Shown one piece after another: positions 1 through 64,000 of a DNA stretch of 64,000 nucleotides (positions are counted from its first letter, which is position 1; each line of letters starts with the position of its first letter). The DNA is taken from positions 321,212 through 385,211 of the forward strand of contig NZ_SOHL01000003.1 of assembly GCF_004403985.1 (NCBI RefSeq), given 5' to 3'. Source of the stretch: Cryobacterium gelidum. GTDB taxonomy: Bacteria; Actinomycetota; Actinomycetes; Actinomycetales; Microbacteriaceae. The translations under genes and the position numbers were made by a program. The notes below the pieces were generated by a model that searched no databases, had not been told where the DNA came from, and saw only the letters and a list, made by a program, of their open reading frames with translations.

Positions 1-1123
1 CGATCGGCAATTCGCTCTCGACCGAGGGCTCGACGAGGTCGACCAGGGCGGTTTCGGGGAGCACGGCGTTAGCGTCGTCACGAATGATGCTTCGCAGATC
101 GGTCTCGCCGGCTTTGACCATTTTCAGTACATCGCGGTCGCGCACGATACCGGCGAAGCTGCGGTCGCGGTTGAGCACAAAAGTGACGGATGTCTGCAGG
201 TCGCGCATGGTCCGCAGCGCCGCCCGTGGGCCTGCGGTCTTCGTGATGACCGAACGCACCGGTTCCATCACGCTCGCGGCGGTGAGCACGCGCGCCCGGT
301 CGACATCCTGCACGAACTGGGCGACGTAGTCGTTGGCCGGGTCGGTGAGGATCTCCTCGGGCGTGCCGATCTGCACGATGCGACCATCGCGCATGACGGC
401 GATGCGATCGCCGAGAAACATGGCCTCGTTCAGGTCGTGGGTGATGAAGATGATGGTCTTGCCGAGCGCGGCCTGCAGTTCGATGAGCTGCTCCTGCATT
501 TCCCGGCGAATCAGCGGGTCGAGGGCCGAGAAGGCCTCGTCCATGAGCAGTACGTCGGTGTCGGCCGCGAGAGCACGGCCGAGACCGACTCGCTGCTGCA
601 TTCCACCGGACAGCTCCGAGGGCAGGTTGTCTGCCCAGCCAGCCAGACCGACCAGATCGATGATCGTCTGCGCTTTCGCGAGGCGTTGTTCCCGGCCCAT
701 GCCCTGAATTTCGAGGCCATAGGCGACGTTGTCGATCACCGTGCGGTGCGGCAGCAGGGCAAAGTGCTGGAACACCATCGAGATGCTTTTGCGACGTATG
801 TCGCGCAGTTCCTTGGCGGAAACACCCGTGATATCGGTGCCGCCGACGGTCACGGTGCCGGAGGTGGCCTCCCACAGTCCGTTGAGCATGCGGATGAGAG
901 TCGATTTGCCCGAGCCGGACAGGCCCATGACGACGAAGATTTCGCCCTTCTTGACCTCGAATGAGGCGTCAATGACGGCGGCCACTCCGAGGGCAGAGGT
1001 CTCTGCGCGACTCTTGCCCGCTTTGAGCTTCTTGACGATTTCGTGCGGGCGGCGCCCGAAGGCTTTATAGAGGTGATTTGCCTTGACGGCGATGGATCCT
1101 GGATGAGGGATATTGTCGGTCAC
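1..1123 (-). CDS. proV: Glycine betaine/proline ABC transporter ATP-binding protein with CBS domains (3' end outside window)
   Basis: This is the ATPase of an osmoprotectant importer of the ProV/OpuAA type, which powers uptake of glycine betaine or proline at the membrane. I translated it from a GTG at 1123 that follows GGAGAA. Walker A (GLSGSGKST) is at residues 67-75, followed by the Q-loop (MVFQHFALLPHRTV), signature LSGGMQQR, Walker B (LLMDE) and the switch His (FITHDLNEAM). After about residue 270 the sequence continues into CBS-type repeats (VLTAASVMEPV, FVLNRDRSFAGIVRDRDVLK), as in osmosensing members of the family. The N-terminus KAFGRRPHEIVKKLKAGKS is the typical ProV lead-in. The C-terminus and any permease or binding-protein genes lie beyond the left edge. 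The specific substrate is inferred from the family. Confidence 0.9.
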   Translation of the reverse strand, partial: MTDNIPHPGSIAVKANHLYKAFGRRPHEIVKKLKAGKSRAETSALGVAAVIDASFEVKKGEIFVVMGLSGSGKSTLIRMLNGLWEATSGTVTVGGTDITGVSAKELRDIRRKSISMVFQHFALLPHRTVIDNVAYGLEIQGMGREQRLAKAQTIIDLVGLAGWADNLPSELSGGMQQRVGLGRALAADTDVLLMDEAFSALDPLIRREMQEQLIELQAALGKTIIFITHDLNEAMFLGDRIAVMRDGRIVQIGTPEEILTDPANDYVAQFVQDVDRARVLTAASVMEPVRSVITKTAGPRAALRTMRDLQTSVTFVLNRDRSFAGIVRDRDVLKMVKAGETDLRSIIRDDANAVLPETALVDLVEPSVESELPI

Positions 1124-1361
1124 GCGTTCTCCGGTGCACGCCCCCGTAGCCGATTTCACGGTCTACGAAGCGCTGTGCTCTTTTGTCGGACGGGTAGGCA
1201 CCGAGCGGCCCGAACGCGAGAATCAGCGTGGGCTGGAGCGATCATGGGACCGCGTCCGTCGCCGCCTCACCATACGCAGGCGGCCGTTCCATCTCAAATG
1301 GTGGCTACGCCTGCGCGTCCTGGTGAAGGTTGTAAGACCGTCAACAATCCTAACATACCGA

Positions 1362-1381
1362 CTTTTCGGTGCACCGAAAAG
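1362..1381. promoter_or_regulatory. 20-bp perfect palindrome upstream of proV
   Basis: The half-site CTTTTCGGTG is followed directly by its exact reverse complement. On the minus strand a TAGGAT hexamer (1352-1347) lies about 10 bp downstream of the palindrome, so the palindrome would cover the -35 region of a promoter reading into proV. Operator function is inference. It sits too far from the dctA terminator stem (from 1398) to be part of that hairpin. Confidence 0.5.
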
Positions 1382-1388
1382 AGCACAG

Positions 1389-1433
1389 CAAAAAAGAGGG
1401 TGTCGCCCGGGACGACTTCTCCGGACGACACCC
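1389..1433 (-). terminator. Intrinsic terminator of the carboxylate symporter gene
   Basis: The 8-bp stem GGGTGTCG/CGACACCC (1398-1405 with 1426-1433) is extended by an inner CCGG/CCGG pairing. On the minus strand it is followed by a run of Ts (the A-run at 1389-1395). It lies about 30 bp past the stop codon of the dctA-like gene. Confidence 0.8.
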
Positions 1434-1464
1434 GTAGCGCGAGTCTAATGCCCGCGTTTTCTGC

Positions 1465-2862
1465 TTAGGCGCGTTCCAACACCTTGGACTGCGCAGCCTG
1501 CTCGGCAGTGCGCTGGCTCTCCGCGGCACTGACATGACCATGAGTGAGCATGGTGCGTTCGTCGAACGGTTCGAGCTTGTCCAGCACGCGATCAACCTGC
1601 ACCCGGTCGAGTTCCTTGGTCCAGGAGCCAATCATGACGGTTGCCACGGCGTTGCCGGTGAAGTTGGTCAGCGCGCGAGCTTCAGACATGAAGCGGTCGA
1701 TGCCGACGATGAAGCCGACGCCGCCAACGAGTTGCGGGGCGTGGGCCTGCAGGCCCGCGGCCAGGGTGGCGAGGCCGGCGCCGGACACTCCGGCGGCGCC
1801 CTTGCTGGCGATGATCATGAAGAGGAGCAGCCCAATCTGTTCGCCGAGGGCGAGCGGCTGACCGAGCGCGTTGGCGATGAACAGCGAGGCCATGGTGAGG
1901 TAGATCGCGGTGCCGTCGAGGTTGAACGAGTAGCCGGTGGGCACGGTGACACCAACGACGGGCTTGGAGACGCCGAGGTGTTCCATCTTGGCGATCAGTC
2001 GCGGCAGCGCGGCTTCAGACGACGACGTCGATACGATCAGCAGGTATTCCCGGCCGAGGTAGCGCATGAGCTTGAACAGGTTCACACCCGTGACCAGTTT
2101 GAGCAGGCCGCCGAGGATGACCACGATGAAGATGATGCAGGTGATGTAGAAGGCGGCCATGAGCGTGAACAAACTGATGACGGCCTGGATGCCGGTAGCA
2201 CCGACGACCGCGGCGATCGCACCGAAAGCACCGATCGGGGCGAGCCACATGACCATAATCAGAATGCGAAAGACCAGAGCCTGCACGTGGGCTAGCCCAT
2301 CGAGAATCGGCTTGCCGGCCGGGCCCATGCGCTGCAGCGCGAAGCCGGCGATGAGTGCCACGAGCAGCGTCTGCAGAATATTACCGCTGGTCAGCGAAGA
2401 GAACAGGGTGGTGGGAACGATCCCGAGCAGGAACGACTTGGTGTCGGCTGATTCGGTGGCCTCAAAGGTGGCATCCGACAGGTTGATGCCCTCGCCCGGA
2501 TGAATCATGTTTCCCACGACCAGTCCGATGCCGAGTGCGAAGGTCGACATGATCAGAAAGTAGCCGAGGGCCAGGCCACCGATCTTGCCGACGGTGGCTG
2601 CCTTGGCGATGGAGCCGATGCCGAGAATGATCGTGCAGAAGATGATCGGGGCGATCATCATCTTGATCAGGGCGATGAACAGATCTCCGAGCGGCTTGAG
2701 CGAGACCGCGAATCCCTCCGGTCCGCCCCAGGCCAAGCCGACGATGATACCCAGAATAACCGCGACGATGACGGCCATGTAGAGGTAGTGGGATGAGTCG
2801 ATTCGCTTCTTCGGCTTACCGGATTTGTTGAGTTTGGTTTCGGTTGATGGCGTCGATGCCAT
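1465..2862 (-). CDS. dctA: Dicarboxylate/amino acid:cation symporter (DctA/GltP family)
   Basis: This 465-residue polytopic membrane protein belongs to the DAACS family, whose members import C4-dicarboxylates or glutamate/aspartate with Na+ or H+. Family motifs are visible: KMMIAPIIFCTIILGIG in the N-terminal half, the serine-rich re-entrant hairpin (STSSSEAALPRLIAKME), VTVPTGYSFNLDGTAIYLTMA, and the C-terminal VGIDRFMSEARALTNFTGNAVATV. The start is supported by AGGAG six bases before the ATG. It is divergent from a DcuS/DcuR-like two-component system across 135 bp, which suggests that system controls it. A dicarboxylate substrate is therefore favoured over glutamate, but this is inference. 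Confidence 0.9.
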   Translation of the reverse strand: MASTPSTETKLNKSGKPKKRIDSSHYLYMAVIVAVILGIIVGLAWGGPEGFAVSLKPLGDLFIALIKMMIAPIIFCTIILGIGSIAKAATVGKIGGLALGYFLIMSTFALGIGLVVGNMIHPGEGINLSDATFEATESADTKSFLLGIVPTTLFSSLTSGNILQTLLVALIAGFALQRMGPAGKPILDGLAHVQALVFRILIMVMWLAPIGAFGAIAAVVGATGIQAVISLFTLMAAFYITCIIFIVVILGGLLKLVTGVNLFKLMRYLGREYLLIVSTSSSEAALPRLIAKMEHLGVSKPVVGVTVPTGYSFNLDGTAIYLTMASLFIANALGQPLALGEQIGLLLFMIIASKGAAGVSGAGLATLAAGLQAHAPQLVGGVGFIVGIDRFMSEARALTNFTGNAVATVMIGSWTKELDRVQVDRVLDKLEPFDERTMLTHGHVSAAESQRTAEQAAQSKVLERA

Positions 2863-2998
2863 GTCAGACTCCTATGTCTAGGCTTAACCTGGCCCACCAC
2901 GGGCTCCGGTCGGTGCAAGTCGTTCCACACTGGTCGACGCAGCGCACTCGCGCACGGTTACGGTCATATTGTTCACGAGCTCACGAAAGAGGCAGGCA

Positions 2999-4708
2999 GT
3001 GCGTAAGGAATGGAGCATCGCTCGACGGCTCTTTTTCGCGCACGCACTGTTCATCGTCGTGCTCACGGTCTTCGTCGGAACGGCCTTCTTCGTCGACGCG
3101 CGTGATCGCGGCTACATCGAGACCGGCAACCGGATGCTCGCGGTCGCCACCGCCATCGCCGACAGTCCACTCGTGCTCGCGGCGAGTGAGTCGGCCGACC
3201 CGAGCGCGTCCCTGCAGCCCTATGCGCTCCAGCTGAGCGCCGACGCGGGGCTCGATTTCATCACGATCATGGCCCCGGACCGTACCCGCTGGACCCACCC
3301 CACCGACACAGAGATCGGCAGGGACTACATCGGCGCCATCGAGCCGGCTCTTTCCGGAACCTCCTTCACCGAAATCAGCACGGGAACGCTCGGGCCATCC
3401 GTTCGTGCCGTGGTGCCGGTAACGGATACCGACGGCACCGTGCGCTCGCTCGTCGCGGTGGGCACCACGACGAGCAACATCACGATCGCTCTGAACGCCC
3501 GGTTGCCCTCGGTGCTCGGTCTGGCTCTCGGGCTGCTCGCGTCGGGGTCAGCGGTGACCTGGCTGCTCGGGCGCTACCTACGCCGGGTGACCCTGGGCTG
3601 GGGACCGGAACGTCTCGCGCAACTATTCGTCTATTACGATTCGGTACTGCGCTCGGTTCGTGAGGGGCTTGTGCTGGTCGACCTGCGCGGTGACCTCGTC
3701 CTGTACAACGATCAGGCGTCGCGCCTGCTCGGAATTCCGCCGCGGCCGACTGCGGGCAGCGACGAGCGACCGCCAACCCTCACCGAATTGAGTCTGCCGC
3801 CGAGCCTCGGCGAGTTACTGCGCAGCGGCCGAACCGCGCTCGATGAGATTCATATCACCGGCACGCGGGTACTCGTGGTCAGCCAGGAGCCAGCGATCGC
3901 CTCGTCGACTTCGGCGACTCGACCCAGGGCAACCCCGATGGGATTCGTGGCGACGATTCGCGACCACACCGACCTGCAGAACCTCGGCAGCGAGTTGCAG
4001 TCGATGCAGACCCTGTCTGACGCGTTGCGGGCGCAGACCCACGAACATTCCAACCGCTTGCACACGATCGTGTCGCTGATGGAGCTCGGCCGCACCGATC
4101 AGGCCCTCGAATTCGCCACGAAAGATCTCGAGCTGAGCCAACGGCTCGCCGATGAGATGGTCGGTTCGGTAGACGAACCGGTGATCAGCGCCCTGATCAT
4201 GGGCAAATCGGCGCAGGCCAATGAGCTGGGAATCGCCCTGACCGTCACGGCGTCGGGCACGCTCGCCCAGTCCGGGCTGTCGATTCAGGATCTGGTGACC
4301 GTGCTCGGCAATCTGGTCGACAATGCTCTTGATGCGGCGGCCGCTGGCCCGGACCCTCGTCGGGTGTCTGTCACGGTGTCATCTACCGAGCAGGCCGTGA
4401 TGATCGAGGTCGCCGACAGCGGCTGTGGCGTGGCTCCCGATATCATTGACGATGTGCTTCGTCTCGGCTTCAGCACCAAGGGCGCCGGCTTCACGGAAAC
4501 AGGCCCCACGGGCGAACACGGGATGGGCGGCCCGGCGCCGGGCCGTTCGATCGGCGGCCGCGGTCTCGGCCTGGCTTTGGTTCGGCAGGCGGTGACCCGC
4601 CTCGGCGGCACGCTCACCATCGCCCGGCGCGAGGGCGCCGTCTTCACCGTGACGATTCCGGCCCTTACTCGTTCGGTCGTGACCACGGCGGGGGGCGATC
4701 ATGGTTGA
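2999..4708 (+). CDS. DcuS/CitA-type sensor histidine kinase
   Basis: This membrane sensor kinase of about 569 residues probably detects an extracellular carboxylate. A first membrane helix (LFFAHALFIVVLTVFVGTAF) precedes an extracytoplasmic PAS/CACHE-like domain (about residues 35-165). A second helix (VLGLALGLLASGSAVTWLLG) follows, then a cytoplasmic PAS domain (SVREGLVLVDLRGDLVLYND). The SpoB-type dimerisation helix carries the phospho-acceptor His in HEHSNRLHTIVSLMELG, and the HATPase domain has LVDNALDAA, DSGCGV and GRGLGLALV. I chose the GTG at 2999 because AGAGG lies just upstream; a TTG at 2969 is in frame but poorly supported. It overlaps the response regulator by 8 bp and is divergent from the symporter gene. 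Confidence 0.88.
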   Translation: MRKEWSIARRLFFAHALFIVVLTVFVGTAFFVDARDRGYIETGNRMLAVATAIADSPLVLAASESADPSASLQPYALQLSADAGLDFITIMAPDRTRWTHPTDTEIGRDYIGAIEPALSGTSFTEISTGTLGPSVRAVVPVTDTDGTVRSLVAVGTTTSNITIALNARLPSVLGLALGLLASGSAVTWLLGRYLRRVTLGWGPERLAQLFVYYDSVLRSVREGLVLVDLRGDLVLYNDQASRLLGIPPRPTAGSDERPPTLTELSLPPSLGELLRSGRTALDEIHITGTRVLVVSQEPAIASSTSATRPRATPMGFVATIRDHTDLQNLGSELQSMQTLSDALRAQTHEHSNRLHTIVSLMELGRTDQALEFATKDLELSQRLADEMVGSVDEPVISALIMGKSAQANELGIALTVTASGTLAQSGLSIQDLVTVLGNLVDNALDAAAAGPDPRRVSVTVSSTEQAVMIEVADSGCGVAPDIIDDVLRLGFSTKGAGFTETGPTGEHGMGGPAPGRSIGGRGLGLALVRQAVTRLGGTLTIARREGAVFTVTIPALTRSVVTTAGGDHG

Positions 4709-5417
4709 CGGCGGGCTTGCGGTCATTCGCGTGCTCGTCGTTGAGGACGAACCGCTCGCCGCCGAGGCGCACGCGGCCTATATCGGCCGTCTGGCGGGTT
4801 TCGAGCTCGTCGGCACGGCGAGCACCGGGCAGGACGCGTTTCGTCGCGTCGCTGCCGCTGCCTCGGCCGGAAACCCGATCGACCTCGTGCTCATGGACAT
4901 GAACCTGCCCGACAGCCACGGGCTCGACGTGAGTCGGCGCATCCGTTCGGCCGGCCTCGCCACGGACATCATCGCCATCACCGCCGTCCGCGACCTCGAC
5001 AATGTGCGCGGAGCGATCGCGGCCGGCGTCGTGCAGTACCTGATCAAGCCCTTCACCTATTCGACCTTCGCTGCGAAATTGTCTAGTTACCGGAACTTTC
5101 GTACGAAACTTGACGCGCAGGCATCCGTCGTGACGCAGTCCGCAGTTGATCACGCGTTTGCGAGCCTGCGCGCACCGACCGATATCCCGCGGCCGAAGGG
5201 TCTGGCCGACTCGACGCTGAGCCCGGTGGTCTCCTTCCTGCAGGCCCAAGCCGCGCCGGTGTCGGCGAGTGAGCTGGTGGAGCCACTCGGGCTGTCACGG
5301 GTGACCGCGAGGCGCTACCTCGAGTATCTCGCCGACTCCGGCCTCGTGCTGCGCGCACCGCGCTACGGCACGCCGGGGCGGCCCGAGAACGAGTACCGCT
5401 GGACGAGCGGGCGTTAG
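4701..5417 (+). CDS. DcuR/CitB-family response regulator
   Basis: This 238-residue regulator has an N-terminal receiver domain ([14 protein letters not shown], phospho-acceptor Asp in [25 protein letters not shown], conserved Lys in [12 protein letters not shown]). A C-terminal helix-turn-helix follows ([25 protein letters not shown]), as in the DcuR/CitB group. It overlaps the end of the sensor gene by 8 bp, so the two are translationally coupled partners. Its likely target is the divergent dctA-type gene. The ligand is not deducible from sequence. It converges with the enoyl-CoA hydratase gene, overlapping it by 4 bp at the stop codons. Confidence 0.9.
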
Positions 5418-6244
5418 CGGTTTGTGAAAACCGGTGGCCGCTTCTCGATGAAGGCGGCCATGCCCTCGCTCTGGTCGTCGGTGGCGAACACCGAGTGAAA
5501 CAGGCGTCGTTCCAAGTGGATGCCGCCGCTCAGCATCGACTCGTAGGCCGCGTTGACGACCTCCTTGGCGAGCATGGCGATCGGCGCCGATTTCGCGGCG
5601 ATGTCGGCCGCGGTCGCGAGGGCATCGGCGAGCAGGTCGGTGGCGGGCACGATGCGGGCGACGAGGCCGATGCGTTCAGCTTCGACCGCGTCAATGGTGC
5701 GGCCGGTGAGGATCATTTCCATCGCCTTGGCCTTGCCGACGGCGCGAGTGAGACGCTGGGATCCGCCCATGCCGGGAATCACACCGAGCTTGATCTCGGG
5801 CTGCCCGAAGGTGGCAGTGTCGGAGGCGATGATGAAATCGCAGATCAGGGCCAGCTCGCAGCCGCCGCCGAGGGCGTGACCGGAGACCGCGGCGATGACC
5901 GGGGTGCGCACGGCGGCGAGTGTGTCCCAGCCGGCGAACCAATCCTTGAGATACATGTCCATATAGCTCATCGTCGACATCTCCTTGATGTCGGCGCCGG
6001 CCGCGAAGGCCCGCTCCGACCCGGTGATGACGATCGCGCCGATCTCGGGGTCGGCGTCGAGCTGGGTGGCGGCACCGACGACGTCCTGCATCGTGGCGAA
6101 GTTGAGGGCATTGAGCGCCTTGGGCCGGTTGAGTGTGATCACGCCGACGCGTCCGTGACGTTCCAGCAGAATGTTTTCGTAGAAATGGGTGTCAGTCGGG
6201 GTCGTGTCAGTCGGGGTCGTGTCAGTCGGGGTCGTGTCGCTCAC
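5414..6244 (-). CDS. Enoyl-CoA hydratase/isomerase family protein
   Basis: This 276-residue crotonase-fold enzyme probably hydrates an enoyl-CoA. The CoA-binding and oxyanion-hole motifs are present ([49 protein letters not shown] core). The catalytic Glu region is [24 protein letters not shown]. The first 20 or so residues are an extra tract, (DTTPT)x3, encoded by three perfect 15-bp copies; the conserved domain begins only at about residue 27. The GTG start overlaps the stop of the upstream hydrolase gene (GTGA), so the pair is translationally coupled. With a 3-hydroxyisobutyryl-CoA hydrolase partner, a methacrylyl-CoA hydratase role in valine breakdown is reasonable but unproven. Confidence 0.88.
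6191..6235. repeat. Three perfect 15-bp tandem repeats in the 5' end of the enoyl-CoA hydratase gene
   Basis: The unit GTCAGTCGGGGTCGT occurs at 6191-6205, 6206-6220 and 6221-6235 without mismatch. Read on the minus strand it adds the pentapeptide DTTPT three times at the protein's N-terminus. The unit length equals that of the large array in the nearby HNH gene. Confidence 0.98.
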
Positions 6245-7434
6245 GCCGTAGCCTCTCGTTCGGTGGATTCTTGCTCGCTGGGTTCGTTGCCGCTGGTATG
6301 CACGCGCGGCAAGCGCAGCTCGCGCTCCCCCAGCGATGCGAAGCGTGCCTGTACGTCGGCGCCGGAAACGGCGTCAAGTGTGCTCGGTTGCCACAAGGGA
6401 TTGCGGTCCTTGTCGATGACCTGGGCGCGAATACCCTCAAGGACATCGTGGCCGGCCACCATGCGCAGGGACACCCGGTATTCCTGTTCGAGGACCTCCT
6501 CGAGACTGCCGAGGGCGCGGGCGCGGCGGAGCGATTCGAGGGTGACCGTGACGGCGGTCGGCGACTTGGCTAGGATCGCGGCGGACGCCTCGCGGGCTGC
6601 TGCGACGGGCGATTTCTGCAACCGGTCAATGATGGTGGGCAGGTCGGTGCCGGCGTAGCACTCGTCGATCCAGGCGCGCTCCGCCAGGAGCGGTGCCGGC
6701 GGCACAGCCGACGCGGCGTGCTGGGCGATGGCAGCGGCAGCGGGCATCCGTTTGAGGGCGTCGACCAGGGAATCGAGCCGGGCGGAGTCGACGTAGCTGT
6801 CGGCGAGGCCGAGGGCGATCGCATCGGTGCCCGTCATGGTCGCGGCCGTGAGGGCGAGGTGGGTGCCGAGTTCGCCGGGTATCCGCGAGTAGAGGAAGGT
6901 TCCACCGACGTCGGGCACGAAACCGATGGTGGTTTCGGGCATGCCGACTGTGGTGCGTTCGGTCACGACGCGGTGGGACGCGTGGCAGGAGAGGCCGACT
7001 CCGCCGCCGAGCACGATGCGGTCCATGAGGGCGACGAATGGTTTGGCATACCGTTTGATCTGGGCGTTCAACGTGTACTCGTCGGCCCAGAATCGGGCAT
7101 TCTCGTCGGGGTCGCCGCCGGTATCCGTGCGGGCGTCGCGGTAGATCGACACAATGTCGCCGCCGGCGCAGAGGGCGCGGTCTCCGTTCCCGGTGAGGAG
7201 AACGGTGTGCACGGCGGGATCGTCGGCCCACTCGGTGAGGGCGGCGGCAATGGAGCGGATCATGCCGTGGGTCAGCGCGTTCAGGGCCTGTGGCCGGTTC
7301 AGAATGATGCGGGCCAGCTGTCCGCCACGCTGCAGCAGCACCTCATCGTCTGTGCCAACGGATGCGGCGCCAGCACTGGGCGCCGCGACCGTCTTCTCAC
7401 CCGAGTGGCTGTCAATCGAATCCGTTCGGGGCAT
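6241..7434 (-). CDS. 3-hydroxyisobutyryl-CoA hydrolase-like protein
   Basis: This crotonase-fold protein of 397 residues resembles 3-hydroxyisobutyryl-CoA hydrolase, which releases 3-hydroxyisobutyrate in valine catabolism. Family features are [37 protein letters not shown], the long [25 protein letters not shown] insert, [20 protein letters not shown], and the [20 protein letters not shown] block with the catalytic Glu. The C-terminal extension ([27 protein letters not shown]) separates it from simple enoyl-CoA hydratases. I start it at 7434, where AAAGG precedes MPRTDSIDS; upstream in-frame codons give a basic, non-conserved leader. It overlaps the downstream hydratase gene by 4 bp. Confidence 0.88.
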
Positions 7435-7556
7435 GAAAGACCTTTCCGCGTCGATGCGGTTGAGGAGGGGTAAGCGTTGGCACAGTCTATCGAGGTGAGA
7501 TTTCTGTCCGCGAGCAGGCGAGGGCATGCGGCCGGGCGCACCGGCGATCGGGCGGA

Positions 7557-9782
7557 TTAGAACGGTTGGGGGACGGGGTCGTCGATGTGCCAAGCGGAGT
7601 TCCATGGGTCGAGCAGGGGCGGATTCGGCTGGGCCAGTGCGGGCGGTGCTGGTGTTGGTGGTGTTGGTGCTGCTGGCGTTGGTGGTGCTGGTGGTGCTGT
7701 GTGTTGTGGGTGGGGGCGAATGCGGGTGGTGGGGTCGGTGGCGTAGTGCTTGCCGGCGGGGCTGGTCCAGTTCAGGGTGCCGTCGGGTGTGGCGGTGACG
7801 GTCCAGGCGCTGAAGTGCTTCAGGTTGTGGTTGGCCGGGCAGAGATGATGCAGGTTGGTGGCGGTGGTGTGGCCGCCGAATTGGGTGTCGCGGGTGTGGT
7901 CGAGGTCGCAGTGCCGGGCGGAGCGGTTGCAGCCGGGGAACCGGCAGGTTCCATCGCGTAGTTGCAGGTACTTCTTCAGCGCCGCCGGCACCCGAAACGC
8001 GGTAGCACTGACGTCCAGGACGATGCCGGTGTGCGGGTGGGTGAGGATGCGCAGGAAGCTCGTCGCGGTGCCGGCGAGCCGGCGGGCGGTTTCCGCATCG
8101 ATCGGCCCGTACCCGTCCAACTCGCCCGGCTCCTCGCTCTTACCCATCAGGGTCAGCACCGGCACGGTCACGTTCACCGTGGCTCCGATACCGGCGCCGA
8201 GGCCGGTGGCGGTGACGCCGCGGGCGAGCAGGTCGATGGCGACATCTGCCCGGAGCTGGCTGAGGGTGCGTGATTCATCCGGACCCTGCAAGCTGAGGGC
8301 GGCGTCGGTGACGCGGTGATACACGGCCGTGAGGTCATCGCTGGCGGCGCGCATCCAGAGCGTGGCCATGCCGTCGTTATCGGGGTAGAGCAGGACTTTT
8401 CGGTCTGCCAGACACCGAGCCCGGCGAACGGTGATGCTGTCGGGATGGAAGTGTTCGCGGATCTTGCGGGCCGTACCCTCGATTTGCGCCGCGGTGAGTT
8501 TCATCGCGTGCGGCAGCAACACCGCCTCCAGCCCGGCTTGCGCGGGCTTCGGCACCGAATCAAGCTGGTCCAGCAGCAGCCCCGCCTGCCGCAGCGAAAT
8601 CTGCCCGCACCGGAGGGCGCCCAGGGTGCGGGGCCGGTCTTCGACCAGGGTCCGGCTCTGCCGAATCAACCCAGACGCGGTGCCATACGGGATGCGCAAC
8701 GCGCACGCCATCTCCGCGATCAGGCCCTGCTGCGCTGCAAACGTCGCATCCCAGTCATGCTCCCGGCCCGGACCTGCCAGGGGCCGACCCGTCTCGGCGG
8801 TACTGGACGTGTAATGCCAGGCCTCGGCGAGGGTATCCGCTTTGCCCGCCTGCGCCCATGCGATGACCCTCTCGAAATACACCGCCCGATCCACGAACTG
8901 CGATTGTCGACACTGGAACGGATCCAGGTCACCCGCTGGGCTGGAGGCGGAACCGTTAGCGTTGCCGCCCTCCGAGTTGCAGCCCTCCGCATTATCATCG
9001 GCAGCGTTGAACTCGGCAGCGTTGAACTCGGCAGCGTTGAACTCGGCAGCGTTGAACTCGGCAGCGTTGAACTCGGCAGCGTTGAACTCGGCAGCGTTGA
9101 ACTCGGCAGCGTTGAACTCGGCAGCGTTGAACTCGGCAGCGTTGAACTCGGCAGCGTTGAACTCGGCAGCGTTGAACTCGGCAGCGTTGAACTCGGCAGC
9201 GTTGAACTCGGCAGCGTTGAACTCGGCAGCGTTGAACTCGGCAGCGTTGAACTCGGCAGCGTTGAACTCGGCAGCGTTGAACTCGGCAGCGTTGAACTCG
9301 GCAGCGTTGAACTCGGCAGCGTTGAACTCGGCAGCGTTGAACTCGGCAGCGTTGAACTCGGCAGCGTTGAACTCGGCAGCGTTGAACTCGGCAGCGTTGA
9401 ACTCGGCAGCGTTGAACTCGGCAGCGTTGAACTCGGCAGCGTTGAACTCGGCAGCGTTGAACTCGGCAGCGTTGAACTCGGCAGCGTTGAACTCGGCAGC
9501 GTTGAACTCGGCAGCGTTGAACTCGGCAGCGTTGAACTCGGCAGCGTTGAACTCGGCAGCGTTGAACTCGGCAGCGTTGAACTCGGCAGCGTTGAACTCG
9601 GCAGCGTTGAACTCGGCAGCGTTGAACTCGGCAGCGTTGAACTCGGCAGCGTTGAACTCGGCAGCGTTGAACTCGGCAGCGTTGAACTCGGCGCGCTCCT
9701 CGGCCGTGACCGGCCAGGTTCCGTGGGCCGCGAAGAACGCATCGACGAAGCCCGATTCGGGGATGTCGCCGCTCTGGCTCAT
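7557..9782 (-). CDS. DUF222/HNH endonuclease-domain protein with 230-residue pentapeptide-type tandem repeat
   Basis: This is a 741-residue member of the DUF222 (mycobacterial 13E12-like) family. The C-terminal HNH nuclease motif is at about residues 613-656 (CRFPGCNRSARHCDLDHT, then LHHLCPANHNLKH), with paired Cys and the catalytic HNH residues intact. DUF222 spans about residues 290-600. A Pro-rich tail follows the nuclease. Between a 31-residue N-terminus and DUF222 lies a perfect AEFNA repeat encoded by 46 identical 15-bp units (9001-9690), then degenerate copies (ADDNA, EGCNS, EGGNA). AEFNA fits the pentapeptide-repeat pattern A-(D/N/E)-(L/F)-X-X. The start follows GAGGGC. A LexA-like box lies 66 bp upstream. 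Family function is poorly known; DNA cleavage is inferred from the HNH motif. Confidence 0.9.
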   Translation of the reverse strand: MSQSGDIPESGFVDAFFAAHGTWPVTAEERAEFNAAEFNAAEFNAAEFNAAEFNAAEFNAAEFNAAEFNAAEFNAAEFNAAEFNAAEFNAAEFNAAEFNAAEFNAAEFNAAEFNAAEFNAAEFNAAEFNAAEFNAAEFNAAEFNAAEFNAAEFNAAEFNAAEFNAAEFNAAEFNAAEFNAAEFNAAEFNAAEFNAAEFNAAEFNAAEFNAAEFNAAEFNAAEFNAAEFNAAEFNAAEFNAAEFNAAEFNAAEFNAAEFNAADDNAEGCNSEGGNANGSASSPAGDLDPFQCRQSQFVDRAVYFERVIAWAQAGKADTLAEAWHYTSSTAETGRPLAGPGREHDWDATFAAQQGLIAEMACALRIPYGTASGLIRQSRTLVEDRPRTLGALRCGQISLRQAGLLLDQLDSVPKPAQAGLEAVLLPHAMKLTAAQIEGTARKIREHFHPDSITVRRARCLADRKVLLYPDNDGMATLWMRAASDDLTAVYHRVTDAALSLQGPDESRTLSQLRADVAIDLLARGVTATGLGAGIGATVNVTVPVLTLMGKSEEPGELDGYGPIDAETARRLAGTATSFLRILTHPHTGIVLDVSATAFRVPAALKKYLQLRDGTCRFPGCNRSARHCDLDHTRDTQFGGHTTATNLHHLCPANHNLKHFSAWTVTATPDGTLNWTSPAGKHYATDPTTRIRPHPQHTAPPAPPTPAAPTPPTPAPPALAQPNPPLLDPWNSAWHIDDPVPQPF
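9001..9690. repeat. 46 identical copies of a 15-bp tandem repeat
   Basis: The unit GCAGCGTTGAACTCG is repeated 46 times with no visible mismatch. Three diverged copies lie at 8956-9000. The unit length is a multiple of three and contains no stop codon in the frames inspected, so any gain or loss of units keeps the HNH gene in frame. The perfect identity indicates recent expansion or continuing homogenisation. Copy number could also be affected by assembly. Confidence 0.98.
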
Positions 9783-9847
9783 GCCCTCATTTTACCAAAA
9801 CCCTGAGCCAGAGTCGAGAGTTTCTCAGATATATTTGGATTTCTGTG

Positions 9848-9861
9848 CGAACGTGCGTTCG
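9848..9861. promoter_or_regulatory. LexA-type SOS box (CGAAC-N4-GTTCG) upstream of the HNH gene
   Basis: The sequence CGAACGTGCGTTCG matches the Gram-positive LexA operator consensus exactly in all ten specified positions. It lies 66 bp before the start of the DUF222/HNH gene, next to an A/T-rich stretch (AAATATATC on the minus strand) that could supply the -10. DNA-damage control of the gene is therefore likely, by inference. Confidence 0.75.
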
Positions 9862-10038
9862 GACAGGATTGCACGTTCCCGGGTCCGACGCACGCCGGTC
9901 GACGGCGGTTGTGGCCGACTCGACCCGGAGAAATGGCTGGCTCCCGGGATGGCCGGCCATATCCGGAGTGAGCGGGGACGCGACACCGCGTCGGGTTGAG
10001 TCGCCCGACTGCGCCAGCCCTGCGCCAGCTCTGCGCCT

Positions 10039-11016
10039 TCAGCGCGTAGTACCGGCTACCTTGGGCAACGATCCACCGGCGGCCGCGTTTCGGTCGGGCC
10101 TGAAGTTGGAAAAGTCCACGCCGGGAATGTTCTGCACCAGCGAGAGTTCATCTTCGATCTGGGCCGCTTCGGAGTCTTCAGGGCCGACCAGGGGCAGGCG
10201 CACCCGTGGGCTGCCGATGCGACCGAGGCCGTGCAGGATGTACTTCACGGCAACGGTGCCGGGTACGTGGGTCATCACGGCGCGCACGAGCGGTTCGAGC
10301 TGCTGATGGGCGGCGGTGGCGACTCTGAGGTCGCCCCGGTTGACCGCGTCGACCATGTGCCGGTACGGGGTCGCTGTGATGTTCCCGGTGACGCCGATCA
10401 GTCCCGTCGCGCCGATCGACAAGTGGGCCAGCACGTTGGGATCGTCGCCGGAGAAGTACATGAGGTCGGTCTGGTTGAGCACCCGGCTGACCTGGGCGAA
10501 GTCGCCCTTGGCGTCTTTCATGGCCAGGATGTTGGGGTGCTTGGCCGCGCGCAGGATGGTCTCGTAGGCGATAGCGACACCGGTGCGGCCGGGGATGTCG
10601 TAGAGAATGACGGGGAGGTCGGTCGCATCCGCGATCATGCGGAAGTGGGTGAGGATGCCGGCTTGGGTCGGCTTGTTGTAATACGGGGTGACGATCATGT
10701 TGCCGTCGGCACCGGCCTTCTCACTCTGGCGGGCGAGCTGCATGGCGTGGGCGGTCTCGTTGGAACCACCGCCGGTGATGATCTTGGCACGGCCGTCAGC
10801 GACGGACTTGCCGACCTCGACCAGGCGGATCTTCTCTGGGTCGGTCAGGGTACTGGTCTCGCCGGTTGTTCCGGTGACGACGATGCCGTCGGCGCCAGCA
10901 TTGATGACGTCGTCGATGTGCTTCTCCACCCCGGCCCAGTCCACTTCGCCATCAAAAGTAAACGGGGTGACCAGTGCGACCAGCACCTGGCCAAAGGGAT
11001 TCGTAGAGGTAGACAC
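10039..11016 (-). CDS. dapA: 4-hydroxy-tetrahydrodipicolinate synthase
   Basis: This 325-residue cytosolic enzyme condenses pyruvate with aspartate semialdehyde, the first committed step to diaminopimelate and lysine. The TIM-barrel motifs are clear: VALVTPF, VTGTTGETSTL, MIVTPYYNKPTQAG, LYDIPGRTG with the catalytic Tyr, and the Schiff-base Lys (about K167) in ILAMKDAKGD. I start it at GTG 11016 (MSTSTNPFGQ), which matches usual DapA N-termini; AGGAGG lies about 16 bases upstream, a little far. The gene follows thyX, the usual actinobacterial arrangement, but RNase J is not next to it here. Confidence 0.95.
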   Translation of the reverse strand: MSTSTNPFGQVLVALVTPFTFDGEVDWAGVEKHIDDVINAGADGIVVTGTTGETSTLTDPEKIRLVEVGKSVADGRAKIITGGGSNETAHAMQLARQSEKAGADGNMIVTPYYNKPTQAGILTHFRMIADATDLPVILYDIPGRTGVAIAYETILRAAKHPNILAMKDAKGDFAQVSRVLNQTDLMYFSGDDPNVLAHLSIGATGLIGVTGNITATPYRHMVDAVNRGDLRVATAAHQQLEPLVRAVMTHVPGTVAVKYILHGLGRIGSPRVRLPLVGPEDSEAAQIEDELSLVQNIPGVDFSNFRPDRNAAAGGSLPKVAGTTR

Positions 11017-11061
11017 GAGGTACAGGCTATCGCCTCCTCGCTCGGTGCCCCGTGAGCGCGC

Positions 11062-11084
11062 AAAAAAAGGCCCGATCGAATCGG
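11062..11084 (-). terminator. Possible weak terminator between thyX and dapA
   Basis: A short CCGAT/ATCGG hairpin (11072-11076 with 11080-11084) is followed on the minus strand by seven Ts. The stem has only five base pairs, so termination may be partial. Confidence 0.4.
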
Positions 11085-11117
11085 TCAGACCGGCATATTT
11101 CCTACTCTCGCGAAGCG

Positions 11118-11855
11118 CTACGGCGAGACGCGCCCGTTCTTGTTGAAGGCGGCGTAGGTCAGTGGCATCAGCGTCTCGAAGTGGGTTTCCATCTGCTCGG
11201 CACACATTTCGATCTCGCGCTGCGGGAACGATGGAAACGATGAGCCCTCGCGTTTGGTGCGCAGGCTGAGAAAGTTCATCAGTGAGCGCGCGTTGAGCGT
11301 GACGTACATCGACGAGTAGATGTTGAGCGGCAGCACGATACGAGCGACCTCGCGGGCGATGCCGGCTTCAAGCATCCGCTGGTACGCCTCGTAGGCATGG
11401 ATTGCGGCGACGCGGGTCTGCTGCTGCACCAGCGCGGTCTGCTCGGCAGAGCCGGGCAGAAAGTCGTACGCGCCCGGCTTACCGACCTGGAGGAGGTTGC
11501 GTTCGGCGGACGGCACATAAAATACCGGATTGAGCTCCCGGTACCGGCCCGACTCTTCGTTGTACGAGGCGATGCGGTGCCGCATGAACTCGCGAAACAC
11601 AAAAATAGGCGCGCGCACATAGAACGTCATCGAGTTGTGTTCGAACGGCGAACCGTGCCGATCGCGCATGAGGTAGTTGATCAGCCCGCGATCACGCTTC
11701 TCGTCAGCCTCGCTCTCGAAGCCGTCGAGCTGGCTCTGCTCCAGGGTCTGCTCCCCCAGGGTCGACACCCGGGCGGCAAACAATACGTCGGAGTCGTGGG
11801 CGCTCGCGCGCACCAGCTCCACGGTCATTTCAGATCGGAACTCAACATCGGCCAC
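11118..11855 (-). CDS. thyX: Flavin-dependent thymidylate synthase
   Basis: This 245-residue enzyme makes dTMP from dUMP using FAD, NADPH and methylenetetrahydrofolate. The ThyX signature RHRxxSxNExSxR is exact at residues 92-104 (RHRIASYNEESGR). The RDRHGSPFEHNSMTFYV block and the C-terminal SLMNFLSLRT region are also typical. Length is normal for actinobacterial ThyX. It lies 101 bp upstream of dapA on the same strand, the common actinobacterial neighbourhood. No thyA is seen in the window. Confidence 0.97.
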   Translation of the reverse strand: MADVEFRSEMTVELVRASAHDSDVLFAARVSTLGEQTLEQSQLDGFESEADEKRDRGLINYLMRDRHGSPFEHNSMTFYVRAPIFVFREFMRHRIASYNEESGRYRELNPVFYVPSAERNLLQVGKPGAYDFLPGSAEQTALVQQQTRVAAIHAYEAYQRMLEAGIAREVARIVLPLNIYSSMYVTLNARSLMNFLSLRTKREGSSFPSFPQREIEMCAEQMETHFETLMPLTYAAFNKNGRVSP

Positions 11856-11956
11856 GGCCTCAGGCTAGCCGGTCTGCCGGCCGTCCCGCCCGGGCGTGCC
11901 CGTAATGTCTCGTCACAGTCCCCCGAACAGGCCCGCACCCACGTAGCGTCGAGGAT

Positions 11957-12433
11957 ATGAAACCACTCGAAGCGATCGGACTGCTGTTCGCGCTACTGAC
12001 TGCCACGACCGTTCTGGGGCTCCTGTGGCGGGCACGCCAGGGGCGAGTATCCCGCGTGACCGGTGACATCGTCACGCCAGCGGATGTCGCCACCACGACC
12101 GCATTCGGTCCCGCGGCAACCCTGCTGCAATTTTCGACCGAGTTATGCGCCCGCTGCCCTGGCACCCGCCGGCTGCTGGGCACCGTGGCGGATTCCCGCC
12201 CCGGTGTCGTGCACGTGGACGTGGATCTCACCCACCGCGCCGATCTCGCCAAGCGGTATTCGATCCTGCAAACACCCACGACACTGATTCTGGACGGGGC
12301 CGGCCGGGTACGGGCCCGCGTGGGCGGCCCGCCGAACCGGGCCGACATCAGCGCGACGCTCGATGCGATCGCGCAGAACACCGCCACCCGCACACTCACC
12401 ACCACGCCAGGGAGCTCGCATGTCGACCGCTGA
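11957..12433 (+). CDS. Membrane-anchored thioredoxin-like protein with CARC motif
   Basis: This 158-residue protein has one N-terminal membrane helix (AIGLLFALLTATTVLGLLW) and then a thioredoxin fold. The redox site is C64-A-R-C67, not the usual CGPC. The beta-strand LLQFSTELCARCPGTRRLL and the cis-Pro region ILQTPTTLILDGAGRV support the fold. In several actinobacteria a thioredoxin of this type is paired with DUF4395, as it is here: the next gene overlaps it by 14 bp. A thiol-disulfide exchange role at the membrane is inferred. Confidence 0.8.
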   Translation: MKPLEAIGLLFALLTATTVLGLLWRARQGRVSRVTGDIVTPADVATTTAFGPAATLLQFSTELCARCPGTRRLLGTVADSRPGVVHVDVDLTHRADLAKRYSILQTPTTLILDGAGRVRARVGGPPNRADISATLDAIAQNTATRTLTTTPGSSHVDR

Positions 12434-12938
12434 AACATCAACCGCTAAGGCAGCGACCGCGCCCACGGGCCGTCGCCCCCCACTCGATCCTCGTGGGCCC
12501 CGCTTCGGCGCGGCCATCACGGCTGTGCTGTTGCTGGCTGTGGTATTTCTCTCGCTTACCGGTGAATCCGCTGCCGCGCTGGCTCTGTTGGCGGCCATTA
12601 CCGCGCTGTTTGCGTGGGGCGCCCTGGCCGGGGCCGGGCGTCACCCGTACGGCCTGGTGTTCAAGCGCTTCGTTCGACCGCGCCTCGCACCTCCGACCGA
12701 GCTCGAGGATGCTGCCCCACCAACCTTCGCGCAGGCTGTCGGCCTGGCAGTGTGCCTGGTTGGTCTCGTTCTGGGCCTGGCCGGAGTGCCCGGTTCCATC
12801 GGCATCGCTGCGGCCGCGGCGTTCGTCGCGGCTTTTCTGAACGCGGTCTTCGATTACTGCCTGGGCTGCCAGATCTTCCTTCTGCTCGTGCGGTTCGGTG
12901 TGCTGAACCGGGGCGGCCGACCGGCCAGGCAAGCATGA
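12420..12938 (+). CDS. DUF4395 family membrane protein
   Basis: This 172-residue protein has about four membrane helices (FGAAITAVLLLAVVFLSLTG, LLAAITALFAWGALAG, AVGLAVCLVGLVLGLAGV, AAFVAAFLNAVFDYCLGC). It carries the DUF4395 hallmark DYCLGCQIFLLL, with two cysteines facing the membrane surface. The ATG at 12420 has AGGGAG upstream and overlaps the thioredoxin-like gene by 14 bp, so they are very probably co-translated. A plausible role is to relay electrons to or from the thioredoxin partner, but this is a guess from the paired cysteines; the function is not established. Confidence 0.75.
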   Translation: MSTAETSTAKAATAPTGRRPPLDPRGPRFGAAITAVLLLAVVFLSLTGESAAALALLAAITALFAWGALAGAGRHPYGLVFKRFVRPRLAPPTELEDAAPPTFAQAVGLAVCLVGLVLGLAGVPGSIGIAAAAAFVAAFLNAVFDYCLGCQIFLLLVRFGVLNRGGRPARQA

Positions 12939-13101
12939 GTCACACCGCCAGAACGCCCTACTACAGCTAAGGACGCACCGAACCTGGTGCATTGGCTGTG
13001 GTGCGGGCTCGTCTGCGGCCTCAGGCAATTCTCAGACGGGACACGTTCACGGGGCACGCGCGACGGATAGGGTGGGACGCACATCACCTGGAGGTAACAC
13101 C

Positions 13102-13533
13102 ATGCCCACGACGCTCACCAGTGAAGCAACCACCGTCTGGACCGGCGATCTTATGTCCGGCTCCGGCACCGTCACTCTGGATTCCTCGCACGCCGCCGAA
13201 TTCTCCGTGAATTGGAAAGCGCGCGCTGAGGGGGTCTCCGGCACCACCAACCCCGAAGAACTGCTCGGTGCCGCCCACGCGTCCTGTTTCTCCATGGCCC
13301 TCGCCAACGCGCTCGGCAAAGCCGGCTACTCGCCAGAGAGCATCCAGGCCACGGCCGCCGTGACGTTCGCCGCCGGCACCGGGGTTATCGGCAGCCACCT
13401 GCTGGTGAGCGCTAAGATCCCCGGTATGACCGAGGCCGAGTTCGAGGTCTTCGCCCAAGACGCCAAGGCCAACTGCCCAATCTCCAAGGCACTCGCGGGC
13501 ATCCCCATCACCATTGAAGCCGAGCTGGCCTAG
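13102..13533 (+). CDS. OsmC family peroxiredoxin
   Basis: This 143-residue OsmC/Ohr-family protein reduces organic hydroperoxides with paired cysteines. The first is in LLGAAHASCFSMALANAL and the second in FAQDAKANCPISKAL, both in the positions expected for OsmC. The start is fixed by an excellent ribosome site GGAGGT six bases before the ATG (13090-13095). The mature protein has no signal peptide and acts in the cytoplasm. It is separated by only 9 bp from the next gene, so the two are probably co-transcribed. Confidence 0.92.
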   Translation: MPTTLTSEATTVWTGDLMSGSGTVTLDSSHAAEFSVNWKARAEGVSGTTNPEELLGAAHASCFSMALANALGKAGYSPESIQATAAVTFAAGTGVIGSHLLVSAKIPGMTEAEFEVFAQDAKANCPISKALAGIPITIEAELA

Positions 13534-13542
13534 GACCCTGCG

Positions 13543-14433
13543 GTGCGCGTTCTGATCGCCGGTGCATCCGGCCTCATCGGCCGGGAGCTGAGCCGGCAGC
13601 TGGCCGGCGCTGGCCACACCCCGGTACGTCTGGTACGCCGGGAAGCCGTCGGCAAGAACGAGATTCGGTGGGATCCGGCCGCCCGGATTCTGGATACGCG
13701 CGTGCTTGACACCATTGACGCGGTGGTCAACCTCTCGGGGGCCTCGCTGGCGCGGCTGCCGTGGACGACGGGCTATCGCAAAGAAATCCTGAGCTCCCGG
13801 CTGCTGGCCACCCGTACCATCACCGACGCGCTGGGGCAGGCGGCCACTCCGCCGACGGTCCTGCTGAACGGCTCGGCCGTGGGGGTCTACGGCAATCGGC
13901 CGGGGGAAATCCTGAGCGAGACATCCGCTGTCGGAACCGATTTTCTGGCCGATGTCGTCATCCAGTGGGAGGCCGCGGCCCAGCTCGCGCCGGAACCGAC
14001 GCGGGTGGTGACGCTGCGCACCGGCCTCGTGCTCGCCAAGGGCGGTGCACTCAAACCGGTACTGCCCCTGGCCAAACTCGGCCTGGCCGGACCGCTCGGC
14101 GGCGGAACCCAGCACTGGGCCTGGGTGAGCCTGCACGACGAGGCTGCCGCCATCGTGCATCTGCTGACCTCGACGCTCGTCGGCCCGGTCAACCTGGTCG
14201 GGCCCACCCCGGCGACCTCAAACGACATCCTCAGCCGGCTCGCCACCACCCTCCACCGACCGTTTTTCCTGCCGGTTCCTGAGCGAATCCTGACTCTGCT
14301 GCTGCAGGACGCCGCCCGCCAACTGCTGCTCGCCGACCAGCAGGTCAGCGCCCAGAAACTACTGGGCGACGGGTTCGAGTTCGCCCATCGCACGCCGGCC
14401 ACCGCGATCGCCTGGATGCTGCGCCAGCCGTAG
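13543..14433 (+). CDS. TIGR01777 family (SDR39U1-like) NAD(P)-dependent epimerase
   Basis: This 296-residue extended short-chain dehydrogenase begins with the nucleotide-binding motif VLIAGASGLIGREL at GTG 13543. Family features include NLSGASLARLPW, the RLLATRTITDAL block, LLNGSAVGVYGN and LRTGLVLAKGGALKPVLPL. The C-terminal DUF1731-like part ends in LLADQQVSAQKLLGDGFEF. The substrate of this family is unknown. The last ten codons including the stop are copied in a perfect 30-bp tandem duplication, so a second in-frame stop lies 30 bp downstream. Confidence 0.85.
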   Translation: MRVLIAGASGLIGRELSRQLAGAGHTPVRLVRREAVGKNEIRWDPAARILDTRVLDTIDAVVNLSGASLARLPWTTGYRKEILSSRLLATRTITDALGQAATPPTVLLNGSAVGVYGNRPGEILSETSAVGTDFLADVVIQWEAAAQLAPEPTRVVTLRTGLVLAKGGALKPVLPLAKLGLAGPLGGGTQHWAWVSLHDEAAAIVHLLTSTLVGPVNLVGPTPATSNDILSRLATTLHRPFFLPVPERILTLLLQDAARQLLLADQQVSAQKLLGDGFEFAHRTPATAIAWMLRQP

Positions 14434-14464
14434 CCGATCGCCTGGATGCTGCGCCAGCCGTAGC
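14405..14464. repeat. Perfect 30-bp tandem duplication across a stop codon
   Basis: The 30 bases at 14405-14434 are repeated exactly at 14435-14464. Each copy contains the codons for the C-terminus of the epimerase and its TAG stop. Only the first stop is used, so the second copy is non-coding 3' sequence. Confidence 0.95.
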
Positions 14465-14477
14465 TGGTAGCCTGCGG

Positions 14478-14921
14478 CTACTTCGGGGCGCGCTCGAGGG
14501 CGATCGCGGTGCGGATCGCTCGGCGGGCACGCTTGCGGTCGCCCGACGCGTCATAAGCGAGGCCGAGCCGCAGCCAGGCGTGCCAGTTCCCGGGTTCGGC
14601 CTCGACCTCGGCCCGCGCGGCTGGAAAATGCTCGTCGGCGGCGTCCCGGTAGGGACGACCGCTCGGGCGTGTTGGCAGGTCGGCGGCCGGAAGTCCCCCG
14701 AGCGCGTCGAGTTGACGCACGAGACGTTCCGAGCGGATGCCGAACGCAACCTCACGCACGAGCGCCCAGAAGCCAATCAGCGGCAAAATGAGCAGCCCCA
14801 ACCCGATGAGGATACCGACCGGCTCACCGCTTTGAATAAAGAGCGTGGCGCGCACTCCGGCCAGAACGAGGTAGAAGACGAGCAGTACCGCCATGACGAT
14901 GACAGCGATCTTGCCCTTCAT
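14478..14921 (-). CDS. Small membrane protein with C-terminal TPR-like segment
   Basis: This 147-residue protein has two membrane helices near its N-terminus (AVIVMAVLLVFYLVLAGV and VGILIGLGLLILPLIGFWALV). A soluble C-terminal part follows, with one tetratricopeptide-like repeat (AEPGNWHAWLRLGLAYDASGDRKRA...RTAIALE). Its ATG overlaps the stop of dapB (TGATG), so it is translationally coupled to dapB. A similar small gene follows dapB in related genomes in my general recollection, but I cannot name a function. No catalytic motif is seen. Confidence 0.75.
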   Translation of the reverse strand: MKGKIAVIVMAVLLVFYLVLAGVRATLFIQSGEPVGILIGLGLLILPLIGFWALVREVAFGIRSERLVRQLDALGGLPAADLPTRPSGRPYRDAADEHFPAARAEVEAEPGNWHAWLRLGLAYDASGDRKRARRAIRTAIALERAPK

Positions 14922-15694
14922 CAGGAGGCTCCCGAATCGTTGGCAGGAGCAACGGCGGAATCAAACCCCAGGTCGACGATCTGGTCGAGGCCGACTGTCA
15001 CACCCGTAATGGTTCGTGCTGCCGCGAGGGCCAGCAGGATGCCGCTCTCGTAGGCGCTCGGGGACAGCGTGTTGTGGCTGATGGTGATGGTCTCCCCGTT
15101 GCCGCCCAGAAACACGTCCTGGCGGGCCAGCAGGCCGGACAGGCGCAGGCTGTGCACGGGCACGCTCGAGACCTGCTGGCCGCGGGCACGCTGGTCGGTA
15201 TGCGGCGCCGAGACCGGGCCGAGGTCGGCGCGTGCCCGACCGATCAATTCGGCGGTGCGCACGGCCGTGCCCGACGGCGAATCCACCTTGGATGGCTGAT
15301 GAGCCTCGACGATCTCAATGGAGTCGTAGAACCGGGCGGCCAGGGCAGCGAACGCCGTTGCGAGCACCGACCCGATTGAGAAGTTCGGAATGATGATGAC
15401 GCCGGTGTCGTCGCGGCCCGCGAGTCTGCGGCTGAGGGACGCGATACCGTCCTGGCTCCAGCCGGAGGTGCCGACAAGCACCCGCAAACCGTGCGCGGTT
15501 GCATAGTCGACGACATCACGACTCACGTCGGGCCGGGTCAGATCGACGGCGATCTGCGCCCCGAGCATTTCGCTCAGCTCGCTGTGCGAGTCGAGCCGGG
15601 CGACGACCTCGAAGCCCTCGGTTCGGTCGATCAAGTCGGAGACCAGGCGGCCCATCTTGCCCGTTGCGCCGATAATGGCCACCGTCGTTGTCAT
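14921..15694 (-). CDS. dapB: 4-hydroxy-tetrahydrodipicolinate reductase
   Basis: This 257-residue enzyme reduces the DapA product with NAD(P)H in diaminopimelate and lysine synthesis. The nucleotide-binding motif VAIIGATGKMGRLV is at the N-terminus. The catalytic segment EAHQPSKVDSPSGTA (residues 130-144) keeps the His and Lys used in catalysis and the SGTA substrate loop. Length is typical for actinobacterial DapB. It is followed by a coupled small membrane-protein gene with a 1-bp overlap. dapA lies 4 kb away on the same strand. Confidence 0.96.
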   Translation of the reverse strand: MTTTVAIIGATGKMGRLVSDLIDRTEGFEVVARLDSHSELSEMLGAQIAVDLTRPDVSRDVVDYATAHGLRVLVGTSGWSQDGIASLSRRLAGRDDTGVIIIPNFSIGSVLATAFAALAARFYDSIEIVEAHQPSKVDSPSGTAVRTAELIGRARADLGPVSAPHTDQRARGQQVSSVPVHSLRLSGLLARQDVFLGGNGETITISHNTLSPSAYESGILLALAAARTITGVTVGLDQIVDLGFDSAVAPANDSGAS

Positions 15695-15750
15695 GACACC
15701 AATCTATCAATTCAATCCGGCATCACGTGCCCGCGCCATAGCCTAGGGAG

Positions 15751-16257
15751 ATGCCTCAGTTTCAGGCCGTGTCCGTCGCGGATGCCGCCGCCCTCACCCT
15801 GCTCACCGAATATTTTCGCAGCCCCGAATTGTCGTTTCGGCAAGCTCAGGGCACCTACCACCCGACCTATCCGCTGGCCGAGCAATTCGTGCCCCCGCAC
15901 GGCGTGTTCCTCGTGGTACTCGATGAAAAAGACGACCGGGCCGACGACGCGAGCGGCGCGTACGTCGGGTGCGGGGGCATCCGCCGGCTGGAAAATGCCG
16001 AGAACGAGCCGGTGCGGTTCGAGGTCAAGCACCTGTGGATGCAACCCAGTTCCCGCCGGCGTGGGTGGGGGCGCATGCTACTGACTGAGCTCGAGCAACG
16101 GGCGGCGCACCTCGGAGCCGCCGAGGTTGTGCTCGACACGAATGTGGGCCTCGCCATCGCCGGGGCGCTGTATCACAGCACCGGGTACGAGAGCATCCCC
16201 TCCTACAATGACAATCCCAATGCCACGCACTGGTACGGCAAGCGTCTGGATATTTAG
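15751..16257 (+). CDS. GNAT family N-acetyltransferase
   Basis: This 168-residue protein has the GCN5 acetyltransferase fold. The acetyl-CoA pyrophosphate loop is in LWMQPSSRRRGWGRMLLTELEQ, and the C-terminal GALYHSTGYESIPSYNDNP is the usual motif B/D region with an aromatic residue near the active site. The substrate cannot be told from sequence. Its stop overlaps the stop of the convergent histidine phosphatase gene by 4 bp. It is divergent from dapB. Confidence 0.88.
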   Translation: MPQFQAVSVADAAALTLLTEYFRSPELSFRQAQGTYHPTYPLAEQFVPPHGVFLVVLDEKDDRADDASGAYVGCGGIRRLENAENEPVRFEVKHLWMQPSSRRRGWGRMLLTELEQRAAHLGAAEVVLDTNVGLAIAGALYHSTGYESIPSYNDNPNATHWYGKRLDI

Positions 16258-16859
16258 AACATCAACGGTTCGGGCAGCCCGGTACGCAGCTCGACCGGCA
16301 GGTGGCCGAGGTCGTTGTGGGTGACCAGTGTCCACGGGCGGCCAGGTTTTTGCTGCAGCACGGTCAAGCCACAATTGGCCTGGTTGATACCGACCCAACG
16401 CCAGTCGGGAGCCCCGAGCACCTCACGAACAAACCAGGCGATCACGAAATTGTGGGTGATCAACAGGTCGTGGCGCTGAGTGCGGCGGGGCTGCAGAAAT
16501 TCCGCGACGGCGTCTTCCATCTGGGCGCGACCGGCGTCGATCTCATCGTCGGTGACCGAGCCGAAGAAGGGATGGTAGGCCGACGGTGTTTCGGGTGCCC
16601 GCCCGGACGGAATGCAATCAAACAGCAACGGGGAGGCCTCGCTGTGCAGGGCCGGCAGGCGTTTGGTGATGAGTTCGGCGGTTTCAGCGGCCCGCTGGAG
16701 CGGCGAATGCCAGGCCCCCGAGAATGGCACACCGCTGAGCCGGTCGGCGATCAAGAGTGCCTGGCGTTTGCCCCGCGGCGACAGCGGGCCGTCGTGCAGG
16801 CCGTGTTCGGCATCCTGCTGCTCGCCGTGGCGTACCAGGTAGATGTACTGGGGCATCAT
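16254..16859 (-). CDS. Histidine phosphatase superfamily protein
   Basis: This phosphoglycerate mutase-like phosphatase of about 201 residues begins with the catalytic motif YLVRHGEQ close to its N-terminus. Further motifs are LSPRGKRQALLIADRL, FSGAWHSPLQRAAETAEL and the second catalytic His region LLITHNFVIAWFVREVLG. Three starts are in frame: GTG 16871, ATG 16859 and ATG 16856. I use 16859 because family members usually begin a few residues before YLVRHGE; the ribosome site is weak. The substrate is unknown. It lies 62 bp downstream of the M16 protease gene on the same strand. Confidence 0.88.
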   Translation of the reverse strand: MMPQYIYLVRHGEQQDAEHGLHDGPLSPRGKRQALLIADRLSGVPFSGAWHSPLQRAAETAELITKRLPALHSEASPLLFDCIPSGRAPETPSAYHPFFGSVTDDEIDAGRAQMEDAVAEFLQPRRTQRHDLLITHNFVIAWFVREVLGAPDWRWVGINQANCGLTVLQQKPGRPWTLVTHNDLGHLPVELRTGLPEPLMF

Positions 16860-16921
16860 TGTCCATTTCACGTGTGGGGAATCCGGTCGGGCCGGAGCGT
16901 TCAGAAGCTGTGTTGGGGCGA

Positions 16922-18265
16922 TCAGCCCGGGAGGATAGCCGAGAACGCGTCGTCTTCGAGGGCGCCGACCGCGGAAATCGATACCGGGCCGCTCGCGAGC
17001 TCAGCGGCGAGCTCCCGCACGTCGGCCGCGGTGACGCGCGCAAGACGGCGCAGTGCTTCGTCCAGGTCGGCGAACTCGCCGAGGGTGATCTCGGAGCGTC
17101 CCAACCGTGACATGCGAGTGTCGGAGTCTTCCAGGGCCAGAGCAGATGCTCCGCTCAGCTGGCCAGACGCCCGCTGCATCTCGTCGGCGGTGACGCCGCC
17201 ATCGGCAAGGCGGTGCAGTTCGCTGAGCATGAGCTCGGCGACCTGCCCGGCTTTGGCCGGAGTACAGCCGGCATACATGCCGAACAGGCCCGCGTCGGAG
17301 TAACCGGGCGCGAACGAATAGACCGAGTAGGCCAAACCACGCTTCTCCCGCACTTCCTGAAACAGGCGGCTCGACATGCCACCGCCGAAGATCGAGGTGA
17401 GCACGCTCATGGTGACGCGACGCTCGTCGGTAGCCAGCAGTCCGGGCATGCCCAGCAGCAGGTTTGCCTGCTCCAGCGGACGTTTGACGATGGTCAGTGC
17501 CTGGCCCTGCTGAATCTCGGCGGGGGCACCGCCGCGACGACTGACCGGGGTGTGGCGAATGCTGAGGTCCCAGCCGGCACGGTCGAGTGCGCGAGTGACG
17601 GCGGCGACGAGCACATCGTGGTCGACGGCACCGGCGACGGTGACGACGAGGTCTTGCGGGCGATAGTTGGCCTGGTAGTGCTCCCACACGGCGGTGCGGG
17701 TGGCGCCGCGAATATCGTCGGCACTGCCGCCGATCGGTCGCCCGAGCGGATGCGTGCCCAGCACGGCTTCGAAGAATCGCTCGTTGGCCACGTCGGCCGG
17801 GTCGTCGTCGGCCATGGCGAGTTCCTCGAGGATGACACCGCGTTCGGTTTCGAACTCACCGGCGTCCAATTTTGAGGAGGTCAGCATGTCGGTGAGAACG
17901 TCAATGGCCATGCCGAGGTCGCGGTCTTGCACCTTGGCGTAGTAGCAGGTGTATTCCTTGGCGGTCATGGCGTTGTGTTCACCGCCGACCGCGTCGAAGG
18001 AGATCGCGATGTCGAGGGCGGACCTCGTTGGCGTGCCCTTGAAGAGCAGGTGCTCGAGAAAATGGGTGGAGCCGAAGTGCCCCGGTTGTTCGTCACGGGA
18101 CCCGACGGCTACCCAGTAGCCAATGGTCAGGCTGCGAGCACCCGGTACCTGCTCACTGAGAATGCGTACCCCGCTCGGCAGAACGGTGCGACGTACCAGA
18201 GCATCGCCGGCGGCCCGAAACGAGAGTTCGGCCTGATCTAGGGGAAAGTCGACTGCACCGTTCAT
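16922..18265 (-). CDS. M16 family zinc metallopeptidase
   Basis: This 447-residue protein is a pitrilysin/processing-peptidase-like protease. The inverted zinc motif HxxEH is intact in STHFLEHLLFKGT, and the downstream Glu is in the LDAGEFETERGVILEEL segment. The C-terminal lobe has GGGMSSRLFQEVREKRGLAYSVYSF, the family's substrate-binding signature. Length matches the actinobacterial PepR type, usually encoded just after pnp; here pnp is 28 kb away. I chose ATG 18265 with GGTGG upstream; GTG at 18277 is also possible. Confidence 0.92.
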   Translation of the reverse strand: MNGAVDFPLDQAELSFRAAGDALVRRTVLPSGVRILSEQVPGARSLTIGYWVAVGSRDEQPGHFGSTHFLEHLLFKGTPTRSALDIAISFDAVGGEHNAMTAKEYTCYYAKVQDRDLGMAIDVLTDMLTSSKLDAGEFETERGVILEELAMADDDPADVANERFFEAVLGTHPLGRPIGGSADDIRGATRTAVWEHYQANYRPQDLVVTVAGAVDHDVLVAAVTRALDRAGWDLSIRHTPVSRRGGAPAEIQQGQALTIVKRPLEQANLLLGMPGLLATDERRVTMSVLTSIFGGGMSSRLFQEVREKRGLAYSVYSFAPGYSDAGLFGMYAGCTPAKAGQVAELMLSELHRLADGGVTADEMQRASGQLSGASALALEDSDTRMSRLGRSEITLGEFADLDEALRRLARVTAADVRELAAELASGPVSISAVGALEDDAFSAILPG

Positions 18266-18357
18266 ATCATCCACCACCTTACAAGACCCGATCGGGGAGA
18301 CCGGTGCCGGAGTGCGACCCCCCAGTTTGGCCGAAACTGCCCGGGTGGTCCGTTACC

Positions 18358-18371
18358 ACAGACTGGTCTGT
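18358..18371. promoter_or_regulatory. Candidate TetR operator ACAGAC-N2-GTCTGT
   Basis: A perfect 6-bp inverted repeat with a TG centre lies 92 bp before the TetR-family gene, in the spacer between it and the divergent M16 protease gene. Autoregulation by that TetR protein is inferred from position and symmetry. Confidence 0.55.
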
Positions 18372-18463
18372 CTAGGGTGTGTTACAGTCTGGGAGCCGGC
18401 CGGGAAACTTCCGGATTTGCGCTCAGCTGGGGCTGATGTCATCCCCCGACGAAGGAGTGCCGA

Positions 18464-19054
18464 ATGACCACGATGACAACCGAACCCGTTCGGCCGGCGA
18501 CGCACGCCAAAGTGCGCATTCTCGCCACCGCCGACCGTCTGTTCTATACCGCGGGAGTGCACACCGTGGGTGTGGACCGCATCATCAGTGAATCCAAGGT
18601 CACCAAAGCCACTTTCTATAAGTACTACCGTTCGAAAGACGCCCTCATCGTGGTGTACCTGCAGGGCAGGGACCGGATCGCCCGCGATTTTCTCGCCAAC
18701 CTCGACACCCGCTTCGATACCCCTGAGCAGCGGTTGCGCGGCGTCGTCAGCGAGATCTCGGCGCAGGTCATTCGCGACGGCTTTCACGGCTGCCCCTTCA
18801 TCAACGCCGCCGCTCAGTTCACCGACCCGACCCACCCGGTGCGCCAGGCGGTCACCGCACACCGCGACTGGTACGTTCGATCGATCGAAGACATGTTCCG
18901 CGGCATGGGCCACGCTCGCCCCGGAGACGCGGCCGACGACTTCTTTCTCGCCCGAGACGGCGCTTTCGCCGGCGCCAACCTCGGCGACCCGATCGGTGCC
19001 CATACCGCTCTGCTGCGCGCCATCCAGCGCGTACTCGACGAGTCCGGCGCCTAA
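18464..19054 (+). CDS. TetR/AcrR family transcriptional regulator
   Basis: This 196-residue repressor has an N-terminal helix-turn-helix (ILATADRLFYTAGVHTVGVDRII, then SKVTKATFYKYYRSKDALIVVYL). A ligand-binding domain follows, with a Cys in the segment DGFHGCPFINAAAQF that is common in a TetR subgroup. AAGGAG precedes the ATG. It converges with the aldo/keto reductase gene, and a candidate palindromic operator lies upstream. The ligand and targets are unknown; the aldo/keto reductase is one possible target. Confidence 0.9.
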   Translation: MTTMTTEPVRPATHAKVRILATADRLFYTAGVHTVGVDRIISESKVTKATFYKYYRSKDALIVVYLQGRDRIARDFLANLDTRFDTPEQRLRGVVSEISAQVIRDGFHGCPFINAAAQFTDPTHPVRQAVTAHRDWYVRSIEDMFRGMGHARPGDAADDFFLARDGAFAGANLGDPIGAHTALLRAIQRVLDESGA

Positions 19055-19067
19055 CAGACGAGGACCA

Positions 19068-19127
19068 GCGCTCAGTAGTGCCGGCGCTCAGTAGTACAAA
19101 CGCCCAGTAGTGTCAGCGCTCAGTGGG
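19068..19127. repeat. Four imperfect copies of a 12-17-bp unit
   Basis: Units built on GCGCTCAGTAGT occur at 19068, 19084, 19101 (CGCCCAGTAGT) and 19116 (GCGCTCAGTGG). They fill the spacer between the convergent TetR and aldo/keto reductase genes; the last copy runs into the 3' end of the latter. Confidence 0.75.
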
Positions 19128-20124
19128 CCGACACCCGGTCGAGATCGATCAGGTCGTTACGGCCGAGACGGATGCCGGCCGCCGCGACCAGGGAGAGTAC
19201 CTGGTCGCCCCGTCCAGCGCCGGCGACCGGCGCCACCACGTTGGGCCGAGCGAGCAGCCATGCCAGGGCGATCGACGCCGGCGCCGCGGTATGCGCGGCC
19301 GCAATGCGGTCGACCACGGAGAGCACGCGCAGCGATCGACGGTTCAGGTAGACCGCAGCGAGCTGCCCGCGTGCGGTACCGGCGGCATCCGCTTTGGTGC
19401 GGAACGCGCCGGCCAGAAAACCGTGGGCGAGAGCAAAGCCCGGCATAATGGCGAGGTCCTGGGCGCGGGCCACGACGGCGACGTCTTTCTCGAGCTCGGC
19501 GCGGTGCACGAGGTTGTAGGGCGTTTCGGCGGCGACGAATTTGGGCAGGCCGAGGGCCGAGAGCACACGGGCTTCCATGAGCCGTTCCGCCGAGAAATTG
19601 CTGGCCCCGAGATAACGCACCTTGCCGGCGCGCACGAGGGCGTCAACGGCAACGAGACTTTCTTCGAGATTGACGGTTTTGTCGTCGAAGTGAAAGTAGA
19701 GCAGGTCGAGATAGTCGGTTCCGAGCCGCACCAGGCTGGCTTCGACGGCGGCCACGATGCTGCGCTGGGTCAGTCCGGGATTGTCGAGATTGTGACCAAT
19801 CTTGGTGGCCAGTACGGTGTCGGCGCGCGTGCCGCGCGAACGCAGCCACGACCCGATGATCACTTCGCTGCGCCCAGCGGCGAAGCTGTCGGCGGTATCG
19901 AGAAAGTTGCCGCCGAGGTCGTGGTGTGCGTCGAGAATAGCCAGGGACGCTTCATTGCTCGCCGTCCAGCCGAAGGCGTTGCAGCCCAGGGCCAGAGGGT
20001 GCACGCACAAGTCGGTTCCCGCTATCCGGCGACGAACCGGGCCTGCGCCGACCGTGGTCTCGTCCTGCTCCGATCGGTCGATCGCCATCGCATCGAGAGA
20101 GGACGAAACAGCCTGTCGGGTCAT
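19120..20124 (-). CDS. Aldo/keto reductase family protein with altered catalytic Tyr
   Basis: This 334-residue TIM-barrel oxidoreductase has the family's LALGCNAFGWT opening, NFLDTAD with the catalytic Asp (D76), K108 in LATKIGHNLDNPG, H145 in LLYFHFDD, and the C-terminal NADPH-binding NVVAPVAGAG. At the position of the catalytic Tyr (normally DTADxYGxG) there is Phe (DTADSFAAG, F81; codon TTC). Activity may be reduced or different. The start follows AGGAGAACATC. It is convergent with the TetR gene. The substrate is unknown. Confidence 0.87.
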   Translation of the reverse strand: MTRQAVSSSLDAMAIDRSEQDETTVGAGPVRRRIAGTDLCVHPLALGCNAFGWTASNEASLAILDAHHDLGGNFLDTADSFAAGRSEVIIGSWLRSRGTRADTVLATKIGHNLDNPGLTQRSIVAAVEASLVRLGTDYLDLLYFHFDDKTVNLEESLVAVDALVRAGKVRYLGASNFSAERLMEARVLSALGLPKFVAAETPYNLVHRAELEKDVAVVARAQDLAIMPGFALAHGFLAGAFRTKADAAGTARGQLAAVYLNRRSLRVLSVVDRIAAAHTAAPASIALAWLLARPNVVAPVAGAGRGDQVLSLVAAAGIRLGRNDLIDLDRVSAH

Positions 20125-20496
20125 GATGTTCTCCTCTTGGCGGGTTAGCCCGGATCGGTCGTCTACCGCTTTTTCTCTTCGTCATCTGCTCTTGGCCCGA
20201 CCATAGACGAGCCCACCGACATTTCCGGACGGCACGCCTAATCGTTACCAAAATGTACGTCGATTGCGGGCACATTGGCGTCGATGGCGACCAGTCGGCA
20301 TGCGCGCAGTTTCTGCGACTGGTGTTCTGCGAGTCGGTCGGGTCCCGCAAGTCGGTACACGCTTGATTTGTTAGACTTGCCGTTGCGCGAAAATTGGGCC
20401 GAGTGTGCAGGTGCACATCCGCCCTGGGCCGCCGGCCACCGAATCGACTGATTGCTGGCGAGGTATCCTGCCCGAACCAGCCGCAGGAAAGCAGCC
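20125..20496. other. Intergenic region upstream of prfC; no gene seen
   Basis: These 372 bases separate the divergent aldo/keto reductase and prfC genes and should hold the promoters of both. I see no coding region, strong hairpin or repeat that I can support. TATCCT at about 20464 is too close to the start codon to be a confident -10. Confidence 0.5.
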
Positions 20497-22110
20497 ATGA
20501 CCACCCTCGCCGACGTGCCCAACCCCCAGGTTCCCCGTGAAGCCCTCCGGCGCCGCACCTTCGCCGTGATCTCCCACCCCGACGCCGGCAAGTCGACCTT
20601 GACCGAAGCCCTGCTGCTGCACGCCCGCGCAATCACCTCCGCCGGCGCCACGCACGGTAAGGCCGGCCGCAGTGGCACCGTCTCGGACTGGATGGAGATG
20701 GAAAAGGCCCGCGGCATCTCCGTGACGAGCGCCGCGATTCAGTTCGAATACCACGACGCCGTGATCAACCTGGTCGACACCCCCGGCCACGCCGACTTCT
20801 CCGAAGACACGTTTCGAGTGCTGTCCGCAGTGGATGCCGCGGTGATGCTCGTCGACGCGGCCAAGGGCCTCGAGCCGCAGACGATGAAGCTGTTCGCGGT
20901 CTGCAAGCAGCGCGGGCTTCCCGTCATTACCGTCATCAACAAGTGGGACCGCCCTGGCGACGCTCCCCTGGCCCTGATGGATGAGATCCAAACCCGCACC
21001 GGACTGCTGCCGACTCCACTGAACTGGCCGGTCGGCGAAGCCGGCGACCTGCGCGGCGTGCTCGATCGCCGCTCGGGCGACTTTCTGCGCTACACCCGCA
21101 CCGCGGGCGGCGCGACCGTGGCCGAATCGGTGCGGCTGGATGCGGCCGACGCGGCGATCGAGGAGGGCCCGGCCTGGACATCCGCTGTCGAAGAATCTGA
21201 ACTGCTCGACGCGGAGTCCCAGAATCACGACTCCGAGCTGTTCCTCGACGGGCAGACCACCCCGGTGCTGTTCTGCGCCGCCGTAGCAAACTTTGGGGTG
21301 CAGCAGCTGCTCGACACCCTGGTCGAGTTCGCACCGCCCGCCGAAGCCCGCATCGACATCGACGGCAACCCGCGCAAGGTCACGTCGCCGTTCTCCGGTT
21401 TCGTCTTCAAGGTGCAGTCCGGGATGAACTCGGCGCACCGCGACCACGTGGCCTTCGTGCGCGTCTGCTCCGGCGAATTTCGACGTGGCATGGTCGTCAC
21501 CCACGCGGCAACCGGTCGCCCCTTTGCCACCAAATACGCCCAGCAGCTCTTCGGCAAGGAACGCACCGTCACCGACCAGGCCTGGCCGGGCGACATCGTC
21601 GGGCTGGTGAACGCGTCGGCGCTGCGCGTGGGCGACTCGATCTTCGAAGACGAGCGCGTGGAGTTTCCGCCGCTCCCGTTGTTCTCCCCCGAACACTTTC
21701 GGGCGATTCGTCCGGTCGACAGCAGCAAGCACAAACAGTTTCGCCGTGGCATCGACCAGCTCGACCATGAGGGCATCATCCAGGTGATGCGCTCCGAGGT
21801 GCGCGGCGAACAGGCACCGGTGCTCGGAGCGGTCGGTCCGATGCAGTTCGAGGTCGTCGAAGACCGCATGGTGCACGATTTCCACGCTGATATCCGCATG
21901 GAAGCGCTCCCGTACCAGGTGGCCCGCAAGACCGACAGGGAGAGCGCTCTCGTGCTTGCCGGAACCCGTCAGGTGGAAGTCTTCACCCGCTCGGACGGCA
22001 CGCTGCTCGCTCTGTTCAGCACCCCGTGGCGGTTGCAGGCGATCGCCAAGGAGAACCCGAAGCTCGTGCTGATCGACATTGCCAACGCCACGGCCGACGA
22101 CTTCATGTAA
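20497..22110 (+). CDS. prfC: Peptide chain release factor 3
   Basis: This 537-residue translational GTPase recycles RF1/RF2 from the ribosome after termination. The G-motifs are complete: SHPDAGKST (G1), the SVTSAAIQF region (G2), DTPGHADFSED (G3), NKWDRPG (G4). The RF3-specific part follows, with GKAGRSGTVSDWMEMEKARGISV near the N-terminus, FSGFVFKVQSGM, and a C-terminal GAVGPMQFEVVEDRM. The ATG at 20497 has AGGAAAG upstream. It ends at a strong bidirectional hairpin shared with the convergent RNase J gene. Confidence 0.96.
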   Translation: MTTLADVPNPQVPREALRRRTFAVISHPDAGKSTLTEALLLHARAITSAGATHGKAGRSGTVSDWMEMEKARGISVTSAAIQFEYHDAVINLVDTPGHADFSEDTFRVLSAVDAAVMLVDAAKGLEPQTMKLFAVCKQRGLPVITVINKWDRPGDAPLALMDEIQTRTGLLPTPLNWPVGEAGDLRGVLDRRSGDFLRYTRTAGGATVAESVRLDAADAAIEEGPAWTSAVEESELLDAESQNHDSELFLDGQTTPVLFCAAVANFGVQQLLDTLVEFAPPAEARIDIDGNPRKVTSPFSGFVFKVQSGMNSAHRDHVAFVRVCSGEFRRGMVVTHAATGRPFATKYAQQLFGKERTVTDQAWPGDIVGLVNASALRVGDSIFEDERVEFPPLPLFSPEHFRAIRPVDSSKHKQFRRGIDQLDHEGIIQVMRSEVRGEQAPVLGAVGPMQFEVVEDRMVHDFHADIRMEALPYQVARKTDRESALVLAGTRQVEVFTRSDGTLLALFSTPWRLQAIAKENPKLVLIDIANATADDFM

Positions 22111-22127
22111 CTGGTTCGATGAAAAAG

Positions 22128-22160
22128 AAAGGCCGCATCCTCGTTGAGGATGCGGCCTTT
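22128..22160. terminator. Bidirectional terminator between prfC and rnj
   Basis: A perfect 15-bp stem (22128-22142 with 22146-22160) has a 3-base loop. It starts with AAA and ends with TTT, with extra As before it (22122-22125), so it can end transcripts from both sides. Confidence 0.92.
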
Positions 22161-22180
22161 TGCGTGTCTGTCAGTGCTGG

Positions 22181-23875
22181 TTACGCGTCGACGACCACGG
22201 AGGTGATAACCGGGCTGCGACGGTACTTGCGGTTCATCCAACGGCTCACCGACTGCGTGAAGAGGTCTTCGAGCTCGGCGCCGTCGACGATCTTGATGCG
22301 GTTCGCGGCCTTCATGGCCTCATCGATGACCTTGGTCGCGCCCTTGACCCACTCGTCGTCGTGCACGAATCCGCGCGCCAGGAACTCGACGGGCTCGGAG
22401 AGCGTGCCGGTCTTGGCGTTGAGAATGCCGAGGATGGTGATGGTGCCGTCTTCGGCGAGCTTGCGACGGTCTTCCATCGCGGCAGTGGATGCGCCACCGA
22501 CGGTCATACCGTCGACGAAGATGTAGTCGGCGACGACACGGCCGGTGACCTTGGCGTGGCCGTCGATGAGGTCGACGACGACGCCGTCTTCGACGACGAT
22601 GACGTTCTCTTCGGGGACACCGGTCTGGATGGCGAGGTCGGCGTTGGCCGTGAGGTGACGCCATTCACCGTGGATGGGCATGACGTTGACCGGCTTGACG
22701 ATGTTGTAGCAGTAGACGAGCTCGCCGGCGCTGGCGTGGCCGGAGACGTGTACCTTGGCGTTGCCTTTGTGCACGACGTTGGCACCCCAACGGATCAGGC
22801 CGTTGATGACGCGGTAGATGGAGTTCTCGTTGCCGGGGATCAGCGAGCTCGCGAGCAACACGGTGTCGCCCTCGCCGATCTTGATCACGTGCTCGCGGTT
22901 CGCCATGCGCGAGAGGGCAGCCATCGGCTCGCCCTGCGAACCGGTGCAGATGAGAACGACCTTGTCGTCCTTCATGCGCTCGAGCGCCTTCATGTCCACG
23001 AGCAGACCCTTGGGAATATTCAGGTAGCCGAGCTCGCTCGCGATTCCCATGTTGCGCACCATGGAACGGCCGACGAAGGCCACCTTGCGGTTGTGCTTGA
23101 CGGCAGCGTCGATGACCTGCTGGATGCGGTGCACGTGACTCGCGAAGCTCGACACGATGATGCGGCGCGGGGAGGTGCGGAACACGGTATCGATCGCCGG
23201 TCCAATGTCCTTCTCGGCGGTGGTGAAGCCGGGAACCTCGGCGTTGGTCGAGTCCGTCATGAACAGGTCGACGCCCTCTTCGGCCAGGCGCGCGAAGGCG
23301 CCGAGGTCGGTGAGGCGCTTGTCGAGCGGGAACTGGTCCATTTTGAAGTCACCGGTGGCAAGCACAAGGCCGGCTTCGGTGCGGATCGCAATGGCCAGGC
23401 CGTCGGGGATGGAGTGGTTGACGGCGATGAACTCGAGGTCGAACTGGCCGACGGTGCGGCGCTCGCCCTCTTTCACCTCGATGAAGTTCTGGCTGAGGCG
23501 GTGCTCCTGCAGCTTGGCGGCGAGGAAGGCCAGGGTGAGCTTGGAGCCGATGACGGGAATGTCGCCGCGTTCCTTGAGCAGGTAGGGGACGGCGCCAATG
23601 TGGTCTTCATGGCCGTGGGTGAGCACGATGGCCTCGATGTCCTGCAGACGGTCGCGGATGGCCGTGAAGTCGGGCAGGATCACGTTGATGCCGGGCTGGT
23701 TGTCTTCGGGGAAGAGAACGCCGCAGTCGATGATCAGCAGCTTTCCCTTGTGCTCGAAGACGGTCATGTTGCGGCCGATCTCGCCGAGACCTCCGAGCGG
23801 GATGATGCGCATGCCGCGAGCCGGCAGGGCCGGCGGAGTGCTCAGGTCGAGGTAGTGGTTATTCATGAATCTCAT
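22181..23875 (-). CDS. rnj: Ribonuclease J
   Basis: This beta-CASP metallo-beta-lactamase RNase of 564 residues has 5'-exonuclease and endonuclease activity in RNA decay and processing. Motifs seen are IPLGGLGEIGRNM at the N-terminus, the metal-binding LTHGHEDHIGAVPYLL, the later VNHSIPDGLAI and ATGDFKMDQ, STNAEVPGFT, and CTGSQGEPMAALSRM. MPIHGEWRHL is in the C-terminal metal site. ATG 23875 and ATG 23866 are both possible starts; GAGA precedes the second. In most actinobacteria this gene follows dapA; here it is 11 kb away, next to prfC. Confidence 0.95.
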   Translation of the reverse strand: MRFMNNHYLDLSTPPALPARGMRIIPLGGLGEIGRNMTVFEHKGKLLIIDCGVLFPEDNQPGINVILPDFTAIRDRLQDIEAIVLTHGHEDHIGAVPYLLKERGDIPVIGSKLTLAFLAAKLQEHRLSQNFIEVKEGERRTVGQFDLEFIAVNHSIPDGLAIAIRTEAGLVLATGDFKMDQFPLDKRLTDLGAFARLAEEGVDLFMTDSTNAEVPGFTTAEKDIGPAIDTVFRTSPRRIIVSSFASHVHRIQQVIDAAVKHNRKVAFVGRSMVRNMGIASELGYLNIPKGLLVDMKALERMKDDKVVLICTGSQGEPMAALSRMANREHVIKIGEGDTVLLASSLIPGNENSIYRVINGLIRWGANVVHKGNAKVHVSGHASAGELVYCYNIVKPVNVMPIHGEWRHLTANADLAIQTGVPEENVIVVEDGVVVDLIDGHAKVTGRVVADYIFVDGMTVGGASTAAMEDRRKLAEDGTITILGILNAKTGTLSEPVEFLARGFVHDDEWVKGATKVIDEAMKAANRIKIVDGAELEDLFTQSVSRWMNRKYRRSPVITSVVVDA

Positions 23876-24089
23876 TTCGTTGTCTGCGGTACTGCATGTC
23901 CAGGTGTGTGGGGACCGAGCTCGGGCATGCGAAGCCTGCGAGAAATACTCAGGGGGGCCTCAGCGCGCATACGCCTACCTCGTGTCATGCCTGGCGGGCA
24001 ATCGAAATACCGGCCAGATACGTCTCTAGTGTACCGGCGCGTCGGCGACCGTCGTTTCGGTGCCGCCGGTGCGACGCGTAGAGAAAGCA

Positions 24090-24122
24090 AAAGAGGGACT
24101 CCGCTCGGCGGAGTCCCTCTTT
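24090..24122 (-). terminator. Strong intrinsic terminator after the 71-codon gene
   Basis: A perfect 15-bp stem (24090-24104 with 24108-24122) has the loop TCG, with T-rich sequence on the minus strand beyond it. It lies 38 bp downstream of the small minus-strand ORF and 215 bp upstream of rnj, so it must terminate transcription arriving from that small ORF. Confidence 0.85.
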
Positions 24123-24159
24123 CGATCTGTCGATTCCGGCGCGACCGGAACGTGCTGGC

Positions 24160-24375
24160 TTAGGCTGCCGCGGCCAAGTGCCGGCTGTCGGCCACCTGTG
24201 ACGTCGCGACGCGAGGCGTCGGCGCCGAGGTCACGCGGCGGCGCGACACGTACTCACCGGCGTCGAGGTGCTGCGCGGTTCCGCTCACGTAGCCGCTGCC
24301 GGTGACTATACGCCGTGCGGTGTGGGAGATGAACTCGTTGGGCAGGGTGGTGGTGTTCGAAACGTAAGAATTCAT
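24160..24375 (-). CDS. Small hypothetical protein (71 aa)
   Basis: The ORF begins MNSYVSNTTTLPNEFISH and ends in LAAAA. AGGAG lies 4 bases before the ATG, and a strong terminator follows 38 bp after the stop, so it looks like a self-contained transcription unit. The protein is soluble, rich in Ser, Thr, Ala and Arg, and has no motif I recognise. It could be a small regulatory or stress protein. I assign no function; the support is entirely from gene structure. Confidence 0.55.
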   Translation of the reverse strand: MNSYVSNTTTLPNEFISHTARRIVTGSGYVSGTAQHLDAGEYVSRRRVTSAPTPRVATSQVADSRHLAAAA

Positions 24376-24623
24376 GATGCTCCTGGTGCGATCTGGTGAT
24401 AACGGATGCCGACCGGGGGCCAGAGCAATGACATGACACAGACCACTCGAGTGTCCGCAGGAATGCGCGATGTGCGCTCCTTGACTGACTGGTTCGAGTG
24501 AAACTGGGGTGTTGGCCCGTTCGGCGGGAAATGCGCTGCGCCGCGCGGGCTGAGAAACCCGGATCCTCTAATGGACCGCCATGGTTTCTGAACTATTACC
24601 AGACTAGGTGATAGCGTCGCTCG
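24376..24623. other. Intergenic region between the small gene and the repeat leader
   Basis: These 248 bases hold the promoter region of the minus-strand small gene and presumably that of the plus-strand glutathione peroxidase unit. I see no coding region or hairpin I can support. Confidence 0.4.
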
Positions 24624-24821
24624 TTGGGGCAAACACACCATCTACACAGGCATTGCGCAGCTAGACAGACATCGTGCAGCCAGACAGGCACAGACATCGT
24701 GCAGCTGGACAGACATCATGCAGCCAGACAGGCTCAGAAATCGGGCAGCTGGACAGACATCGAGCAGCTACAGATATCGTGCAGCAAGCTCGGAGATTGG
24801 ATCGATAAGTTCACGATATGA
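24624..24821 (+). CDS. Candidate repeat-encoded leader ORF (65 aa) coupled to the peroxidase gene
   Basis: A TTG-initiated frame of 65 codons runs through the composite repeat and ends in a TGA that overlaps the ATG of the glutathione peroxidase gene (ATGA). The product has repeating blocks (TDIVQLDRHHAARQ and variants) and no known domain. No clear ribosome site precedes the TTG. It may be a non-coding leader read by chance. I include it because the 4-base overlap is what a translationally coupled leader would show. Confidence 0.25.
   Translation: MGQTHHLHRHCAARQTSCSQTGTDIVQLDRHHAARQAQKSGSWTDIEQLQISCSKLGDWIDKFTI
24651..24793. repeat. Composite 19/25-bp tandem repeat in the peroxidase leader
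   Basis: Seven imperfect units built on CATCGTGCAGC plus GACAGA occur at 24651, 24670, 24695, 24714, 24739, 24758 and 24775. Lengths alternate between 19 and 25 bp in the middle, giving a 44-bp higher-order unit present twice (24670-24713 and 24714-24757). The base composition is less GC-rich than the neighbours. Confidence 0.85.
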
Positions 24822-25321
24822 CTGCTTCCGCGCTGTACGACATTCCCCTCACCCTCATCGATGGAACCGAAACCACCGTCGGCGCCTTCAAGGGCAAAGC
24901 GATACTCGTCGTCAACGTGGCATCGAAGTGCGGCTTCACCCCACAGTACGCGGGACTCGAAGCGCTGTACCAGCGTTACGCCGACGATGGGTTGGTCGTG
25001 CTGGGACTACCGAGCAACCAGTTCATGGGACAGGAGCCCGGCACCGAAGACGACATTGCGGCATTCTGCGGGATGACGTACGGGGTGACCTTTCCGATGA
25101 CGGCCAAGGTCGATGTGCGGGGTAAGCACCAGCATCCGCTCTATGCAGAGCTGACGAAGTTCAAGCAGGGACTGTTCCCCGGGCTGATCAAATGGAACTT
25201 CGAGAAGTTTCTGGTGACACCTGCCGGTGTGATCGTGGACCGCTTCGCCTCGTCGGTGGAGCCGGAGTCGCCGGAGATCGTCAACGCGATCAAAAAGGTC
25301 CTGGCCGACAAGGTCGCCTGA
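24818..25321 (+). CDS. Glutathione peroxidase-family (thiol) peroxidase
   Basis: This 167-residue thioredoxin-fold peroxidase has the peroxidatic Cys at about residue 38 (NVASKCGFTPQYAGL), the Gln of the catalytic group in GLPSNQFMGQEPG, and the Trp in IKWNFEKFLV. It reduces hydroperoxides. Non-selenium bacterial members usually take electrons from thioredoxin; actinobacteria make mycothiol rather than glutathione, so the name reflects the family only. There is no strong ribosome site at the ATG; the unusual repeat leader lies directly upstream. Confidence 0.9.
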   Translation: MTASALYDIPLTLIDGTETTVGAFKGKAILVVNVASKCGFTPQYAGLEALYQRYADDGLVVLGLPSNQFMGQEPGTEDDIAAFCGMTYGVTFPMTAKVDVRGKHQHPLYAELTKFKQGLFPGLIKWNFEKFLVTPAGVIVDRFASSVEPESPEIVNAIKKVLADKVA

Positions 25322-25354
25322 CCCCTCGCGCGATCGAGGGCTCACAAGGCGGGG

Positions 25355-26275
25355 TCAGCGGGCTGCTCGGCGCAATACGGCCTCGGCATGACGCAGCACC
25401 GGGCCATCGATCATGCGGCCCTCATATTGGAAGACACCGCGCGCACTCGCGGCGGCCTCGAGCAGTCCGAGGGCGTAGTCGACTTCGGCAGTGGTCGGCT
25501 GGTAGGCCGAGCGAACGACGGCGACCTGGCGGGGGTGGATGCAGGCCGAGGCGGTGAATCCGCTTGCGACGGCATCCGCTGCCTCGAGCGCGAGTCCGGC
25601 CACATCGGCGATGTCGAGGTGCACGGTGTCGATGGCGGCCTTGTCGTGGGCTCCGGCCGCGAGCAGCACCAGCGCGCGGGCCTGGCGGGCGACGTCCCGG
25701 TAGCGTCCGTCGGGAAACCGACTGGACGTGCCACCGAGTGAGGCGACAAGGTCTTCGGCACCCCACATGAGCGCGACGACGTTGTGTGCGGCGGCAATCT
25801 CCATCGCCGAGACGATGCCGGCGGCGGTTTCGCACAGGGCGATCACCCGGTACTCAGCGAGCCGTTCGACCTGGCCGGCGCTGACAGTTTTGGCGAGCAT
25901 GACGTCGCGGTAGTCCGTGCGCTCGAGCGCGGCCAGGTCGAGCGCGAAATCGATACTGTCGGCCGGATTGATGCGCACGATCGTGCGGGCCGCCTGCAGC
26001 GGATGCTCGATCAGCGCGCGCCGCGCAGCGGCCCGGTCGGCGGGCGCCACGGCATCTTCGAGGTCGAGGATGACGGCGTCGGCGCGCTCGGCCGCCTTCG
26101 CGTAGCGTTCGGGCCGGTCGGCCGGGCAGAACAGCAGGGCGGGCCCGAGCGTGAACGGGGCGGGGGTGAACGGGCTGAGCCCGGTGGGGCTGTCATCGAA
26201 GGGGTCGGGGCCAGCCGTGTCAAAATCCTGATCGAACGGGTCATCGGGGGGGCCGCCCTCGAACGGGCCGCTCAT
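25355..26275 (-). CDS. CitE/HpcH-type beta-hydroxyacyl-CoA lyase
   Basis: This 306-residue TIM-barrel lyase of the HpcH/HpaI/CitE group has LLFCPADRPERYAKA, VILDLEDAVAPADR with metal ligands, RINP, and the MWGAEDLVASLGG segment. An acidic, Pro-rich N-terminus of about 35 residues precedes the domain. There are no citrate lyase alpha, gamma or synthesis genes, so it is not a citrate lyase subunit. In M. tuberculosis the matching gene (Rv2498c) acts as a beta-hydroxyacyl-CoA lyase in leucine and itaconate breakdown, and this operon has the same order. The ATG overlaps the MaoC gene stop by 4 bp (ATGA). Confidence 0.85.
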   Translation of the reverse strand: MSGPFEGGPPDDPFDQDFDTAGPDPFDDSPTGLSPFTPAPFTLGPALLFCPADRPERYAKAAERADAVILDLEDAVAPADRAAARRALIEHPLQAARTIVRINPADSIDFALDLAALERTDYRDVMLAKTVSAGQVERLAEYRVIALCETAAGIVSAMEIAAAHNVVALMWGAEDLVASLGGTSSRFPDGRYRDVARQARALVLLAAGAHDKAAIDTVHLDIADVAGLALEAADAVASGFTASACIHPRQVAVVRSAYQPTTAEVDYALGLLEAAASARGVFQYEGRMIDGPVLRHAEAVLRRAAR

Positions 26276-26805
26276 AGCGCTGCCTCCCGGCACCAGACCA
26301 GCACAGTGCGCACGGCCGTGCCGACCACGACCCCGTGCTGGTTGCGGCCGGTGTGTTCGAGCGTGATGATCCCCTGCCCCTGGCGGCTGTTGGAGAGCCG
26401 TTTGTCGATGACGATGGTCTCCGAGTACAGGGTGTCGCCGTGATGAAGCGGATGCGGAAACGTCACGGCCGAAAAACCCAGGTTGGCCACGATCGTACCC
26501 TGGGTGAGCTGGGCGACCGAGCTGCCGACCATGGTCGAGAGGGTGAACATCGAATTCACCAGCCGCTCGCCGAATGGCTGGGTGGCCGACCAGGCCGCAT
26601 CGAGATGCAAGGCCTGGGTGTTCATGGTCATCGTCGTGAACAGCACGTTGTCGGCCTCGGTCACCGTGCGACCTGGGCGGTGCTGGTAGAGGGCGGCAAC
26701 GTCGAACTCCTCAAAGAAGAGGCCGCGCTGTTCGACCGGGTAGCGCCCCCCGACGCTGGGCGGACCGGCGTGAGTCTCTGGGTCGGGGGTACCGGGGTCG
26801 GGCAT
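26272..26805 (-). CDS. MaoC-like (R)-specific enoyl-CoA hydratase
   Basis: This 177-residue hotdog-fold protein carries the hydratase hallmarks: RTVTEADNVLFTTMTMNTQALHLD (catalytic Asp/His region) and the later PLHHGDTLYSETIVIDKRLSNSR segment. It corresponds in position to M. tuberculosis Rv2499c, next to the CitE-like lyase. It would supply the (R)-3-hydroxyacyl-CoA that the lyase splits (inference). The ATG at 26805 has GAGGAG upstream; longer in-frame starts run through the 18-bp repeats and are unlikely. It overlaps the lyase gene by 4 bp. Confidence 0.85.
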   Translation of the reverse strand: MPDPGTPDPETHAGPPSVGGRYPVEQRGLFFEEFDVAALYQHRPGRTVTEADNVLFTTMTMNTQALHLDAAWSATQPFGERLVNSMFTLSTMVGSSVAQLTQGTIVANLGFSAVTFPHPLHHGDTLYSETIVIDKRLSNSRQGQGIITLEHTGRNQHGVVVGTAVRTVLVWCREAAL

Positions 26806-26822
26806 CCGCTTCTCCTCAGTTC

Positions 26823-26894
26823 TATCGGGCCGCTCAGCCTTATCGAGCCGCTCAGCCTTATCGGGCCGCTCAGCCTTATCGAGCCGCTCAGGCA
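26823..26894. repeat. Four copies of an 18-bp tandem repeat upstream of maoC
   Basis: The unit TATCGGGCCGCTCAGCCT alternates with a version having GAG for GGG, at 26823, 26841, 26859 and 26877, so the true period may be 36 bp. A diverged fifth copy runs into the 3' end of the acyl-CoA dehydrogenase gene. It fills the gap between two operon genes and is open in the maoC frame. Confidence 0.93.
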
Positions 26895-26896
26895 TA

Positions 26897-28063
26897 TCAG
26901 GCCGCGAAGCCGAGCGATCGTGCGATGACCATGAGCTGCACCTCGGTCGTACCCTCGCCCAGTTCGAGCACTTTAGAGTCACGATAGTGCCGGGCGACCG
27001 GATTTTCGTTCATGAAGCCGTAGCCGCCGAAGATTTGGGTAGCGTCGCGGGCGTTGTCCATGGCTGCTTCGCTGCCGATCATCTTGGCGATCGACGCCTC
27101 CATCTTGAACGGGCGACCGCTGATCATGGTCAGCGCCGCGTCGTAGTAGGCGAGTCGGGCACTGTGCACGCGTGCCTGCATGCGGGCGAGTTTGAAGGCG
27201 ATGTGCTGGTTGGATCCGATGGCGCGACCGAACACGTTGCGGCTCTTGGCGTAGCGCACCGACTCGTCGAGGCAGCCCTGGGCCGCGCCGGCGCACAGCG
27301 CCGCGAAAGCGATGCGTCCCTCGTCGAGGGTCTGCACGAAGTTTGCGAACCCGCGGCCACGCTCGCCGAGCAGGTTGGCCTCTGGCACGTGCACGTTGTC
27401 CAAGAGCAGCGGATGCGTATCGGAGGTGTGCCAGCCGACCTTGTCGTAGGCGGGCAGCACCGTGAAACCTGCGGCCGGGGTCGGCACCAGGATGGCGGTG
27501 AGCTCCTTCTTGACCGAGCCGTCCGGGCGGGTCGACTGGCCGGTGACCGCGGTGACCGTGACCAGCCGGGTGATGTCGGTGCCGGAGTTGGTGATGAACT
27601 GCTTGCTGCCGTTGATCACCCAGTCGCCGCCCTCGAGTTCTGCGGTGGTCTTGGTTCCGGCGGCGTCGGAGCCGGCATCCGCTTCCGTGAGTCCGAAGGC
27701 CGAGAGCGCTTTTCCGCTGGCCAGCAGCGGAACCCATTCCTGCTTCTGCTCCTCGGTGCCACGGCGGTAGACCGGCATGATGCCAAGGCCCACGCCGGCC
27801 TCGAGGGTGACGGCGATGCTCTGATCGACGCGAGCAAGCTGTTCGACGGCGAGGCAGAGTGAGAAGTAGTCGCTGCCCTGGCCGCCGTATTCCTTCGGAA
27901 AAGGCAGGCCGAACAATCCCATCTCGCCCATCTGGTCGATGATGCCGTAGGGCAGGCTGCGCTTGGTGTCGTACTCGTAGGCGGCCGGGGCGACGACGGT
28001 GTCGGCGAAGTCGCGCACCTGATCGCTGAGGGCCTGTTGGGTGGGGCTGAGTTCGTAGCTCAT
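26897..28063 (-). CDS. Acyl-CoA dehydrogenase (isovaleryl-CoA dehydrogenase-like)
   Basis: This 388-residue FAD enzyme has the two family signatures (ALSAFGLTEADAGSDAAGT and QIFGGYGFMNENPVARHYRDSKVLELGEGTTEVQ). Length and motifs are normal. It lies between the methylcrotonyl-CoA carboxylase genes and the MaoC gene, the place of fadE19 in the mycobacterial leucine operon, so isovaleryl-CoA is the most likely substrate. The start overlaps the stop of the carboxylase alpha gene by 4 bp. No electron-transferring flavoprotein genes are in the window. Confidence 0.92.
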   Translation of the reverse strand: MSYELSPTQQALSDQVRDFADTVVAPAAYEYDTKRSLPYGIIDQMGEMGLFGLPFPKEYGGQGSDYFSLCLAVEQLARVDQSIAVTLEAGVGLGIMPVYRRGTEEQKQEWVPLLASGKALSAFGLTEADAGSDAAGTKTTAELEGGDWVINGSKQFITNSGTDITRLVTVTAVTGQSTRPDGSVKKELTAILVPTPAAGFTVLPAYDKVGWHTSDTHPLLLDNVHVPEANLLGERGRGFANFVQTLDEGRIAFAALCAGAAQGCLDESVRYAKSRNVFGRAIGSNQHIAFKLARMQARVHSARLAYYDAALTMISGRPFKMEASIAKMIGSEAAMDNARDATQIFGGYGFMNENPVARHYRDSKVLELGEGTTEVQLMVIARSLGFAA

Positions 28064-30126
28064 TCGTGGTCTCCCTGGTCTGGGTGTGGACGGGTGCCGG
28101 GTTTGGCAGCGGGGTCGGCGGGCGCGGGGGTGACCGTCGCGACGATCTGGTCGAGGCTCACGAGGTCGCCGGGGGTGACGGTGATGGTGACCGTGCCCGG
28201 CAGGGGCGCCACGAGTTTGTGCTCCATTTTCATGGCCTCGATAGTGGCGAGGGTCTGCCCGGTGACCACCCGGTCTCCGGTCCTGACCGGCACCGAGACG
28301 ACGGTGCCCGGCATCGGGGAGCGCACCTCAGGGCGCAGTGTGCCCGCAACCCGGTTGCGACCGGTGAGCAGCTCCGCCAGTTGCTCGGCGCGGCTGGGCA
28401 ACCCCAGGTCAAAGGCGACACCATCGTGGCCGAGATGCAGGTGGCTATCGGTACGTGCCACGTCGTACAGTCGCGTCACGCCCCCGAACTCGATGCGGAT
28501 CCGGTCGGCGCCCACGGTCGCGAGGCGGCCGACGGCCGACGGGCGCTCGCTGACAGTGACGGATGCTGCGCCCGGATCCCCGAGAACGCCGACGGTGAGC
28601 ACGCTGGCAGTGTCCACACTGAACGTATACCGGGCGGGTCGGTGCTCGCCGAGGCGCCAGCCGCTCGGCCGCTGCCAGATCGACGTCTCGGGCTCGGTGG
28701 CAGAATGCAGGAGAAGAGCCGCGGCCGCGAGCACATGGTCGTCGGCCTGCCGGAAAGCCAGGTGCGGCAGGGTGCGCTCGATCAATCCGGTGTCGAGCTG
28801 CCCGGCGCGCACGGCGGGTTCGTTCAGCAGCAGGCGAAGATACTCCAGATTGGTATGGACGCCGAGTACGAGCGTGTCGGCGAGGGCACGGTCGAGACGG
28901 GCGAGGGCGAGGTCCCGGTCGGAGCCCCAGGCAATGACCTTGGCCAGCATCGGGTCGTACGCGCTGCCGATCGGAAGGCCCGGCAGCAATGCGCTGTCGA
29001 CACGGATGCCGTCGCCGACCGGCTCGCGCAGGGCCAGCACCGTGCCGGTCATCGGCAGAAAGTCTCGATCGGGATTTTCGGCGTAGACCCGCGCCTCGAT
29101 TGCATGCCCGCTCAGGCGGACATCCGCTTGGTGGAGGGTGAGCGGCTCCCCTGCGGCGATGCGCAACTGCCAGTCGACCAGGTCGACGCCGGTGACGAGT
29201 TCGGTGACCGGGTGCTCGACCTGCAGGCGGGTGTTCATCTCCATGAAAAAGAACTCGTCGGGCACGTCGGCGGCGACCAGGAATTCGACGGTGCCAGCTC
29301 CGCGATAGTCGACGCTGCGGGCGGCAGCGCACGCGGCCTCGCCGATGCGAGCCCGCGTCGCTGCATCGAGCAGCGGCGACGGTGCCTCTTCGATGACCTT
29401 CTGGTGTCGACGCTGCAATGAACACTCGCGTTCACCGAGGTGGATGACGGCGCCGTAGTTGTCGGCCAGCACCTGCACCTCGATGTGGCGCGGAGTGGCC
29501 ACAAGTCGCTCCAGAAAGAGGGTGTCGTCGCCGAACGCCGTCGCGGCGATGCGGCGGGCCGTCAGGAGAGCGTCGGCGAGGTTGTTGGCGCTCTGCACGA
29601 TCTGCATGCCCTTGCCGCCGCCGCCGGCGGACGGTTTGATCAACAGCGGATACCCCACCTCGGACGCGGCCCGGATGAGTGCTTCGTCACTGAGCCCCGG
29701 GCGCGCGATTCCCGGAATGATCGGCACACCGAAGCTGGCGACGTGGTTCTTCGAGCGGATTTTGTCGCCCATCACGGCCAGCGCGTTGACGCTCGGCCCG
29801 ATGAAGACGAGGCCGGCGTCAGCGCAGGCCTGCGCGAAGGCCTGGTTTTCGCTGAGGAACCCGTAGCCCGGGTGAATGGCCTGGGCGCCGGTTTGCGCGG
29901 CGGCGTCGAGAATGGCGTCGATGCTGAGGTAACTCTGGGCCGGAGCGGCGGGGCCGATACGCACCGCTGCATCCGCCAGCTGCACGTGTCTGGCTGCACG
30001 GTCGGCGTCGCTGTAGACGGCAACCGAGCGGATGCCCCGCGCGCGCAGGGTGCGCATGATGCGGCAGGCGATCTCGCCACGATTGGCGACGAGCACGGTA
30101 TCGAAGAGGGTGTTCTGGGGCATCAT
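28060..30126 (-). CDS. mccA: Methylcrotonyl-CoA carboxylase, biotin-containing alpha subunit
   Basis: This 688-residue subunit combines biotin carboxylase (TVLVANRGEIACRIMRTL, ATP-grasp AGGGGKGMQIV, RECSLQRRHQKVIEEAPS, EMNTRLQVEHPVTE) with a C-terminal biotin carrier domain. The biotinyl Lys is in EAMKMEHKL. It carboxylates biotin for transfer by the beta subunit encoded just upstream. Start codons at 30126 and 30123 are adjacent (MMPQ); the gap to the beta gene is 1 bp and no strong ribosome site is seen, so coupling to beta translation is likely. Propionyl-CoA or acetyl-CoA specificity is excluded mainly by the beta partner type. Confidence 0.9.
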   Translation of the reverse strand: MMPQNTLFDTVLVANRGEIACRIMRTLRARGIRSVAVYSDADRAARHVQLADAAVRIGPAAPAQSYLSIDAILDAAAQTGAQAIHPGYGFLSENQAFAQACADAGLVFIGPSVNALAVMGDKIRSKNHVASFGVPIIPGIARPGLSDEALIRAASEVGYPLLIKPSAGGGGKGMQIVQSANNLADALLTARRIAATAFGDDTLFLERLVATPRHIEVQVLADNYGAVIHLGERECSLQRRHQKVIEEAPSPLLDAATRARIGEAACAAARSVDYRGAGTVEFLVAADVPDEFFFMEMNTRLQVEHPVTELVTGVDLVDWQLRIAAGEPLTLHQADVRLSGHAIEARVYAENPDRDFLPMTGTVLALREPVGDGIRVDSALLPGLPIGSAYDPMLAKVIAWGSDRDLALARLDRALADTLVLGVHTNLEYLRLLLNEPAVRAGQLDTGLIERTLPHLAFRQADDHVLAAAALLLHSATEPETSIWQRPSGWRLGEHRPARYTFSVDTASVLTVGVLGDPGAASVTVSERPSAVGRLATVGADRIRIEFGGVTRLYDVARTDSHLHLGHDGVAFDLGLPSRAEQLAELLTGRNRVAGTLRPEVRSPMPGTVVSVPVRTGDRVVTGQTLATIEAMKMEHKLVAPLPGTVTITVTPGDLVSLDQIVATVTPAPADPAAKPGTRPHPDQGDHE

Positions 30127-30127
30127 T

Positions 30128-31735
30128 TCACATCCGAAACAGGCCGAAGGCGGGCTCTGGCAGGGGTACGGCTGAGCAGACGCCGAGGGCGAGGCCGAGC
30201 ACCGTGCGGGTGTCGGCCGGGTCGATGACGCCGTCGTCCCAGAGCCGGGCGGTTGAGTAGTACGGGCTCCCCTGTTCTTCGTACTGCTCGGCGATCGGCT
30301 TCCTGAACGCCGTTTCGGCCTCGGCCGGCCATTCCTCACCGCGCGATTGGATCTGTTCGCGTTTAACGGTCGCGAGGACCGCGGAGGCCTGCGGGCCACC
30401 CATCACCGACACGCGGCTGCCGGGCCACATCCACAGAAAGCGCGGCGAGTAGGCCCGGCCGCACATGGAATAGTTACCAGCGCCGAACGAGCCGCCGATG
30501 ATGACGGTGAGTTTGGGGACGCGGGTGGTGGCAACGGCGGTGACCATTTTGGCGCCGTGTTTGGCGATGCCGCCGGCCTCGGCGTCTTTACCGACCATGA
30601 AGCCGGAAATGTTCTGCAGAAAGATCAGCGGGATGCCGCGCTGGTCACACAGCTCGATGAAGTGCGCGCCTTTCTGCGCTGATTCGGCGAACAGGATGCC
30701 GTTGTTGGCGACGATACCGACCGGGTGGCCGTGCAGGTGGGCGAACCCGGTGACGAGGGTGGTGCCGTATTCCTTTTTGAATTCGTGGAACTCGCTCGCG
30801 TCGACGAGTCGGGCGATGACCTCGCGCACGTCGTAGGGCTGCTGCACGTCGACGGGGACGACGCCGTAGAGGTCGGCGGTTAGTGCGGCTGGCTCGCGCA
30901 CGGGCAGCACGGGCCAGGCGGACCTGGCAGGTGGGCGCAGGGTCGACACGATGTCACGCACGATCTGCAAGGCGTGTTCGTCGTTTTCGGCGAGGTGATC
31001 AGTGACGCCGGACACGCGGGAGTGGAGGTCACCTCCGCCGAGATCCTCGGCCGAGACGATCTCGCCGATCGCGGCCTTGACGAGGGGGGGACCGCCGAGA
31101 AAGATGGTGCCCTGGCCGCGCACGATCACGGTTTCGTCGCTCATCGCGGGAACGTAGGCGCCGCCGGCCGTGCACGAGCCGAGCACCGCGGCGATCTGCG
31201 GAATGCGGGCTGCTGACAGCCGTGCCTGATTGTAGAAAATACGACCGAAGTGGTCACGGTCGGGAAAGACCTCATCTTGACGCGGCAGGAAGGCGCCGCC
31301 GGAATCGACGAGATAGACGCACGGCAGCCGGTTCTCGGCGGCGATCTCCTGTGCGCGCAGGTGCTTCTTGACGGTGAGGGGGTAGTAGGTGCCGCCCTTG
31401 ACTGTGGCGTCGTTGCAGATGACGAGCACGGGGCGGCCGTGCACCTGGCCGATTCCGGCGATGAGTCCGGCGCCGGGACTGTCGTCGTCATAGACGCCGG
31501 TGGCGGCGAGCGGCGCGATTTCGAGAAAGGGGCTGCCCTCATCGAGCAGGCGGTCGACGCGCTCCCGCGGGAGGAGCTTGCCGCGCGCGATGTGCCGCCG
31601 CCTGGAGGCCTCCGGACCGCCGAGCGCGGCCGCGGCGAGGCGCAGGCGGAGATCGGCGACGAGGGCGCGCTGCTCGGTGTCGTTGGCACGAAAGGTCGGG
31701 GCGTTGTGGTCGAGCTCGCTGGTGAGTACGTGCAT
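30128..31735 (-). CDS. mccB: Methylcrotonyl-CoA carboxylase beta subunit (carboxyltransferase)
   Basis: This carboxyltransferase of about 535 residues has the features typical of methylcrotonyl-CoA carboxylase beta: [20 protein letters not shown], the [24 protein letters not shown] block, [15 protein letters not shown], and [22 protein letters not shown] prefer ATG 31735 (MHVLTSE), with AAGGAG 12 bases upstream. A GTG at 31771 is in frame but touches the first candidate operator. It is the first gene of the five-gene leucine/isovalerate operon and is divergent from a TetR gene. Confidence 0.9.
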
Positions 31736-31772
31736 CTCGGCCCGCGTCTCCTTCGACTTGGCGCCAATCACA

Positions 31773-31813
31773 GTTAATGATCGGTAACTCAGATCAGGTT
31801 AGCTATTGTTAAC
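31773..31813. promoter_or_regulatory. Two GTTA-N8-TAAC operators between mccB and tetR
   Basis: Two sites with identical half-sites and spacer length lie at 31773-31788 and 31798-31813, 25 bp centre to centre. They sit in the short divergent spacer and reach to 4 bp before the TetR start codon. This arrangement fits one TetR protein controlling both directions. Binding is inferred, not shown. Confidence 0.7.
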
Positions 31814-31817
31814 TGAA

Positions 31818-32420
31818 ATGTCCAGCAAACAGAGCCCGTCCACTCCGCGCAGCCAGGCCAAGGCCGACCGGCGCACCGCCCTGCTCGGCGCAGCGGCCAC
31901 GCTGTTTGCGCGTTCGGGCTTCAACGGTGTCTCGATCGAAGACCTCGGTGCCGCCGTCGGAGTGAGCGGACCGGCGGTATACCGCCATTTCACCGGCAAG
32001 CAGGCCGTACTCGCGGCCCTGCTGGTCGGCGTGAGCGAGGACCTCGTCGCCGGAGGCCGCACCGTTGTCACAGCGACGACGAATGCCGCGACCGCCCTGC
32101 ACTGCCTCGTGCGCTTTCACGTTGATTTCGCCCTAACGAACCCGGACGTGATCCGCGTGCAGGACCGCGACCTCGACAGCCTGGCCGTGTCGGACCGGCA
32201 TCGGGTGCGGGCCCTACAGCGCGAGTACGTGGAACTCTGGGTGCAGGTGCTTCAACGAGTGCACCCGACGGTCGACGAGGCACAACTGCGCATTCGCGCG
32301 CACGCGACCTTCGGGCTGGTGAACTCGACACCACACAGCGCACGCGCCTCGGTGCAGCCCGCCGTGCGCGCCCTGCTCGAGGAGATGGCCCTCGCAGCCC
32401 TCGGCCTGCCCGGCGCATGA
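31818..32420 (+). CDS. TetR family regulator of the leucine/isovalerate operon
   Basis: This repressor of about 200 residues has an N-terminal helix-turn-helix (LLGAAATLFARSGFNGVSIEDLG, GVSGPAVYRHFTGKQAVLAALLVG) and an all-helical ligand domain. It is divergent from mccB with two matching palindromic sites between them, and the same regulator-operon arrangement occurs in related actinobacteria. The likely ligand is an acyl-CoA of the pathway (inference). ATG 31818 is preferred; a TTG at 31806 lies inside the second operator. Confidence 0.9.
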   Translation: MSSKQSPSTPRSQAKADRRTALLGAAATLFARSGFNGVSIEDLGAAVGVSGPAVYRHFTGKQAVLAALLVGVSEDLVAGGRTVVTATTNAATALHCLVRFHVDFALTNPDVIRVQDRDLDSLAVSDRHRVRALQREYVELWVQVLQRVHPTVDEAQLRIRAHATFGLVNSTPHSARASVQPAVRALLEEMALAALGLPGA

Positions 32421-32434
32421 CGTTCAGGCGTGAA

Positions 32435-33058
32435 CTAATACCCGAGTGCCAGGCGCACGCCGAGGGCAATCATCACGACGGCAATCACAGCATCGAGTAC
32501 CCGCCACGATGCCGGCCTGGCGAACAACGGGCGGAGTAGGCGCGCCCCGAAGCCGAGTACCGAGAACCAGATGACGCTGGCCGCAATGGCGCCTCCGGCC
32601 CACCACCAGCGTTCCGCCGTGCCCTGCTGGTTCGCGACGGCACCCAGTAAAAGCACGGTGTCGAGGTAGACATGCGGATTCAGCCAGGTGAGGGCGAGCA
32701 CCGACATGACCGCGACCCGCATTCCGGTTGGGGCCACGACCCCCGACACCAGCAGCGCTCCGGGGCGAATCGCCCGGCGAGCCGCCAACAGCCCGTAAGC
32801 AATCAGGAATGTGGAGCCCAGCACGCGGATCACGACGATTGCCACGGGCGCTGCGGCTATGACCGCCCCCAGTCCGAGCACTCCGGCCAGGATCAGCACG
32901 GCATCCGACACCGCGCAGATCACAACGACAGGAACGATGACCCGGCTACGCCCCTCGATGCCCAGGCGCAGCACGAACGCATTCTGCGACCCGATCGCGA
33001 TGATGAGGGAGAGCCCGGTCGCGAGTCCCAGCAGGGCAGGTAGCAGAGTTGTCGTCAC
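32435..33058 (-). CDS. LysE/ArgO family amino acid exporter
   Basis: This 207-residue membrane protein has the LysE-family opening LSLIIAIGSQNAFVLRLGIEG and the conserved TWLNPHVYLDTVLLLGAV motif. Six or so helices are visible. ArgO-type proteins export arginine or lysine. The GTG at 33058 is the only sensible start; its ribosome site is weak (AGAGGA, about 14 bases away). It converges with the TetR gene, only 14 bp apart, and is not part of an obvious operon. Confidence 0.9.
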   Translation of the reverse strand: MTTTLLPALLGLATGLSLIIAIGSQNAFVLRLGIEGRSRVIVPVVVICAVSDAVLILAGVLGLGAVIAAAPVAIVVIRVLGSTFLIAYGLLAARRAIRPGALLVSGVVAPTGMRVAVMSVLALTWLNPHVYLDTVLLLGAVANQQGTAERWWWAGGAIAASVIWFSVLGFGARLLRPLFARPASWRVLDAVIAVVMIALGVRLALGY

Positions 33059-33196
33059 CCGTGCAACGCTAGGTCCTCTGGGCTTCGGTTGGGGCATACT
33101 TCCTGCGCAGCGGTGCGCCGGCGAGATCGCCGGCGGTCGTCTGGTCGACCTGGCCCCGAGGCGACGGTCGAACGGCTCTCCGACCGGTCTAGCAGC

Positions 33197-33859
33197 TCAG
33201 AAGGCTGCGGTGCAGACGCAGAGCTCGTTGCCCTCGACGTCGGCGAGTACCCACCAGTCGGGCGCGTGTTCGTCGCTGAGCAGTACACCGCCGGCCTCGA
33301 GCACGGCCGCGACCCGGTCTTCGGCCGCGTCGCTCGGCACGTAGACGTCCAGATGGATACGGTTGCGTTCGGTGCGGGCGATCTCCATGTGCTGAAACCA
33401 GATCTTGGGGGCGAGGCCACGCGGGTCGAGCAGTTCTACACCATCGTCGCCGGTGACCTCGCTGTAGCCGAGGCCGACCCGCCAGAAGGGGCGCACGGCA
33501 TCCGCGTCGGCGCAGTCGATCGCGATGTCGTAGCGGGTTGGTGGCTCGGCCCGTGCCGAGGCGTCGAGGGTGTCGGCGATCTGCTGCACACGGGCCGCGA
33601 GGTCCAGGTCGCGCACGGTGACTCCCCCGGCATCGTGCGAGGTCAGCACGAGCGACACCGTGCCGTAGCCGAGGCGCACGTCGGGGTGGTGGTTCAGGGC
33701 CTCGGCGACCTCGCCGACCCGGTTGACGAGTTCCAGAGCCGACGCGAAGTCCGCCGTGGCGAACGTGGCGTGAAGGGATCCGTCGAGATGCACGAAAGCC
33801 GTGCCCTCCAGCTGCTTCTTCGTCGTTGAGGGGGCGAGGAGTCCGCCGTGAGCGTTCAT
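33197..33859 (-). CDS. Fusion of pterin-4a-carbinolamine dehydratase and glyoxalase-like domains
   Basis: This 220-residue protein joins two domains. Residues 1-100 hold a pterin carbinolamine dehydratase with the catalytic signature EALNHHPDVRLGYGTVSLVLTSHDAGGVT. Residues 108-220 form a vicinal-oxygen-chelate (glyoxalase-like) domain (YDIAIDCADADAVRPFW, then IWFQHMEIARTERNRIHLDVYVPS). GGAG precedes ATG 33859. Whether this cell uses pterin cofactors or the dehydratase has a regulatory role is unclear. The gene sits between lysE and bkdC on the same strand. Confidence 0.87.
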   Translation of the reverse strand: MNAHGGLLAPSTTKKQLEGTAFVHLDGSLHATFATADFASALELVNRVGEVAEALNHHPDVRLGYGTVSLVLTSHDAGGVTVRDLDLAARVQQIADTLDASARAEPPTRYDIAIDCADADAVRPFWRVGLGYSEVTGDDGVELLDPRGLAPKIWFQHMEIARTERNRIHLDVYVPSDAAEDRVAAVLEAGGVLLSDEHAPDWWVLADVEGNELCVCTAAF

Positions 33860-33897
33860 GTCTCCACTGTCCTCCGCCGCCGCACCGCGGTCAACCG

Positions 33898-35274
33898 TCA
33901 GACCATGGTCAGTACCCGGGCGGGGTCGGCAAGGATGCTTCCGATGTCGGCGAGAAATCGGGAACCCTGCTCGCCGTCGACCAGGCGGTGGTCGAACGAC
34001 AGGCTGAGCGTGAGCACCTTGCGCAGCGCGACCTGCCCGCGATACTCCCACGGCTGCGAGCGGATGGCGCCCATCGCAAGAATTGCCGCCTCGCCCGGAT
34101 TGAGAATGGGCGTGCCGGCGTCGATGCCGAACACTCCGATATTGGTGATGGTGATCGTGCCCCCGGACAGCGCCGTCGGGGTGGTCGTGCCAGCCCGCGC
34201 CGCGGTCGTGAGCGTGGCGAGCGCGGCAGCGAGGCCGCGCAGGTCGAGCCGGTCGGCATCGACGATGTTCGGCACGAGCAGCCCGCGCGGGGTCGCCGCG
34301 GCGATGCCGAGATTGATGTGGTTGAACTGCACGATTTCGCCGGCCCGCTCATCCCACCGGGTGTTCACCGCGGGGGTGCGGCCCACTGCCAGGCAGAGGG
34401 CCTTGGCCACCACGGCGAGGATTCCGATTCCGGCGTCGGCAAAGCGCCGGTCCGCGCGCAGGGAATCGAGCAGCTCGACGGTCGGCGTGACGTCGATGGT
34501 GAGAAACTCGGTGACGTGCGGCGCCGTGAACGCGCTCTGCACCACGGCCGCCGCGGTGAGCTTGCGCAGGCTCTTGATCGGCGAGCGTGTCTCGCGCTCG
34601 GCGGCGCCGAGAGCCGCGCCCTGCTCCGGGAATGATTCCGGGGCCCCGTGCAGCGCGGGCGCCGGAACCGACTCCGTGACGTGGGTACGCACGTCATCCC
34701 GGGTGATCAGGCCATCCCGTCCGGTTCCGGTGACGGCAGCGAGGTCGATCCCGAGGTCACGGGCCAGGGAACGCACCGGCGGCGTCGAGCGCGGGCGTTC
34801 TCCGGCCGATGTCGCAGCAGGCGTCACGGCGACCACACGCTGGTCAGCCTGGTCGGCCGCCGGCACCGGGGTCCCGGCAGCACCCGGGCGGGCACGACGC
34901 TGGGGGTGGCCGCCACTCTCCACCGCGGGGCCGTAGCCGACCAGGTTGGCTTCGCGCTGCTCGGCCAGAGCTGGGCCCGACGCGGGGGTCGGAGCGGCGT
35001 CCTCCGCTGTTGGAGCAGAGTCGGGTTCAGCGGCGCCGCCGATGTCGAACGAGACGATGGGCTCGCCGACGTGCACGACCACACCGGCCGGCTGGTGCAG
35101 CACGCGCACGACTCCGGCGAACGGGCTCGGCAGCTCGACCACGGCCTTGGCCGTTTCGACGTCGGCGATGTGCTGGTTGAGCGTGACCTCATCGCCCGGC
35201 GCCACGAGCCAGGCGACGATCTCTGATTCGGTTAGCCCCTCCCCGAGGTCGGGCAGGTTGAAGACCTTGATCAT
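33898..35274 (-). CDS. bkdC: Branched-chain alpha-keto acid dehydrogenase E2 (dihydrolipoyl acyltransferase)
   Basis: This 458-residue E2 core has one lipoyl domain at the N-terminus (lipoyl Lys in DVETAKAVVELPSPFAG). A flexible Ala/Pro linker, an E1/E3-binding domain (VRSLARDLGIDLAAVTGTGRDGLITRDDV), and the catalytic domain follow, ending in SLSFDHRLVDGEQGSRFL. It transfers the acyl group from E1 to CoA. Its ATG overlaps the E1-beta stop by 4 bp. The pathway is assigned from the neighbouring Lrp-type regulator and leucine genes; a pyruvate complex is less likely. Confidence 0.92.
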   Translation of the reverse strand: MIKVFNLPDLGEGLTESEIVAWLVAPGDEVTLNQHIADVETAKAVVELPSPFAGVVRVLHQPAGVVVHVGEPIVSFDIGGAAEPDSAPTAEDAAPTPASGPALAEQREANLVGYGPAVESGGHPQRRARPGAAGTPVPAADQADQRVVAVTPAATSAGERPRSTPPVRSLARDLGIDLAAVTGTGRDGLITRDDVRTHVTESVPAPALHGAPESFPEQGAALGAAERETRSPIKSLRKLTAAAVVQSAFTAPHVTEFLTIDVTPTVELLDSLRADRRFADAGIGILAVVAKALCLAVGRTPAVNTRWDERAGEIVQFNHINLGIAAATPRGLLVPNIVDADRLDLRGLAAALATLTTAARAGTTTPTALSGGTITITNIGVFGIDAGTPILNPGEAAILAMGAIRSQPWEYRGQVALRKVLTLSLSFDHRLVDGEQGSRFLADIGSILADPARVLTMV

Positions 35275-36332
35275 CGTCGCCCCATAACCCGGTCGACACC
35301 GTCGAGAATGCGATCAAGATCGGGCAGGTGGTGGCTTTCCAGCTTGGCCGGCGGGTATGGCACGTCGAAGCCGGTGACCCGCACCGGCGCAGATTCCAGA
35401 AAGCTGAAGCAGCGTTCGGTGATGGTCGCGATGATCTCCCCACCGAGACCGCCCGACTGCGCCGCCTCGTGGGTCACAACGAGTCGCCCGGTTTTACGAA
35501 CGGATGCCTCCACCACCGCATAATCCACCGGTGACAGTGAGCGCAGGTCGATGACCTCGATCGAGATGCCCTCGTCGAAAGCGGCGAGGGCCGCGTCCCG
35601 CGCGGTCGTCACGAGCGCGCCATAGGCGAGGAGTGTGACATCCGTTCCCGGTCGCACGATGACGGCCCGCTCCATCACAAGCCCGAGCTCTGGCACGACC
35701 TCGCCCTTCACGTGGTAGCGGCGCTTGGGTTCGAAGTAGAGCACCGGGTCGTCGCTCGCGATGGCCTGCCGTATGAGGCTGTAGGCGTCTTGAGCGTTGG
35801 AGACGGCAATGACGCGCAGGCCGGAGGTGTGGGTGAAGTAAGCCTCCGGCGATTCGGAGTGGTGTTCGGCCGCGCCGATGCCGCCGCCGAACGGCACCCG
35901 AATGGTGATCGGCATGCGCACGGCCCCCTGGGTCCGGTAGTGAAATTTGGCGACCTGACTGACGATCTGGTCGAAAGCGGGAAAGATGAAGCCGTCGAAC
36001 TGGATCTCGCAGACCGGGCGGTAGCCGCGGTAGGCGAGGCCGACTGCGGTGCCGACGATCGCGGATTCCGCGAGCGGCGTGTCGATGACCCGGCGAGCAC
36101 CGAATTGCGCGAGCAGGTCACTCGTCACGCGGAAGACACCGCCGAGGGCGCCGATGTCCTCTCCGAGCAGCACGACCTTGGGGTCATCGAGCATGGCCTG
36201 GCGCAGGCCCTCGTTGATGGCCTTCGCCACCGTGAGGGTCTTCGTCTCACTCAGCGGGGTAGGTTTCGGCGCATTGAGACCGGGAACCGTCGACACGATT
36301 GCCGGGGTCATCAGGGTGGTCATGGTCGTCAC
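35271..36332 (-). CDS. bkdB: Branched-chain alpha-keto acid dehydrogenase E1 beta subunit
   Basis: This 353-residue transketolase-like beta subunit has LLGEDIGALGGVFRVTSDL, DTPLAESAIVGTAVGLAYRGYRPVCEIQF, and VRVPFGGGIGAAEHHSESPEAYF. With BkdA it oxidatively decarboxylates branched-chain 2-oxo acids using thiamine diphosphate. It overlaps the alpha gene stop by 4 bp and the E2 start by 4 bp. The first 30 residues, rich in Thr, are not part of the conserved fold. Confidence 0.92.
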   Translation of the reverse strand: MTTMTTLMTPAIVSTVPGLNAPKPTPLSETKTLTVAKAINEGLRQAMLDDPKVVLLGEDIGALGGVFRVTSDLLAQFGARRVIDTPLAESAIVGTAVGLAYRGYRPVCEIQFDGFIFPAFDQIVSQVAKFHYRTQGAVRMPITIRVPFGGGIGAAEHHSESPEAYFTHTSGLRVIAVSNAQDAYSLIRQAIASDDPVLYFEPKRRYHVKGEVVPELGLVMERAVIVRPGTDVTLLAYGALVTTARDAALAAFDEGISIEVIDLRSLSPVDYAVVEASVRKTGRLVVTHEAAQSGGLGGEIIATITERCFSFLESAPVRVTGFDVPYPPAKLESHHLPDLDRILDGVDRVMGRR

Positions 36333-37441
36333 GCCTTTCGGTTCTGTTCGGCACTATCGTGTTCCGTGCCAAAGCTCGTGAGGTAGCCGGCATAATCGCT
36401 GCGCTGGCGTTCGAGGGTTGCATTGGGGGTCGCGTAGACATGGTCGAAGACGCTGAGCGGCTCGGGGTCGGCCATGCCGATGCAGCCGGCGCGCAGTTCG
36501 GCGGCTGCGGCGTCGGCGAGGGCCGCCGTTTCCGCCTCGACCTCCGGGGTGATTTCACCGAGACTGGTCAGCAGCCGGTGCAGGCGCAGCACGGGGTCGC
36601 GCGTCTTCCACTCGGCGAGTTCGGCCGGATCGCGGTAGCGGGTGGGATCATCCGCTGTGGTGTGCGGCCCCATGCGGTAGGTGACGGCTTCGATGAAGGT
36701 GGGTCCGCCTCCGGTGCGGGCCCGGTCGAGCGCGATGCGGGTCGCCGCCAGCACCGCGATCACGTCGTTGCCGTCGATGCGGAGGCTCGGGATGCCGAAG
36801 CCCGGGGCACGATCGGCGATGTTGCGGTGCGCCTGCACTCCGACCGGCTCGGAGATGGCCCACTGGTTGTTCTGGCAGAAGAAGACCACCGGGGCCTGGA
36901 AGCTCGCCGCGAAGACCATGGCCTCGTGGACGTCGCCCTCGCTCGTGGCGCCGTCACCGAAGTAGGCGATGGCGACGGAGTCGACCTCGTCGCGCTGGGC
37001 GCCGAGCGCCCAGCCGGTGGCGTGCAGGGTCTGCGCGCCGATGATGATCGCCGGGGTCGCCATATTGACCGTGTACGGGTCCCAGCCCGACTGCGCGTTG
37101 CCGCGCCAGACCTTCACAATGTCGCTCACCTTGACACCGCGGCAGTACGCGACCGCGTTCTCGCGGTAGCTCGGAAAGATGAAGTCGTCGCTGCGCAGGG
37201 CGCGGGCCGAGCCGATCTGGGCAGCTTCCTGGCCGAGAAGCGGCGGCCACAAGCCCAGCTCGCCCTGGCGTTGCAGGGCGGTCGCCTCGGTGTCGATGCG
37301 ACGCACCACGACCATGTCCCGGTAGAGCGCGAGCAGGGCCGGCCCGTCGAGGTCGGCGACCCAGGGGTCGAAGTCGCCGCTGGGCATCCGTTCGCCATCG
37401 AGCGAGAGAAGCTGCACCAGCTGGGGGGAGAAATCGATCAT
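36329..37441 (-). CDS. bkdA: Branched-chain alpha-keto acid dehydrogenase E1 alpha subunit
   Basis: This 370-residue subunit has the thiamine-diphosphate motif GDG(X)nNN in YFGDGATSEGDVHEAMVFAASF...CQNNQWAIS. Other conserved blocks are PSYRENAVAYCRGV and TYRMGPHTTADDPTRYR, which is typical of branched-chain rather than pyruvate E1 alpha. It is the first gene of the bkdABC operon and is divergent from an Lrp/AsnC regulator. No E3 gene lies in the window. Confidence 0.93.
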   Translation of the reverse strand: MIDFSPQLVQLLSLDGERMPSGDFDPWVADLDGPALLALYRDMVVVRRIDTEATALQRQGELGLWPPLLGQEAAQIGSARALRSDDFIFPSYRENAVAYCRGVKVSDIVKVWRGNAQSGWDPYTVNMATPAIIIGAQTLHATGWALGAQRDEVDSVAIAYFGDGATSEGDVHEAMVFAASFQAPVVFFCQNNQWAISEPVGVQAHRNIADRAPGFGIPSLRIDGNDVIAVLAATRIALDRARTGGGPTFIEAVTYRMGPHTTADDPTRYRDPAELAEWKTRDPVLRLHRLLTSLGEITPEVEAETAALADAAAAELRAGCIGMADPEPLSVFDHVYATPNATLERQRSDYAGYLTSFGTEHDSAEQNRKA

Positions 37442-37516
37442 GGTTCGCTCCGAGCGTCATTGCTAAAGTTGACGTGAGCCTATGTCGACCGGACAGAGAG
37501 CACAACTGCCGTCAAA

Positions 37517-37539
37517 AATAGTGAGCAGAGTGCCCTATT
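37517..37539. promoter_or_regulatory. Inverted repeat AATAG-N13-CTATT between bkdA and the Lrp gene
   Basis: The two 5-bp arms (37517-37521 and 37535-37539) lie in the divergent spacer, 34 bp before the regulator's start. They could be part of an Lrp-type operator. The arms are short, so chance occurrence is possible. Confidence 0.35.
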
Positions 37540-37572
37540 CAGACTCGCCAGACCATGTTAATGTTTTGCACT

Positions 37573-38037
37573 ATGTACAGCCTTGATAAGACCGACACCA
37601 AGCTCCTCCAAGCGCTCTCGGACGACCCGCGCAGCACCTTCGTCGCGCTCGCCGACACCCTGGGTCTCTCCCGCAATACCGTGCAGGCCCGCATGAAACG
37701 ATTGGAAGATTCCGGCGCCTTTCTCGGCTTTGATCGCCGCATCAATCCGGCCGCCCTCGGCTACCCCCTGACCGCGTTCATCGAGGTGCACGTGCAGCAG
37801 AAACGGCTCGCCCAGATCGTGCTCGATCTCGCCCTGATCCCCGAGATCGTGCAGGCACACGGCATGAGCGGGCAGACCGATCTGCTCGTGCGGGTGGTTT
37901 GCACGGACGCCGCCGATCTGTTTCGCATCGACGGCACAATCCTCGCCTGCGATGGTGTGGAACGCACCGAGACCTCGCTCGCGATGGGCGAGGTCATTCC
38001 CTATCGGCTCACTCCGCTGCTCGACCGACGCGGGTAG
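37573..38037 (+). CDS. Lrp/AsnC family regulator, probable BkdR
   Basis: This 154-residue regulator starts MYSLDKTDTKLLQALSDDP. The helix-turn-helix is in LADTLGLSRNTVQARMKRLEDSG, and the C-terminal RAM (ligand) domain includes IVQAHGMSGQTDLLVRV. Divergence from bkdABC suggests it controls branched-chain keto-acid oxidation in response to an amino acid. ATGs at 37555, 37561 and 37573 are in frame; I choose 37573 because it starts at the usual N-terminus. No ribosome site is clear at any of them. Confidence 0.9.
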   Translation: MYSLDKTDTKLLQALSDDPRSTFVALADTLGLSRNTVQARMKRLEDSGAFLGFDRRINPAALGYPLTAFIEVHVQQKRLAQIVLDLALIPEIVQAHGMSGQTDLLVRVVCTDAADLFRIDGTILACDGVERTETSLAMGEVIPYRLTPLLDRRG

Positions 38038-38062
38038 GCGGCACCCGTCCGCCACGATCTAT

Positions 38063-38094
38063 TTGCTATATTCTTTATATAGTTATATAAAGAA
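38063..38094 (+). promoter_or_regulatory. Promoter of the hydrogenase-4-like operon with a 24-bp palindromic operator
   Basis: A -35 TTGCTA (38063-38068) and -10 TATAAA (38086-38091) are separated by exactly 17 bp. A perfect inverted repeat, TTCTTTATATA, a GT spacer and its reverse complement (38071-38094), fills the spacer and covers the -10. A repressor bound there would block RNA polymerase. The core CTTTATA also occurs in the promoter of the ArsR-type gene at the other end of the cassette (45845-45851), making that protein the likely binder. Confidence 0.75.
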
Positions 38095-38231
38095 GTAATG
38101 AAGTTATGCGTTGATCGTCTTGCCGTCACCAGACGCATGGCAGAATCCGTCGTCTGCCCGTCTCTCTTCGACGTCGGGTTCCCCACAGAAGGCACCAGCT
38201 TCGTGAACATCCATGCAGACCGGGGGCTCGT

Positions 38232-38717
38232 GTGAGTTTCCTGCGATTGGCCACGCTTATTCGGCACGGCGCGCGCATCGCCGAACCGGCCGCGATCGCT
38301 CCGCCCCTGTTCGACGGCGCGCAGGTCTTCGGCGGCAGCGTGCAGGTGCGCTTCATCAACGCCGGCGGCTGCAACGACTGCGCGCTCGAGGTGGCAGCCG
38401 CGTTCGGCCCGGTCTACGACGTGGAACGCTACGGCGTGCGCCTGGTTCCCTCACCGCGACACGCCGACGTGCTGCTCATCGTCGGCAGCGTGACCCGCAA
38501 TATGGCCCAGCCTCTGCTGCGCACCATCGAGGCCACCCCCACGCCCCGGTTCGTGATCGCGGTCGGTGATTGCGCCCTGCACGGCGGCGCCTTCCGCGAT
38601 GGTTACGGCGTCATCGGGCCCGTTTCCGATTTCGTGCACGTGGATATCGAGGTGCCGGGCAGCCCGCCAGAGCCGACCGATATTGTGCGAGCCTTGCGCC
38701 GAATGACCGGCCGATGA
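38232..38717 (+). CDS. NuoB/HyfI-like iron-sulfur small subunit (one cluster Cys missing)
   Basis: This 161-residue protein is the small subunit of a complex-I/hydrogenase-4-like enzyme. The motif GGCNDCALEV gives C47 and C50, and VGDC gives C114. The final ligand, normally Cys in PGCPP, is Ser144 (VPGSPPEPTDI; codon AGC), so only three of the four usual [4Fe-4S] ligands remain. The start is a GTG at 38232 after GGGGG. It is the first gene of a six-gene overlapping operon (next gene overlaps by ATGA) and stands next to the palindromic operator. It is comparable in position to M. tuberculosis Rv0082. Confidence 0.85.
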   Translation: MSFLRLATLIRHGARIAEPAAIAPPLFDGAQVFGGSVQVRFINAGGCNDCALEVAAAFGPVYDVERYGVRLVPSPRHADVLLIVGSVTRNMAQPLLRTIEATPTPRFVIAVGDCALHGGAFRDGYGVIGPVSDFVHVDIEVPGSPPEPTDIVRALRRMTGR

Positions 38718-40786
38718 CCGGAATGGAAGCAGGATTGCTCCTGCAAACCGAAATCGAAGCGGGACTGATCCCACAAACCGGACTGGAAGCAGGATTGCTG
38801 CTGCAACTCGGGCTCGGCGCGCTGGCCGTGCTGACCGCCCTGACAGCGGCACCGTTCCTGCGGTCGCGGGCTGTCGGCATCCTCTGCACCCTCATCGCAG
38901 TGACCGGCTTTCTGACCGGCCTCGTGGCCATGCTCGGCGGCACCGGTGGCCTGCGCATTTCGATCGCCCTGCCCATGGACCCACTGCTGCTGGCCCCCGA
39001 CCGCCTCGGCGGCCTGTTCATGCTCATCGTCTCGGGTGTCGGCATTCTCGTGTCGCTCTACTCGATGAGTTCCACCCATGGACCCGACGCGAGCCGCACC
39101 GCCTGGGTCGCCATGCCGGTGTTCCTGGTTGGCATGCAGCTCGTGCCGGCCGCGACGGATTCGGTCTCGTTTCTGCTGGCCTTGGAAATCATGACCCTGG
39201 GCTCCACCGTGCTGCTGCTGGCCGACCATGCCAGCCGCGCCACTGTCGCCTCGGCGGGAATCTGGTACTCGGCCATGTCGCAGCTGAGTTTCTTCTTCAT
39301 TCTGGCTGGCTTCGCCGTGCTCGCCGCCGCCTCGGGCGGAACGAGCTTCAGCACCCCGCAAGCGATCGAACCCGGGCCTGCGAACGTGGCGTTCGTGCTG
39401 TTCCTGCTCGGCTTCGGTGGCAAGGCCGAACTGGTGCCGCTGCACGTCTGGGTGCCACGGGTGCTCCCCGAAGCGCCCAGCCACGTTTCAGCCGCGATGA
39501 GTGGCGCCATGGTCAAGATCGGTGTCTACGGCGGCCTGCTGGTGTGCGTTCGGCTGCTGCCCGACGGGCCCGCCTGGTGGGGCATCGCCATCATGGTGGT
39601 CGGTGGCGCTTCCGCTCTCTATGGCATTCTGCAGGCTTCCGTGTCGAGCGATCTCAAGGTGCTGCTCGCCTACTCGACGACCGAAAACATGGGCCTGGTC
39701 TTTCTCGGGCTCGGCGCCAGCCTGCTGCTGCGCGGCTACGACGCCACAGCGGCAGCGGATGCCGCGCTCGTGGCCGCCCTGCTCCTCGCCGTCAGCCACG
39801 CCGCGTTCAAATCGACGCTGTTCCTGGGCGCCGGCGCCATCATCCACGCTACCGGGGAACGCAACCTCGACCGGCTCGGCGGGCTCGGTGCCCGCATGCC
39901 CGTCACCGCCGCCGCGTTCGGCGTGGCCAGCCTCGGCGCCGCCGCCATCCCGATCACGAGCGGTTTCGTCGCCGAGTGGATGCTGCTGCAGTCGCTCATT
40001 CACGGCGGTCGTCTGGACGGGGCGGTCGTCTCGGTCACAGCATCCGTTGCCATGCCCCTCGCGGTCGCCGTGATCGCCCTCACCGCCGGCCTCGCGCTGC
40101 TCACCTTCGTCAAGGCCTACGGCATCGCGTTTCTAGCCCGACCGCGTAGCGCCGAAGCAGCAAAGGCGCGCGAGGTGCCGCCGCTCATGCAGCTCTCGCT
40201 TGCACTCGGCGCCCTCTTCGTGCTCGCCCTCGGGCTGCTCCCCGGGCCGATTGCCGCGCTCGTCGGGCACACCGTCAGCTCGAATCCGAGCGCCGCCGTG
40301 CAGTCCATCGGTCTCGGCGGCGTCTCGCTGCCGGGTATCGGGGCGGTGCTCGACCCGATCATGCTCGTCGTGCTGTCGGCGCTGGTCGCCATCCCGGTGA
40401 TCGTCTCGATCATCGTGTCCGCCCGCGGACATCCGCATCGCACGGTCGACCTGCCCTGGGGCGGCGGCGGCTCCCGGGCGAGGCCGCGCATGCAGTACAC
40501 CGCGACCTCCTACGCCGAACCGCTCGTGCGGGTCTTCGACGACGTGCTCAAGCCGTCGCGTGACGTGCAGGTCACCCACGTGGCCGAGTCCCGCTATCTG
40601 GTGGAACGGGTGCGGGTGGAACAGCGCGTCTCGGACGTCTTTGAAACCCGGCTGTATCGGCCGGTACTCAACCTGTTCCAACGCTACGGAATCGTCGTGC
40701 GGCACGTCGCCAACGGCAGCATCCACCGCTACCTGTCCTATTCCTTCGTTGCTCTACTGATCGTGCTGATCGTGGTCTCACTATGA
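38714..40786 (+). CDS. Hydrogenase-4 subunit B-like proton-pumping antiporter-type subunit
   Basis: This 690-residue polytopic protein belongs to the NuoL/HyfB proton-translocating subunits. Conserved features are FGGKAELVPLHVWVPRVLPEAPSHVSA (with membrane Lys and Glu) and LLAYSTTENMGLVFLGLG. The C-terminal soluble part (TYAEPL...-type MQYTATSYAEPLVRVFDDVLKPS) is typical of HyfB. The first 33 residues include three imperfect 30-bp repeats (EAGLLLQ type), absent from the known fold. The ATG overlaps the small-subunit stop (ATGA). It is the largest membrane subunit of the complex. Confidence 0.87.
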   Translation: MTGMEAGLLLQTEIEAGLIPQTGLEAGLLLQLGLGALAVLTALTAAPFLRSRAVGILCTLIAVTGFLTGLVAMLGGTGGLRISIALPMDPLLLAPDRLGGLFMLIVSGVGILVSLYSMSSTHGPDASRTAWVAMPVFLVGMQLVPAATDSVSFLLALEIMTLGSTVLLLADHASRATVASAGIWYSAMSQLSFFFILAGFAVLAAASGGTSFSTPQAIEPGPANVAFVLFLLGFGGKAELVPLHVWVPRVLPEAPSHVSAAMSGAMVKIGVYGGLLVCVRLLPDGPAWWGIAIMVVGGASALYGILQASVSSDLKVLLAYSTTENMGLVFLGLGASLLLRGYDATAAADAALVAALLLAVSHAAFKSTLFLGAGAIIHATGERNLDRLGGLGARMPVTAAAFGVASLGAAAIPITSGFVAEWMLLQSLIHGGRLDGAVVSVTASVAMPLAVAVIALTAGLALLTFVKAYGIAFLARPRSAEAAKAREVPPLMQLSLALGALFVLALGLLPGPIAALVGHTVSSNPSAAVQSIGLGGVSLPGIGAVLDPIMLVVLSALVAIPVIVSIIVSARGHPHRTVDLPWGGGGSRARPRMQYTATSYAEPLVRVFDDVLKPSRDVQVTHVAESRYLVERVRVEQRVSDVFETRLYRPVLNLFQRYGIVVRHVANGSIHRYLSYSFVALLIVLIVVSL
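38723..38812. repeat. Three imperfect 30-bp repeats at the 5' end of the HyfB-like gene
   Basis: Units at 38723-38752, 38753-38782 and 38783-38812 encode EAGLLLQTEI, EAGLIPQTGL and EAGLLLQLGL after the first residue. They keep the reading frame and precede the first membrane helix. Confidence 0.85.
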
Positions 40787-41736
40787 ACGCCGTCATCAGC
40801 GCCATCATCATCGCCGTCGTGCAGGTCGTTCTGTTCGTCTTCCTCGCCCCACTGCTGATCGGGGTGATCCGCCAGGTTCGGGCCACGATCGAAGGTCGCG
40901 CCGGTGCGGGAATCTGGCAGCCCTGGCGGGACCTGCGCAAGCTGCTCGCGAAAGACCCGGTGCGCGCCGCCGAGAGCAGCTGGATGCTGCGGGCCGGGCC
41001 GGTCGCCCTGACGGTCTCGAGCCTGTTGCTGTGCGTCTTGCTTCCACTCGTGGGTACCATCTCGTTCCTGACCATTCCCAGCGACCTGTTCGTCGTTGTC
41101 TCGGTCATGCTGATCGGCGTGGTCGCACTGGCCCTGGTCGGCCTCGACGGCGGTACGGCGTTTGGCGGCATGGGCTCCAGCCGGCACATGACGGTCGCCG
41201 CGCTCGTCGAACCGACGCTGCTGCTCTCGGTCTACGCACTGTCGATCCCGGCCGGAACCAGCACCATCTCTGCCATCGTCGAAACCCGCCTGCTCTCCCC
41301 CGAGATCATCATCTCGCCGGTCAGCGTGCTGGCCCTCGTAGCGTTGTCGATCGCGATCATGGCCGAAACGGGTCGTCTGCCGGTCGATAATCCGGGTACC
41401 CACCTCGAAGTGACCATGCTGCACGAGGCGATGACCCTCGAAGCGAGCGGGCGCGACCTGGCCTGGCTCGAGGTCGGCTCCTGGCTGAAGCTGGCCGCCC
41501 TGCTCGGCCTGGTCAGCAACCTGGCCGTGCCGTGGGGCGTCGTCACGGATTTCAGCGCCCTCGGCCTGGCTGTCGGCGTCGTCAGCATTGCCGTGAAGGT
41601 ACTCGTGCTCGGCGTGATGCTGAGCATCGGCGAGATCTTCCTGGCCAAGGTGCGCCTGTTCCAGGTGCCCGAGCTGCTCGCGGGTTCTTTTGCCCTCGCC
41701 TTCCTCGCCGTCACCGCCTCCTACCTGGTCGCCTGA
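40783..41736 (+). CDS. HyfC/HycD (NuoH-like) membrane subunit
   Basis: This 317-residue protein has about eight helices and the NuoH-type interface motifs: RATIEGRAGAGIWQPWRDLRKLLAKD near the N-terminus, and ETGRLPVDNPGTHLEVTMLHEAMTLEASGRDLAWLE in the middle. NuoH-like subunits link the peripheral arm to the membrane arm. The start overlaps the HyfB-like stop by 4 bp. It corresponds to hycD in the mycobacterial cluster. Confidence 0.9.
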   Translation: MNAVISAIIIAVVQVVLFVFLAPLLIGVIRQVRATIEGRAGAGIWQPWRDLRKLLAKDPVRAAESSWMLRAGPVALTVSSLLLCVLLPLVGTISFLTIPSDLFVVVSVMLIGVVALALVGLDGGTAFGGMGSSRHMTVAALVEPTLLLSVYALSIPAGTSTISAIVETRLLSPEIIISPVSVLALVALSIAIMAETGRLPVDNPGTHLEVTMLHEAMTLEASGRDLAWLEVGSWLKLAALLGLVSNLAVPWGVVTDFSALGLAVGVVSIAVKVLVLGVMLSIGEIFLAKVRLFQVPELLAGSFALAFLAVTASYLVA

Positions 41737-41748
41737 GGAGCATCCGTC

Positions 41749-42408
41749 ATGTTTGAAACTTTCTATCCCCAACTGATCGGCCTGTGCACCGGGGCCCTGC
41801 TGCTGACGAGCGCGCTGATGGTCTGGCGGCACTCCCTGCTCGCGTCGATCCGGCTACTCGCGCTGCAGGGCATCGCCCTCGCCGCTCTCGTCGCCGTGAT
41901 CGGCATCGCCGAGGGCGAATCGGAGCTGGTGCTCGTGTCGCTCCTCATCCTTTCGGTAAAGGGCATCGGCCTGCCGTGGGTGCTTGCGCACCAATCCAAA
42001 GCGTCGATCAAGCAGATTCAGGAATCGCCCCGGCTCAACCCGACGGCCGCGCTGCTCGCCGTTACCCTGCTGACCATCCTCAGCTACGTCGTCGTCAGCC
42101 GCGTCTTCGGCCTCGGCGACAATGAGACCGGCCATGCCGCCCCGATCGGCCTCGCCATGGTGCTGATCGGCTTTCTCCTGTTGATCAGCCGGCGCCGCGC
42201 CCGCTCGCAGCTCATCGGTTTTCTGCTGCTCGACAACGGCATTGCCACCATCGCCTTCCTGACCAGCGGCGGCGTGCCGGTTCTGCTCGAGTTCGCCGTC
42301 TCCCTCGACGTTTTGCTGGTCGTGCTCATTTTGCACGTGTTCACCGGCCGTATGCGCACCAAGTTCGGCGGCACCTCCGTCGATCAGCTCAGAGAGTTGC
42401 ACGATTGA
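41749..42408 (+). CDS. HyfE-like membrane subunit
   Basis: This 219-residue protein has about six hydrophobic segments. It carries the HyfE/NuoK-like helix RAAGAL-type core (SLLILSVKGIGLPWVLAHQSKASIKQIQES) and the C-terminal LLVVLILHVFTGRMRTKFGGTSVDQLREL, which is typical of HyfE. It likely contributes to the proton path. Start ATG 41749 follows a GAGGAG ribosome site. Its stop overlaps the next ATG by 1 bp (TGATG). Confidence 0.85.
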   Translation: MFETFYPQLIGLCTGALLLTSALMVWRHSLLASIRLLALQGIALAALVAVIGIAEGESELVLVSLLILSVKGIGLPWVLAHQSKASIKQIQESPRLNPTAALLAVTLLTILSYVVVSRVFGLGDNETGHAAPIGLAMVLIGFLLLISRRRARSQLIGFLLLDNGIATIAFLTSGGVPVLLEFAVSLDVLLVVLILHVFTGRMRTKFGGTSVDQLRELHD

Positions 42409-43856
42409 TGTCCTTGGTTCTGTGGATTCCCCTCGTCGGCCCGCTCGCTTTCGCCGGCCTCGGCCTGCTGCTGCGCAACTCGACGCTCCACCGCTTCGTC
42501 GGCGTGGCCGCGTCGAGCGCCGTGCTCGTTTCTGGGCTGCTCCTGGTCAGCGCGGCGCTCGACGGCACCGTGCCGTCGAGTGGCGGCGGCATGCTGCGCG
42601 CCGATGCGCTCTCGGCCTACATGCTCGGCGTCGTCGGGGTGGTCGGGCTCATCTCCACCTGGGGCGGTCTCAGCCCCGCTACGCCCCACCCCACCGAGGA
42701 TGCCGCCGGCTACGAGGCGCTCATCGCCCTGTTCCTCGCCGCGATGTCACTCGCCGTACTCGCCGACAGCATCGGCCTGATGTGGGCCGCGGTCGAAGCA
42801 ACGACCATCGCGACCGCGTTCCTGGTCGGTCACCACCGCACCCGCCGATCGCTCGAAGCCGCCTGGAAGTACGTCATCCTCGGTTCGGTCGGAGTGGCCA
42901 TCGCGCTGCTGGGTATCGTGCTCATCTACGCCGCCTCGGTCGGCACCGACACCCCGACCCTGTCCTGGCTGCTGCTGAGCCGGTCCGACCTCGGCCTCGA
43001 CCCGGCGCTCATCACCGCCGGCGGCGCCCTCGCCGTGCTCGGTTTCGCCACCAAAGCGGGCCTCGCCCCGATGCACAGCTGGCTGCCGGACGCCCACAGC
43101 CAAGCCCCGGCGCCGGTCTCCGGCCTCATGTCCGGCGTACTGCTCTCGGTCGCTCTCTACGCCATCCTGCGCATCCAGTCGATCACCAACCTCGTGATCG
43201 GCCCGGAGTTTCTGCGCATCATGCTCAGCATCGGCGGCCTGCTCTCCCTGCTCGTGGCGGCCTCCCTGCTCATCCGCCAACGCGACTATAAGCGGATGCT
43301 CGCCTACTCCAGCATCGAACACATGGGTCTGATGGCGATCGGTGTCGCCATCGGACCGGCCGCGCTGCCCTCGGTACTGCTGTACATTCTGGGCCACGGC
43401 CTGATCAAGGCGACCCTGTTCGTGATCTCCGGACGCATCCTCTCGGTCGAAGGCACCCCGGTGATCTCGGACGTGCGCGCCCTGCTGATACGACGGCCTG
43501 GCCTCGCCGTACCGTGGCTCATCGCCATGGCCGCCATCGTCGGTTTTCCGCCGTTCAGCATCTTCTTCTCCGAAATCGGCATCTTCATGGCCGGCTGGTC
43601 GGTGGGCCTCGGCGGCGTCGTCGCAGCGGCCCTCATGCTGCTGCTCGTGATCTTCGCCGCGTTCACCCGACTGACCGTGCAGATGACCATCGGCGCTCCC
43701 CCGGAGGGCGTTGCGTTCACGCCCGACTACTCGGCCCACGGGCCACGCCTGCCGATCATTCTGGCCCTGGCGACGACGGCGACGGTCGCGTTCGTCGCCG
43801 AACCGGTCGGCACCCTGCTGCTGCAGGCCACAGCTGTTCTGGGAGGTACCAACTGA
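42408..43856 (+). CDS. HyfF (NuoN/NuoM-like) membrane subunit
   Basis: This 482-residue antiporter-like subunit has the conserved LWAAVEATTIATAFLVGHHRTRRSLEAAWKYVILGSVG (Glu and Lys in membrane helices). It also has GFATKAGLAPMHSWLPDAHSQAPAPVSGLMSG and YKRMLAYSSIEHMGLMAIGV. It is a second proton-pumping module next to HyfB. It overlaps its neighbours by 1 bp on both sides (TGATG). Comparable to hycQ of the mycobacterial locus. Confidence 0.9.
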   Translation: MSLVLWIPLVGPLAFAGLGLLLRNSTLHRFVGVAASSAVLVSGLLLVSAALDGTVPSSGGGMLRADALSAYMLGVVGVVGLISTWGGLSPATPHPTEDAAGYEALIALFLAAMSLAVLADSIGLMWAAVEATTIATAFLVGHHRTRRSLEAAWKYVILGSVGVAIALLGIVLIYAASVGTDTPTLSWLLLSRSDLGLDPALITAGGALAVLGFATKAGLAPMHSWLPDAHSQAPAPVSGLMSGVLLSVALYAILRIQSITNLVIGPEFLRIMLSIGGLLSLLVAASLLIRQRDYKRMLAYSSIEHMGLMAIGVAIGPAALPSVLLYILGHGLIKATLFVISGRILSVEGTPVISDVRALLIRRPGLAVPWLIAMAAIVGFPPFSIFFSEIGIFMAGWSVGLGGVVAAALMLLLVIFAAFTRLTVQMTIGAPPEGVAFTPDYSAHGPRLPIILALATTATVAFVAEPVGTLLLQATAVLGGTN

Positions 43857-45388
43857 TGACTGACGAGCAAACGCCCCACGACCCGGCCGCCGACACGAAC
43901 CTGGCTGCTGGCGGGGCCGAACTGCGCCACCTCGACCGCTCCAGACTAACGAGGGAGGCCGGCGCACTGCTGGATGCCGGCAGCCGCCTGGCCCTGGTCG
44001 CCTGCCACGAGGACGATGACGACTTTCGCATCGTCTATTCCTTCGTCGGAGTCACCCCGTCGCAACGCGCCGACCTCTCGGTCAGGGTGCCGCGGGACGA
44101 TGCCTGGATCCCCAGCCTCGCCGAAATCTCCCTGTCGGCCGGTAACTTCGAGCGCGAACTACGCGACTTGTATGGCGTCGTTCCCCGCAACCACCCGCAG
44201 CCGCACCGCCTGGTGCGCCACGGCCACTGGCCGCGCGGCTGGTACCCGATGCTGCGTGCCAACGCCGTCGTGCCCGAGTTCGAGCCCGACGTCGAATCGT
44301 TTCCGTTCGTGCCCGTGGAAGGCCCCGGCGTCTACGAGATTGCAGTCGGTCCCATCCACGCCGGCATCATCGAGCCGGGTCACTTTCGATTCTCGGTCGT
44401 CGGCGAGACCATCGTGCGCATGGAAGCCCGCCAGTGGTATCTTCACCGCGGCGTCGAGAAGGTGTTCGAGGGCAAGACCGCCGCCGCGGGAGTGCTTTTG
44501 GCCGAGCAGATCAGCGGTGACACCGCCGTCGGCCACTCCCTCGCCTACGTCATGGCCGTCGAGCAGGCCGCCGGTATCGAGGTCTCCGAGCCCGACCGGC
44601 TGCTGCGCGCCCTGCTACTGGAGCTCGAACGGTTGTACAACCACGTGACCGACCTCGGTTCCCTCGCCAATGACGTGGGCTTCGGCATCATCGACGCCCA
44701 TGCGCAGGGTTTGCGCGAGCAACTGCTGCGCATCAACAAATCGGTCACCGGGCATCGCCTGCTGCGCGGCGCCCTCAGCGTCGGCGGCACGCGGGTGAAC
44801 GCACTCCCCGATGCGGCCGAGCTCACCAGCGTGAGCGCGGCCATGGCCGAACTGGTCGGCATCACGCTTGGCCACGCCATCGTGCGCGGTCGTTTCACCG
44901 GCACTGCCCGGCTCTCCAACGGGCACGCGACCACGATCGGAACCCTCGGCTACGTCGCCCGCGCGTCCGGCATCGCTACGGATGCTCGCACCCAGCATCC
45001 GTTCGTCAACCTCGGTGAGGTCTTCCACGTCGTCACCGAGGAGGGTGGCGATGTCCTAGCCCGGTACACCGTGCGCGCCCGCGAGGTGGAAGTCTCCACC
45101 GCCCTCGCCCTGGACCTGTTGCGGCGATTGCACGGCCACACCGGAACGGCCTTCATCGTGAATCCGACGTCGGCCGGCACCGGGCTGGGCCTGGTGGAGG
45201 CGTGGCGCGGGACAGTCACCCACCGGGTCGAACTCGCCGCAGACGGCACGCTCGCCCGGGTAAAAATCGTCGACCCGTCGTTCTTCAACTGGCCCGCCGT
45301 ACCGCACGCCCTGTCGGAGACGATCGTTCCTGACTTTCCGCTGGCCAACAAGAGCTTCAACCTCTCCTACGCCGGAAACGACCTGTAG
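43856..45388 (+). CDS. HyfG/HycE-like large subunit lacking the [NiFe] cysteines
   Basis: This 510-residue protein fuses a NuoC-like domain (residues 31-130; FERELRDLYGVVPRNHPQPHRLVRH) to a NuoD/HycE-like domain. The N-terminal nickel motif RxCGxC is replaced by SGDT (S220 and T223 in QISGDTAVGHS). The C-terminal DPCxxC is replaced by DPSFFN (S475, N478). All four active-site cysteines are therefore gone and it cannot be a normal hydrogenase. Quinone-site or electron-transfer use, as in NuoD or Ehr-type proteins, is possible. There are no hydrogenase maturation or formate dehydrogenase genes nearby. Confidence 0.88.
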   Translation: MTDEQTPHDPAADTNLAAGGAELRHLDRSRLTREAGALLDAGSRLALVACHEDDDDFRIVYSFVGVTPSQRADLSVRVPRDDAWIPSLAEISLSAGNFERELRDLYGVVPRNHPQPHRLVRHGHWPRGWYPMLRANAVVPEFEPDVESFPFVPVEGPGVYEIAVGPIHAGIIEPGHFRFSVVGETIVRMEARQWYLHRGVEKVFEGKTAAAGVLLAEQISGDTAVGHSLAYVMAVEQAAGIEVSEPDRLLRALLLELERLYNHVTDLGSLANDVGFGIIDAHAQGLREQLLRINKSVTGHRLLRGALSVGGTRVNALPDAAELTSVSAAMAELVGITLGHAIVRGRFTGTARLSNGHATTIGTLGYVARASGIATDARTQHPFVNLGEVFHVVTEEGGDVLARYTVRAREVEVSTALALDLLRRLHGHTGTAFIVNPTSAGTGLGLVEAWRGTVTHRVELAADGTLARVKIVDPSFFNWPAVPHALSETIVPDFPLANKSFNLSYAGNDL

Positions 45389-45447
45389 CGATGGCCTCAC
45401 TGCGCGAAGTAGCCGCGAGCGATGAGGTGATCACATAAGCGACACGG

Positions 45448-45474
45448 GCCGACAGTTGTCTGACTCCTGTCGGC
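45448..45474. terminator. Hairpin between the convergent hyfG-like and arsR genes
   Basis: An 8-bp stem GCCGACAG/CTGTCGGC has an 11-base loop. There is no T-run on either side, so it is at best a partial or factor-assisted terminator for the two converging transcripts. Confidence 0.4.
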
Positions 45475-45490
45475 ACAGCGTACCGAGACG

Positions 45491-45826
45491 CTATTCCTTC
45501 TCGAGGTGCTGGAGCATGGCGTGCGAGTCGGTCAGGTTGGCCAGCACCATGCGCTTGGCCGCCGCCAGCAACTCGACCGCGCTCGGGTCTCGCAGGGCAT
45601 AGAAGATGGAGTTGCCCTCGCGGCGGGTCGCGACCACGCCAGCGCGGCGCAGCACGGCGAGCTGCTGTGAGAGGTTGGACAGCTCGCAGCCGAGCCCTTC
45701 AGCCAGCGAACCCACCGAACGTTCCCCGGCAATGAGCTGCTCCAAAACCTGCACGCGCAATGGATGCCCGAGCGACTTGAACAACTCGGATTTCAATTGC
45801 GCGGCGGGGAGACCAGAAGACATCAC
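45491..45826 (-). CDS. ArsR-family regulator (Rv0081-like)
   Basis: This 111-residue winged-helix repressor has ELFKSLGHPLRVQVLEQL, LGCELSNLSQQLAVLRRAGVVATRREGNSIFYAL, with the recognition helix LSNLSQQLAVLR. No metal-binding Cys cluster (CxCxxC) is present, so it is not a classic metal sensor. It closely resembles M. tuberculosis Rv0081, also adjacent to a hyc-like cluster. Two starts, GTG 45826 and ATG 45823, are adjacent; with TATACT at 45838-45833 the transcript may start at the GTG (leaderless). It converges with the large-subunit gene. Confidence 0.88.
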   Translation of the reverse strand: MMSSGLPAAQLKSELFKSLGHPLRVQVLEQLIAGERSVGSLAEGLGCELSNLSQQLAVLRRAGVVATRREGNSIFYALRDPSAVELLAAAKRMVLANLTDSHAMLQHLEKE

Positions 45827-45832
45827 AGCTTT

Positions 45833-45861
45833 AGTATATCGCTACTTTATAATTCCTTCAT
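45833..45861 (-). promoter_or_regulatory. arsR promoter with CTTTATA operator half-site
   Basis: On the minus strand TATACT (45838-45833) is a good -10. A weak -35 (ATGAAG, 45861-45856) lies 17 bp upstream. The spacer contains the CTTTATA core (45845-45851, read on the plus strand) that is also the core of the palindrome before the hyf-like operon. Transcription would start at or next to the GTG, so this mRNA is probably leaderless. Autorepression is inferred. Confidence 0.5.
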
Positions 45862-45883
45862 TTAGATGATGCCGCGACGCGGG

Positions 45884-46732
45884 CTACGGCCGACGCAACA
45901 CCCCATCGTTGGCGAGAGCCCTCGTGTAACCGAGGCTGTTTCCGAGCGCGTTCGGGTGAAAGTTCGCCACCGCAAACGGGTTCAGCGGATCAAATGCGAA
46001 GTACGGAATCCCGGATCCGATACCGTGTCCGGCGAATTCCTGTGCGGCGTCGACAAAGCGGATGCGCGGAGTCGCCATGGCCGCGACGGACCCGGCGATG
46101 ACGCCGTTCAGGGCGTCGGTCGCCGTGTTCAGCAGATCGCCGAGCGGGGAGAAACCGGGTTTGAACTGGCGCGGGTAGCTCAGTACCGCGATCTTCGCCT
46201 GCGGGACGGCCGCCGCCACGGCTGAATAGGTGGCCACGAGCTTCGGGGCGAGAACACCCAGCGCGGCCAGGCTATTATCGATGGCGCCGCTGCAGACCGG
46301 GCTGGTCGGGTCGGGGGCGCACGCCGCCAGAACGGCGTTCGAGCCGGCATCGATGCCACCGACGGTTATGGTCACCAGGGCGGTGCGCGTGCTGACACCG
46401 CGGAGCTGCGCCGGGATATCCGCCGTGCTGGCGCCGGAGCAGGCCTGGTTGGCGACCAGCCGATACGGGCTGACCAGGGCCGCGATCGCCGGGTAGCTCG
46501 CCCGCTTGCTGCGCAGGCACAAGGTGCCGTCGCTCGCGTACGGCGGGGCTCCCTGACCGGCCGTGAATGAGTCACCGAGAGCGACATAGCCCAGAGCGGA
46601 TGCCGCACTGGACTGTGCGCTGGACTGTGCGAGCGCCGGAGCGGTTGCCACGCCCGCGACCAGGCCGACGGTGAGCAGGGAGAGGGCGCCGAGGCGCGAC
46701 AGGAAGCGCACGATTAACCGATGATTTGCCAT
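45884..46732 (-). CDS. Secreted SGNH/GDSL hydrolase
   Basis: This 282-residue protein has a clear signal peptide (positively charged MANHRLIVRF, then LGALSLLTVGLVAGVATAPALA) followed by an SGNH hydrolase domain. Motif I is GDSFTAGQG with the nucleophile Ser. The final block with the catalytic His is NFHPNALG. Motif III, usually GxND, reads VGGIDAGS, so the oxyanion-hole Asn is absent. It is probably an extracellular lipase or esterase, with possible altered activity. ATG 46732 is preferred to an upstream in-frame start because it begins the signal peptide. Confidence 0.85.
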   Translation of the reverse strand: MANHRLIVRFLSRLGALSLLTVGLVAGVATAPALAQSSAQSSAASALGYVALGDSFTAGQGAPPYASDGTLCLRSKRASYPAIAALVSPYRLVANQACSGASTADIPAQLRGVSTRTALVTITVGGIDAGSNAVLAACAPDPTSPVCSGAIDNSLAALGVLAPKLVATYSAVAAAVPQAKIAVLSYPRQFKPGFSPLGDLLNTATDALNGVIAGSVAAMATPRIRFVDAAQEFAGHGIGSGIPYFAFDPLNPFAVANFHPNALGNSLGYTRALANDGVLRRP

Positions 46733-46801
46733 GCGCTGAACGGTAAACCCGGTGCGGGAAGTCGGCAAGGCATGGTCGCGGTTCTGCAGGCCCGCAGGCG
46801 C

Positions 46802-46831
46802 GAAAAAGCCCGCACTGCAAGCAGTGCGGGC
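46802..46831 (-). terminator. Intrinsic terminator of pnp
   Basis: An 11-bp perfect stem GCCCGCACTGC/GCAGTGCGGGC (46808-46818 with 46821-46831) has an AA loop and is followed on the minus strand by TTTTTC. It lies 70 bp after the pnp stop. Confidence 0.9.
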
Positions 46832-46900
46832 CTTCCGTCTACCCGACCGACCTGGCGAGAGGTGATCGGGAGATCTAGTGGGGCAGGTTGGACCGGGGTG

Positions 46901-49189
46901 TTACTGCTCGGTCGAAGCGTCTGCGCTGTCGGAAGCCGCAGCGCGACCTTCGGTGTCAGCAGCCTCGTCGAGCACCGGGGCGAGCGACAGCTTGCCACGG
47001 TCATCGATCTTCGTGATTTCCACGAGAACCTTCTGGCCGACGCCGAGCACGTCTTCGACGTTCTCGACACGCTTGCCACCTGCAAGCTTACGCACCTCAG
47101 AGATGTGCAGCAGACCATCCTTGCCCGGAAGCAGCGAGACGAAGGCACCGAACGCGGCGATCTTGACGACGGTTCCGAGGAACTGCTCACCGACCTCGGG
47201 GTTGGTCGGGTTCGCGATGGCGTTGACCTGGGCGCGAGCGGCCTCGGCCGACGGTCCGTCGACGGCGCCGATGTACACGGTGCCGTCTTCCTCGATCGAG
47301 ATGTCGGCACCGGTGGTGTCCTGGATCGAGTTGATGGTCTTGCCCTTCGGGCCGATCAGCTCGCCGATCTTGTCGACGGGGATCTGCACGCTGATGACGC
47401 GGGGCGCGGTGGGCGCCATCTCGTCGGGAGCGTCGATCGCCGCGTTGAGCACGGAAAGGATCGTGGTGCGGGCGTCTTTCGCCTGCGTCAGCGCGCCAGC
47501 CAAAACCGAGGCGGGGATGCCATCGAGCTTGGTGTCGAGCTGGATCGCGGTGATGAATTCGCTCGTGCCGGCCACCTTGAAGTCCATGTCGCCGAGAGCG
47601 TCTTCGGCGCCGAGGATGTCGGTGAGGGCCGCGTAGCGGGTCTGGCCGTCGACGGTGTCGCTGATCAGGCCCATGGCGATGCCGGCGACCGGGGCGCGCA
47701 ACGGCACTCCGGCGTTCAGCAGCGACAAGGTGGAGGCGCAGACGGAACCCATCGAGGTGGATCCGTTGGAGCTGAGCGCCTCGGAGACCTGACGGATGGC
47801 GTACGGGAACTCCTCACGCGTCGGCAGGACCGGAACCAGGGCGCGCTCAGCGAGCGCTCCGTGACCGATCTCGCGGCGCTTGGGCGTTCCGACCCGACCG
47901 GTTTCACCGGTGGAGTAGGGCGGGAAGTTGTAGTTGTGCATGTAGCGCTTCTTGGTGACCGGGTTCAGCGAATCGATCGACTGCTCGAGCTTGAGCATGT
48001 TCAGAGTGGTGACTCCCAGAATCTGGGTTTCGCCGCGCTGGAAGATGGCCGAGCCGTGCACGCGCGGGATGACCGCAACCTCGGCGTCGAGCGGACGGAT
48101 GTCCGCCAGCCCGCGACCGTCGATACGGATGCCCTCGTCGAGAACGCGGGAGCGCACGACGAGCTTGGTGACCGACTTGTACGCCGCATTGACCTGGTTG
48201 TTGGCGCTCGCGTCGAGCTGACCGGCGTCGACCTTGGCGGCGATGGCGGTCTTGACGGATGCCTTGAGCGCGTCGTCGGCGTTCTGGCGTTCGACCTTGT
48301 CGGCAATCGCATAGATCGTCTTGAGCTGGTCGTAGGACAGCGCGGCGACGGCGTCATAGGTCGCCGGCTGGTACGGCGGAAACAGGGCGAAGTCGGCGGT
48401 CGGCTTGGCGGCAGCGTCGGCTACCTGCTGCTGTGCGAAAACGAGCTGCTTGATGAAGGGCTTGGAGGCCTCAATGCCCTGAGCGACAACGGCTTCGTTC
48501 GGCGCAATGGCGCCACCCTTGATCAGGTTCCAGGCGGCGTCGGTCGCTTCGGCCTCGATCATCATGATCGCGACGTCCTGCGCGCCGGCGGCATCCGTGA
48601 CCACGCGGCCGGCGACGACCATGCTGAACACAGCATCGTCCAGCTGCGAGTGCTTCGGGAAGGCGACCCACTGGCCGCCACCGTTCTCGTCGGGGATCAG
48701 GGCGACACGAACGCCACCGATCGGTCCGGAGAACGGAAGACCGGCGAGCTGGGTCGACATCGAGGCCGCGTTGATGGCGAGAACGTCGTAGAGTTCGTCG
48801 GGCTCGATGGCCAGGACGGTGATGACAACCTGGATCTCGTTGCGGAGACCGTCGACGAACGACGGGCGCAGTGGCCGGTCGATCAGACGGCAGGTGAGGA
48901 TCGCGTCGGTCGAGGGACGACCCTCGCGACGGAAGAAGCTGCCCGGGATGCGGCCGGCAGCGTACATGCGCTCTTCGACGTCAATGGTGAGCGGGAAGAA
49001 GTCGAAGTTGTCCTTCGGCTGCTTGCTGACGCTCGTGGCGGAGAGCAGCATCGTCTCTTCATCGATGTACGCGGCGGCAGAGCCCTGCGCCTGCTGGGCG
49101 AGACGCCCGGTTTCAAAACGGATGGTGCGCTTGCCGTACTTGCCGTTATCGATAACGGTTTCGGCGAACGTGATTTCTGGACCCTCCAT
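46901..49189 (-). CDS. pnp: Polyribonucleotide nucleotidyltransferase
   Basis: This 762-residue phosphorolytic 3'-exoribonuclease acts in mRNA decay. Two RNase PH domains are present ([14 protein letters not shown], and [32 protein letters not shown]), then a KH domain ([21 protein letters not shown]) and an S1 domain ([32 protein letters not shown]). ATG 49189 follows AAAGGAG. It ends at a strong terminator. In actinobacteria pnp usually follows rpsO directly; here a permease gene lies between them. Confidence 0.97.
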
Positions 49190-49530
49190 GTGGGGGTTTT
49201 CTCCTTTAGGTTTGCTTCTCGCCATGCTGGCGATGAAGGCTCGCGTGCCCATATGGCAGGCGAGTGGGACAGGGAGCAGTGTCAAACGGCGTAACCGCTG
49301 GCCATCAGAAGAAACTCACCACCACGTGCAAACCGTGTTGGAAAATCACCACCGACAACCAGCGTTCTACCGGGCCGCTCCAGATAACCGGCCAATCCCA
49401 AGATTAACCGCCTTAATTCTAACAGACCCTCCAGAAACCGTCGGTCCTGGCACGGCAGCAGGGGCGCGCGCATCGGCGTGGCCCGCGGTCGGTACCGAAT
49501 GGGTCTTGGTGGCTGCCCCGGTCCCCGGCC
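49190..49530. other. Intergenic region between the APC permease gene and pnp; no gene seen
   Basis: These 341 bases hold the pnp leader and ribosome site. A TAGAAT sequence on the minus strand (49421-49416) could be a -10 element, but I found no matching -35 at normal spacing. No structured RNA or coding region is supported. Confidence 0.35.
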
Positions 49531-51045
49531 CTAAGGCTGGGTGACCGACGCTTTCGCGCTCTCCGCAAGGGCAGCACGCTGCTTGATGCCGAGCACGGAA
49601 TGGCGACGACCGTAGGCGAAGTAGACAATGAAGCCGACGGCCAGCCAGACCGCAAACCGCGCCCAGGTGAGCGTGGTGAGGTTGAGCATCAGCCAGAAGC
49701 ACAGCCCGGCCGACAGAATAGGCAGCACCGGCGAGAACGGCACCTTGAAGGCACGAGGCAGGTCTGGTCGCTTCTTGCGAAGCACGACGACGGCGATGCT
49801 GACCAGAACAAAGGCCGACAGCGTACCGATGTTGATCATTTCTTCCAGCACGCCCACGTCGGTGAGCCCGGCGATGAGAGCGACGGCGGTGCCGGAAATG
49901 ATCTGGATGCGGGCCGGAGTGCGGCGCTTCTCGCTCGTGACGCTGAGCCAGCGTGGCAACAGACCGTCGCGACTCATCGCGAACAACACCCGGGAAAGAC
50001 CGAGCAACAACACCATGATCACGGTTGTGAGGCCCACCAGGATTCCGAGGGAGATAACCTGCGCGGCCCACCCGGCGCCGACGGCAACAAATGCGGTCGC
50101 CAAGGAGGCATTGGGGTCATCGGCCAGCACCGTGTACGGCACCATGCCGGTGAGCACCAAGCTCACGCCGAGGTAGAGCACGGTGACGATGGCGAGGCCG
50201 GCGAAGATGCCGCGCGGCAGGGTCTTCTGCGGGTTCTTCACCTCTTCGGCGCTCGTGGCCACGACGTCGAAGCCGATGAACGCGAAGAAGACCAGGGAAG
50301 CGCCGGCGAGCAGGCCGAACAGGCCGTACTGGGCGGGAGCCGCACCGGTCATGAAGGAGAACAGCGACTGCATCCAGACATCATCGCCGCCGCCGGTCGT
50401 GGGAACTTCGGCCGGAATGAACGGGGTGTAGTTTTTCGGATTAATGAAGAAAGCCCCGACGACGATGACGAAGACGACGATGGCGACCTTGATGATGGTG
50501 AAGACGCTCGCAACCCGAGCGGAGAGCTGAGTGCCGAGCACGAGCAGCGCGGTGAAAATGGCCACGATGACGAAGGCACCCCAGCTGACGTCGAGCCCCA
50601 GCACGCTGATCGTAGAAGGAACGTTCCAGCCGGCCAGGTCGAACACTGTGCTGAGGTAGATGCCCCAATACTTGGCGATCACGGCAGCAGCGGTAAGCAT
50701 CTCGAGGATCAGATCCCAGCCGATGATCCAGGCGAGCAGCTCGCCGAGGGTGGCGTAGGTGAAGGTGTAGGCGGAGCCGGCGACCGGCACAGCGGAGGCA
50801 AACTCGGCATAACACATGATGGCGAGGGCACAGGTGAAGGCGGCCAGCAAGAAGGCGAGCGTGACAGACGGACCGGCATAACTGCCCGCTGCCTTGGCTC
50901 CGACCGAGAAAATGCCCGCGCCGACAGCCACGGCGACACCCATGATCATGAGGTCCCAGGTGCCGAGGGTCCGTTTGAGACTATGGCCCTTCTCCAGCGA
51001 GTCTGCGATGGAATCTTCAATACTTTTGATGCGCCAGAGACTCAT
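49531..51045 (-). CDS. APC family amino acid permease
   Basis: This 504-residue transporter has 12 or more hydrophobic helices. It shows the amino acid-polyamine-organocation hallmark region IMGVAVAVGAGIFSVGAKAAGSYAGPSVTLAF. Further family features are MCYAEFASAVPVAGSAYTFTYATLGELLAWIIGWDLILE and FIGFDVVATSAEEVKNPQKTLPRGI. This resembles cationic amino acid transporters (YfnA/CAT type). Substrate is unknown. It lies between rpsO and pnp, an unusual position. Confidence 0.9.
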   Translation of the reverse strand: MSLWRIKSIEDSIADSLEKGHSLKRTLGTWDLMIMGVAVAVGAGIFSVGAKAAGSYAGPSVTLAFLLAAFTCALAIMCYAEFASAVPVAGSAYTFTYATLGELLAWIIGWDLILEMLTAAAVIAKYWGIYLSTVFDLAGWNVPSTISVLGLDVSWGAFVIVAIFTALLVLGTQLSARVASVFTIIKVAIVVFVIVVGAFFINPKNYTPFIPAEVPTTGGGDDVWMQSLFSFMTGAAPAQYGLFGLLAGASLVFFAFIGFDVVATSAEEVKNPQKTLPRGIFAGLAIVTVLYLGVSLVLTGMVPYTVLADDPNASLATAFVAVGAGWAAQVISLGILVGLTTVIMVLLLGLSRVLFAMSRDGLLPRWLSVTSEKRRTPARIQIISGTAVALIAGLTDVGVLEEMINIGTLSAFVLVSIAVVVLRKKRPDLPRAFKVPFSPVLPILSAGLCFWLMLNLTTLTWARFAVWLAVGFIVYFAYGRRHSVLGIKQRAALAESAKASVTQP

Positions 51046-51186
51046 GCGTGGTGGGGTCCGATCCGTTTATTACCGACCCTCCATGCTAGCGCTCGAGGGT
51101 CCGCATGCGACCGGGCGAGGTTTTTTGGGTCGGCATCTCCGTGTGAATCTGGCCAGAGGCATCCGTTTTCACAACGCGGGGTAAAC

Positions 51187-51222
51187 AAAACGGGCCGCCA
51201 CCTGCAAGGTGACGACCCGTTT
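51187..51222 (-). terminator. Terminator downstream of rpsO
   Basis: A two-part stem pairs AAACGGG with CCCGTTT and CACCT with AGGTG, and is followed on the minus strand by TTTTGTTT. It suggests rpsO is transcribed alone, apart from the permease and pnp. Confidence 0.75.
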
Positions 51223-51265
51223 GTAAGAAGTTCGCGTTATCAACGCTGCATTCGCTGGAAGAACG

Positions 51266-51535
51266 TTAGCGACGCAGGCCGAGGCTGCCGATCAGTGTGC
51301 GGTACCGAGTAATGTCGATGTCCGACAGGTAACCGAGCAGACGGCGACGCTGACCAACCATAAGAAGCAGGCCACGACGTGAGTGGTGGTCGTGCTTGTG
51401 CTCTTTCAGGTGCTCCGTGAGGTCGAGAATGCGCTGCGTGAGCATTGCAATCTGAACTTCCGGGGACCCGGTGTCGCCTGGGTGGGTAGCGTACTTTTCG
51501 ATGATCGCCTTCTTAGCATCTGGTTCGAGTGCCAT
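51266..51535 (-). CDS. rpsO: 30S ribosomal protein S15
   Basis: This 89-residue ribosomal protein has the S15 signature in [51 protein letters not shown]. It binds 16S rRNA in the platform of the small subunit. I start it at MALEPDAKK (51535), the usual N-terminus; a longer frame begins at 51559. It is followed by its own terminator. Confidence 0.98.
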
Positions 51536-51680
51536 AAAGTGGGATCCCCTTTCTCTCACTGCGCGGTGCCCTTGGCTGAATGCCTGAGCTCTCTTTATCC
51601 GCGGCCGTTGAACGGCAACCTACATACTTTAGCAGAGTGGGCGGCCGACGCGGTCACGCTGGGCGAATTTGAGACCCGTC

Positions 51681-54614
51681 TCAGGTCGTGAGTACACCCA
51701 GCACGTCTTCGAGAGCGAGCAAAAAATGGTCGGCGCTGGCGACGCTGAGGCAGAGCGGCGGCTTGATCTTGAGTACGTTCTTGAAGTCGCCGGTGGGCTG
51801 CACGATGCAGCCGCGCAGCAACAGTTCGTCGCAGATCATGGCGGCGACGGCGGTGGCCGGCGTGAAGTCCTCCCGATCACTCACCAGTTCGACGCCGAGG
51901 TAGAGCCCCGTACCGTAGACCGCACCGACCAGATCGAATCGTTCGCCGAGACGCTCGAGTCCCCGCTTCAGGTGCCGACCAACCGCCTCGGCATTTTGCT
52001 GCAGGCCTTCGTCGCGCATGATGTCGAGCACGGTGAGGCCGATGCGGCAGCTGAGCGGACTGCCACCCGCGGAGGAGAAGAAGGGTCCGTCATCGGCGAA
52101 ACGTTCGGCAATGTCCCGGCGGGTGATCACCGCCCCGAGCGGATGCCCGTTGCCCATCGCCTTGGCGATGGTGATGATGTCGGGAACCACGTTTTGCTGT
52201 TCGGTGCCCCAGAAGTATTGGCCGAGGCGCCCGTAGCTCACCTGCACCTCGTCGGCGATGCAGAGCCCGCCGCGCGAGCGCACTTTCTCGTAGACTCCGG
52301 CCAGGTAGCCATCGGGCAGCAGCACACCGCCGGCGTTGCCGAACACCGGTTCGGCGATGAACGCGGCGACCGTGCGTCCGTCTCCGGCGAGGGTCTGCAG
52401 GTCGCCGTCGAGATCGCTCAGGTAGTGCGGCGCCGATTGCAGGCCCCGGTATTTGCCGCGCACGGCGTTCGGTGCCTCGACGAGATGCACCCAGTCCGGC
52501 CTCGTTTCCAGCGCCCGCGGGTTGTCGGCGACCGAGGATGAGATGGCATCCGCTGCCATCGACCAGCCGTGATACGCCTCCCGCACCGCAAGCACGGTGT
52601 CATGGCCGGTATGGGTCAGGGCCAGGCGCAGGGCCAGGTCGACGGCCTCGGTGCCGCTGTTGACCAGGAATACGGTGTCGAGGGGGTCGGGAGCGAGTTC
52701 GGCGAGGCGCTCGGTGAACCGCACGAGCTCTTCGTAGTGAAAACGGGAGTTGGTGTTGAGCAGCGACCACTGGCTGCGTGCCGCCTCGGCAATGCGCGGG
52801 TGACCGTGTCCGACGGTCGTGACGTTGTTGATCATGTCGACGTAGCTCTGGCCGTGAGTGTCGATGAGGTGGTGTTTCCAGCCGCGTTCAATCTGCGGCG
52901 GTGCCGCGTAATAGTGTTCCTGCACGCGCGCGAAGACCGTGTCGCGGCGCTGCAACAGGGCGGCTGGGTCGGCGAGCGGGCGCATGGTCGCCAGCCCGAG
53001 CAGGGCAGAGGGGTCGGGGCAGACCCGTTGCCACAGCACAGCGCTCGACGGTGCGACGAAAAACGGGGGGCGGATGCCGCGGAGCCGGCCGGTCTGCACC
53101 GTCACCCGGGCGATGGCCGTGCCGTGCCGTGCTCCGATGGAGCGCGCCCCCACGGCGCCGGAGATCGTGCCGAGAGCGGTTCCGGCTCGAATGGCCTGGC
53201 CGTCGAGGGCGGCAGCGTCGACGCCGGTCAACCAGAGGTCGTAGTTGCCGCCTTCCAGCCGAACCGTATCGGCATCGACCACCACCACGGTCGCGTCGAT
53301 CGGCGCCATGACCGGGGTTTCGGCAGACAGATACACCTCGACGCCGAGAGCCAGGGTGATCGACTCGTCGGCCGTGTCTCGGCGGGTCTGCGACAGCCGG
53401 TACTCGCCGTAACGGGTGACGGCGTGGCCGAGATGGGCTGCGGCATCCGCTGCCACCCGCTCGTCAATGCCGGGCTCGAGCCAGCTTCCGGCATCGAACA
53501 CGGCGCTCGTGACCGACAGGTCGATGATGGCCGCCGGCTCCAGTGGGCCGAACAGGGGGTGGTTGCCGGCCACGACCGGCGCGCCCTCGTCGGTCAACGC
53601 CAAGCGAATGAGGGCTTCGATCTGCGCTGCGGTTTGGTCGGCCGCCGTGTCGAAGGCGAGCCACTCCCTGGCACGGTTGGCATCGGCGTAGTCGTTGTCA
53701 CCGTCGAGGTGCACCTGCTGTTCGCCGCTCACGACGAGTACCGCCGTGCGCAGCACGATCAGGGGCCACAGGGCGGTGAGTTCGGCGTCGGTGAGCGGCA
53801 CCTGCGCGGCGAAAGCCTCGATCGTGTCGAGAATGGCGAGTGGATGCTGCGGGCTGCGGTAGAGCACGCACGCACATGTCGCGGCAAGCTCGGCGATGAT
53901 CCAGCCGTGGGCCACATCGCCGAAGTCGATCACGCCGGTGATGGTCTCGGCGACGTCCTCCCGGCTCACCACGTTGTCGTCGGTCAGGTCACCGTGAATG
54001 GTCTGCACCCGCAGTTCGGCGGCGACCCGTGCGAGCTGCTGCCGGGCGGCGTCGGTGACCCTGCGCAGTCGCTCGCGGCGGGCATCGTCGTCGACGGCGG
54101 GAAGGAGGGCGTCGATGACCTCGCCGCCGCGCCGCAGGTCCCACTGCAGAAACCGGTCGGCTCCCGGGTGCTCGAAGTCGGCGAGGCCGCGAACAATGCG
54201 ACCGGCCACGTCACCGAGCGAGCAGATCTGCTCGTTCGAGAGGCGCACGGAGTCGGTCAGCGGATGCCCGTCGACATAGGTCAGCAGGCGCAGGTCCAGG
54301 TTTTGTCCGTCGACGGTGACGCGCTGAATCGCACGGCCGTCGATCCCGACAACGACTGCGGGAACGTCGAGTCCAGCGCTGTCGAGGTGCGCCAGGGCAG
54401 CGTTTTGAGCCTCGAGCTCGACCGTGGCGATGGCCGGGTTGGAGACTTTGAGAACGACGGTGGCGGTATCCGTCTCGATGCGAAAGTTGCGGTCTTGGTG
54501 GCTGCCGAGTTCCCTGACGGTGCCCGTGACGCCAAACCGATCGCGGGCAAGTTGGGTCGCCTGCGCGAGCGTCAGGCGTGGGCGCGGCAGGTGGAAGGGG
54601 CTGTGCTTGGTCAT
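51681..54614 (-). CDS. Three-domain protein: APH-like kinase, degenerate M23-like, class III aminotransferase
   Basis: This 977-residue cytosolic protein joins three parts. Residues 20-340 are an aminoglycoside phosphotransferase/choline-kinase-like domain (IHGDLTDDNVV with H207 and D209, then GVIDFGDVAHGW). Residues about 395-540 are M23-peptidase-like (LALGVEVYLSAETPVMAPIDATVVVVD) but lack the zinc His and Asp. Residues about 560-977 are a class III PLP aminotransferase; the PLP Lys is K818 in IITIAKAMGNGHPLGA, with SGTEAVDLALRLA upstream. Related actinobacterial proteins have the same architecture. A phospho-amine lyase or aminotransferase role is suggested, but the substrate is unknown. 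Confidence 0.88.
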   Translation of the reverse strand: MTKHSPFHLPRPRLTLAQATQLARDRFGVTGTVRELGSHQDRNFRIETDTATVVLKVSNPAIATVELEAQNAALAHLDSAGLDVPAVVVGIDGRAIQRVTVDGQNLDLRLLTYVDGHPLTDSVRLSNEQICSLGDVAGRIVRGLADFEHPGADRFLQWDLRRGGEVIDALLPAVDDDARRERLRRVTDAARQQLARVAAELRVQTIHGDLTDDNVVSREDVAETITGVIDFGDVAHGWIIAELAATCACVLYRSPQHPLAILDTIEAFAAQVPLTDAELTALWPLIVLRTAVLVVSGEQQVHLDGDNDYADANRAREWLAFDTAADQTAAQIEALIRLALTDEGAPVVAGNHPLFGPLEPAAIIDLSVTSAVFDAGSWLEPGIDERVAADAAAHLGHAVTRYGEYRLSQTRRDTADESITLALGVEVYLSAETPVMAPIDATVVVVDADTVRLEGGNYDLWLTGVDAAALDGQAIRAGTALGTISGAVGARSIGARHGTAIARVTVQTGRLRGIRPPFFVAPSSAVLWQRVCPDPSALLGLATMRPLADPAALLQRRDTVFARVQEHYYAAPPQIERGWKHHLIDTHGQSYVDMINNVTTVGHGHPRIAEAARSQWSLLNTNSRFHYEELVRFTERLAELAPDPLDTVFLVNSGTEAVDLALRLALTHTGHDTVLAVREAYHGWSMAADAISSSVADNPRALETRPDWVHLVEAPNAVRGKYRGLQSAPHYLSDLDGDLQTLAGDGRTVAAFIAEPVFGNAGGVLLPDGYLAGVYEKVRSRGGLCIADEVQVSYGRLGQYFWGTEQQNVVPDIITIAKAMGNGHPLGAVITRRDIAERFADDGPFFSSAGGSPLSCRIGLTVLDIMRDEGLQQNAEAVGRHLKRGLERLGERFDLVGAVYGTGLYLGVELVSDREDFTPATAVAAMICDELLLRGCIVQPTGDFKNVLKIKPPLCLSVASADHFLLALEDVLGVLTT

Positions 54615-54679
54615 TGTTCTCCAGTCACGAGGGTGGCACGAGCACGGGTAGACCGACGAGGTGACATGGATGCGCCGGG

Positions 54680-55795
54680 TCAGCGCTTACGTACGCGACG
54701 CTTGGGCGGGATCGCGCGCGGGCGCGGAACATCCGCTGCGTGCCAGGCCTTGGCGATGGCCCATGCGACGGCCGCGATCGGCACCGACAGCACGGCGCCG
54801 ACGATGCCGCCGAGGATGGTTCCGGCGGTCAACCCCACCAGAATGACGAGCGGATGCAGCTTGAGCGACTGAGCCATGACGACCGGCTGCAGAAAGTTGC
54901 CCTCGAGCTGGTTGACGGCGATCACGATGATGATGACGATCAGCGCGACGCCCGGCCCGCTCGCGACGAGGGCCACCAGGGCGGCGAGGACACCGGCCGC
55001 GGTCGCACCGATCAGCGGAATGAACGCTCCGAGGAACACGATCACCGCCAACGGCAGGGCAAGCGGCACCTGCAGAATGGCCAGGCCGACACCGATCGCG
55101 GTTGCATCGACGGCGGCGACGATCGCCGTGCCGCGCACGTAGCCGCCGAGCACCCGCAGCGAGGTCTGGCCGATGCGGCGCCCGCGGGCGAGGCGCTCGC
55201 CCTTGAAGGGCGTCAGGAAGAAGTTCCAGATTTGGTCGCCGTCCTTGAGAAAGAAGAACAGAATGACCACAAGCAGCACGGCCCCGGTCACCAGCTCGAA
55301 CACTACCGACGCTCCGGCGAGCGCTCCGGTGCCGAACTGACTGCTGGTGAGGAAATCGACCACCGCGGTGCGCGCGTCGTCTATCTGCTTCTCATCGATC
55401 TGGATCGGCCCCTCGATGAGAAACTGTTGCAGCCGATCGATGCCCTGGGAGGCCGAGGAAAATAGCTCGTTCCACTGATCGCGCACCGCGAAGACGATGA
55501 GCGTGATGATGCCGCCGAAAAAGGCAATGCCGCCGAGCAGGGTGATCCAGGTGGCCAGAATCGCAGCGACGCCGCGCCGGCGCAGGCCGTTGATGACCGG
55601 GCTCAATGCTGCGGCGAGGATGATGGCGATCAGCACGGGAATAACGACGAGCTTGAGCTGCACCAGCCCGTAGATGACCACGGCGGACAGGAGGATGACG
55701 AGCAGAATCTGCCCGCTACGCAATCCGAGCCAGCCGAGTCGGTCGGTCAGCGGGGTACGAGAAACCAAGGGCGTGGGGTCGTCTTGTGCGCGCAT
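54680..55795 (-). CDS. AI-2E family transporter (PerM-like)
   Basis: This 371-residue membrane protein has about eight helices and the AI-2E hallmarks: VIPVLIAIILAAALSPVINGLRRRGV at the N-terminal half, and PLALPLAVIVFLGAFIPLIGATAAGVLAALVAL near the centre. NQLEGNFLQPVVMAQSLKLHPLVILVGLTAG is in the C-terminal half. The family includes autoinducer-2 exporters and cation antiporters, so the substrate is uncertain. It follows the aminotransferase-fusion gene upstream on the same strand (65 bp away). Confidence 0.88.
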   Translation of the reverse strand: MRAQDDPTPLVSRTPLTDRLGWLGLRSGQILLVILLSAVVIYGLVQLKLVVIPVLIAIILAAALSPVINGLRRRGVAAILATWITLLGGIAFFGGIITLIVFAVRDQWNELFSSASQGIDRLQQFLIEGPIQIDEKQIDDARTAVVDFLTSSQFGTGALAGASVVFELVTGAVLLVVILFFFLKDGDQIWNFFLTPFKGERLARGRRIGQTSLRVLGGYVRGTAIVAAVDATAIGVGLAILQVPLALPLAVIVFLGAFIPLIGATAAGVLAALVALVASGPGVALIVIIIVIAVNQLEGNFLQPVVMAQSLKLHPLVILVGLTAGTILGGIVGAVLSVPIAAVAWAIAKAWHAADVPRPRAIPPKRRVRKR

Positions 55796-56063
55796 ACACC
55801 CAGCCTAGACATCCGCTACGCAGAAACCTCGACCGACCGGCTCTTTGGCCGATTCACTCGAGGGTGGCCGCGACCGTGTCGAGAATGGATTCGTCACCGG
55901 CAAAGATGCCGCGCTCGCGCGGTCAGGGTGGGCATGGTCGCATTCCACGGCCCGTCGGCGAGCGACCGCCACGACAGGTGATCGTAGGTGAAGGCATGAT
56001 CGAAACCGTACGGCTCGGCGCCGGAGCGGTTGCAATGTCGGTGGCCGGTGCCAGACTCTGATC

Positions 56064-57224
56064 ATGGACACTTTGCCGTATCCGCTGAATCCCAGGCTCC
56101 CCCCGCACTGCACGATCGTTCCGCCGTACCTGCTCGTGCGGCTGGCGAAACTTGACGGCCCCCGATTCGCACAGGCCGCGGCGGCCGCGCGGCAGTCGCT
56201 GCTGCGGGACTCGCAGATTCGGCAATTGCGCGGTGGGGGGCGTCCATTTGCCTATTCCGGGGCTCGCACTCTGCCTACTCGTACCCCGGGCGAGTTTGAC
56301 CGCACAATTTCAGATGCTGGCGGCCAGGAGCGCCTGCCCGGTCGCCGGGTGCGCGCCGAAGGCCAAGCGCCCGGTAGCGATCCAGCCGTGAATGAGGCGT
56401 ACGACGGTCTCGGCTCCACCCAGACCCTGTTCTGGTCGCAGTTCGGTCGGGACAGCGTCGACGGCTCCGGACTTCCGCTGGACGCGACCGTGCACTACGG
56501 CAAGCAGTACGACAACGCCTTTTGGGATGGCGAACGCATGGTGTTCGGCGACGGTGACGGGGAGGTCTTCAACCGATTCACGATTTCGCTCAGTGTGATC
56601 GGGCACGAGCTCACACACGGCGTCACTCAGTTCACGGCAAACTTGGAATACCGGGGCCAGTCGGGGGCCTTGAACGAGTCCATCTCCGACGTCTTCGGCG
56701 CCCTGGTCGAGCAGCACGCCAGAAAACAATCGACGGCCGAGGCCAGCTGGCTGATCGGCAAAGGCCTGTTCACCGACCAAGTCGAGGGCGAAGCCCTCCG
56801 TTCGATGAAAGCGCCCGGTACGGCGTACAACGACGATGTCCTCGGTAAGGATCCGCAGCCCGCCAGCATGGCCGGCTACGTTGAAACGGAGGACGACAAT
56901 GGCGGGGTGCACCTGAACTCGGGCATCCCCAACCGTGCGTTCTTCCTGGTTGCGGAGAGTCTCGGCGGCAATGCCTGGGAAACACCCGGTCGCATTTGGT
57001 ACGACACGCTGACCGGCACCGGTCTCGACCGGAGGAGCAACTTTGCCGCCTTCGCGGCGGCAACGGCCGACACGGCCGCTCGTCTCTACGGCAACAGTTC
57101 CACCGCCCACGACGCGGTTCTGCAGGCCTGGGCGACGGTCGGTGTGGTGGCGGCATCCCCTGCACCGGCACTCACGCAACCCACATTGCCGACGCCACCA
57201 GCCCCGGCCCAACCACCGGAGTAA
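56064..57224 (+). CDS. Protealysin-like M4 (thermolysin family) metalloprotease
   Basis: This 386-residue protein has a short protealysin-type propeptide (HCTIVPPYLLVRLAKL, residues 15-30) and no signal peptide. It has the catalytic zinc motif HELTH at 181-185 with E205 in ALNESISDVFGALVE. The later GGVHLNSGIPNRAFFLVAESLGG carries the catalytic His. It is therefore a cytosolic, probably latent, protease like Serratia protealysin. The C-terminus has a Pro-rich tail. It lies 9 bp upstream of an emfourin-type inhibitor gene. Confidence 0.9.
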   Translation: MDTLPYPLNPRLPPHCTIVPPYLLVRLAKLDGPRFAQAAAAARQSLLRDSQIRQLRGGGRPFAYSGARTLPTRTPGEFDRTISDAGGQERLPGRRVRAEGQAPGSDPAVNEAYDGLGSTQTLFWSQFGRDSVDGSGLPLDATVHYGKQYDNAFWDGERMVFGDGDGEVFNRFTISLSVIGHELTHGVTQFTANLEYRGQSGALNESISDVFGALVEQHARKQSTAEASWLIGKGLFTDQVEGEALRSMKAPGTAYNDDVLGKDPQPASMAGYVETEDDNGGVHLNSGIPNRAFFLVAESLGGNAWETPGRIWYDTLTGTGLDRRSNFAAFAAATADTAARLYGNSSTAHDAVLQAWATVGVVAASPAPALTQPTLPTPPAPAQPPE

Positions 57225-57233
57225 CATCGCGCC

Positions 57234-57500
57234 ATGAAAGTCATCGTCTCTCGCAGCGGCGGGATGGCGGGCATCCGCCTGACATGGGAAGTCCAGGTCG
57301 AAGAACAACCCGACCCGATTCTCTGGACCGAGTTTCTGAACTCCCTGCCCTGGGACGAGGTCACCGACAGCGAGGCCACCCCCGACCGGTTCGCCTACCG
57401 CATTCGGTGTGCCCCACACGAAGTGGTGCTCGCCGAACAGGAGATGAACGGTCCGTGGCGCGATCTGGTCAACCGGGTCAGGGCCGCCAACGGCATGTAG
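57234..57500 (+). CDS. Emfourin-like inhibitor of protealysin
   Basis: This 88-residue protein begins MKVIVSRSGGMAGIRLTWEV, matching the emfourin (M4in) N-terminal motif RSGGxAG. It lacks a signal peptide and has no catalytic motif. Emfourins are tight inhibitors of protealysin-like proteases, and family members are encoded beside them as here, with a 9-bp gap. The likely role is to keep the co-expressed protease inactive in the cytoplasm. Assignment rests on this motif, size and context. Confidence 0.82.
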   Translation: MKVIVSRSGGMAGIRLTWEVQVEEQPDPILWTEFLNSLPWDEVTDSEATPDRFAYRIRCAPHEVVLAEQEMNGPWRDLVNRVRAANGM

Positions 57501-57523
57501 CCGCCTGAGCGCTGCAGCCGGCG

Positions 57524-59272
57524 CTACTTTTTGGGGCGACGGCCCCAGCGCGGCCGGCGATCCGGATCATCGGTCAGTGCCGCTTCAATGTGCCCGTCGA
57601 CCTGGTCGCCGAAGTGATCGTCGAAGTTCTTCTCGAGGTTCGCGGTGACGGTCTTGCCGACGCGGCGAGCCATCTCCTCGCGGCGCTGGCGGCGCTCAGC
57701 GCTGACGAGCACCTCGTGTTCGGTGCGGAATGCCCGGTAAGTGGCGATACACATACCGATCATGACGATACTCACCGGAATCGCAGTCAGAATCGCACCG
57801 GTCTGCAACGCAGCGAGCCCACCGGCCAGCAATAGGGCGATGGCCACGATTCCGCTGAGACTCGCCCACATGATGCGGCTCCACTTGGGCGGGTTGGTGT
57901 CGCCGCCGGAGGCGAGCATGTCGATCACGAGAGAACCAGAGTCAGCCGAGGTAATGAAGAAAATCGCCACGACAATAACCGCGAGCACCGAGAGGATGCC
58001 GCCGAGCGGCAGCTGACCGAGAAAGTTGAACAGCACGTTCTCGGAAATGATCCCGACCGCGGGGTCGAAGAGCCCGCCGCCATCGCCCTCCCAGGCGAGG
58101 CGGATGGCGCTTCCACCCATGGCAGCAAACCAGACGAAGGTAACCAGGGTCGGAACGAGGAGCACGCCCGCGATGAACTCGCGCACGGTACGGCCACGCG
58201 AGATACGGGCGATGAAGACACCGACGAACGGCGCCCACGAGATCCACCAGCCCCAGTAGAAAATCGTCCAAGCGCCCTGCCAGTCGATACCGGCCTGGCC
58301 GGTGAAGGTAGCGGCGTCGAAGGTGAGTCCAACGATGTTTTGAAAATACCCGCCCATGGACTCGACGAGTAGGCGCAGCAGGTACAGGGTGGGGCCGAGA
58401 GCCAGCACGGCGATCAGGAGCAGTCCGGCCATGCCGAGGTTGATGTTGGAGAGCCATTTGATGCCCTTGCCGACACCACTGACCACGGAGACAGTGGCGA
58501 TGGCCGTTATCACGATTATGAGCACAACGAGGAGGGTGTTGTTGACGTCTCCCACCACACCGAGGTAACTCAGCCCGGCTGCAATCTGTTTGACCCCCAG
58601 GCCGAGCGAGGTTGCCACTCCGAACAGCGTTCCGACAATGGCGATGACGTCGATGGCATCACCCAGGCGGCCGTTGACCCGGTCACCGAGCAGGGGCTCC
58701 AGCGCCCAGCGAATGGATACCGGGCGCCCCTTGCGGTGAATGGAGTAGGCCAGAGCGAGCCCCACCACGGCGTAGATGGCCCAGGCGTGGAAGCCCCAGT
58801 GCAAGAAGGTCTGCGACATGGCGGCCGCAGCGAGCTCCCGCGAGCCCCCGGTCACGCCGGGTTTTGGGTCTGTAAAGAAGGTGAGCGGCTCGGCCGCCCC
58901 CCAGAACACGAGGCCGATGCCCATACCGGCCGCGAACAGCATGGCAAACCAGCTCATGATGCCAAATTCGGGCTTATCGTCGTCTTGGCCGAGCTTGATG
59001 TCGCCGAAACGGCTTGCACCCATCCAGATCGCGAACACCACGAACGCGGCCACGATGACCATATAGTACGGGCCGAGGCCAGCCACTACCCAGCCTTGCA
59101 GCAGGGCGAGAACATTGCCTGTGCGCACCGGGAAGGCGATGGCGACGATGACGACGGCGAGAATGATGCCGAGCGCCGGATAAAACACTCGGGGTGCAGA
59201 AACGACGAAACGTCGGGATTTAGTCGGGCTACTCTTCGGCGTTCTGGCCGGTACTTCGGGTTGTGCGCTCAC
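57524..59272 (-). CDS. BCCT family betaine/choline/carnitine transporter
   Basis: This 582-residue transporter has about 12 helices and the BCCT signature region: WFAMLFAAGMGIGLVFWGAAEPLTFF and the aromatic-box-rich FYWGWWISWAPFVGVFIARISRGR. It imports glycine betaine or related compounds, normally coupled to Na+, for osmoprotection. A soluble acidic C-terminal tail of about 70 residues follows, as in osmosensing members such as BetP. GTG 59272 has AGAAGG upstream; a longer frame runs to 59326. Confidence 0.92.
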   Translation of the reverse strand: MSAQPEVPARTPKSSPTKSRRFVVSAPRVFYPALGIILAVVIVAIAFPVRTGNVLALLQGWVVAGLGPYYMVIVAAFVVFAIWMGASRFGDIKLGQDDDKPEFGIMSWFAMLFAAGMGIGLVFWGAAEPLTFFTDPKPGVTGGSRELAAAAMSQTFLHWGFHAWAIYAVVGLALAYSIHRKGRPVSIRWALEPLLGDRVNGRLGDAIDVIAIVGTLFGVATSLGLGVKQIAAGLSYLGVVGDVNNTLLVVLIIVITAIATVSVVSGVGKGIKWLSNINLGMAGLLLIAVLALGPTLYLLRLLVESMGGYFQNIVGLTFDAATFTGQAGIDWQGAWTIFYWGWWISWAPFVGVFIARISRGRTVREFIAGVLLVPTLVTFVWFAAMGGSAIRLAWEGDGGGLFDPAVGIISENVLFNFLGQLPLGGILSVLAVIVVAIFFITSADSGSLVIDMLASGGDTNPPKWSRIMWASLSGIVAIALLLAGGLAALQTGAILTAIPVSIVMIGMCIATYRAFRTEHEVLVSAERRQRREEMARRVGKTVTANLEKNFDDHFGDQVDGHIEAALTDDPDRRPRWGRRPKK

Positions 59273-59481
59273 TCGGACCTTCTCAAAAAATAGAATTCGG
59301 CGCGCGATGGAAATACGGTGCTGCACTGCCAGGAACCTGCCCCACCGGGCAAAAATTCCAGCCTACAGGTATGCGGCCCACGTTGTCGGGGCAATATGCT
59401 TTATTGCGTGTTTGCCAACTCCGGCGCAGCAATCGGGTCTCTCCCCCTCGCCCTGAAGCTTCCGGCGTGTGACGATGGATC

Positions 59482-59925
59482 ATGACTTTCGACGATGCGA
59501 ACGCGGCTGCAGTAGCGGTGCAGATTCTCAGCGATGAAGAATGTTGGGATGCGCTGCTCTCGGCCAGTCTGGGGCGCCTCGCGGTGTCCGCGGGCGGGAT
59601 ACCCGATATTTTTCCGGTCAACTTCATCGCCGCCGACCGGCGGCTGTTGTTTCGCACCGCAGCCGGTACCAAACTGGTCGAACTCACGGTCAACAACCGG
59701 GTTGCTTTTGAAACGGATGGCGTCGGCCGGGACGACGCGTGGAGCGTCGTCGTGCATGGAACGGCCAGGGCGCTTGATACCCAGGGTGACATCGATGTTG
59801 CCGGGGGCTTGCCGTTGCGACCGCTGATTCCAACGGTCAAGCCGGTCTTCGTCGAGATCGTGCCCGCATCGATCACCGGCCGGCGGTTCCCACTCGGCCC
59901 AGAGCCGGCAGCGACCCTGCTCTAG
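59482..59925 (+). CDS. Pyridoxamine 5'-phosphate oxidase-like FMN-binding protein
   Basis: This 147-residue protein has the PNPOx-like split-barrel fold, with strands ILSDEECWDALLSASLGRLAVSAGGIPDIFPVNFI, LLFRTAAGTKLVEL, and VAFETDGVGRDDAWSVVVHGTARALD. Small proteins of this type bind flavin or F420 and often act in redox or stress defence. No specific substrate can be given. It stands alone between the BCCT and FKBP genes. Confidence 0.82.
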   Translation: MTFDDANAAAVAVQILSDEECWDALLSASLGRLAVSAGGIPDIFPVNFIAADRRLLFRTAAGTKLVELTVNNRVAFETDGVGRDDAWSVVVHGTARALDTQGDIDVAGGLPLRPLIPTVKPVFVEIVPASITGRRFPLGPEPAATLL

Positions 59926-60059
59926 CCGCCCTGCGCTGATATCTGGTGGCGTTGCTTTCCGTCGCCACGAACCGGGGCAAACATGATGAACGGCACCGGC
60001 CGAGATGCGACTTTATCAGCGGCATCCCGGCCGGTGTGGCACTTCGGGTGGGACTCCGC

Positions 60060-60431
60060 CTAGCTCACGCCGAGCAGGTCGATGACGAAGATCAGGGTCT
60101 GGCCGGACAGACGGTGGCCGGAACCGGCTGGCCCGTAGGCGAGGTGCGGGGGCACAATGAGCTTGCGCCGGCCGCCGACCTTCATTCCGGGAATACCCTG
60201 CTGCCAGCCGGCGATGAGCGAACGCAGCGGAAAGTTGATCGACTGGCCCCGGTTCCAGGACGAGTCGAACTCATCGCCGGACGAGAACTCGACGCCAAGG
60301 TAGTGCACGTCAACGGTGGCACCGGCGGTGGCCTCGGCGCCGTCACCGACGACGACATCGGTAATCTCGAGTTGTTCGGGCGCTGCGCCCTCGGGGAAGT
60401 CAATTTCGGGCTTGGAATTCAAATCAGTCAT
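60060..60431 (-). CDS. FKBP-type peptidyl-prolyl cis-trans isomerase
   Basis: This 123-residue cytosolic isomerase has the FKBP core: VDVHYLGVEFSSGDEFDSSWNRGQSINFPL, IAGWQQGIPGMKVGGRRKLIVPPHLAYG, and the C-terminal LIFVIDLLGV. The catalytic-pocket residues (Tyr, Phe/Asp and Trp region) are present. No signal peptide or trigger-factor domain is seen. ATG 60431 is preferred over a longer frame to 60443. It likely helps protein folding. Confidence 0.95.
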   Translation of the reverse strand: MTDLNSKPEIDFPEGAAPEQLEITDVVVGDGAEATAGATVDVHYLGVEFSSGDEFDSSWNRGQSINFPLRSLIAGWQQGIPGMKVGGRRKLIVPPHLAYGPAGSGHRLSGQTLIFVIDLLGVS

Positions 60432-60639
60432 GCCCCTATCCAACCGGATTCAGCGCCGGAATGCACACCGAGCGGGACCTTCAAAAATAATGCTTGCGCC
60501 CGGTCGCCGACGGGTGCACTCTTGACGTACACCAACTCGTCGCATCGGTAGAGTCGTCGGCATTGCCACACCACCGAGGCGGCGGGTTTCTGTTTGTGCT
60601 GATCTTGCAACCGAAGAATCGCGGTCCGGGTGAGCGCGA

Positions 60640-61890
60640 CTACCGTGCCGCTGGCGCCGCACCGGGCAGTGTCGGCCCGAGTACGTCGGCCCGATGATTC
60701 ATCAGGAGCTGGAACAATCGCGCCTCATAGGCGTGCAGTGCCGGGGTGCTCTGGCCACGAACGAGGCGGTCGCGCACGAAGGCGAGCCGCGTGGCATCCG
60801 CTATGAAGCGCCTCATTGCGAGTTTCTTCGATCGGTCCTGTCGTCTGCCCCAGGCCAGCGCCTGGCGTCGGCCGGTGCCGGTTCCCAGCATGGAAACCTC
60901 CGCCGGCGTGAACCACCCGGCCTGCGAGTATTCGTGCAGCCGGCGCAGGGTGATGCGTTCCTCCTGGCGGCGCAGGAACACCACGATCAGGATGGCGACG
61001 ATGAACAACGGCACCTGCACAACCACGTAGTAGAACAGCATCGAGGCGTCGCCGGCGAGCACGAAGGTTGAGCCGTTCCAGAGCGCATGCAGGGCGATCG
61101 CGGGCACCAGGCCGAGCAGAAAGTAGCCAACCGCTGCGCTCTTGGTGGCGCCGCGGCGCGCCGCCAGGCCGAGAGCGAGCCCGATGCAGATCGTGAACGT
61201 GACGTGCGCGAACGGCGAGAATACCCCACGCAGCAGAAAGGTGATGCCGAGGCTCTGCGCGGTGCCCTCGGTCATGGCCAGGCCGAAGTACTGAATATTC
61301 TCCGAGAACGCGAAGCCGGCCGCGATCGTGGTGGCGTAGACGACGCCGTCGACGGGGCCGCCGAAATGTCGTCGCACCGCCCAGAACAACACGAGCACGC
61401 CAAAGCCCTTGGCGACTTCCTCCACGATCGGGGCTTGAATAACAGCGGATGCGAAATCACTCCCGGTGAGCGCGCCCGCGCTGGCCGCAATCGTGATCTG
61501 CACGCCGAGGTCGAACACCAGGGCGCTGAAAATGGAGATTCCGGCGCCCCAGAGCAGCGCGAAGATCAACGCGGGCCGCGGCTCCGGGTCCCAGCGATCG
61601 ATCCAGCGCACCGCGAGTAGCACGACGGCCAGCGGCAGCAGAGCCAGGAGCAGTCCGAACAGCAGCGCGCCGGTTCCGAGGAAGGTGGTCAAATACACGA
61701 ACACAACGAGCAGGGCCAGCCCGGCGAGCACGATGCCGACAACGGCAACGACGATGCGGCCGGCGCGCGACGGGCGCACCGGCCGGCTCCAGACCGGTTG
61801 CACCGGGGCCGGACTCGCCTGCACGGGAAGAGACTGTTCCGGCCTCTGCACGGGGGCCGGGTCGTGGCCTGGTGTCTGGTCGAGGCTCAT
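60640..61890 (-). CDS. PrsW family intramembrane metalloprotease
   Basis: This 416-residue membrane protein has about eight helices and a Pro-rich N-terminus (residues 1-45). The PrsW/CAAX-like protease motif EExxK is intact in APIVEEVAKGFGVLVLFW, and GVVYATTIAAGFAFSENIQYF follows, with the second conserved Glu. In Bacillus, PrsW cleaves an anti-sigma factor; the target here is unknown. ATG 61890 gives MSLDQTPGHD. Confidence 0.88.
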   Translation of the reverse strand: MSLDQTPGHDPAPVQRPEQSLPVQASPAPVQPVWSRPVRPSRAGRIVVAVVGIVLAGLALLVVFVYLTTFLGTGALLFGLLLALLPLAVVLLAVRWIDRWDPEPRPALIFALLWGAGISIFSALVFDLGVQITIAASAGALTGSDFASAVIQAPIVEEVAKGFGVLVLFWAVRRHFGGPVDGVVYATTIAAGFAFSENIQYFGLAMTEGTAQSLGITFLLRGVFSPFAHVTFTICIGLALGLAARRGATKSAAVGYFLLGLVPAIALHALWNGSTFVLAGDASMLFYYVVVQVPLFIVAILIVVFLRRQEERITLRRLHEYSQAGWFTPAEVSMLGTGTGRRQALAWGRRQDRSKKLAMRRFIADATRLAFVRDRLVRGQSTPALHAYEARLFQLLMNHRADVLGPTLPGAAPAAR

Positions 61891-61956
61891 GATTAGAGAA
61901 TACCGGCCCCGGTACCGGGAACGATGTGAAAATCGACCGGGTACCGCCCGCGCCAC

Positions 61957-63342
61957 TCAGGCGTCGAACATGGTGCCGGGGTTCAGAATACCCAACGGGT
62001 CAAAGACCGCTTTAAGCTGGCGTTGCAAGGCGAGGCTCGTGTCGCCGATCTCGCCCTGCAGCCAGCGACGCTTCAGAACGCCGACGCCGTGTTCGCCGGT
62101 GAGCGTGCCGCCGAGGGCGAGCGCCGCCTGGAACAGCTCATCAGCGGCCGCCCAAATTTCCTCGGGCACCGACGCATCCGCAGTGTCGCCGCGCGGAATG
62201 ACGAAGTTGGGATGCAGGTTGCCGTCGCCGGCGTGGGCGACCGTAGGAATGGCGATGCCGGTGCGGGCGCTGATCTCAGCGATCGCGGCGAACATTTCGG
62301 CCATGCGCGAGCGTGGCACCGCCACGTCTTCGATGAGCACCCGACCGAACTGCTCCAGGGCCGGGTGCATGGCACGGCGAATGGCCAGCAGGCGCTCGCC
62401 CGAGGCAGCATCCGTGGACAGGCTGGCTTCCCCACCGGCGGCCCGCAATACCGCCAGAGCCGCCTCGGCCTCGGCGAGCGCTGCCGGGCCGTCGGTCTGC
62501 ACGAGCAGAAACGCACCCCGCCCCAACGGCAGTCCGGCCGAGCCTTCTGGCCCAAGGTAGGTGGCGACCAGACCGAGTGCGACCGGGTCGATCAGTTCCA
62601 TGATGGCGGGACGAATGCGTGCAGCCGTGACGGCAGCGCTGGCTGCGGCCGCCGCCGTGACCGTCTCAAAGACCGCACCGATCGTGGCTACCGTGCCCGG
62701 GGTCAGCGACCGCACCCGCACGGTCGCCTCGACGATGACCCCGAGTGTGCCCTCGGATCCGGTCAGCAGCGCGGTGAGGTCGTAGCCGGTGACGCCCTTG
62801 ACTGTGCGATGCCCGGTGTGCAGCAGGCTGCCGTCGGCGAGCACGACGGTCAGGCCGAGTACCGCCTCCCGGGTGACCCCGTATTTGGCGCACAGCAAGC
62901 CGCCGGCGTTCGTGGCGATGTTGCCACCGACGGTGGAGATGGCTTTGCTGGCCGGGTCTGGGGCGAACCAGAGGTTCTGCTGCGCGAGCACGTCGTTGAG
63001 GTGCTGATTGATCACGCCCGCTTCGACGACGGCGAGTTCGTCGTCGGGGTTGATCTCGAGGATGCGGCCCAGTCCGGCCACACTCAACACGATGGAACCG
63101 TCGGTGCCGCAGGCACCGCCCGCCAGGCCGGTTCCGGCGCCGCGGGTTACCACCGGCACCCGAAATTCGGTTGCTATGCGCAGCACCGCTTGAACGTGGC
63201 CCACCGTCGTGGCGCGAACGACGGCGAGCGGTGTGCCGTCGGCCACCCAGCCAGACTTGTCGGTGCGGCTGGCCGCCAAGTCCTGGGGGTCGACGCTGAC
63301 GAGACGTCCGAGCTCGGACTGGAGGCGCAGCAGTGCGTTCAT
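61957..63342 (-). CDS. FAD-binding oxidase, GlcD/D-2-hydroxyacid dehydrogenase type
   Basis: This 461-residue flavoenzyme has the FAD-binding PCMH domain with VVTRGAGTGLAGGACGTDGSIVLS and DPASKAISTVGGNIATNAGGLLCAKYG. A vanillyl-alcohol-oxidase-type C-terminal domain follows, with HAGDGNLHPNFVIPR and GTLTGEHGVGVLKRRWL (catalytic His and Arg). It likely oxidises glycolate or D-2-hydroxyacids such as D-lactate. No glcE or glcF partners are adjacent. Confidence 0.9.
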   Translation of the reverse strand: MNALLRLQSELGRLVSVDPQDLAASRTDKSGWVADGTPLAVVRATTVGHVQAVLRIATEFRVPVVTRGAGTGLAGGACGTDGSIVLSVAGLGRILEINPDDELAVVEAGVINQHLNDVLAQQNLWFAPDPASKAISTVGGNIATNAGGLLCAKYGVTREAVLGLTVVLADGSLLHTGHRTVKGVTGYDLTALLTGSEGTLGVIVEATVRVRSLTPGTVATIGAVFETVTAAAAASAAVTAARIRPAIMELIDPVALGLVATYLGPEGSAGLPLGRGAFLLVQTDGPAALAEAEAALAVLRAAGGEASLSTDAASGERLLAIRRAMHPALEQFGRVLIEDVAVPRSRMAEMFAAIAEISARTGIAIPTVAHAGDGNLHPNFVIPRGDTADASVPEEIWAAADELFQAALALGGTLTGEHGVGVLKRRWLQGEIGDTSLALQRQLKAVFDPLGILNPGTMFDA

Positions 63343-63416
63343 CGCACCAGCCTATCGAGCCGTTCCATGTCTGATTTTCGCTACCCTGGGGCGGCCACGC
63401 GTGGCAGGCTCAAGGG

Positions 63417-64000
63417 GTGACCACCTCTCCCGCCACCCGGACCGGGCTGACCGACCCGGTCTTCGCCGAGCGTTACCGCATCATGTGTTCGCGAGACACC
63501 CGGTTCGACGGCCAGTTCATCACCGGCGTGCACACGACCGGAATCTACTGCCGGCCGAGCTGCCCGGCTACCACGCCCAAACCCGGCAATGTCTCGTTCT
63601 ACCTCACGGTTGCGGCCGCCCATGATGCCGGGCTGCGGGCCTGCAAACGCTGCCTGCCCGACGCGGTACCCGGCTCCCCCGCCTGGAACATGCGAGACGA
63701 TCTCGCCGCCCGATCGATGCGACTCATTTCTGACGGTGTCGTGGAGCGTGATGGTGTTCCGGGCCTCGCCGCCCGGCTCGGCTACACTCCGCGCCATCTC
63801 ACCCGAGTGCTCGTCGCCGAGCTCGGTGCCGGTCCGCTCGCGCTCGCCCGGGCTCATCGTGCGCAGACCGCCCGCCTGCTCTTGCTGAGCACCGACCTGC
63901 CGATCACCGACGTGGCCTTCGCCGCCGGGTTTGGCAGTGTGCGCCAGTTCAACGACACCGTCGTCGCCGTGTACGAACGTACCCCGTCCGAAGTGCGCGC
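63417..64000 (+). CDS. Ada/AlkA-type DNA alkylation-repair protein (3' end outside window)
   Basis: About 194 residues are visible. The N-terminus is an Ada-like zinc domain that takes methyl groups from phosphotriesters ([35 protein letters not shown]; four Cys). An AraC-type helix-turn-helix follows ([41 protein letters not shown]). The rest, likely a 3-methyladenine glycosylase (AlkA) domain, lies beyond the window, so an Ada methyltransferase alternative is not excluded. The GTG start follows AAGGG with almost no spacer. Confidence 0.85.

Follow-up and report, generated by a model that had tools for sequence, protein, structure and literature searches.

Cryobacterium gelidum possesses an energy-converting hydrogenase related (Ehr) complex in which substitution has removed all four ligands of the [NiFe] site and, at the single iron-sulfur cluster, one of four. 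Such a complex may work as a redox-independent translocator of protons or other cations, its hydrogenase-like arm acting as a non-catalytic gate, a reading drawn from sequence comparison and given a probability of about 0.4. The gene content, the missing ligands, their disappearance from the cluster site more than once in different lineages, the retained membrane residues, and purifying selection were observed.

Gene content and distribution of the operon

The operon was found in a 64,000-nucleotide stretch of contig NZ_SOHL01000003.1 (the window, to which all coordinates refer), in a genome of 3.47 Mb on 30 contigs that is complete by estimate. Open reading frame analysis gave six packed genes on the plus strand (38232-45388) in the order HyfI-B-C-E-F-G; four of the five gene junctions overlap by one or a few bases, the remaining one being a gap of 12 bases. 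The first gene (38232..38717, +; GTG start) encodes a small subunit of 161 amino acids, similar to HyfI, HycG, and NuoB and matching the Pfam family Oxidored_q6. It is followed by the genes for a HyfB-like antiporter-type subunit (38714..40786, +; 690 amino acids; PF00361, Proton_antipo_M), a HyfC/HycD/NuoH-like subunit (40783..41736, +; 317 amino acids; PF00146, NADHdh), a HyfE-like membrane subunit (41749..42408, +; 219 amino acids), a HyfF-like antiporter-type subunit (42408..43856, +; 482 amino acids; PF00361, Proton_antipo_M), and a HyfG/HycE/NuoCD-like large subunit (43856..45388, +; 510 amino acids; Complex1_30kDa, Complex1_49kDa, and NiFeSe_Hases). The HyfE-like protein gave no match in a Pfam search and was assigned from its position in the operon and from homologues at the equivalent place in related operons. 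The large subunit starts at the ATG at 43856, from which its residues are numbered; the codon at 43853 is CTG. An initial annotation of the window had proposed this six-gene set with two antiporter-type subunits, and the coordinates and Pfam matches bear it out.

The nearest named homologous proteins are from Cryobacterium (86-91% identity). The large subunit was present in 24 of 36 other genomes of the genus, and in 12 of 398 genomes (4 of 85 genera) of the family sample. Large-subunit matches fell into two pieces in two of the genomes, G026 and G030 (L026/L055; L054 in G026 and L053 in G030); in L053, the C-terminal motif is out of frame, through either an assembly error or a genuine frameshift. 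A phage or mobile origin was rejected, as a scan of viral contigs returned no relative. Scans of the locus found no sigma-70-like promoter, and terminators at chance level.

Nickel and quinone sites of the large subunit

None of the four [NiFe] cysteines is present in the large subunit. In the alignment with HycE, the CGIC nickel motif is replaced by SGDT (S220, T223; 44513..44524, +) and the CYSC motif by SYAG (S504, G507; 45365..45376, +). The initial annotation had located the first pair correctly and had wrongly placed the second at S475/N478, which begin and end an SFFN stretch some 30 residues ahead of the true motif. Its claim that nickel ligands are lacking stands despite this misassignment, the only cysteine of the large subunit being residue 50, within the NuoC-like part. 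Further, no second large subunit occurs in the genome, as the one PF00346 match and the one PF00374 match both correspond to the large-subunit gene of the operon (these searches were positive in 11 and 5 of 14 control genomes, respectively). The search for maturation genes covered HypD only (PF01924); it gave no match in the whole genome and was positive in 4 of the 14 control genomes. An active hydrogenase was therefore rejected, as had been anticipated, since nickel ligands, another large subunit, and HypD are all absent.

Loss of the nickel ligands is itself already known for Ehr complexes. Cysteine occurred at the four nickel positions in none of the 121 near homologues among the matches listed, and 108 of the 111 operon loci had no cysteine there, the other three (L060, L116, and L133) having all four. 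Sequence comparison indicates that a conserved polar set occupies the former nickel site. Within it, all 121 near homologues among the matches listed have Asp at D222, and N498, K499, S500, N502, S504, Y505, and D509 are nearly invariant across Microbacteriaceae, other Actinobacteria, Nitrospira, and rows of the candidate phyla radiation (CPR) type. The protein ends four residues past the former second nickel motif and has no HycE-like C-terminal tail. In the structure model of the large subunit, pLDDT falls below 50 at 147-197 and 477-511 (in a numbering that is one too high); because the second of these regions spans the former second nickel motif, the pocket geometry was not taken from the model. 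A quinone reductase of the complex I type was also rejected, as the quinone-binding His and Tyr of NuoD are both absent: in all 82 locus rows, Ile stands at the position of NuoCD H224 and Gly at that of Y273.

Iron-sulfur site of the small subunit

The small subunit has three cysteines in total and none to spare. Alignment assigns Cys47 (TGC) and Cys50 (TGC) to the CxxC of the proximal cluster (38370..38381, +) and Cys114 (38571..38573, +) to its third ligand, and places Ser144 (AGC; 38661..38663, +) at the position of the fourth, with PGSPP in place of PGCPP. The equivalent residue is Cys in the HycG, MbhJ, and NuoK/NuoB chains. The initial annotation missed this replacement. Judged from the alignment, the only iron-sulfur site of the complex lacks one of its four ligands.

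This state was followed through 121 small-subunit sequences, namely that of the window and 120 listed homologues. All four cysteines occur in 45 of these 121 rows and not in the other 76, among the matches listed. At positions 47/50/114/144, the rows read CCCC (45), CCCS (39), CCCN (15), CCCG (5), CCCA (4), CCCQ (3), GCAS (2), and ACAS (2), with one each of CCCT, CCCR, GCSS, CCCD, GCAD, and ACCN. Position 144 alone is thus occupied by C (45), S (44), N (16), G (5), A (4), Q (3), D (2), T (1), or R (1). Six of the 121 rows listed retain Cys50 alone of the four ligands, and all 26 operons read from the genus Cryobacterium retain the three ligand cysteines. In a tree of 119 rows built with the ligand columns left out, a branch with support 99 separates 43 CCCC rows from a clade of 76 rows with eroded ligands, which still holds two CCCC rows (P0149 and P0174). 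On this tree, position 144 changes 22 times (131 of the 161 columns need fewer changes, the median being 7), whereas the flanking Gly143, Pro145, and Pro146 do not change at all; Cys47 changes five times, Cys114 twice, and Cys50 never. The non-ligand position 147 is as variable as position 144 (21 changes). As far as the sequences indicate, drift at position 144 next to unchanging residues is not the pattern of a newly selected ligand.

Cys50 (38379-38381) is kept in 121 of 121 near homologues and in 119 of 120 CPR-type homologues listed. Its persistence where the other cluster ligands are all gone is explained neither by a redox-free complex nor by a three-cysteine cluster.

Repeated loss of the cluster ligands

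The wider comparison comprised 111 operon loci, of which 95 had a readable small subunit; a few species are represented by two loci each, and L058 and L063 share a contig. The ligand states of the 95 loci were CCCC (56), CCCS (19), CCCN (9), TCDD (3), CCCT (2), and ACAS (2), with GCAS, PCCC, DCDD, and SEGD found once each. A second clade thus carries T/S/D-Cys-Asp-Asp at the ligand positions of the small subunit. The 120 listed nearest homologues of the small subunit of L121, a member of this clade, read TCDD (114), SCDD (4), DCDD (1), or TEDD (1), so that the TCDD state is a family trait and the cluster-free state is conserved there. Named members of the clade include Daviesbacteria, Magasanikbacteria, and other Patescibacteria, besides metagenome-assembled genomes labelled Thermoleophilia and Actinobacteria. 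The Thr-Cys-Asp-Asp that stands in place of the ligands is invariant in L121, L122, L134, and L140, and might bind another metal.

In a large-subunit tree of 108 rows, built without the ligand columns after ten duplicate or partial loci had been removed, the 29 Microbacteriaceae rows group together (support 99), apart from a clade of seven TCDD/DCDD rows (support 100), for three of which no small subunit could be read. Forcing both groups into one clade cost 190 log-likelihood units, and a single joint origin of the two cluster-loss groups was rejected (p-AU 4.5e-53; 50 hand-picked rows of the 108). The SEGD locus (L137) may or may not belong to the CPR-type clade (p-AU 0.057). L101 (Rokubacteria, PCCC) was dropped as a case of ligand loss, as it has five cysteines and a shifted cysteine pair; this adjacent pair (49, 50) in L101 (3397-) is reminiscent of the tandem cysteines of NuoB in complex I. 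The large subunits of CPR Ehr complexes are monophyletic and devoid of metal-binding cysteines, according to the consulted parts of Jaffe et al. 2020 (PMC7304191), in which the small subunit does not come up. Loss of the small-subunit cluster was not reported in the portions of the literature covered, but may have been mentioned elsewhere.

Relation to known complexes and alternative redox functions

Ehr complexes were reportedly described by Marreiros et al. in 2013. Like these, the window complex combines subunits of the group 4 hydrogenase type with antiporter-type membrane subunits and has none of the four nickel cysteines; this group-4-like gene set without nickel ligands is common to Ehr complexes, including Rv0082-Rv0087 of the tuberculosis complex and CPR Ehr. 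The initial annotation noted a mycobacterial likeness; the mycobacterial relatives L069, L070, L073, and L105 display the same gene order and the SGDT/SYAGND motifs. However, the mycobacterial and most other relatives keep the four small-subunit cysteines, which the clade of the window and the CPR-type clade do not. Available sections of earlier papers describe Ehr complexes without nickel ligands (PMC6349859, PMC6728331, PMC7304191), and in one of them coupling of electron transfer to ion translocation is suspected (PMC6349859).

Formate hydrogenlyase-1 of Escherichia coli (Hyc, 7z0s) is the best solved relative of both peripheral subunits, in sequence and in fold. Compared with Hyc, the window complex lacks the [NiFe] site, a full proximal cluster, the HycB/HycF-like iron-sulfur subunits, and the C-terminal tail of the large subunit, and it has two antiporter-type subunits instead of one. 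Two CxxC nickel motifs, HypD, and a four-cysteine proximal site, as expected for a group 4 [NiFe] hydrogenase (Hyc/Hyf), were thus not found. Respiratory complex I is matched in NuoB, NuoCD, NuoH, two antiporter-type subunits, and the key TM5/TM7/TM12 residues; yet, the NADH module, NuoI, and the quinone His and Tyr are missing, and the site of cluster N2 is incomplete.

The sulfane-sulfur reductase MBS of Pyrococcus furiosus is likewise without a nickel site and has three proximal-cluster cysteines, as stated in the part of PMC7684303 that was available. By analogy, Cys47, Cys50, and Cys114 may hold a three-cysteine cluster whose open iron is the catalytic site of a redox enzyme fed by a soluble donor. 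Such a cluster is the strongest rival reading for the window's own protein: three cysteines suffice for a [3Fe-4S] or a three-cysteine [4Fe-4S] cluster, and MBS, which belongs to this superfamily and has no intact nickel site, uses the open iron of its three-cysteine proximal [4Fe-4S] cluster (same excerpt of PMC7684303). Moreover, the three ligand cysteines are kept in 68 of the 76 non-CCCC rows listed, as in the 26 Cryobacterium operons. Nevertheless, a redox enzyme of this kind is considered less likely than the redox-independent translocator. According to the same excerpt, MBS lacks the first CxxC cysteine, whereas the window lacks the fourth ligand; MBS keeps two of the four nickel-site cysteines and has MbsN with two further clusters; and the signature of MBS/MBX (second CxxC cysteine, GxC, and PGCPP cysteine) is broken in the window by the absence of the PGCPP cysteine. 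Neither a ferredoxin-accepting two-cluster subunit of the MBS/MBX type nor an MbsN-like ferredoxin-type subunit occurs among the six operon proteins. A catalytic site would also be expected to hold its surroundings, whereas position 144 has taken eight replacing residues in its 22 changes, and sister lineages have lost Cys47 and Cys114 too.

Alternatively, an ordinary electron-transferring Ehr pump might persist in Microbacteriaceae around a [4Fe-4S] cluster with Ser, Asn, Asp, or water, or a residue of another subunit, as fourth ligand. Ser, Asn, and Asp are able to ligate iron-sulfur clusters, and most other Ehr members have all four cysteines (56 of 95 loci). This is deemed improbable, given that Gly, Ala, Gln, and Arg also occur at position 144, that some relatives have a single ligand cysteine, that the TCDD clade exists, and that no donor or acceptor gene was found in the flanks examined.

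A redox-independent translocator is favoured over both, as there is no nickel site, no NuoD-type quinone residue, and no accessory iron-sulfur subunit, and the last cluster is incomplete; relatives with a single ligand cysteine and the same membrane parts point in the same direction. The initial annotation had proposed a proton-pumping complex with an electron donor and an acceptor yet to be named. This interpretation is partly supported; a retained donor and acceptor are not supported, since the sole redox site left lacks a ligand in the window and across nearly the whole clade around it, and three of the four in some relatives.

Membrane arm and selection

As proton-path positions we take the textbook set of the TM5 Glu, the TM7 and TM8 Lys, the HxxxK pair, the TM12 Glu, and NuoH E157, D213, E216, E220, and E228. 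These were mapped separately, after a list of conserved charged residues that had been prefiltered for conservation. The HyfB-like subunit retains E158, K237, K268, K315, H362, K366, and E421, and the HyfF-like subunit E130, K216, K295, H330, K334, and E389, with Ser247 at the position of the TM8 lysine. In the NuoH-like subunit, E143, D202, E209, and E220 (corresponding to NuoH E157, D213, E220, and E228) are retained; E216 of NuoH is not kept, G205 being found there.

The comparison covered 29 rows of Microbacteriaceae, 28 of other Actinobacteria, 18 others of the four-cysteine type (one of them PCCC), and 6-8 of the CPR type. In both antiporter-type subunits, the TM5 Glu, the TM7 Lys, and the HxxxK pair were not substituted in any row with a letter there, and the same held for the four NuoH-like residues, clusterless groups included. 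For each subunit, a single row deviates at the broken-helix lysine (K295/K315). The TM12 Glu is replaced by Lys in 3 of 8 (HyfF) and 2 of 7 (HyfB) CPR-type rows and is missing in three further HyfF rows, departures that are a minority overall. The TM8 lysine (NuoM K265) is replaced by Ser, Ala, Asn, or Thr in HyfF of all four groups, and in HyfB of the 29 Microbacteriaceae rows it is K (20), N (8), or S (1). Hence, the gap at the TM8 lysine and the loss of NuoH E216 leave a proton path that is not the full complex I set, which lowers confidence in the redox-free explanation. These gaps are common to the four-cysteine relatives and are therefore not a consequence of cluster loss. Even HycC of E. 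coli has no TM7 lysine.

Purifying selection acts on each of the six genes, with dN/dS values of 0.04-0.16 (11 Cryobacterium operons listed, of 15 comparisons made). This argues against a decaying remnant of an Ehr complex en route to loss, as do the intact frames with overlapping starts, the invariant key membrane residues, the conserved linked ArsR regulator described below, and the separate clade in which the cluster-free state is conserved. Decay would account for the patchy presence in genus and family and for the two frame-split copies of the same genus (G026 and G030), but is very unlikely.

Neighbouring genes and possible partners

Downstream of the operon lies a gene for an ArsR-family regulator (45491..45826, -; PF12840/PF01022). 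A homologue occurs at 60 of the 111 operon loci, the window included, and at 59 of these it lies no more than 3 kb away from the operon. The link spans loci of Actinobacteria, Rokubacteria, and Chloroflexi; the gene is downstream and convergent in Cryobacterium, and at many other loci it precedes the operon and points the same way. Rv0081, a regulator of the tuberculosis complex, holds the equivalent place, according to the consulted part of PMC6728331. Upstream, bkd genes (E1 alpha, E1 beta, and E2; 33898-38037), divergent from a gene for an Lrp/AsnC regulator, and a gene for a biotin-dependent carboxylase were found. The bkd and Lrp genes adjoin the operon stably within Cryobacterium, which could suggest that the complex transfers electrons in branched-chain amino acid breakdown, with dehydrogenases encoded by the bkd and methylcrotonyl-CoA genes as donors. 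This role is most doubtful, as the neighbours differ outside the genus (Lrp homologues occur at 27 loci, all from Cryobacterium), ArsR being the shared neighbour, and as a complete redox site for receiving electrons is absent. Farther away in the window, 51681-54614 (-) encodes a protein of 977 amino acids with an APH-type phosphotransferase domain and a class III aminotransferase.

No redox partner gene common to the operon flanks examined was found. The flanks of the CPR-type operons shared no redox gene either, L122 being the only one of those sampled with a DUF362/ferredoxin-type neighbour, and Pfam searches of the six operon proteins revealed no ferredoxin-like or accessory iron-sulfur subunit. 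A cytoplasmic partner may be encoded elsewhere. PF00361 matches four proteins in the genome: two belong to the operon, and the other two lie as a pair on a different contig and probably form an Mrp antiporter; with this pair present, the need for the operon as a translocator is not obvious.

Proposed mode of action and implications

Electron transfer requires a donor, a path, and an acceptor. If the complex is a redox-independent translocator, no redox-active cluster would be assembled, and the two antiporter-type subunits would exchange protons, perhaps with Na+ or K+, either along a gradient already present or by antiport of the Mrp kind. The arm of large and small subunits may bind a ligand or a proton in its polar pocket (D222, S500, N502, S504, D509, and neighbours) and may signal, by conformation or by charge, through the NuoH-like subunit, replacing the former redox input. 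The adjacent ArsR-type repressor would switch the operon on under stress. By analogy, this redox-free working mode would be common to Mrp cation/proton antiporters, in which, however, the NuoH-like and hydrogenase-like subunits are both absent (consulted part of PMC7419157).

Tentatively, the complex I superfamily machine may have given up redox chemistry on two or more occasions, once in Microbacteriaceae and once in the CPR-type clade, its arm and pump still coupled and being driven or gated otherwise. The same may then apply to the wider SGDT/SYAGND Ehr family: electron transfer may never have been required there, and the one cluster may serve as a sensor or persist as a structural relic. 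It has long been asked how chemistry in the complex I arm can drive pumping in the distant membrane. If the proposal is true, a natural relative with the arm, the NuoH-like link, and antiporter-type subunits but without redox centres would allow coupling to be viewed apart from electron transfer, in a system open to study in harmless soil and glacier bacteria, and would provide a working hypothesis for the widespread and unexplained Ehr complexes.
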